Virus record (IMG/VR): IMGVR_UViG_3300046167_000344
Location: 1-26,760 of that record
From: a virus
DNA: 26,760 bases
Direction: 5' to 3' (one strand)
Translations under genes and position numbers: made by a program
Part shown: piece after piece, positions 1-26,760 of the stretch
Layout of the letters: each line of letters starts with the position of its first letter
How positions within the stretch are numbered: the stretch's first letter is position 1
Notes under the pieces: generated by a model
What the model was told of the DNA's origin: nothing
Databases searched by the model: none
The model's input: only the letters and a program-made list of their open reading frames with translations

Positions 1-15
1 TTGGGATCATAGCAC

Positions 16-45
16 AAAAAAGGCCCAGCGCAATAATGCTGGGCC
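16..45 (-). terminator. Rho-independent terminator ending the replication operon
   Basis: Read on the minus strand, a perfect 8-bp stem (GGCCCAGC at 38-45 pairing with 22-29) with an 8-nt loop is followed by six T residues (complement of 16-21). It lies about 60 nt after the stop codon of the last minus-strand replication gene, so it is well placed to end that operon. Confidence 0.85.
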
Positions 46-56
46 AGTTGTTGAGT

Positions 57-90
57 GTTGAGCTGTGGAAACAAGTGGAAGCAGCTCAAC
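57..90 (-). other. Second stem-loop after the last replication gene
   Basis: GTTGAGCTG at 57-65 and its exact reverse complement at 82-90 form a 9-bp stem with a 16-nt loop, between the stop codon of the preceding gene and the terminator. There is no T tract, so it is not a terminator by itself. It may stabilise the 3' end of the mRNA; that role is inferred. Confidence 0.45.
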
Positions 91-106
91 GGGCAATTAC
101 TTTTTA

Positions 107-694
107 TCAGAATGGGATGTCATCATCAAACACTTTCGGCTTTGCTCGGATGTCGATCACCTCTGCTGCTGGGAAGGATTCTTTGACTGCCTTCTCGAAC
201 TCTCCTGCGTTGTGGTCTCGGAAGTTTCGGTATGCGAGTGCCACCTCTCTGAGCGTCAGCAGCTCTAGGTCTGGCCGTTGTTCTTTGATCTTCTGCCACG
301 ACCTTCCGTCTTTCATAATGCCAAAGGTCTCGCCATCCAGTTCCATCTCCCAAATGTCTGTTGAGGCTCTCTGTGCGCCTAGTCTCTCTGCTTCTGCGTC
401 CATTGCCTTGAGGCCTCTTACTACGACCTCTGCTCTTACCTTGCATTCTTCTGGATTGTTTTCTTCGATAGCCTTGTTCATCTTTGCCATTGCCGATCCG
501 TACTTCTGTGCTGTTTCGACGCTTACCAATTCTGGCAGCATGTCGATGCCCCACTTTGTGTCCATCTGTATTGCCAGCCGATCCATTGGAGCTATTGCGT
601 AGTCACACATGATTTGATCCTTATGCGCTTGCGGGTTGAATAACCTGTCTGCCTTCTTTTGTCGCCTTGGCCTCCGAGGCTTCTGCGTTGTCAT
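107..694 (-). CDS. Phage protein with an SSB-like C-terminal tip (FDDDIPF)
   Basis: A 195-aa protein if translation starts at the third ATG of an ATG triplet (694). That ATG has GGAG six bases upstream; an in-frame GTG at 706 and ATGs at 700 and 697 are closer to GGAG or overlap it. The N-terminus is strongly basic (KPRRPRRQKK). The middle is mostly helical and charged, without a fold I recognise. The last seven residues, FDDDIPF, are identical to the C-terminal tip of E. coli SSB, which docks replication and repair proteins (known for SSB). No OB-fold is apparent, so this is not an SSB. It is the last gene of the replication operon, directly downstream of the iteron cluster. I infer a DNA-associated adaptor that recruits host SSB-binding proteins. 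The function is not established. Confidence 0.85.
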   Translation of the reverse strand: MTTQKPRRPRRQKKADRLFNPQAHKDQIMCDYAIAPMDRLAIQMDTKWGIDMLPELVSVETAQKYGSAMAKMNKAIEENNPEECKVRAEVVVRGLKAMDAEAERLGAQRASTDIWEMELDGETFGIMKDGRSWQKIKEQRPDLELLTLREVALAYRNFRDHNAGEFEKAVKESFPAAEVIDIRAKPKVFDDDIPF

Positions 695-702
695 CATCAT
701 CT

Positions 703-846
703 CCACAGTTAAATCACCACAGTTTCATATAATCCACATTCCACCACAGTAGTATGCATATACATACAACTACTGTGGTGGAACTATTTGTGGCCTTTTC
801 TTCCACAGTTCCACAGTTCATCCACAGTTCAGAAAAACAACTGTGG
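703..846. other. Iteron cluster and long palindrome: probable replication origin
   Basis: The octamer CCACAGTT occurs in direct orientation at 703-710, 717-724, 803-810, 811-818 and 822-829, and inverted at 839-846. Two 7-base versions lie at 744-750 and, inverted, 772-778, inside a perfect 15-bp inverted repeat (739-753 and 769-783) with a 15-nt AT-rich spacer. A degenerate copy is at 734-740. Two sequences differ by one base from the DnaA box TTATCCACA (TAATCCACA from 730, TCATCCACA at 818-826). The cluster lies between a RepA-like primase-helicase gene and the next gene of its operon. Iterons beside a rep gene are typical of plasmid and phage origins. It could instead be an operator array. 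Confidence 0.65.
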
Positions 847-862
847 AAGTGCGGAACCAGCA

Positions 863-3055
863 TCAAACTTCCTCCCAATTGACCCACTCCCCGACCACCA
901 CGCACGGCACATCTCTTCCGCTTCGGCTGTCTCTTATCTCTGCGACTTTGAGGTTGCCTGTGCTGATCCACTTCTTGACGATTGCCTTTGCCTTTGCTTT
1001 GTCCCCTGGCTTTTCTGTGTCGAGGTCGAGCTGTTCTGCGACTGCATTGCCGATCCAGTTCTTTGCTCTGATGTCTGAGCGGTATGCCTTGTCGTTCTCC
1101 TCTGCCTTGCCGACTGTTCTTTGGACATCGTATAGGTCTTTGGTTGTCACGCCGTCGAATAAATTAGGAAGTTTGAACTCTGTGGCTACACCAATCAACT
1201 CAGAGTTTGCTATTTCGACTGAAATCATGCGGCGGTATGTTGCCTTGTCTGATGGCGGTGCGAGGTTTGCCTTGCCATCGTCTTGGCGGAATATGCCGAG
1301 TGCTTCTTGTTCGTCCACCCCGAGTGCCATTGCGTCTTCTGGTGTAATCCTGTTTATCACTCTTGCTGCTCTTGCTGCACCGATCAGACTGCCTGCACCG
1401 CGCACTGAATCCACTGTTGCGTCTTCTCCGTTGCCTTTGCGGATGTGATGCACGAGCTGTACTGAGCTGTTGGTGTCTCTTGCCAGCTTCCTGAGCATTG
1501 ACACGACTGCCTGGATGCTTCCATTATTATTCTCATTGACCAGGTGAGCTGATATGAAGGGATCTAGGATCACTACGACACCTATGTTGTTCTCTTTGAT
1601 CTTGCGGATCATGAATGCCAGCAGCTCATCGTTCTGGATCAGGCCGTCCCTTCCTTCTGCTGCCAGCGTGATCTGCATGGTGTCCTCGCCATCCATGAAC
1701 AGCTTTCCTTTGATGTCATCTGGCTTGAGGCCATAGTGCTGCATTGCTGCTATGGTTCTCATTTGGAGTTCTGAGATAGGATCTTCTAAATTTATGACCC
1801 ATGTGTTGCACTGCTCCTTGACCCTTACGCCAAGCAGGTCTTTGCCTGTCGATATTGCCAGTGCTTCCACAATGATTGCGGATGTCTTGCCTATGCCGCC
1901 GGCTGATGCTGTGACGCTGATGTATTTCTTGATGTAATCGTATCCATACACCCACTCTCTGCGCGGCAGCGTGAGGGCGTCAAACATTTCATAGGGTGTT
2001 GGCCAATCATTGCCTGTGTCGGCCTCTGTGTGGCTCTGTGTTGGCTCTGTGGCTATCTGCAATGTTTGGTTCTGCTGCTCCATGCGCTCGGCTGCTGGAT
2101 CAGGTGGTGGCGTCCAGCCTTTGTTTCTGGCGCCGTCAATTGCCTTCTGCACCTCTGCCCTTGTTTCTTCTACTGAGTAGCCGCCGAGGGTAAAGCCATC
2201 CGTGATCGCGTGGATCTCTTCGTCGGCTAGGCCTTTGTTGACGTATGATCCTACCAAGCGCACCATGTTTCTGTGCCAATCGTCCCCTGCTAGCACATCT
2301 TGGACTGCCATCTGCCTGTCCATTGCTTGCTGGCCGAGGTCTATGTTGATTGTGCTAGCAGTTTGTGGCTCTGCCTTTGGGAAAGCGCGCATCATGCGTT
2401 CAAATTCAACTGGTTCTCTGTCTGTTGAGAACTCTGTTCGCATTGTGACCAGCTCTGGGACATAGCCTTTGTCTTGTTTCTTTTGGTTGGGCCATGAGAC
2501 TGTGCCTGCCACGCGCATGATGCGTGATGGGTTTACGACTGCTGCATCTGTTTGGAGCGAGGCGGCGATTGCTTTTTGTACATCACGCCATGCTTGCATG
2601 TTTTGCACTGGCTCTTCGAGCTGCCAGTATGCGTGGCCTCTGGCGAATGGCGTTGTGCCTGTCTTGATCGACATTGTGAACTTTGGGCCGGCGAAAGACA
2701 GGATGTTTTCCATTGCGCCCGCAGTGTCTGCGTCCGCAAAGCAATAGAATGCGGCCAGGATGTCTGTGTCTTTGGCGGCTTGGCCTGCTGGTATCTCTAT
2801 GATTGGGTCAATTGGATTGATGCACATGTAGATGTTTTGCTTGGCGGCGTTCATTGCCTCGGCATGCTGGGCTGCGTCTTCTATGTTTTTTAGTGCAAAT
2901 CTTGCAGCGTTTGCTGATCCAGATTGCGAGATAGAACGTATCTCTATGAGCGGTTGGCCCACAGTGTTCCAATTTTCTGTGATCTGTGCTATGAACTGCT
3001 TAATGATTGCGGTTTTGGGAGCCATTTCCATTTGTTCTTCCACTTCCATTTTCAT
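863..3055 (-). CDS. Primase-helicase: AEP-type primase fused to RepA-like AAA helicase
   Basis: A 730-aa replication protein. The N-terminal domain carries archaeo-eukaryotic primase-type motifs: FADAD (106-110, metal-binding acids), HAYWQL (141-146) and RIMRVAGTVSW (178-188). The centre is a RecA-fold helicase of the RepA type, with Walker A SAGGIGKT (384-391), Walker B VVVILD ending at D498, LVHHIRKG (534-541) and RGAGSLIGAARAA (552-564). Residues 640-730 look like a winged-helix segment. It probably opens the origin, unwinds DNA and lays primers, acting at the iterons just downstream of its own stop codon. The start is supported by GGGGAGG five bases before the ATG. A second ATG lies at codon 3. 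No DNA polymerase lies nearby. The helicase assignment is firm, the AEP assignment good. Confidence 0.9.
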   Translation of the reverse strand: MKMEVEEQMEMAPKTAIIKQFIAQITENWNTVGQPLIEIRSISQSGSANAARFALKNIEDAAQHAEAMNAAKQNIYMCINPIDPIIEIPAGQAAKDTDILAAFYCFADADTAGAMENILSFAGPKFTMSIKTGTTPFARGHAYWQLEEPVQNMQAWRDVQKAIAASLQTDAAVVNPSRIMRVAGTVSWPNQKKQDKGYVPELVTMRTEFSTDREPVEFERMMRAFPKAEPQTASTINIDLGQQAMDRQMAVQDVLAGDDWHRNMVRLVGSYVNKGLADEEIHAITDGFTLGGYSVEETRAEVQKAIDGARNKGWTPPPDPAAERMEQQNQTLQIATEPTQSHTEADTGNDWPTPYEMFDALTLPRREWVYGYDYIKKYISVTASAGGIGKTSAIIVEALAISTGKDLLGVRVKEQCNTWVINLEDPISELQMRTIAAMQHYGLKPDDIKGKLFMDGEDTMQITLAAEGRDGLIQNDELLAFMIRKIKENNIGVVVILDPFISAHLVNENNNGSIQAVVSMLRKLARDTNSSVQLVHHIRKGNGEDATVDSVRGAGSLIGAARAARVINRITPEDAMALGVDEQEALGIFRQDDGKANLAPPSDKATYRRMISVEIANSELIGVATEFKLPNLFDGVTTKDLYDVQRTVGKAEENDKAYRSDIRAKNWIGNAVAEQLDLDTEKPGDKAKAKAIVKKWISTGNLKVAEIRDSRSGRDVPCVVVGEWVNWEEV

Positions 3056-3073
3056 TGATTCCTCCCCTGAACT

Positions 3074-3103
3074 GCCCAGCGGCTATGACCGCTGGGCTTT
3101 TTT
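3074..3103 (+). terminator. Plus-oriented terminator-like hairpin between minus-strand genes
   Basis: A 9-bp perfect stem, GCCCAGCGG (3074-3082) with 3089-3097, a 6-nt loop and then six T residues on the plus strand. In this orientation it would stop rightward transcription, yet both flanking genes are read leftward. On the leftward mRNA it forms a hairpin about 10 nt upstream of the helicase ribosome site. It may block antisense transcripts or mark an mRNA processing point. Confidence 0.6.
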
Positions 3104-3106
3104 CAT

Positions 3107-3724
3107 TTAAAACTCTGCGTCAGCAGGAGCTGGTGCAGGAGCTGGTGCTGGTGCTGGTGCGGGTGCAGCTTCTTCGACTGCTATTCCTGCGGCGACACCT
3201 TCTTTGAGGCAGTCTGGCTTGTCTACCCACTTTACGATCTCAAAGATCGGGTAGCATGTTGAGCCTTTGGTGAACTTGATCTCCTTGGCTTCTACCATCT
3301 TGATAAGTGGCATCTGGCCGTTTGTGCCTTGGCTTAGTTTCGGAGCAAGGTCTGTCAGTGCAGCCCATACGCCGGCGCCTGCCTGCTCCCACATAGCGAC
3401 CTTGCCGCCACCGATTGCGCACTTGACCGAAAAGCCTTTCTTGTAATCATCTCCAGGCTTTGCCATCATTTGATTGACTGTCGGGTTCCACTTCCATTCA
3501 GGCGCCACGCCGACCATGCCGTCTGACTTCTGCCAGCCTGTCTTGAGGCTGTCTAGGTCAATGACGAAGCCGTTTGTTTGCGCAGCTTCAAACTCATCCT
3601 TTGCTGCACCGTCACGGGTGTAGAACTGTTTGGCTCGGACAGCGCCGTCCTGTGTGCCACGGGCTGACCATTGCAGGAATGTGTTAACGTCAGAGCCTGA
3701 TGCCCCTAGATCTATTTCAAACAT
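3107..3724 (-). CDS. Putative single-stranded DNA-binding or recombination-associated protein
   Basis: A 205-aa protein encoded between the nuclease and the primase-helicase. Residues 1-180 look like a compact alpha/beta domain rich in aromatic and basic residues (for example FYTRDG, WKWNP, IKFTKGSTCYPIFEIVKWV), as expected for an OB-fold. The C-terminus is a Pro-Ala repeat of about 14 residues ending in ADAEF, an acidic tip with terminal phenylalanine, as in phage gp2.5-type ssDNA-binding proteins, where the tail contacts partner proteins. A ribosome site (AAGGA) lies about eight bases before the ATG. Position and tail suggest ssDNA binding, but no diagnostic motif was found and another DNA-metabolism role is possible. 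Confidence 0.5.
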   Translation of the reverse strand: MFEIDLGASGSDVNTFLQWSARGTQDGAVRAKQFYTRDGAAKDEFEAAQTNGFVIDLDSLKTGWQKSDGMVGVAPEWKWNPTVNQMMAKPGDDYKKGFSVKCAIGGGKVAMWEQAGAGVWAALTDLAPKLSQGTNGQMPLIKMVEAKEIKFTKGSTCYPIFEIVKWVDKPDCLKEGVAAGIAVEEAAPAPAPAPAPAPAPADAEF

Positions 3725-3784
3725 TTTGTATCCTTTACGTTGTTTGATTGTTGGAGTTGTTGTGCGCGTAACCCTGCGCTGGGA

Positions 3785-4553
3785 TTAGATGCCATACATT
3801 TCTTCCCGCAGATCTTCTGCCCCGTTCCAATAGAACGAGTTAGGGTTGACGGGTATGACCTCTCTAATATCTTCTGCGCTGCCTGCGCGCAGGAACTTTT
3901 CAAGCCGAGCGATCTGCTTCTTGGCCTTGCCAAGGATCTCTGTTGGATCGCCGTCTTCAAGCATGTTTGTTTTCTTTGATGACACATAAAGAAACTTGAC
4001 CACTTGGTTGCCTCTGGCCTTCTGGTAGATCGCGCGTTGCAATTGATGCTCTGGAGACATCTTGCTTGGGATGCGGCCTGTTGTTTTAAGATCAATGACC
4101 ACGCCGTGATCGGGGAATACGAAATCTAGGTAGCCGATCACAGGTACCGACCAAATTACCTCCCCATCGTCATTTCTGTCGGTAGCTGTAATACTGACCT
4201 TGATCTGTCCCTCTTCAGGAAACTCAGGCTTGCCATAATGCTCAAGCTCTTGAAGCGTTAGCTCCATGCACGGCTCAATCATGGCGCGCTCCTTGGTGAT
4301 CTTTTCGTCAGCCATAAAGAACATGCTGTCAAATTTTTCCAATGCCTGATCCAATGCGCCGGCCTTGTGCAGCTTGCCGGTCAGTGTGTTGGCAACGGCA
4401 TCCTCTGTGCAGATGCCACGCATTGCAGCGGCGCCCATAGGTGTGCGCTTCTTGAATAGGTATGACGCAACCCAAACGTCTGGGGCGTTAGGCCCAGAGG
4501 TTTATTGATGATGCTGACAGGTGCTTTATGCCGTGCTTTTCAAAACCGTTCAT
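3785..4553 (-). CDS. PD-(D/E)XK (RecB/Cas4-like) nuclease, interrupted by an apparent +1 frameshift
   Basis: The uninterrupted reading frame begins at ATG 4438 (217 aa), but the natural N-terminus lies upstream in another frame. ATG at 4553 overlaps the resolvase stop (ATGA) and encodes 21 residues (MNGFEKHGIK then HLSASSINLWA) before TAA at 4490-4488. Skipping one base there continues in frame as NAPDVWVASYLFKKRTP and into the 217-aa part, giving 255 aa. In that product the RecB-type acids and lysine are E50 (RGICTE), D143 (GYLDF), D154 and K156 (IDLKTT) and Q170 (EHQLQ). Such nucleases act as exonucleases or Cas4-like end processors in recombination and replication. The frame break may be a real mutation, a sequence error or recoding. 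Family call strong; intactness uncertain. Confidence 0.85.
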
Positions 4554-5020
4554 GCTGTTAGCTTTCCGTATAGGGCCAAGAGACAGGCCTCACTTCTGCC
4601 ATCGTCCTTGACACGTTTAAACAGGTCAGCCTGTGCAGGCCATCTCTGGCTTGCGAGTGATCGGCTGAGTCCTTTGTCTTTGTTCAGTCCAAGGTGCGAC
4701 TTCCACTTAGCCGGCGTGACCATTGTCATGGGCAGCTTGTGCGCTGCGATAGCCATCTGCGTGGCGCCGTAGGCCTGGCCGAAACGGAACATGCTGCTGA
4801 CACCGTTGCCTCTGACGGCACTGACCTGCTCCAAGATAACATGATGCGGCTCATCGCCCTCGGGTGTGAGTATCTCGTGCAGCTCATACAGGTTCAGCTC
4901 TGTCTTGCCTTTGATGTTTTTATAGACCGGCATGTCATGCACCTCGACGCTGTTGCTGTCAGGCCAGTAGAATGCAATCGCACCAGTGAAGCCTGGGTCT
5001 ATGCCGACAAAGACTGTCAT
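4550..5020 (-). CDS. RuvC-like Holliday junction resolvase
   Basis: A 156-aa RNase H-fold nuclease. GIDPG near the N-terminus supplies the first catalytic Asp (D8), ILEQV the Glu (E64), and KDDGRSEACLLA (138-149) the C-terminal acids (D139/D140 and E144), in the order and spacing of RuvC. A VTPAKWK segment (101-107) precedes the last motif, as in phage members. It probably resolves branched DNA before packaging or during recombination. The start ATG overlaps the upstream stop (ATGA), and its own stop overlaps the nuclease start (ATGA), so the three are translationally coupled. Length is close to bacterial RuvC. Confidence 0.9.
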   Translation of the reverse strand: MTVFVGIDPGFTGAIAFYWPDSNSVEVHDMPVYKNIKGKTELNLYELHEILTPEGDEPHHVILEQVSAVRGNGVSSMFRFGQAYGATQMAIAAHKLPMTMVTPAKWKSHLGLNKDKGLSRSLASQRWPAQADLFKRVKDDGRSEACLLALYGKLTA

Positions 5021-5199
5021 GCTTGATCTCGGATCTTGATGCCGTTGAAGTTAAGAAAGAAGAAGATTGCTTCTTCAGTTAGATCGCGCAGGGTTGGGTC
5101 TTGCCCATCCATCTTTGCCCGATTCTCTTGCAGAACGCGCATGCCGTCAGCAAGCTCACACTTGATGCGGTGGTTCCACTGCTCTTTCTTTTGTTTCAT
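5017..5199 (-). CDS. Small hypothetical protein, first gene of the replication operon
   Basis: A 60-aa, charged, probably helical protein with no recognised domain. A purine-rich ribosome site (GGGGGAAAG) lies just before the ATG, and the stop overlaps the resolvase start in an ATGA, which supports a real gene. It is the first leftward gene after the divergent operator region. It is small enough to be a regulator, but no helix-turn-helix is evident. Confidence 0.75.
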   Translation of the reverse strand: MKQKKEQWNHRIKCELADGMRVLQENRAKMDGQDPTLRDLTEEAIFFFLNFNGIKIRDQA

Positions 5200-5212
5200 C
5201 TTTCCCCCAGGG

Positions 5213-5301
5213 TTGCTAGTCGTTCCCCATACATAGTGCTAGCAATTATTTTAATCAAGTGCAATTTTTTGCTAGCAAAGGTATTGCAAAGTTGCTAGCA
5301 A
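5213..5301. promoter_or_regulatory. Four-site operator in the divergent early promoter region
   Basis: The 10-bp palindrome TTGCTAGCAA occurs exactly at 5269-5278 and 5292-5301, with one mismatch at 5236-5245, and as a degraded copy (TTGCTAGT) from 5213. Start-to-start spacings are 23, 33 and 23 bp, about two, three and two helix turns. The array occupies the gap between leftward replication genes and rightward small genes. Repeated palindromes here are best explained as binding sites for a dimeric repressor or activator. No gene in the window is clearly that regulator. Confidence 0.7.
5230..5258 (-). promoter_or_regulatory. Candidate leftward promoter for the replication operon
   Basis: On the minus strand, TTGATT (complement of 5253-5258) and TATGTA (complement of 5230-5235) are separated by 17 bp. 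The operator copy at 5236-5245 lies inside the spacer, so a bound protein would block polymerase. The -10 match is weak and the call rests largely on position. Confidence 0.4.
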
Positions 5302-5312
5302 GATTCTATATG
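5284..5312 (+). promoter_or_regulatory. Candidate rightward promoter for the small-gene operon
   Basis: TTGCAA (5284-5289) and TATATG (5307-5312) are 17 bp apart on the plus strand. The operator copy at 5292-5301 sits inside the spacer. The first rightward ATG follows at 5346 with AGGGAG upstream. The hexamers are imperfect, so the exact promoter is uncertain. Confidence 0.4.
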
Positions 5313-5345
5313 TAATGTATAGACAGAAACAAGGGAGACACGGAC

Positions 5346-5552
5346 ATGATTTTAAAGATGACAGCAATTCCGTTTGAAGGCGCAAACATCATTGTTGATT
5401 TTGGTGACGACTGCTACGCAGTCCAGCACTCAAACGGTAACGTCGGCATTTACGCAAAAGATGAAGATGAATTGTTGCGCATTAGCGACCGATTGATCCG
5501 CAACCCCAACAAGTCTGGCGAACAAATCGCAAAAGAAATGTGGGGCGCCTAA
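5346..5552 (+). CDS. Small hypothetical protein, first gene of the plus-strand operon
   Basis: A 68-aa acidic protein. It begins with an alternating hydrophobic segment (FEGANIIVDFG) and ends in a probable helix. AGGGAG lies eight bases before the ATG. As the first gene after the divergent operator it is likely expressed early. No family recognised; a role in host takeover or control is only a guess from position. Confidence 0.75.
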   Translation: MILKMTAIPFEGANIIVDFGDDCYAVQHSNGNVGIYAKDEDELLRISDRLIRNPNKSGEQIAKEMWGA

Positions 5553-5559
5553 TCAAACC

Positions 5560-5577
5560 GGGGAGCTGCGGCTCCCC
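5560..5577 (+). other. GC-rich hairpin without T tract, between early genes
   Basis: GGGGAGC (5560-5566) and GCTCCCC (5571-5577) form a 7-bp perfect stem with a TGCG tetraloop, eight bases after the first gene's stop. No run of T follows, so it is not a standard terminator. It may act as a partial attenuator or protect the 3' end of the upstream message. Confidence 0.55.
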
Positions 5578-5602
5578 CCTATCACTTAGAAAAGAATATA
5601 CC

Positions 5603-5899
5603 GTGAAATATAAACTATCAGATAAAATTAGGTTTGATGCGTCACCAAAAGGCGAAATCATGCTGAAGGATTTAGTCGGACGTTATGTATATGTCCCATT
5701 AGGAAAGGCAGCTAAGACAGTCTGCCTAGATCACGTTGCCTCTGATGACACAGATAATGTCTTTTACAATCGTGATGAAAGCATAGGTTTTGACATAAAT
5801 TATATTTGGCAGTGCCTTATATATACAGACGAAGAAAGATCTCACTTTAGAGATTTTTATGAAGCAGCCAGAGATAACCAATTGGGAACACGCTTATGA
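5603..5899 (+). CDS. Hypothetical protein in the small-gene operon
   Basis: Open frame from 5540, but the upstream part overlaps the previous gene and the hairpin and does not look protein-like. I place the start at GTG 5603, giving 98 aa (KYKLSDKIRF...). The start is uncertain because only a weak purine tract (AGAAAAG) precedes it. The protein mixes acidic and aromatic residues with no recognised domain. Its stop overlaps the next start (ATGA), which supports the gene. Confidence 0.65.
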   Translation: MKYKLSDKIRFDASPKGEIMLKDLVGRYVYVPLGKAAKTVCLDHVASDDTDNVFYNRDESIGFDINYIWQCLIYTDEERSHFRDFYEAARDNQLGTRL

Positions 5900-6114
5900 C
5901 AATCGACGAAATCAAATCCGCAATTGCCAAAGAGACCAGTTTCATTGACAATAAATTAAAGGTCATTGACGAACTAAAAAAATACTATGGAGAAGGTGTC
6001 CGATCATCATCGGCCAGCGCCGACATAGGAATGGAAGCAGCCATGCTGCAAACCGCAATTGCAACCCGCAAAAACTTTGAGCAGTTACTGAAGGAGATGA
6101 CAGATGAAAGCTGA
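5896..6114 (+). CDS. Small helical hypothetical protein
   Basis: A 72-aa protein. Its ATG overlaps the preceding stop (ATGA). The sequence is largely amphipathic helix (IKSAIAKETSFIDNKLKVID and the C-terminal FEQLLKEM), suggesting a coiled-coil hairpin. No family recognised. Its last codons contain the ribosome site and start of the next micro-ORF. Confidence 0.75.
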   Translation: MTIDEIKSAIAKETSFIDNKLKVIDELKKYYGEGVRSSSASADIGMEAAMLQTAIATRKNFEQLLKEMTDES

Positions 6115-6196
6115 TTGGGAAGATTATGTAATTATCATCAGCGCGTTTTTCGCTGCAAACGCATGGATCGCAGGCATTGTGTGGGGGTGGTGGTGA
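6104..6196 (+). CDS. 30-aa single-pass membrane microprotein
   Basis: ATG at 6104 has AAGGAG seven to eight bases upstream, a textbook ribosome site. The product has a short acidic N-terminus (MKADWEDY) and then one hydrophobic helix ending in WGWW. It overlaps the preceding gene by 11 nt, and its TGA overlaps the next start (GTGA). Signal strength and coupling argue for a real gene. Candidate roles, inferred only from shape, include superinfection exclusion or modulation of a membrane protein. Confidence 0.7.
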   Translation: MKADWEDYVIIISAFFAANAWIAGIVWGWW

Positions 6197-6375
6197 GCGA
6201 ACTAACTCCTGCCGATCAGGCCATACTGCGATACCTGCGCACTCAAGTGGATCGCTTGCAAGATGAGCGGTATCGGCAAGACGCAAGGCCGAGCATTGCC
6301 AATGAGCTTCAGATTGCCCAGCGTGATCTGAAGCAATACACATCTGACCTTAGAAAAAAAGGATACAATATATAA
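6193..6375 (+). CDS. Small hypothetical protein (GTG start)
   Basis: The open frame reaches back to 6115, but GTG at 6193 overlaps the micro-ORF stop in GTGA and gives a sensible 60-aa product starting SELTPADQ. It is charged and helical (QVDRLQDERYRQD, ELQIAQRDLKQY), probably a coiled coil. The stop overlaps the next start as TAATG. No family recognised. Confidence 0.7.
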   Translation: MSELTPADQAILRYLRTQVDRLQDERYRQDARPSIANELQIAQRDLKQYTSDLRKKGYNI

Positions 6376-6767
6376 TGGTCAAAGTAGTAGGCGTTGAAAT
6401 AAACGTCATGTCATTTAAACGCGCATTTAATCGGGAACCCACTGAGGCAGAGATGGGCGCCTTGATGAGACTGAACGCCAAAAGAAACGAGGGGCAATGC
6501 GGTGGCAAGAATACAATCGAAAAGATTGACAGGCGCTTGGCGTCTGCATCCAAGGCTCGGGATTACATTAAGAGCCAGCCGCTCAAGCGCAACATTGTAG
6601 TCACCCGCACTGCTTGGTCTGTTAATTACCTGCTCAAGTTAGACTTGAAAAAATCACAAATCATGGACGTTCTGCACATAAGTGAGATCGCTTATGATCG
6701 GGCCGTCAAGCAATACAATCTACCGCGTGACGGGATTGAAAGAAGGTTTAAAAATGACAAGAAATGA
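6375..6767 (+). CDS. Putative helix-turn-helix DNA-binding protein
   Basis: A 130-aa basic protein starting in a TAATG overlap. The C-terminal third (LDLKKSQIMDVLHISEIAYD and the following RAVKQYNLP) has the spacing of a helix-turn-helix: a helix ending in an IMDVL-like segment, a turn, and a second helix with exposed basic and polar residues. The N-terminal part contains another helix pair. It is the best candidate in the window for a DNA-binding regulator of the divergent operator, but that link is inferred from position only. Confidence 0.65.
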   Translation: MVKVVGVEINVMSFKRAFNREPTEAEMGALMRLNAKRNEGQCGGKNTIEKIDRRLASASKARDYIKSQPLKRNIVVTRTAWSVNYLLKLDLKKSQIMDVLHISEIAYDRAVKQYNLPRDGIERRFKNDKK

Positions 6768-7023
6768 AATACTCAAAGAAGCCGCGCGCATAATCAGCAC
6801 TGAAAGAGCGGACGATTATGGGCCGGCAGATGAATCGTTCAAGCGCATTGCTCAACTTTGGACATCTTATCTTGATGTGGCTGTCAGCCCTATGGACGTT
6901 GCCAATATGTATATACTGAGCAAGGTGCAGCGTACATTAACGTCACCAAGCAAAGATGATACATGGACAGATATTTGCGGTTATGCTGCATTGGCAGGGG
7001 AGATGATGACAAATGAAAAGTAA
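6754..7023 (+). CDS. DUF6378-like phage protein
   Basis: An 89-aa protein from ATG 6754, which has AAGG upstream; the frame continues upstream to 6682 but there overlaps the previous gene heavily. The pattern ERADDYGPADESF, then RIAQLW and DVANMYILSKVQR, then DTWTDICGYAAL, is that of the DUF6378 family, common in phages, whose biochemical role I do not know. It overlaps the preceding gene by 14 nt and contains the start of the next micro-ORF. Confidence 0.75.
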   Translation: MTRNEILKEAARIISTERADDYGPADESFKRIAQLWTSYLDVAVSPMDVANMYILSKVQRTLTSPSKDDTWTDICGYAALAGEMMTNEK

Positions 7024-7123
7024 ATTCACAGAACATGAGATCCACATAGCTGGCCTGGTCGGCGCCCTTGTAGGATTTGTTTCTGGAGCCGGCCTGATGG
7101 CGCTAGTCGCTATAATATTTTGA
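7013..7123 (+). CDS. 36-aa single-pass membrane microprotein
   Basis: ATG at 7013 follows GGGGAG by ten bases. The product has a polar N-terminus (MKSKFTEHEIH) and a glycine/alanine-rich hydrophobic helix to the end (GALVGFVSGAGLMALVAIIF). It overlaps the preceding gene by 11 nt, the same overlap as the membrane micro-ORF at 6104. Glycine spacing suggests tight helix packing, possibly with a host membrane protein; that is inference. Confidence 0.65.
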   Translation: MKSKFTEHEIHIAGLVGALVGFVSGAGLMALVAIIF

Positions 7124-7129
7124 AGTCGT

Positions 7130-7240
7130 GTGAGTGGCCGTTGATATTAAAAAGATTGGCGCTTTTGGTAGCAACGTCATCCGAGTAAACAACCGCCCAA
7201 TTGGGACAAAGCGATTTGTATTGTGATGATAGCCACTCAC
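7130..7240. repeat. Inverted repeat flanking the last plus-strand micro-ORF
   Basis: GTGAGTGGC (7130-7138) and its exact reverse complement (7232-7240) are separated by 93 nt. In RNA they could close a large loop holding the 30-codon frame. The match is short and the spacing long, so chance is possible. Confidence 0.35.
7134..7226 (+). CDS. Possible 30-aa microprotein (GTG start)
   Basis: A GTG-initiated frame encoding a basic peptide with probable beta strands (IGAFGSNVIRVNNRPIGTKR). It is flanked by a 9-bp inverted repeat (7130-7138 and 7232-7240). No good ribosome site was seen, so it may not be translated. It is listed because composition looks protein-like and it fills the only gap between the operon and its terminator. 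Confidence 0.3.
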   Translation: MAVDIKKIGAFGSNVIRVNNRPIGTKRFVL

Positions 7241-7251
7241 CAGAGATTTAT

Positions 7252-7300
7252 AGCAGCGCATGAAATTGCTTCAAGCTTTTTATGCGCTGCTTTTCTTTTT
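7252..7300 (+). terminator. Strong rho-independent terminator of the plus-strand operon
   Basis: A 10-bp perfect stem (AGCAGCGCAT at 7252-7261 with 7282-7291) extended by weaker inner pairs, followed by TTTTCTTTTT. It lies at the convergence of the rightward small-gene operon and the leftward late operon. Its right arm overlaps the last codons of the leftward gene ending at 7280. Confidence 0.85.
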
Positions 7301-7492
7301 ATTCATCATGGAAATTCTCTTGCCTTTTGCAACGGCTTCGCCCTTCGATGATGCGCCCCAGGCTTTCAAAGATTTAAGGAGCGGCGTGTCTGTACCGTCC
7401 TTCTTCTTTGTCGGCCCAGGCATGTTCCCCATGCGTTGCAGGAACGCTGCACGCCGGCCACTGTTGCCGGTTCTTTCTGGTGGCCTGCTCAT
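7280..7492 (-). CDS. Small basic conserved phage protein (MPGPTKKK type)
   Basis: A 70-aa lysine-rich protein, last gene of the leftward late operon. The segment GNMPGPTKKKDGTDTPLLKS followed by LKAWGASSKGEA resembles small proteins I know from marine podoviruses, where function is unknown. AAGG lies six bases before the ATG. Its start lies two bases downstream of the preceding stop. It is highly basic and likely binds nucleic acid or virion components; that is inference. Confidence 0.8.
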   Translation of the reverse strand: MSRPPERTGNSGRRAAFLQRMGNMPGPTKKKDGTDTPLLKSLKAWGASSKGEAVAKGKRISMMNKKKSSA

Positions 7493-7493
7493 G

Positions 7494-7664
7494 TTAAGCC
7501 TTACTGGTCATTATGGTTTTTTTCTTCGCGGTCTTCTCGCTGTCCTTGAAGGCCTGGGCAGTTGGTGCGCCTGGTGAACCGGGCTTGCGCATCTTCTCTC
7601 CAGATCCAGCGGCGATCCGCTTTTTCTTTTTGTGAATATTTGAGTACAAACCATCTTTAGCCAT
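7494..7664 (-). CDS. Small basic conserved phage protein (GEKMRKPGS type)
   Basis: A 56-aa protein with a strong ribosome site (AGGAGA, seven bases before the ATG). The sequence begins MAKDGLYSNIHKKKK and contains RIAAGSGEKMRKPGSPGAP, a pattern recurring in small proteins of marine cyanophages, pelagiphages and roseophages, always of unknown function. It is glycine- and lysine-rich and probably disordered. It follows the endolysin gene and precedes the gene ending at 7280. Confidence 0.85.
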   Translation of the reverse strand: MAKDGLYSNIHKKKKRIAAGSGEKMRKPGSPGAPTAQAFKDSEKTAKKKTIMTSKA

Positions 7665-7675
7665 GTCTCTATCTC

Positions 7676-8131
7676 CTATGTCATTAGTTCAAAGTGGGGG
7701 CCGTCAATGAATGGCCTGCGACCCTGCGACCTACGCAAATCAATATAACTATTCATTGCATCTTCCATATTGCCCTCATCGTACTGAGCAATGTTTGGCA
7801 CAGACCAAGCTGCACCCCAGCGAATAGGAACGTCTACCTCACGCGCAGCCTCTGACATAGCGTCAGCAATCTCGTCATAAAGATTAAGCTCCCACCGGCC
7901 ACCGTCAACGTAAGCCATAAGGTCTACAGCCAAGCCATCAATATGCTTTGACTTCATTGTTTGACTAGCCCCCTTAGCAACAAGAGCCCTTTGCTCTTCG
8001 ATGGTGCGCAGCCCACATATCACAGAGAAGTCTTGCTTGGTAACATTGATTGCATACTTAACAACAGCAACCATACGCTCATCAACACCAATCAGCCTAT
8101 CAAGACTGCGCTTGCCTAACTTGTAACTCAT
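7676..8131 (-). CDS. M15-family peptidase endolysin
   Basis: A 151-aa zinc peptidase of the M15 type (D-Ala-D-Ala carboxypeptidase or L-Ala-D-Glu endopeptidase), which cuts peptide stems of peptidoglycan at lysis. Zinc ligands and catalytic acid are in the family order: SKHIDGLAVD (61-70) gives H63 and D70, and DGPHFEL (143-149) gives catalytic D143 and ligand H146. GLRT (40-43) supplies the conserved Arg. There is no signal peptide, so export depends on the holin encoded immediately upstream. The start overlaps the holin stop (ATGA). Confidence 0.9.
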   Translation of the reverse strand: MSYKLGKRSLDRLIGVDERMVAVVKYAINVTKQDFSVICGLRTIEEQRALVAKGASQTMKSKHIDGLAVDLMAYVDGGRWELNLYDEIADAMSEAAREVDVPIRWGAAWSVPNIAQYDEGNMEDAMNSYIDLRRSQGRRPFIDGPHFELMT

Positions 8132-8472
8132 CGTTTGAATCCTCTCATTGTTCTAATTCCAAAGCTGGCAGCTATACTAGCATAACAGCTCCATTGAAAC
8201 CACTGAGGCGCAGCCTCAATATTAGCGAAGCCCTCTTTCATATAGGGCTGAAGCGGAGGCACGAATGAGCATACAATTATAGCTATAAAGGCTATGGTCC
8301 ATGCCTCATCTTTCCAAGAATTATTACTGGCTTGTATCGCAGCTTGCTCCCAGCCTATCTCACCAGTGGCGATTTTCATCTTGGTCTCAGCTTCAGCCTT
8401 TTTGACGGCAGTCTTCCCATCAATATAACTAGCAGCCAAACTGCCAAGCGATCCTACTATTTGACCAATCAT
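8128..8472 (-). CDS. Holin, GTA_holin_3TM-like
   Basis: A 114-aa membrane protein. A short N-terminal hydrophobic stretch (IVGSLGSLAASYI) and a charged helix are followed by the SWKDEAW motif and two clear membrane helices (about 58-73 and 90-107), with a P-W pair between them. This matches the 3-TM holin family first described from gene transfer agents (PF11351 by recollection). It would permeabilise the inner membrane and release the endolysin encoded next, with which it overlaps (ATGA). It also overlaps the upstream EF-hand protein (ATGA). Confidence 0.8.
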   Translation of the reverse strand: MIGQIVGSLGSLAASYIDGKTAVKKAEAETKMKIATGEIGWEQAAIQASNNSWKDEAWTIAFIAIIVCSFVPPLQPYMKEGFANIEAAPQWFQWSCYASIAASFGIRTMRGFKR

Positions 8473-8768
8473 TTCTTAGCCCCCATTGCGCTGAAGCCAA
8501 AGAAGGCAGCAACCAACCCGCTGATTGCTATGAAGTATGTGGGTGCGATGTCAGCAAGAAGCTGCCCTGTTGTGTCGTATCCGTACATATCTGCCGCAAC
8601 AATGCCGACCGGATAAATCAGCAACCCAAACAAAGCAAACCAAGTCATTCTAAGTTGAGCATCTCGCTTGTGATCCGCATCTTCCATGCGCAAGCGACGA
8701 TCCTCAAGCATAAGCTCTCGCTCGTCGGCGTCGATCTTTCCGTTCTGATTCAGATCATAGTCAGTCAT
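8469..8768 (-). CDS. EF-hand-bearing two-TM membrane protein, lysis cassette
   Basis: A 99-aa protein. The first 16 residues contain a complete 12-residue EF-hand-type loop, DLNQNGKIDADE (D5, N7, N9, G10, I12, E16), followed by a charged helix (17-40) and two membrane helices (about 43-60 and 74-94). It overlaps the holin gene in an ATGA. It may be a second holin or an antiholin. The loop suggests calcium sensing or simply a stable N-terminal cap; neither is shown by sequence alone. Confidence 0.75.
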   Translation of the reverse strand: MTDYDLNQNGKIDADERELMLEDRRLRMEDADHKRDAQLRMTWFALFGLLIYPVGIVAADMYGYDTTGQLLADIAPTYFIAISGLVAAFFGFSAMGAKK

Positions 8769-8883
8769 CTTCTAAACTCCTGGCATGCGCTATCGCGTAG
8801 TGCTTGTGATGCGTTATTATAACAACTTTTCCGTCTTTGTCATATATAACGTAATCACCCTTTTTATTTTGGTATAACCTCAA
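8761..8883 (-). CDS. Small hypothetical protein (TTG start)
   Basis: A 40-aa frame with protein-like composition (KKGDYVIYDKDGKVVIITHH, then KHYAIAHARSLEDD): two beta strands with a DKDG turn and a helix. Its stop overlaps the EF-hand gene start by 8 nt, and it overlaps the preceding gene by 20 nt. No ATG or GTG is available after the upstream stop; TTG at 8883 is the likely start. Weak ribosome site. Confidence 0.5.
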   Translation of the reverse strand: MRLYQNKKGDYVIYDKDGKVVIITHHKHYAIAHARSLEDD

Positions 8884-9028
8884 AACAATAAACCGTCGTT
8901 TGACTTGTGGTTATTAAAACCTTTGCATCCTCAAGAGCTTCAGCACACGCCATCTCAGTGGTGAACTGATTAAGCTGATAATGATCTATATTGTTATTGA
9001 TTACTACAAACCAAACCAAAACCCACAT
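8864..9028 (-). CDS. Small membrane-anchored protein with two cysteines
   Basis: A 54-aa protein starting in a TAATG overlap with the preceding stop. A hydrophobic N-terminus (MWVLVWFVVI) is followed by a polar domain with C28 (EMACAEALEDAK) and C48 (TVYCFEV). The hydrophobic leader with two spaced cysteines suggests an inner-membrane anchor or signal with a small periplasmic disulphide domain. It lies within the lysis cassette. A spanin-like role is possible but unproven. Confidence 0.75.
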   Translation of the reverse strand: MWVLVWFVVINNNIDHYQLNQFTTEMACAEALEDAKVLITTSQTTVYCFEVIPK

Positions 9029-9501
9029 TACCATTTCCCCTGATAGCGCCCAAGATAATAAAAGCCTGTTACAATCCCCGCACCAGCAACAACAAATATA
9101 ATAGTGCCAAGGGTGAAATTGATAGCATTGTCGATCATCTCTTGTTTCTTGTAAGCCTCTTCCTTGCGAATGCGGCGCATCTCACCTTCTATTTGAAGCA
9201 CCTCCTCCCAAGCAGATGGCCCGTAAGTCCATGATATATGGTCTTTTATTTCTTTTCTCATGGCTTCCATTTTCTTTTTCTGGGCGAAGATTTCTATAGC
9301 ATTTTGGCTATTGTCAGACATCATCTTATAAAATGGAGGGTTTTTTGTTTTGTCTTCAGCATACTGAAAATCAGAAAAAGCGGCTCCCCATTTAGCTAAG
9401 GTGCCGCTCATTTCTTGAATATCTTTGCCCGCACTAATACCCTGCTTCAGAATATTAAACGCACTGGTGGCTAGACCGACCGCTGTTACAGGGTCAATCA
9501 T
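9028..9501 (-). CDS. Tail-anchored coiled-coil membrane protein
   Basis: A 157-aa protein. The N-terminus (MIDPVTAVGLATSAFNILKQ) is a weakly hydrophobic helix. Residues 64-125 are a charged coiled coil containing WTYGPSAWEE, and 129-150 form a C-terminal membrane helix. I recall similar proteins in marine phages, annotated only as hypothetical. Position between tail and lysis genes suggests a membrane component used at lysis or DNA entry. The next gene starts in a TAATG overlap. Confidence 0.75.
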   Translation of the reverse strand: MIDPVTAVGLATSAFNILKQGISAGKDIQEMSGTLAKWGAAFSDFQYAEDKTKNPPFYKMMSDNSQNAIEIFAQKKKMEAMRKEIKDHISWTYGPSAWEEVLQIEGEMRRIRKEEAYKKQEMIDNAINFTLGTIIFVVAGAGIVTGFYYLGRYQGKW

Positions 9502-9505
9502 TTTG

Positions 9506-9700
9506 TCAGCCCATCTTTGTCAGCACTGCTACTAAGAGTGCAATGATAAAGCCTGTTGTGCCAATCATAATTGCTTCCATGCGCTTAACGCGGCCAAACA
9601 GATCTTTGAATTGAATTCGCATTTCTGTTTGCATGGCAATCACCTCTTTCTCTAAGCCATCAATCCGCTCATGGGCAGATGCTACTGTACGTTTGTCCAT
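9506..9700 (-). CDS. XhlA-like coiled-coil protein with C-terminal TM helix
   Basis: A 64-aa protein: residues 1-44 form a charged coiled coil (SAHERIDGLEKEVIAMQTEM), and 45-63 a membrane helix (MIGTTGFIIALLVAVLTKMG). This layout matches hemolysin XhlA-type phage proteins, which assist holins. Ribosome site AGGA lies about eight bases before the ATG and overlaps the preceding stop codon. Confidence 0.75.
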   Translation of the reverse strand: MDKRTVASAHERIDGLEKEVIAMQTEMRIQFKDLFGRVKRMEAIMIGTTGFIIALLVAVLTKMG

Positions 9701-9709
9701 TTTTTATTC

Positions 9710-10117
9710 CTATGGTTTCGTCGGCCAATCAGCGTCTTCTAGGTTAGGCCAATTCTCATGCGCCGTAAGGTCACGCAACGCAGTCCTGTATGTAACCCAC
9801 AAAGCCTTCGCTTCATCCGTCAATGCACTGTCTGGTATCTGTGTCCAATCGCTGTCACTGAGTAGTTGATTGCGTGTGTCACGGTTAGCAGATGCTACTT
9901 CATCAAGGGCTTCTTGCGCACGGTCCTCAGCCGAAACAAAAGGTAGCCAAGCATTAGGGTGTGAACGTGCAAAGGTATGAGCAAACTCTTCTACCTGCGC
10001 TTGAGTAGCAAAAGGCACTAATGTAATTGGATTGTACGCAGGTAAGAAAAACTCTTTAGTCCCGTCCTCCGATACAACATGAGAAGACAAGTCTTCATTT
10101 ACTGTTATACTAGGCAT
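9710..10117 (-). CDS. Phage tail assembly chaperone-like protein (Phage_tail_APC type)
   Basis: A 135-aa protein. Its C-terminal half, with RDTRNQLLSDSDWTQIPD and WVTYRTALRDLTAHENWPN, closely follows the pattern of the Phage_tail_APC family (PF16778 by recollection), found at the 3' end of tail fibre operons. The N-terminal half is a small beta-rich domain. It overlaps the preceding gene by 8 nt. In other phages such proteins assist or decorate fibres; the exact role here is inferred. Confidence 0.8.
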   Translation of the reverse strand: MPSITVNEDLSSHVVSEDGTKEFFLPAYNPITLVPFATQAQVEEFAHTFARSHPNAWLPFVSAEDRAQEALDEVASANRDTRNQLLSDSDWTQIPDSALTDEAKALWVTYRTALRDLTAHENWPNLEDADWPTKP

Positions 10118-10424
10118 CAGACTCTACTCCGAATACACCTGTTGCGTAAGTAGTACTACCGCAAGTAACTACCGCACCTGCTACTAGATCAAGATAAATT
10201 GGCCCAGACTTAGGCATATACTGGACATGCTTGCCGTCTATATAGGCAATAATAGTACCGTTTGTATCATTGCTATAACTGGTGGTCAGAAAACCCTTAA
10301 ACTTACGTTTCGAAGGTACGGTATAAAGGACTGTTGTTGCAGAGCCAGTACCCCGCTGTGCTATTTGCTTATCTGGTGTTGCTGTTGATGCTGTTGTAGA
10401 TACTGGTTCTAAAGTAAGTACCAT
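10110..10424 (-). CDS. Small virion or tail-fibre-associated protein
   Basis: A 104-aa beta-rich protein with Ser/Thr-rich N-terminus and strands such as ATTVLYTVPS and GPIYLDLVAGAVVTCGS. No named family recognised; the TVLYTVP pattern is common in small phage tail-associated domains. GGGAG lies five bases before the ATG. It sits between an adhesin-like protein and the chaperone-like protein, suggesting a distal fibre part. Confidence 0.65.
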   Translation of the reverse strand: MVLTLEPVSTTASTATPDKQIAQRGTGSATTVLYTVPSKRKFKGFLTTSYSNDTNGTIIAYIDGKHVQYMPKSGPIYLDLVAGAVVTCGSTTYATGVFGVESDA

Positions 10425-10434
10425 ATTAATCTCC

Positions 10435-11691
10435 CTATGTTGATGTCACGCCAGTGATGCGAAGTTTTAGACCTATGTTTGCATTGTAACTTCTTGCTGA
10501 AATTTCAGACGCTGTTGGCGATACCTCAACATAAGTTACGTCAGACCCATAAGGTGCTGTAGCGGCAAAAGCATTGGATGTAACTTCACCACCCCAAGCT
10601 GGAGTACCTTCAAACTCAAAGTAAGCAAGATTATTATTATTATTAATGTAGTAGAACTTAGTTCCTACGGCGACTTTGTTACTAGAACCCGCATTTCTAA
10701 ATTGCTCCGCAGAGCCACTAAGTGCTACATTAACCCGCTGACCCTGTGTCGTATTGTCCAAGATTTCAGTTCCATCCCAAGACCAATATTGTATTTCATT
10801 ACCATCGTTTTCAAATATGTAGTAACCATCGCTGACTTCAACAGCGTGAAATTGCACGTTCATAGCAGCAAAAGCATTGTCTGCATTTGGGGTAGTAAGG
10901 TTTTGAACGGTATTAGTTTTTAAGTCGAGAGCATAGCCTCTGCTGCCCGCAGCCTCCGGCCAGAAAAACAACCACTTATCTCTAATGCCAAAAGTTCTAC
11001 TATATGTAGTAGTGGCGCTAAAGTTAAAAGAGACAAGTTGTGTACTGGCGTTTGATGATGCCCAAGTGTCTACTCTATCTATGCCACTGCTACCGGGGGT
11101 CATATGATAAACATATCTATACCCATCAAACCACTTTGGGACATAACCTGTGGTTTCAGTCCAGACAGTATTACCAGAAGTATCATACAGGTATGCGTTA
11201 GTAGTGTTGTTTGTATTATCGAAAGAGAAGAAAGTGTTGTTATTTGGCCCTAAAAAAGGTGCGACTACCCTCCAAGTGTCATTAGCAGACATACCTGTTG
11301 GCAAGGCGTTTGTTGTATCTAATATGTTAGTTAAGGCTACAGTGCCATTTAACTTAGCGTTTGTTGTTGAAACTAAGTTAGTGGAATTAGACTGAACAAA
11401 AAATCTATCATCAAGATAAGTAAAAGGAATAGCATTAGTTTTAACTTTTACCGTTGAGCTTGGAGCAATAATTTCAGTGCCACTGGAGTTTGCGGTCAAC
11501 CCAACAATATCAAATCCATTAACCTCCATAGTTCCTGCTATTGGAAGCTCACTATTTACCTCTTCCGCCTGCACCGACTTAATTACATGAGAGGTGCTAG
11601 AGTTAGTAGTGACAATCGTCGCCTCACCATTGCTGTCAAAATCACTCTCACTAAGAGTGTCACGATAGATTTCTGCTAAGGTATCAGCCAT
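10435..11691 (-). CDS. Tail adhesin-like protein, possible beta-propeller
   Basis: A 418-aa protein rich in Asn, Thr and Ser. Recurrent aromatic strand pairs (AYLYDTSGNTVW, WLFFWPEAAGSRGYALDL, GYYIFENDGNEIQYWSWDG, FYYINNNNNLAYFEFEG) about 40-80 residues apart look like blades of a beta-propeller. Start overlaps the preceding stop (TAATG). Located among tail fibre genes, it is a likely host-binding component. The fold is inferred by eye. Confidence 0.65.
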   Translation of the reverse strand: MADTLAEIYRDTLSESDFDSNGEATIVTTNSSTSHVIKSVQAEEVNSELPIAGTMEVNGFDIVGLTANSSGTEIIAPSSTVKVKTNAIPFTYLDDRFFVQSNSTNLVSTTNAKLNGTVALTNILDTTNALPTGMSANDTWRVVAPFLGPNNNTFFSFDNTNNTTNAYLYDTSGNTVWTETTGYVPKWFDGYRYVYHMTPGSSGIDRVDTWASSNASTQLVSFNFSATTTYSRTFGIRDKWLFFWPEAAGSRGYALDLKTNTVQNLTTPNADNAFAAMNVQFHAVEVSDGYYIFENDGNEIQYWSWDGTEILDNTTQGQRVNVALSGSAEQFRNAGSSNKVAVGTKFYYINNNNNLAYFEFEGTPAWGGEVTSNAFAATAPYGSDVTYVEVSPTASEISARSYNANIGLKLRITGVTST

Positions 11692-11978
11692 TATAAAGCT
11701 CCATATTTAAGTAGGGCTGCGGCTGAAACACCGTCAATGCCAGTTAAGTTAGATGCGTTCAGTGCGGGTAGCTGTCCTGACCCATCGAGTTGAACGACTT
11801 GGTTTGCACCTGTGCCAACATCAAGTGCTGACGCAGTGCCAAGACTTGCAGTTGACGCCTTTGCATCAAGCTCAGTGGTTAGCCCTGTCACTTCTGCGAC
11901 ACTGATAGCCCCATCAGCAAGGATACCTGTCCCTGCGCCAGTGCTTATGAAGTCTGCTAGGTCTCTTGCTTTTGTCAT
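11691..11978 (-). CDS. Small tail fibre module
   Basis: A 95-aa protein with the MTKARDLADFISTG opening and the GTGANQVVQLDGSGQLPAL then NASNLTG segment that recur in phage tail fibre proteins. Here they form a stand-alone short protein, coupled on both sides by TAATG overlaps. It may act as an adaptor between fibre parts. Confidence 0.75.
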   Translation of the reverse strand: MTKARDLADFISTGAGTGILADGAISVAEVTGLTTELDAKASTASLGTASALDVGTGANQVVQLDGSGQLPALNASNLTGIDGVSAAALLKYGAL

Positions 11979-13516
11979 TAGCTTGGGTCTCCTGTAACTA
12001 TAACAGTGTCAGCGTCTGATGCGTAGCCAACACGATATGTACCTGATGTAGCTAAAGCTGTGCCGCTTGGGTTAGCAAATAGCTTCTGGCCCTTTTGAAA
12101 GGATGATCCAGATATATCATTAGACCTATTGCTAATAGCTACAGGCCCAACCGAACCACTAGAGATAGCTTCTTTTGCCTCACCAAAGTGCGTGTCTATA
12201 TTTGTCTCAACAAAAGGTAAATCATACTGAGTTATATATGTATGATTAGCAGTATTTACATAGTTACTTGTAGGATTGTTACCTGAGTTAAACAGAACAA
12301 TCATAGAATTTGTACCTGTTTTAGGAGACAAAGACCCATGCTCAGGCTGTATGGAGGCAGAAGGGTGGAGATTAGAAGAATTAACTGTGCCTTGGGTTCC
12401 ATCAGAAGCTAAAGTAAAGTAATAAACTTCACCGGGTGAGCTACCACGCATAACCTGCCATAGCTTTGCGGTAGGGCTATATCCTACAGCCGCTGACGCT
12501 CCAGAAAAAGAAATACCTGAAAGGGGATAAGTTGTAACGGCTAGTGTGTTAGTGTCTACACTAAACGCCAGAGCGTTAGTTACACCTGTGTTAGTGTAGT
12601 ATGAAACTACGCCCATATTTGTATCAGTGTCATACTCTACACTTTTATAAGCAGACCCTACAGGAATACCTAATTGATTCTTAGCGCCGTAAGTTGTGCT
12701 ACTACTGTTAACTTCACAAGCAAATAAAGTTAAGGAGTTGGCCTCGTCAGCGGCAAACACATGAACATCACCCTTAACGTGCCTGCCTACCAAAGAGTTC
12801 GAAGACCAACTGGTTCCACCTGCAGTCCATTTTCTACCGCTGGAAGTGTTGTCTAAATCATGAGAAACTGTTGGAGCAGAGCTAGTTCCGTCCCAAGTCG
12901 CATGTGTTATTGAAACATAACTATTAGTTATCGCACCAGTTGCAAGAGAGCTGCTCCCTTCCCCATTTGGATTTATGTAAACACTAGAAGTGGATATTGA
13001 GTTTGAGCCAGCGTAAGTATCAATGCCTATAGAATAGGTAGAGCCATCCCAATAAAAACCTCTTAAATACAAATAGCCATTACTTTTTACATAAGCATAC
13101 AAAATACCCTCACTAACTGAGAACTTTCTAGCCATCATGTTAGCATAGGTACTACCAATCTGACCCCTAAAAGTAAGGCTATACTCTTCAGTGCTATCGT
13201 TATACGTTCCTAAATATAGATCATTATAAGCACCGCTATCTCGTTTGCACGCAAAGAAATACTTATCTATCGTAGTATTGTAGATGCTCCATTTACTTGT
13301 TTGTGAATAGTTAGGTGAGCCATCATCAACAATCTTTGTTCCGTTATCACTCTTAGTAAAATCTGCTGCATTAGCTACAGAAGTCACAGGCTCAATAGTT
13401 CCATTAGCCTTTAAAGAGACTAAATCTCCATTAGCTACGTTAGAACCAGCTTGAAAGTTAGCTTGGGGGTCACCACCGCCACCGCCGCCGCCAAAGAAAG
13501 AACTTGTTGTACCCAT
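11978..13516 (-). CDS. Tail adhesin-like protein with poly-Gly N-terminus
   Basis: A 512-aa protein. It starts MGTTSSFFGGGGGGG, a flexible glycine run, then a long Ser/Thr/Tyr-rich beta region with repeated strand pairs (YFFACKRDSG, LYLGTYNDSTEEYSLTF, GYLYLRGFYWDG, VYYFTLASDG). A small C-terminal domain (AISNRSNDISGSSFQKGQKL to the end) resembles repeat units seen at the ends of phage fibres. AAGGTGA precedes the ATG. Probably a receptor-binding or fibre-tip protein; sequence similarity in this class is poor. Confidence 0.65.
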   Translation of the reverse strand: MGTTSSFFGGGGGGGDPQANFQAGSNVANGDLVSLKANGTIEPVTSVANAADFTKSDNGTKIVDDGSPNYSQTSKWSIYNTTIDKYFFACKRDSGAYNDLYLGTYNDSTEEYSLTFRGQIGSTYANMMARKFSVSEGILYAYVKSNGYLYLRGFYWDGSTYSIGIDTYAGSNSISTSSVYINPNGEGSSSLATGAITNSYVSITHATWDGTSSAPTVSHDLDNTSSGRKWTAGGTSWSSNSLVGRHVKGDVHVFAADEANSLTLFACEVNSSSTTYGAKNQLGIPVGSAYKSVEYDTDTNMGVVSYYTNTGVTNALAFSVDTNTLAVTTYPLSGISFSGASAAVGYSPTAKLWQVMRGSSPGEVYYFTLASDGTQGTVNSSNLHPSASIQPEHGSLSPKTGTNSMIVLFNSGNNPTSNYVNTANHTYITQYDLPFVETNIDTHFGEAKEAISSGSVGPVAISNRSNDISGSSFQKGQKLFANPSGTALATSGTYRVGYASDADTVIVTGDPS

Positions 13517-13533
13517 TTTATATCACCTTCTAA

Positions 13534-15822
13534 TTATGAGAATGCCCAGCCGATAGTCGCATCGACATATCTCAAGGACAGTACGAGATAGGCTGAATCT
13601 ATTGTTAAGTCTGAAGCATCACCCATGATGTTGCTGCCGTTGCGCCCCACAATACAATCTGTGTTGCCAGCTACTTCACTGAGGCGAACCTCATCGCCTA
13701 CGCTAGGAGAGGCTGGAAGTGTAAGTGTCAGTGTTGCACCGTTGAGGTAATAGTGGTTGTCTTTAGTCGCTGTTGTACTGGTGGTGACTACGTTTGTCGT
13801 AAAGCCTACGCCTGTTAGGCCAGAACCATCACCTGTAAATGCTGTAGCGTTGACAGTACCAGTTACATCGAGCGGCTTGTTCATCGTCCACTTGTCGCCA
13901 GTAGCCGCATAGTTAAACGTAGCACTAGCCCCATCAACAGTAATACCCGCACCATTAGCTGCCGTTGCGTCAGCCGCGCCGTTAGCAATGGTTATGTTCT
14001 TGTCAGCGACATCAAGCGTAGTGCTGTTAACCGTTGTAGTAGTTCCAGAGACTGTAAGGTTGCCACTTACGACCAAACCACCTGATACCGTACCGCCTGT
14101 CAGTGGTAAGTAGCGAGCATCAGAAACTGTCTTGGTATATACGTCTGCAAGATTAAATGTTCCGTAGGCAACGTAGTCCAGAGTGTCGTTAAGCGCAGCG
14201 CCAGTAGTAAGAACAAAGTTAACGCCATCTGTCGCAGTAAAATCAGTGCCTCCAATTAGCTTCACGCCGTTCAAATACACATCAATGTAACCGCTATCGT
14301 ATCCTGTAGTTGCAAACGAAGTCTGCCCTGCCGTTGCTGTGAAGGAACCGCGTGAGCTTGTACCGTTTACAGAACTGCCAGCATTTTGGAACGAGTTGCC
14401 GTTGTAAACTTTCATCGTGTCTGTTGATGAGTCGAACCAAAGCAATCCCTCATTAGGAGAAGAGGGTTCAGAGGCTGAGATAGTGTACTGAGAAGAGAAA
14501 CTATTAACTGAGCTTATGTTGTTGCTTACGTTTGTGACTGAAGAAACATTAGTTGCCACCGTGTTTACGTTAGCAATGTTAGTCCCTACCGTTGCAATGT
14601 TTGCTGAGTTATTAATTACCGCAGTTAGGTCTGTGTTGGCGACCGTACTAATGTCGGCACTAATCCCAGCTACAGTTGTTACATCAGAGCTAATACCAGC
14701 TACAGTTGTTACATTGCCTGAGATGCCTCCAACAGCATTTACGTTTACAATGTTTGTCGCCACGACACCAATGTCGCTTGCATCCGCCGCCACGGCTGTA
14801 ACGTCTGCGGATATTCCCGCCACTGTGGTCACGTTGCCGCTGATTGTCCCGACTGTATTTACGTTAGCAATGTTATTCGCAACAACCTCAATCTCGCTTG
14901 TCGCCTCATTAAGATCGTTAGCAACAGTTTCAATCTCCGACACAGCCTCTAACAAATCGTTAGCCACTGTGTTGATATTGGTAATGTTGGAAGCAACAGT
15001 GTTTACTGCGTTAATGTTTGTTGCAACGGTTGTCACATTAGTGTTGTTTGACGCCACTGCTGTAATGTCAGTTGCGATTGGGCCAAGAGTTGCCACTTCG
15101 CTTGATACACTAGCTACCGTTGTAACATTCGCTGAGACACCCGCCACCGTAGTTACATTGGCAGACACACCAGCAACAGTTGTTACATTAGCAGATATGC
15201 CCGAAACTGTAGTTACATCAGTGCGGATTGTATTTACGTTTGTAATTGCGTCAGTCGCTGTAGTTCCGTCTTGGATGTCAGCAAGCAACGCAATATCGGC
15301 TGAAACATTTGCAATGGACTGCGCGTCTGCAATCGTTGGCCCCGCCTCTGGGTCGCCGGTTGTCTCGTTAAATGCTAAAACCTTACCAACACGCTGCTCT
15401 TTAAAAGGCAGTGTCGCGTCAGTAACAAAGTCACCGACACTGAAAGTCAGCGCGCGATCTATAGACTCACTTAATCTTTGGTCAACAAATGTAAGCTTGT
15501 CCAAGCTCTCTTCTAGGCTTTGCGCAGGAAACGGGTCATTGGGAACCAGGTCAAGTCCTTGAGTGAGGGGCTGCTCTCGAATAATGACAACAGTGACGCC
15601 AGACGCCGGTGCCGTGCCAAACACTACGTTGCCGCCCCCGACATCGCCTACGCCCGTTACAGTGTAGTCAGTTACAATCGTCTGTACTGTTTCGGTTCCG
15701 TTGCTGGCTCGAAGGATAACCGTCAGATCGTCCTGGTCGAAAACCTTGAAGCCATACGCAAAGGTCGCAAGCGACCCATTGCCGCTATAACTTGCTCGGT
15801 TTGTGCTGCTCGATACTGTCAT
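13534..15822 (-). CDS. Tail fibre protein, T7 gp17-like N-terminus
   Basis: A 762-aa fibre. Residues 1-140 follow the T7 tail fibre N-terminal domain (ASYSGNGSLATFAYGFKVFD, then VVIIREQPLTQGLDL and ESLDKL), which attaches fibres to the tail. Residues 192-442 are a shaft of decapeptide repeats with consensus near NVTTVAGISA, interrupted by two 14-residue coiled-coil-like units (287-314). Residues 445-560 hold a SEPSSPNEGLLWFD motif and a YIDVYLNGVKL domain common in fibres. The rest is beta-rich and probably trimeric. The start overlaps the preceding stop (TAATG). Confidence 0.9.
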   Translation of the reverse strand: MTVSSSTNRASYSGNGSLATFAYGFKVFDQDDLTVILRASNGTETVQTIVTDYTVTGVGDVGGGNVVFGTAPASGVTVVIIREQPLTQGLDLVPNDPFPAQSLEESLDKLTFVDQRLSESIDRALTFSVGDFVTDATLPFKEQRVGKVLAFNETTGDPEAGPTIADAQSIANVSADIALLADIQDGTTATDAITNVNTIRTDVTTVSGISANVTTVAGVSANVTTVAGVSANVTTVASVSSEVATLGPIATDITAVASNNTNVTTVATNINAVNTVASNITNINTVANDLLEAVSEIETVANDLNEATSEIEVVANNIANVNTVGTISGNVTTVAGISADVTAVAADASDIGVVATNIVNVNAVGGISGNVTTVAGISSDVTTVAGISADISTVANTDLTAVINNSANIATVGTNIANVNTVATNVSSVTNVSNNISSVNSFSSQYTISASEPSSPNEGLLWFDSSTDTMKVYNGNSFQNAGSSVNGTSSRGSFTATAGQTSFATTGYDSGYIDVYLNGVKLIGGTDFTATDGVNFVLTTGAALNDTLDYVAYGTFNLADVYTKTVSDARYLPLTGGTVSGGLVVSGNLTVSGTTTTVNSTTLDVADKNITIANGAADATAANGAGITVDGASATFNYAATGDKWTMNKPLDVTGTVNATAFTGDGSGLTGVGFTTNVVTTSTTATKDNHYYLNGATLTLTLPASPSVGDEVRLSEVAGNTDCIVGRNGSNIMGDASDLTIDSAYLVLSLRYVDATIGWAFS
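14497..15249 (-). repeat. Decapeptide-encoding repeats in the tail fibre shaft
   Basis: About 250 codons of imperfect 30-bp units encoding variants of (N/D)(V/I)TTVAGISA. Two 42-bp units encoding ANDLLEAVSEIETV and ANDLNEATSEIEVV interrupt the register. DNA identity between units is partial, so the array is old or under protein-level selection. It also creates a long spurious open frame on the plus strand. Confidence 0.8.
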
Positions 15823-18800
15823 TATCTACGACCCTCGTTTTTTAACTGCTCGACCTGCTCATATGCTTGCCGCATATTTGCATATTCTGGGTTTTCAAGC
15901 AACGCTAAGAACCCTGCTTCTATAAATTTCTGGTTTATTTTACGAAGCTCGTTTACTTTTACTTTATCTGGAAGGCCTTGATATTCTCTAGATCCAGTAA
16001 GAGCCATGATTGTTTGCCTGAAGTTCAACACCCCAAACCCCACTGTGTTAAGTGTAATTTCATTTTTTGCCAGATTTACCAAGTCAGACTGCATGCCGTA
16101 GCTGAGTTTGATTTGGCCCATTTTTTGTGGGTTAGTCAAAGGCCATTTGTTTGTTATGCGCTGCAATCGGATCAGCTCTTTTTCATAGTCTTCCAGCTCC
16201 TCACCGCGCTTCAAGCGAAGGCCTGATATGTTGCTAAACAACGCGGCGCCTGGGTTGGCGGCAAAGCTAAATTCGTCCGATCCTTTTTCGTTGCCTAGCG
16301 TATCATAGACAACAGCGTTTAAGTCGCGCTCATCCCGAATGAAGCTGTCCTTGGATTGTAGCGCGCTGATCTCTGTGACATATTCCCGAAACTTCGTCCC
16401 CAGGTCGCCCTTCGGCGTCCCGACAATAGCATAGTTTGGCGTCCCGTCTGCAAGTGAATATGCAAAAGACTCGTTTCCATCTTCGTCAATCACAGTCTTT
16501 GTTACATCTTCAATTGTATAATACTCAATGTCTTCTCTTGGCTTGACCCTTGTTGGATCAGCAAGGCGCGCAAACATGCGCTGCAATGAGCTTAATGGGT
16601 TCGGAACGCCAATTGGGCTTGCGCTTTCTGCGTAGCTGCGTGAAATTTTGGCCGCATCGTAACCATCCATAAAGGCAGTCACATCAGCAACCCCCTGCAA
16701 CATGGGCAGCTCTTTGTAATAATCCATTGTTGATAAAACCGCTGCCTGCAAATAGTTCTTCTGCAACTCAGGGTCGCTTGTCATGTTTGCTCTTTGAACA
16801 GCGTCAGCCGTAATCGCAAGCAAGCCACCAACCGGCTCAAACCCTTGGAAGCTTACATACAGTAGGGGGCCATTGGGAGCGCCAAAAGGATCGTAAAGGG
16901 GCATATCCTCTGGGAACCCTTCGCCTTTTAAGACAAAGCTGTAAGGTTGCCAGCCAGGCGGCAGGGCGTCCCGAGACTTTTGATCGCTTGGCATGCCGCC
17001 AGTGATGCGGCCATCCTGTGCGTATTGTGCTGTCTGAAACATAACAGCACTGCCAACTGTATATCTGCCAGCGGCAAGCTGCTGCGCTCGAGGCCCGTTC
17101 TTTCCAAGCAAGTCTGTTAGAGATTTGGTCGGCATGCCTGGGACATATTCCATTGTACGAAGCAACGCATTTGTCGGAGCAGTTACAAACGGCATAATAA
17201 ATCTGCCTAATAAAGTGCGCTGCAATTTTCCAGCAACCTCACCAAAAGTTCCTAGATCAGATTGCAGCGTATCAAACTTTGCCTTGTAATTTAAATCGTC
17301 TGCAACTGAGCCAGGGTCAAGCAGCATCATGCCGGCCTCATCCAAAGCCTCTTGCTCACTCATCCCTCTGCGCAAAGAATGCTGATAACGCTTGTTTATA
17401 GATGTGTAAAACTCGCCGCGTTGAGAAATTGTTTTGGTGAACTCATCAGCCGAAAGCAACAAACGAAATGGTATCCGCATCCGCTTGCCCAGCTCATCAA
17501 GAGATCTGCCAAAGAAACTGCTGTCAGACCCAGAAGTAGCTGCGTAATTTTCAATATCTAACTTGCTTGCTCCAGACGGCATTTCAGTCCGCCAAGCAAT
17601 TGACGCCGCTTTCATTGCGTCACCCCAGGCATCCGACCATCCTTTCAGCCGGAGAAGAGCGTCTTCCATGTAAACTTGATCTTCACTGATAGGCATATAC
17701 GCTTCGCCAAAAGGCTTGCGCGCTGCTCGGACAACACTGCCATACATGCCGGCCATCACTTCAGTTGGAAGCTGGAACAACATAAAAGAGGTAGTGCCAA
17801 TCACGTTTTTCATCTGAGTGGCCGGTGATGACAACAAGCCAGCCAAATAAGCCTCATGCACCATCTGCTTTGTTTTGGCGTACTTGCCAACATTGGCAAC
17901 CTGGTTAACACCCTGCAAACCATTTTCCTTTGCAGACTTTAATAAAGCAGAGGCCAATGCGTCTGTGGCCCCAGCGGCTCCACTTTCCGAAAGCAGCCTT
18001 GTGGCCTCTTCGCCAAAGCGTGTGGCATCTAGCTCCCCATCAACTCGGATCTGAAATGATTGTAATGCCCGAGCCGCTTCTGTCTGAGCGCCCTTGAGCT
18101 GCAACTGAATACCGCTGTGAATGGCAAGCTGCCTGCGGAAGCGAAGCCTGTCTGCGTCTGTGCCTTGTCCTGTTTTGATTAGCGTTGCCAGCTCTTCAAG
18201 CTTCGTCGCACTTCTTACAAGAAGCTCCCGAGATGCAACAAACATCTCTGCGGTCATGCCGCCTTCGCCTATTCTGCGAGTAAGAAGGCTGCGCGTCAGG
18301 CCAATCTCATCAGCAACCAGCCCCGCAGCGGCTCTGGCTGTTTCTTTATTAGAGATAGTGCCTCTGGTTATAGTGGCTGTCTCGCCTTTAAAGTTATCAC
18401 CAATTGCTGTAATTACAGCCAAGACATCATCAGAAGTGTCAATGTAATCAAAGTTAAAATCACCGCCGTCTTGCAGGGATTTAATGTTATTTGCTTTTAC
18501 ATCAAGGCGACTTAGAACTGCTTGGGCAACCTCATCAGAAGCAGTGCCTGTTTCAGGCTTGAAGCCTCTAACCTCTGCGTTAAGAGCTTTTTGTGCGTCT
18601 TTCCTAACATTAGTCGCGGCCAGCTCTGCTTCGGCAGCGTCATCAGCCAAAGCAGTTTGCGCGTCTTGCAGCACATCTGTTGGAGCTTGTTCGTTAATCC
18701 CAGGCGCCTTGAGGCCTCGCTCTTCAAACTTTGCCACGCCTTCTGGACTAAGAACCTGGCCGGCAAGAGCGCGCTTGGTTGCGCTTTCGGAGAATGCACC

Positions 18801-19112
18801 TTGATCTGGGACTAAGCCTGCCTCTTGTGGCGTGGGCATCCGAGGGGCAACGGACGGATCAAACGCCGGCGTTGCCGCAATTTCGTCAGGCGTCATTACG
18901 CGCGCAGCTTCAGGGCCGACAGGCTTGGGCTTAGGGGGGTTAGGACGCACATTCGGATCAAGCTTGTTCAGAAGTTTGAACAACTCGCCAACTCCTGCGA
19001 CCTGCACACCTTCTTGCTCTGGGCCTTGGGCAAACTCAGTTGGCTGACCAACCGCAGTGATGCGCTGCTTGGCTTCTTGCTCTTGTGCTACCTGGTTTGG
19101 ATCAAATGCCAT
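15822..19112 (-). CDS. Large internal virion protein (gp16-like position)
   Basis: A 1096-aa protein, the largest in the window, directly upstream of the tail fibre gene as gp16 is in T7. The N-terminal 150 residues are Pro/Ala/Glu-rich and probably disordered. Helical segments follow, and the centre contains hydrophobic stretches, notably YLAGLLSSPATQMKNVIGTT and LLGRFIMPFVTAPTNALLRT, of the kind found in large phage proteins ejected with DNA. No lytic transglycosylase motif is visible, unlike T7 gp16. It probably forms part of the ejected core. The assignment rests on size, order and these segments. Confidence 0.75.
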   Translation of the reverse strand: MAFDPNQVAQEQEAKQRITAVGQPTEFAQGPEQEGVQVAGVGELFKLLNKLDPNVRPNPPKPKPVGPEAARVMTPDEIAATPAFDPSVAPRMPTPQEAGLVPDQGAFSESATKRALAGQVLSPEGVAKFEERGLKAPGINEQAPTDVLQDAQTALADDAAEAELAATNVRKDAQKALNAEVRGFKPETGTASDEVAQAVLSRLDVKANNIKSLQDGGDFNFDYIDTSDDVLAVITAIGDNFKGETATITRGTISNKETARAAAGLVADEIGLTRSLLTRRIGEGGMTAEMFVASRELLVRSATKLEELATLIKTGQGTDADRLRFRRQLAIHSGIQLQLKGAQTEAARALQSFQIRVDGELDATRFGEEATRLLSESGAAGATDALASALLKSAKENGLQGVNQVANVGKYAKTKQMVHEAYLAGLLSSPATQMKNVIGTTSFMLFQLPTEVMAGMYGSVVRAARKPFGEAYMPISEDQVYMEDALLRLKGWSDAWGDAMKAASIAWRTEMPSGASKLDIENYAATSGSDSSFFGRSLDELGKRMRIPFRLLLSADEFTKTISQRGEFYTSINKRYQHSLRRGMSEQEALDEAGMMLLDPGSVADDLNYKAKFDTLQSDLGTFGEVAGKLQRTLLGRFIMPFVTAPTNALLRTMEYVPGMPTKSLTDLLGKNGPRAQQLAAGRYTVGSAVMFQTAQYAQDGRITGGMPSDQKSRDALPPGWQPYSFVLKGEGFPEDMPLYDPFGAPNGPLLYVSFQGFEPVGGLLAITADAVQRANMTSDPELQKNYLQAAVLSTMDYYKELPMLQGVADVTAFMDGYDAAKISRSYAESASPIGVPNPLSSLQRMFARLADPTRVKPREDIEYYTIEDVTKTVIDEDGNESFAYSLADGTPNYAIVGTPKGDLGTKFREYVTEISALQSKDSFIRDERDLNAVVYDTLGNEKGSDEFSFAANPGAALFSNISGLRLKRGEELEDYEKELIRLQRITNKWPLTNPQKMGQIKLSYGMQSDLVNLAKNEITLNTVGFGVLNFRQTIMALTGSREYQGLPDKVKVNELRKINQKFIEAGFLALLENPEYANMRQAYEQVEQLKNEGRR

Positions 19113-19117
19113 TTACT

Positions 19118-19300
19118 TCACTTCTCTTGAAACTGCTCAGGGATTCCAACTTCTTCTTCTGCGCCCAATTCTACTGTTTCGCCCATGAAAGCCAATTCAA
19201 GGTATTGGTCTCGCGTCATAGGCAAGCCAAACTTTTTCATCAGCGCGACAACACTATCGTCATTCCCAAGTTGGGGGGTTAACTCCGCCTGCTCGTTCAT
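19118..19300 (-). CDS. Small virion-operon protein (60 aa)
   Basis: A 60-aa acidic protein with a perfect AGGAGG seven bases before the ATG, overlapping the end of the preceding gene by 41 nt. The segment LMKKFGLPMTRDQYLELAFM followed by an acidic tail ending PEQFQEK resembles small acidic phage proteins of the TRENYL...AELPE kind, function unknown. It lies between two internal virion protein genes. Confidence 0.8.
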   Translation of the reverse strand: MNEQAELTPQLGNDDSVVALMKKFGLPMTRDQYLELAFMGETVELGAEEEVGIPEQFQEK

Positions 19301-21842
19301 CTACCAACCTCCTCGTTTCGTTCAAATCAATTTCGCCGTCTTTGTATCTTTGCCAGATTGCATTAACATCAGAGACATTTTTTGCGCTTTGCTTGAATTT
19401 ATCTGTAAATAATCCGCGTACCGCTTCCCAAGTTATTGATTGCATCTGCCGTGGCAGGATACCACGTTCAGCCGCTGCCCGTCTATACGCTTCCGCATAT
19501 AGTCCGTAGTTTCCAGAAACGCCTGTTTTGCTAGACCCTTTTGTTGTCCCTCTTCCTTTGACGCTCATGTTTTTAAAGTTGTGGTCAACTTCAAGAGAGT
19601 TTCCTGACAATGGGCGCAAAAGGCCAGCAGCCACAGCATGCGTGTCAATTGTTACATCACCAAACGGAGAGTTGGGATCGTATATATTGTTGTAAAAGTT
19701 TCTTACCTTATGCCGCTCACCCATTAACCTAGAGATCGTACTCACATCTCCGTTAACGTCAATTGACGCAACAGCTTTGCCGATCTCGTTTAAAGACCCC
19801 CAAGCTGCTTTGCTAGGACGGCCATCAGCATTAGTGGCCGTTTGCAAGAACTCGCCTTCAGGGCCAACAATTTTGTAGTCTGGTGAATTGTAGGTTTGAT
19901 CGTAAAGCCTGACAAACAAAGCGCGTAATCCTGATTGAACCGCAGGATCTTCGTCAACAATTTCTGCGTAAGATTTTCCCTTTATGGCTTCCAGCATAGG
20001 CTCATATTTTGGTTTATTTAAAGATGGCAATGATCTGAATGTTTGTTCCATATCATCAGCGAATTTAAAGTCTCGCTGCTTTACAGAAACATCAAGAACT
20101 CGCTGCGCCAAGCTGACGTTTTGATACCAATCTTTTTGAGGCGACAAGGCTGCAAGCGCGCCAGCAATAGATGTGTCAGGCACGTTGTACTCGCTTGACC
20201 AGCGATCAGTAATCGCCCTAGCCCCATCGTACCACTTCTGACTCCTCACCCTAGTCGCTTCAGGGACTTGATCGTGAAGGTGAAGCAAGTTGTCTGTTAC
20301 ATGAGCTATGAAGCGTTCAGATGTTTCGTCAACTCCTTCACCCTCAACGACTTTCATGTTGGGATAATCTTTAGTGATGTTTACATTAAACTCATATAGT
20401 TTTGGATCAGCCTTCATTTCTTCTAGGCCAACAATCAGATCACCTGCCATTGGGTCTTCTGTTGACGCTTTCGCCGTAGGAAGTCTGGTTGAAATTCGCC
20501 CAGGCAATCCATCAGTCACATCTGGAGCAGCCAATCTACCAGCCGCAGCAAGGCCGCGATCTACTATAGGCCCAACAGGGTTGCTAAACATTGTCGAGCC
20601 TTCTTGCGCTATGCGCTGCTCGGCCTCTGCGCCTGCCTTGATTAAAGAAGGCTCTAAGACTTTAAACCCTTTTTTCATAAGAGCTGCAATTGGCTTGCCA
20701 ACAGCAGTGGCCTCGGCAACGCCTGCTGCCATAAGGCCCAGCCCCATCAATCTTTGAAAGCTTCCACTAGCTCCATCACCCGATCCAAACGCTGACGCAA
20801 TGGAAGATGCGGCGTCAAGTGCTAAACCCGTTGTCGCGTAAAGAGGGCTAATAGGAGCGCCTTGATTGCTCTGGCTGAACATTCGATAACCTTCTTGAAT
20901 GTCCAAAGCCCCAAAAGTTCCGAAATCTGCAACACCTACCCCTAAAGGATTTGTCTCTCCCGTGCCAAATAGTGCATTAGAATACACGCTTGCAGAGCTT
21001 CTCAAAGATCCAGTTGCCGCTCTAATTGTTTCGTCAATAGTGCGGAAATTTACTTGAGCATTACGCTGCGCTGCATCTTGCTCTATTAAAGCTCTTGCCC
21101 TTTGTTCAGCCTCTTGTATGACACTAGGATCAGTTTCGTCTTCTACAGAGGCTCTTATGTTTGCTGCCTCGTCAATGACACTAGGGCTAACTCCTTGCTC
21201 CTCTAACAGCTCTGCTCTCATTCCCTCAGTCGCAAGTCGCACGGCAAGGTCTTCAACAAACCTAGTCCCTGCTTCTCTCATCGTAGGATCGCCCTCGCCA
21301 AAAACAAGAAAAGGCTCCCCGCTTGCTAGCTTCCGCGCTATTTCATCTGGAGATAAAGTTAAGTCTTCCTGCGGCCCCATAAGACCGGCGGCTTCTACAA
21401 CGTCAGGTGTGTAGCCGGCAGCGTCAAAGTCTTCCATAGTTGGCATGGCGCCGGTGGCTGCTTTGCGCTCATTGGCAAAAGAAACAGCGCCCTCTATTGG
21501 GGCAGATTCCGCTGTCGGCGCCACAAGAGAAGCCGGAGCTGTCTCCATAACCTCTGGCTGCGGCGCTGGGTAGTAGCTCTGAAACTCAGGTGTTTCAGGG
21601 CCAAACTCCATGCCTTCGATCAATATAGATCTTGGAGGATCTACCGTTTCGCCCTCTTCACCAATCTTTATGTACCCGCCTTGGGACATGGGCATAAGGA
21701 TGTCGTGCGTATTGGTCTCGGTGTTAAAGACGCTCTTCTTGTTCTTTTCAATAGCAGGGTTGATGCCAGCCTCGGAAATAAGGTTAGCTTCAAGGTATTT
21801 GTCCATTTCGTAGTCGGTGTCGTTGCCCAATAAATCTGCCAT
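19260..21842 (-). CDS. Internal virion protein with C-terminal HhH-GPD glycosylase-like domain
   Basis: An 860-aa protein in the internal virion block. Residues 1-270 are acidic and low in structure, with coiled coils at 190-260. A hydrophobic Gly/Ala-rich segment lies at about 365-390. Residues 535-815 look like an enzyme domain: WYDGAR (537-542), ALSPQKDWYQN (565-575), GERHKVRNFYNN (708-719), VTIDTHA (730-736) and QSITWEAVRG (801-810). A Lys followed by a xDTHA Asp matches the layout of HhH-GPD DNA glycosylases, where DTH carries the catalytic Asp (known). This suggests an enzyme delivered with the genome, though the domain may be degenerate. Starts in a TAATG overlap. Confidence 0.75.
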   Translation of the reverse strand: MADLLGNDTDYEMDKYLEANLISEAGINPAIEKNKKSVFNTETNTHDILMPMSQGGYIKIGEEGETVDPPRSILIEGMEFGPETPEFQSYYPAPQPEVMETAPASLVAPTAESAPIEGAVSFANERKAATGAMPTMEDFDAAGYTPDVVEAAGLMGPQEDLTLSPDEIARKLASGEPFLVFGEGDPTMREAGTRFVEDLAVRLATEGMRAELLEEQGVSPSVIDEAANIRASVEDETDPSVIQEAEQRARALIEQDAAQRNAQVNFRTIDETIRAATGSLRSSASVYSNALFGTGETNPLGVGVADFGTFGALDIQEGYRMFSQSNQGAPISPLYATTGLALDAASSIASAFGSGDGASGSFQRLMGLGLMAAGVAEATAVGKPIAALMKKGFKVLEPSLIKAGAEAEQRIAQEGSTMFSNPVGPIVDRGLAAAGRLAAPDVTDGLPGRISTRLPTAKASTEDPMAGDLIVGLEEMKADPKLYEFNVNITKDYPNMKVVEGEGVDETSERFIAHVTDNLLHLHDQVPEATRVRSQKWYDGARAITDRWSSEYNVPDTSIAGALAALSPQKDWYQNVSLAQRVLDVSVKQRDFKFADDMEQTFRSLPSLNKPKYEPMLEAIKGKSYAEIVDEDPAVQSGLRALFVRLYDQTYNSPDYKIVGPEGEFLQTATNADGRPSKAAWGSLNEIGKAVASIDVNGDVSTISRLMGERHKVRNFYNNIYDPNSPFGDVTIDTHAVAAGLLRPLSGNSLEVDHNFKNMSVKGRGTTKGSSKTGVSGNYGLYAEAYRRAAAERGILPRQMQSITWEAVRGLFTDKFKQSAKNVSDVNAIWQRYKDGEIDLNETRRLVDERAGGVNPPTWE

Positions 21843-23626
21843 TAGAACAATCCCTGATTTGCGTATCTAGCTCTTAAGACTGATTTGAAGACAGAATAGG
21901 AGTTTCTACTTCTAGCCTGTTCTTCTGCGTTTAAATCGTTGTACCAAGCATCTAATGAGCCAAGAGGGTCAGAGATGTCCGCAGTAAATCCTATCAAATC
22001 TCTTGATCTGTCTTCAACGAAGGCTACATACTCGGCTCTCAACTCTTCCCTGTAGATAGCGTCAAAATCATCTATTTTTTTCTTAGCAAAGTCGCGAATC
22101 TCAGCAAGAGTCATCGGATTGCCCTCGGACTCTCTGCGGCTATGTTCGTCCAGAAGGGCAAAGTCAGCCTGCTCAAAAGCTGTCTTAGATGCCTGGGCAA
22201 GCCTGTCATCTTTCCCGATTGCCATTTGTGCATTGTATCTAAAATGTCTGGAAATAAGCTTAGAGCCAACGGCCAAGCTTTCGTCAGCCTCGTTGAATAT
22301 TTTTGTCTTTAATGATAAAAATTCCGATTGTGACAAGAAGCCTTTTTTAGAATTAAGTTCTTGAATTGTTAACATGCCTTCTTCAGCCATCCCATGAAGC
22401 ACATGATTCACTTCAGCATCACCCTTGCCGGCAGGCCTAAAAACTTTAGGTGCTTCAGAAACTGACATGGCTTCTTCCATCGCTTCTTGCTGCGCAGGGG
22501 TAGCCCACATTTGGCGCTTTAGCCCTTCATATAGAATTACTTGAGCCTGAGATCCTGACAATATCAAATCTTCCCCAGGTTGGCGCACCGACTGAAAATT
22601 GTCGTAAAGCTTTTTCATATCAATGGGGTCTAGTACCTGCCGCAGCGTAGCCTCAGACACAGTGTCTGTGCTGTCTAAGGAAACAACAAGATTGAAAGCC
22701 TTTGTGTTTGATTTACCTGCTTCCTCTTCCCGCTCATCGTCTATTTTTTCTTGAGCGGTAAAAAACGTAGAGGCCATCTGTATTGTGTCCTGCACAACTG
22801 CATTGGCCTCTTCCGCCGGCACAGCCATTAGCATATTCAGAACATGAGGCGGCAAGGTGGAAATACCAACCATGTCTTCCGCGCTCATTTTACCACTACG
22901 CACCATTTCAATTTGGCTCAAAACTGATGAAAGACCTATTGCCTTATTTAAGTCAGTGCCTGCGTATGCTGGAACAAGGTTTTTAAAAGCCTTTGACAAA
23001 ACCTTTTGGGTGACATTGCCCATAATTTCTGGGTTCACACCGCCGTTTCTAACAGCTTGCTCAACCATAGACTGTAATTGAGACTGCTCCATAGCAAGCT
23101 CATCAGATGTAATGTCCAAGTAAGGATTGGAGTAAATAGAAACCTGCTGGTCTTCCCGAGCCTTCAGTGCAGCCTGCCTGCGCTTTTCAATCTTTAGGTC
23201 AACAACCTCTTGCAGCCTAAACTTGATAGGTATTTCCATTTGGCGGAAGCTGTTGTCAAAGTCTTGAAGCGCGTATTTGTTTTTGCCAACAGTAGATCGC
23301 ATCGTATCATAAACGCTTTTGACGCCCTGCGCATATTTAAGCTCACCGTCAAAAATGTTTCCGACATCCCTGTCTTTTTCCAACTGGCTAGACAAAGCCA
23401 TCAAGCCTTCTTTGGCTGAAAAGATCGCCTCGTTCTTTTGTGTCTCGGTAATCATCTTATAGCGCATGTTGGCATACTCACCAACTTGGTTCGCAACCTC
23501 TGTTGCAATCGCGCCCTTCTGCAATTCAGCCTGGACAAAAGGCTGGGCATTCATCCTAGCTGTGATACGGGCGCCAGGGGCTTCAGAAGTTGGACGGCCC
23601 TGTGATCTGTAAACTGGTATTCTCAT
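21842..23626 (-). CDS. Internal virion protein (gp15-like position)
   Basis: A 594-aa, mainly helical, charged protein placed between a gp14-like gene and the glycosylase-domain protein, as gp15 follows gp14 in T7. The N-terminus has ARMNAQPFVQAELQKGAIAT followed by long helices (ANQVGEYANMRYKM, KRRQAALKAREDQQVS). No catalytic motif was seen. It likely belongs to the ejected core that spans the periplasm. Coupled to both neighbours by TAATG. Family call rests on order and composition. Confidence 0.75.
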   Translation of the reverse strand: MRIPVYRSQGRPTSEAPGARITARMNAQPFVQAELQKGAIATEVANQVGEYANMRYKMITETQKNEAIFSAKEGLMALSSQLEKDRDVGNIFDGELKYAQGVKSVYDTMRSTVGKNKYALQDFDNSFRQMEIPIKFRLQEVVDLKIEKRRQAALKAREDQQVSIYSNPYLDITSDELAMEQSQLQSMVEQAVRNGGVNPEIMGNVTQKVLSKAFKNLVPAYAGTDLNKAIGLSSVLSQIEMVRSGKMSAEDMVGISTLPPHVLNMLMAVPAEEANAVVQDTIQMASTFFTAQEKIDDEREEEAGKSNTKAFNLVVSLDSTDTVSEATLRQVLDPIDMKKLYDNFQSVRQPGEDLILSGSQAQVILYEGLKRQMWATPAQQEAMEEAMSVSEAPKVFRPAGKGDAEVNHVLHGMAEEGMLTIQELNSKKGFLSQSEFLSLKTKIFNEADESLAVGSKLISRHFRYNAQMAIGKDDRLAQASKTAFEQADFALLDEHSRRESEGNPMTLAEIRDFAKKKIDDFDAIYREELRAEYVAFVEDRSRDLIGFTADISDPLGSLDAWYNDLNAEEQARSRNSYSVFKSVLRARYANQGLF

Positions 23627-24141
23627 TATGCGAACATTCCACTAGAGGAAGCAAACCGGCCTGCCGTTCCAAAACTCTGGATCAAGCTAGTTGTGCCTTG
23701 CGCTCTTAGACCAGCAGCCTGCGCCCCGCCTTCCATGCGTGACAGTTCAGCACTTAGCCTAGAACTTTCTTGCTGATCGTTGATCTGCATGTTTGTGACC
23801 GTGTTATTAAAGTCATTGATAGCCTGGTCATACTCAAACTCTCGCGCAGCCTGACGCATAACTCGCATTGGAGTGCCGTGAGATATGTCAATGCCAGCGC
23901 CGCTGTATTGAGCGACAACAGACCCTTGAGCTTCCCTAAAACGAAACCGATCAACGCGCTCTTGCAAAACTGCATTGCGGTTAATGATCTCACGTTGCTT
24001 TTCAAGTAATTCAATGTCGCGCTCAATTAGGCCAGCGTTAAACTCACCTACTCTTGCGGCAGCGGCAGCAGCTTTGTTCGCAGAGCTTTTTGCGCTCATG
24101 CCACCAAGGATTGTTGCCCCGAGCGTTAAGATCTCAAACAT
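23626..24141 (-). CDS. Internal virion protein (gp14-like)
   Basis: A 171-aa protein. ATG at 24141 is preferred over TTG at 24147 because GAGGTGA lies six bases before it. An N-terminal hydrophobic helix (ILTLGATILGGMSAKSSANK) is followed by an Ala-rich helix and a long coiled coil (ERDIELLEKQREIINRNAVL). The YSGAGIDISHGTP segment is typical of gp14-type internal virion proteins, which insert into the outer membrane at infection. Size is close to T7 gp14 (about 196 aa). Confidence 0.8.
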   Translation of the reverse strand: MFEILTLGATILGGMSAKSSANKAAAAAARVGEFNAGLIERDIELLEKQREIINRNAVLQERVDRFRFREAQGSVVAQYSGAGIDISHGTPMRVMRQAAREFEYDQAINDFNNTVTNMQINDQQESSRLSAELSRMEGGAQAAGLRAQGTTSLIQSFGTAGRFASSSGMFA

Positions 24142-24152
24142 ACTCAATCACC

Positions 24153-26163
24153 TCACAAATCAAATGTGTTCATGCGCGGATATAGCGCCAGAACAGTCAT
24201 TGGCAGGGGCTGTGATTGCCGCACATAAATGCGATCACCGTCAACGAAACCGCCGTCAAACTCGATTTCCTTGTCTCCCGTGAATAATGGCACAGCTTCG
24301 TCCATATTCATAGAGCTGTCGCGGAAAAATATTCTATCCGCACTTTCTGAGTTGCTACCCACTTCAGCGCCAACCGTTTCATGGAATCGAACAGTGATGT
24401 CGTGTATGCGCTTTGGCTTGCCTTGGGAAGTGCCATCCTGAGATCCAGACTCTAAGCGCAGTGTTTGCATTTCACTGGTGTAGCCAAACCCAACGGCGCC
24501 CGTTGTAGCGGAAAAATCTAACGTCACGCCGCCGCCTGAAACTGTTTTGTCAGCATGTGTGGCGCCGTTAGCTAGTATCGAAAGCTCTTCGCCCTCTAAG
24601 TGATACAAGCCAGAAAGAGTTGTGGTTGCAGATCCTGAGTAGACCAAACCGCTGTCCACAAAGAAAGCAGCAGTCGTGTCGCTGCCAAAGTCAAATGCCT
24701 TCATCACTTCGACATACTGCTTGGTCACGCCGTTGATTGTGCGCTTAACAATCATGTAAAGCTCATCTTCACCGCTGTCTGTCGGCAAGGTGATGATGCT
24801 TTCAACTTTAGCCTGACCGCTCTCAAACTCCCCGCCGATAATGTGCTTGTGCCAAGCAACAATCTCTTCCTTCACGCCGGTAGGTCAATCCAAGCAAAGT
24901 GCCATCAGTGCGGCGCGCCCAGATGATGCTTTCAGGCTCTTGTTGGTACGCAAACTCTTTTATGCCGCCCTCAGTCAAATGCTCTGATAGAATTGTAATG
25001 TCAGGAGCTGCATAGCCTGCAACATCCACCTCACCAATATAACGAAACTCTCTAACCTTGCGCGCACCGCGCTGGGCAAACAATGTAACGTCAGCAACCT
25101 GGACAACTTCGCTGTCAATGCAACCGTAGTTAGAATACTTGCGGATCACTGTCTGCGTAGGCGTCACAGGCCCACCATTAGTTGTTGTCAGCACATACTC
25201 ACCACCAGACGTACCAATGTTAAGTATTCGAGTGGCTGACAGGTAACGGATTGCGTTTACTTTGTTGGACGCAATGGTGTAGATCAGAGCGTCATTATCA
25301 GCAGTGCCAGTGTGAAAATTTAAATAATCAGCACTTTTAGAAAACCACAACGTCTGAGGATTGTTGTTAGTTGCCGCAAAAACCAACCGCTGTTCAAAAA
25401 ACGTGACAACACTAGGGTAATTGTCGGCGCTAGTGAGAACTGGCGTGTTGTTCTCGTTAATACTAGGAGTGTCAAACGTCCAAGCATTATGATCGGTGCG
25501 AGACAATGTGCGGACAGCGTGGCTTGGATGCACCAAATACATAACATCCGCAGACTGTGCGAAACGCACATCACTTACCTGCGCGGATGTGTAGGGTGTT
25601 GCAACCTCAAACAATTTGTCAACACTGACGCCAGAGCCAGTGTAGGTTGTAAAACCTGTGGTATCAATTGCATTGCCAAACAAGTCAGTCAGCGTAAACG
25701 TGTTAGCTGTAGAGTTAGCAATAAGATAATTTCGAGCAACTAGCTCGGTCATATCGCCACCTTCGTTGTAAAGGTAAACTTCATCTCCATCGCTAAGGCC
25801 GTGGCTAGAGCTGGTAAAAACGCCAGGGCTTGCCTGCGTAATAGAAGAAACACTTTTTTCGCTATCAACCAAAACTTGCAAACCATTGCGGAAAACCCGC
25901 ATGTACTGATCGCCAAACTCTAGCGCGTATGTGTCGGCTGTTTTAAATTCAAAAGGTATCAAGCGGGTAATGCTTGAGCTATCCTTTACTTCGCCCAAGT
26001 ATTCTGTGCCTGGGCGGCGCGTAACGCCCCCATGAGGCTGCACTATCATGTTTGTAAGCTCGGACAAGCCTTCGCGGTACTTCTCAATCGTAACGCGCCC
26101 CTCAAGACGCGGAGAAATCTCACCGGCTGTGAATGTGCTAATCGCTGGAGCTGATCGCGCCAT
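24153..26163 (-). CDS. Tail tubular protein B-like, split by an apparent +1 frameshift
   Basis: The N-terminal frame (26163 to 24823, 446 aa) starts MARSAPAISTFTAGEISPRL and contains EGLSELTNMIVQPHGGVTRR, a hallmark of the tail tubular B family, the nozzle of podovirus tails. At LGLTYRRE it drifts into GRDCCLAQAHYRRGV and stops. The expected continuation, EEIVAWHKHIIGG, is in another frame reaching 24153. Skipping one G at about 24870 joins them into 669 residues. The separate GTG at 24875 is therefore unlikely to be a true start. Causes may be a sequence error, a mutation or recoding. The start overlaps the tail tubular A stop (TAATG). Family call strong; intactness uncertain. Confidence 0.9.
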
Positions 26164-26760
26164 TAGAACCTCGACTCAATAAATTCGCTTGCTTCTAGGC
26201 GCTGCGGCGCGCCTTCAGTGCCGTCAACAAATGCGGCTTGCTTCAACTTGTCAGAGTATTCCGCCGCCATCATCTGCTTGACACTGTTGGAGCCAGTAAT
26301 AGCGTAACTGACCTCAAACGCTATAGCCGCTGCCAAAGTGTCAATTAGATTGGCGTCATACTCTTGAGGGTCTGTGACCCGAGCAACATATTTTATTTTA
26401 GCAACGCCTTCGTCAGAAAGCAGCTTTCGCCCCTCAATAACGAACACAGGTCCGCCAGTGTTGCTAAACATGTTGTCCTGCGGGTATGACAAATTTCCGT
26501 TGCTAAACTCCAGAACTCTAAGGCAGTATGGATTTGTCGGCAAAGCAAACTGATTTGCATATCCGAAAGGAGGGGAATCGCTTTCCTTTGCCAGCTCTGC
26601 GCGGCGCAGAAGACAGTTCCAAGGATGCGCACGAAACACGCTGTCGCGGACACTATCAAACCTCTGGTTGATTAAGCGCGCTGGCTTGCTGTTTTCCTCG
26701 AAGCTTGAAATGTTGTTCGCACCCAAGCTGTTCAGCGCGTAGTTTGCAATATCAACCGTA
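26163..26760 (-). CDS. Tail tubular protein A-like, N-terminus cut off by window edge
   Basis: The open frame continues past TTG 26726 to the right edge without an ATG, with protein-like sequence (VDIANYALNSLGANNISSFE), so the start lies outside. The pattern QRFDSVRDSVFRAHPWNCLL followed by A...YCLRVLEF is that of tail tubular A (gp11 of T7, about 196 aa), the gatekeeper ring below the portal. At least 198 codons are present, so only a few residues are probably missing. It is the first gene of the late block visible here. Confidence 0.9.
   Translation of the reverse strand, partial: TVDIANYALNSLGANNISSFEENSKPARLINQRFDSVRDSVFRAHPWNCLLRRAELAKESDSPPFGYANQFALPTNPYCLRVLEFSNGNLSYPQDNMFSNTGGPVFVIEGRKLLSDEGVAKIKYVARVTDPQEYDANLIDTLAAAIAFEVSYAITGSNSVKQMMAAEYSDKLKQAAFVDGTEGAPQRLEASEFIESRF

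Follow-up and report, generated by a model that had tools for sequence, protein, structure and literature searches.

The window (the whole stretch of DNA analysed, 26,760 bp) is an incomplete IMG/VR fragment of a marine phage; related contigs, two of which carry end repeats, gave a circular map of 32-34 kb. The coding order in the relatives is RuvC-like resolvase, nuclease-like p217, p205, helicase, array, p199, TerS, TerL, portal, capsid and tail, with a TerS of the Sf6 type (PF20901, 3.8e-18). The virion, described as T7-like in the first-pass annotation, is nearest to that of the HTVC010P-type pelagiphages, judging from tail tubular protein B (approximately 54%).

A repeat array at 702-849, which is a candidate replication origin, occupies the 707-862 gap between the stop codon of a 730-aa primase-helicase (863..3055) and the conserved partner gene p199 (107..706, 199 aa), both encoded on the minus strand, and overlaps the annotated 5' end of p199 (start GTG at 706 or ATG at 700, 697 or 694). 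Six exact copies of the octamer CCACAGTT were confirmed, five on the plus strand (703-710, 717-724 and three starting at 803, 811 and 822 within 803-829) and one inverted (839-846, minus strand); the minus-strand form of the first, AACTGTGGAG, abuts the p199 start. All six fall within 144 bp and none occurs elsewhere in the 26,760 bp (expected, 0.82), and at least six copies were reached in 0 of 100 dinucleotide shuffles of the contig. The degenerate copy was also confirmed, as CCACATT at 734-740 (plus strand, read directly). Positions 739-783 form a perfect 15-bp inverted repeat, with arms at 739-753 and 769-783 and a 15-nt AT-rich spacer; its arms had been thought to hold two further exact octamers, but the word in each arm is CCACAGTA (744-751, plus; 771-778, minus), which matches CCACAGTT in 7 of 8 letters. 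As single-stranded DNA, this palindrome has a predicted folding energy of -21 kcal/mol (z = -7). The segments 801-818 and 839-856 form a second inverted repeat of 18 nt, 89% complementary. A promoter and terminator scan returned no match, and GC skew, which was monotone without a switch in two circular genomes, was uninformative as an origin signal.

Searches with the p199 protein gave no match in Pfam or PHROG, no PDB fold match and no OB-fold match. Its C-terminus, DDDIPF (DDPIPF, DDEIPF or DDPIPW in relatives of its own group), resembles the tail of bacterial SSB; p199 of the CRP phages does not have an SSB-like tip, and their SSB ends in DDDIPW. We considered that p199 is itself an SSB and dropped this identification, as the tail peptide alone is SSB-like and neither family nor fold matched. 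A 205-aa protein, p205 (3107..3724, minus strand), is encoded upstream of the helicase. At the equivalent position in cultured CRP phages lies a gene annotated as ssDNA-binding, for which no sequence match to p205 was found. Pfam searches with p199, p205 and p217 were without a match.

Domains of the primase-helicase

The first-pass annotation called the helicase RepA-like, and both profile and fold comparisons bore this out. The best match of the core among PDB sequence profiles was RSF1010 RepA (E = 7.5e-11), and the fold comparison gave Z = 23.3 to RSF1010 RepA (1olo) versus 17.7 to the next entry. AAA_25 was detected in all 32 helicase members (E down to 6.8e-38), and the matches listed for these members did not include the DUF927, Primase_Cterm or SF3 families. 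The VIA matches listed for the helicase fall on the motor domain. The N-terminal part is called primase-like from a PDB match of residues 122-183 to an archaeo-eukaryotic PrimPol (E = 4.6e-5), the Pfam search with this part being without a match.

The C-terminal residues 638-730 (866..1144, minus strand) are predicted to form a winged helix, the proposed reader of the iterons. An AlphaFold2 model placed helices at 638-653, 668-675 and 683-699 and strands at 702-708 and 715-721 with a pLDDT of 77-88, in a model of the whole helicase that is weak (mean pLDDT, 61.6). This H-H-H-E-E order (638-721) corresponds to a predicted winged-helix topology in which the wing loop contains residue 712; searches of this region gave no Pfam match and no convincing PDB sequence match.

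Conserved array and changing word

The array was located directly upstream of p199 in all 82 distinct related loci, even where a gene of 0.7-1 kb separates the helicase from it. Thus, the array, whose absence from relatives the first-pass annotation had named as evidence against its reading, was present in every relative examined, which supports computationally the view that the RepA-like primase-helicase has this array as its iteron-type site. One locus (L153) is a fragment without flank, and in G012 the word differs and is GCGCCACTGG-like. The layout is kept while the word is switched coherently at all array positions, yielding CCACAGTT, CCACACTT, CCACACCTT or CCTCACCTT. The switch between CCT and CCA words recurs in a second group, whose helicases are 57-59% identical, and further loci carry the word CCCCACC; mixed words were seen in L055 and a few others. 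An array was sought after the helicase of RHph_X2_26 and not found. The RepA-like helicase of L106 is a different one, with a C-terminus of another kind, and nine CCACAGT copies lie nearby, that is, the same word with another reader. In L031, seven GCTAGCA words are clustered within 2.6 kb after the helicase, separate from the iteron array.

The same organization occurs in the cultured roseophages CRP-811, CRP-821, CRP-822, CRP-823 and CRP-831, in the order SSB, RepA-type helicase, array and p199 homologue (41-43% to p199 of the window). CRP-821 and CRP-823 are 97% identical in the N-terminal part and 99% in the core of the helicase but 67% at the C-terminus, and their words are GTATAAA and CTACAAA, respectively; conversely, CRP-811 and CRP-823 share 81% in the N-terminal part, 98% at the C-terminus and the same word. 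The p199 homologues (87-96%) do not track this exchange of C-terminus and word.

The two near-DnaA boxes noted earlier, TAATCCACA (730-738) and TCATCCACA (818-826), are indeed present with one mismatch each, and both contain the TCCACA core of the iteron word itself. One-mismatch DnaA boxes were found in 97% of the arrays with CCA words versus 4% of the 25 arrays with CCT words, and an exact DnaA box was absent from every array among the relatives. Since the near-boxes are lost on the switch to CCTCAC, they are by-products of the word, and we rejected a DnaA-assisted origin of the iteron plasmid type, for which kept DnaA boxes would be expected.

Coupling of the word to the helicase C-terminus

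To identify the protein that the word follows, we counted word changes on protein trees of 57 loci with five word states, for which the minimum is 4 changes and shuffled words gave approximately 28. The tree of helicase residues 656-730 required 5 changes, while those of helicase residues 1-585 and of p199 required 14 and 12, respectively. Windows of 75 helicase residues ending before residue 600 required 10-17 changes, although some of them are equally rich in informative sites. Two pairs of loci show the exchange directly: L085 and L046 are 95% identical in the helicase core and 94% in p199 but 44% in the winged helix, and their words differ, whereas L148 and L116 are 69% identical in the core, 48% in p199 and 85% in the winged helix, and their word is identical. 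These contrasts indicate cassette borders on both sides of the winged helix and array.

Among the 730 helicase columns in 79 long helicases, residue 712 was the sole one at which the residues of CCT-word and CCA-word loci are disjoint. It was Gln in 23 of 23 helicases with CCT words and Ser, Ala, His, Lys, Thr or Leu, never Gln, in 54 of 54 with CCA words; the wing is KHSR in both helicases with CCC words. Ranked by mutual information, the columns that come next (717, 641, 701, 655, 708, 642 and 700) likewise all belong to the C-terminus. All seven supported independent contrasts on the residue 1-585 tree agreed with residue 712 (sign test, uncorrected p = 0.016, for a column picked as the best). 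No column separating CCT from CCA words was found in p199, the nuclease, RuvC, TerS or TerL. The C-terminus does not account for base 6 of the word, as L032, L061 and L031 have nearly equal C-termini with G or C at this base.

Because the winged helix adjoins the array, physical linkage alone would yield part of this coupling. It would account for only a part, however, since p199 is equally near the array and yet does not follow the word. The loci with a gene between the helicase and the array (n = 16) were too few to tell linkage from function.

A candidate origin and its alternatives

As judged from sequence comparison, the array most likely serves as an iteron-type replication origin whose words are recognized by the C-terminal winged helix of the helicase itself. 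We assign a probability of roughly 0.8 to the whole explanation, in which the array at 702-849 would be the origin, the winged helix would read its words, and the two would be exchanged as a cassette. Several primase-helicase copies would bind the words through their winged helices, with the wing helping to read the third base of the word, CC[A/T/C]CA. The RSF1010-RepA-like motor domains would then assemble on the array and open its AT-rich or palindromic centre, priming would be carried out by the N-terminal primase-like domain, and a host polymerase, proposed because no phage polymerase was found, would extend the primers. The p199 protein may help to recruit host proteins through its SSB-tail-like tip. 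The winged helix and array would pass between phages together, and a tentative extension, to which we give somewhat less than even odds, is that they constitute an exchangeable origin-specificity unit dividing phages that are otherwise nearly the same into incompatibility groups. Replication would then require that enzyme and words match, the unit would be swapped as a whole in podoviruses, siphovirus-like roseophages and phage-plasmids, and the exchange would perhaps provide an escape from cross-replication by co-infecting relatives or satellites.

The first-pass annotation proposed a plasmid-like replication module instead of T7-type polymerase replication. The plasmid-like character is supported, as the same helicase-array pair was found on plasmids. 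Caenibius sp. WL p1 (L349, NZ_CP081845.1) is a circular 38-kb phage-plasmid with podovirus genes, in which the helicase is accompanied by 12 TGCGGAA words and a homologue of p199 (hhalign, 6.6e-14), with a terminase downstream; in its annotation, the sole recognizable replication gene is that of the RepA-like helicase with the array. Rhodoplanes serenus plasmid 1 has eight copies of GCGTCAC, and plasmids of Microvirga and Methylobacterium combine the helicase with CCCCACC- or CCTCACC-like arrays and encode Toprim as a separate protein. On the alphaproteobacterial plasmids, the array follows the helicase and no terminase adjoins it. The M. lotononidis plasmid additionally has RepB/RepC, so the helicase-array module is not its only replicon.

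The polymerase part of the proposal holds for the near relatives. Neither DNA_pol_A nor a single-subunit (T7-type) RNA_pol was detected in 11 near-complete relatives, the T7 control being positive in both searches. All large ORFs of the circular genome G010 were assignable by size, position and similarity to genes of the window, and none was a polymerase; inspection of ORFs revealed no type-B polymerase, and the PF03175 search was run without a positive control. HTVC010P also has no DNA_pol_A, and the same scan found no iteron cluster in HTVC010P or HTVC024P. However, Rhodoferax phage P26218 and Podoviridae ctfPj964 have repeats between a RepA-type gene and terL and also encode DNA_pol_A, so replacement of a T7-type polymerase by the module is not general. 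In ctfPj964 (L291, 2032-2324), fifteen ATCTGTCC repeats are located inside a stretch annotated as a pentapeptide-repeat gene.

Among the alternatives, the array could be a set of operators through which the helicase winged helix or another phage regulator controls p199 and the genes after it. The array abuts p199 and extends with its last word into the likely ribosome-binding region (read directly), and an origin could regulate too. We nevertheless consider this reading unlikely, since in far relatives the gene after the array varies and the RepA-like helicase before it is constant, and since at least eight sites and a long palindrome are much for an operator; a search of 600-1000 for a sigma-70-like promoter found none, which is weak evidence in the same direction.

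Somewhat less probable still is a pac site upstream of terS bound by the small terminase subunit. In the group of the source phage p199 is followed by the Sf6-type TerS and then TerL, and the repeats of P26218 and ctfPj964 lie upstream of the gene preceding terL, as this reading would have it. It is hard to reconcile with the terminase-free surroundings of the plasmid arrays, with CRP-811, in which terS is approximately 4 kb from the array, and with TerS itself, which has no word-separating column and whose tree required 7 changes versus 5 for the whole helicase at the same loci.

Iterated sites and palindromes mark centromeres too, and in a plasmid-like phage a partition or recombination site could look similar. 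This is very improbable, as the word tracks the replicative helicase instead and searches of 11 near-complete relatives, run alongside positive controls, detected neither a ParA-type AAA_31 nor a tyrosine integrase. A host DnaA origin made of degenerate boxes is the least probable reading: CCACAGTT with its preceding T does contain the DnaA box core TCCACA and there are two one-mismatch boxes, but the loss of these boxes with the CCTCAC word, the lack of exact boxes and the words of the cultured phages (CTACAAA or GTATAAA) largely refute it.

The preferred reading, an origin read by the helicase that is encoded beside it, has precedents. The C-terminal domain of SaPI Rep recognizes iterons directly downstream of its own gene, as does that of SCCmec Cch2 (PMC7581432), and here too the array is directly downstream of the helicase gene, although its origin role is proposed from comparison. 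Those helicases have DUF927 and Primase_Cterm (PMC7581432), unlike the RecA-like RSF1010-RepA-type motor and fused primase-like domain found here, and our setting is phages and alphaproteobacterial plasmids. P4 alpha combines a primase, a helicase and a C-terminal winged-helix origin binder acting on repeats in one protein; its primase is of the Toprim type (PMC4234260). The same three-part architecture is predicted for the 730-aa helicase. The helicase of P4 alpha belongs to SF3. By analogy, the anatomy appears to match that of initiator helicases with their own origin-binding domain, as in SaPI Rep and P4 alpha. In RSF1010 (IncQ), to whose RepA the core is closest in sequence and fold, RepA, RepB' and RepC are separate and RepC reads the iterons (PMC4234260), whereas here the motor, primase-like part and putative reader are in one 730-aa ORF. 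The words here are 8-9 bp long, unlike the RSF1010 iterons, and the ssi hairpins that serve RSF1010 as primase sites have a possible counterpart in the palindrome, which is hairpin-forming by folding prediction. ORF904 of pRN1 likewise joins an archaeo-eukaryotic primase, a helicase and a C-terminal winged helix, with the origin just downstream (PMC4234260); it differs in its SF3 helicase and in a stem-loop origin without iterons. In lambda, the iteron words of ori vary among related phages and track the DNA-binding domain of the initiator O. Lambda O is, however, a separate initiator with the iterons inside its own gene, while the putative reader here is fused to the helicase and the array is outside the gene. 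We found no description of an RSF1010-RepA-type motor with its own C-terminal origin reader in the literature searched, which is not proof of absence.

Like the phages studied here, cyanopodovirus MPP-C (PMC9860041) and HTVC010P combine a T7-like virion with the lack of an identified DNA polymerase. For the start of replication in such small podoviruses, PMC9860041 offers hypotheses only, and PMC12629253 takes replication to rely on the host, with no origin named in the portion searched. Our analysis gives polymerase-less podoviruses a located origin candidate, a probable reader and a one-residue/one-base prediction, and a domain-word swap could be tested in the cultured roseophages. One helicase-array module links phages, phage-plasmids and alphaproteobacterial plasmids.

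A scan of genome contigs for further relatives yielded none that was confirmed. Elsewhere in the window, the tail tubular protein B gene (24153-26163, minus strand) is split into two overlapping ORFs of 446 and 240 aa; as in G010 it is one ORF of 759 aa, a likely cause is a frameshift or an assembly error. A DUF6378 protein, whose relatives are classed as phosphofructokinase in PHROGs, is encoded at 6682-7023 (plus strand), and CRP-831 has a gene annotated as dATP/dGTP diphosphohydrolase at a similar place. A PAPS-reductase-like ORF of 243-250 aa (SFSGGRTSGY) lies between the helicase and the array in L031, L033, L042, L049 and L054, and in CRP-831 a PAPS-reductase-like gene is located after p199.
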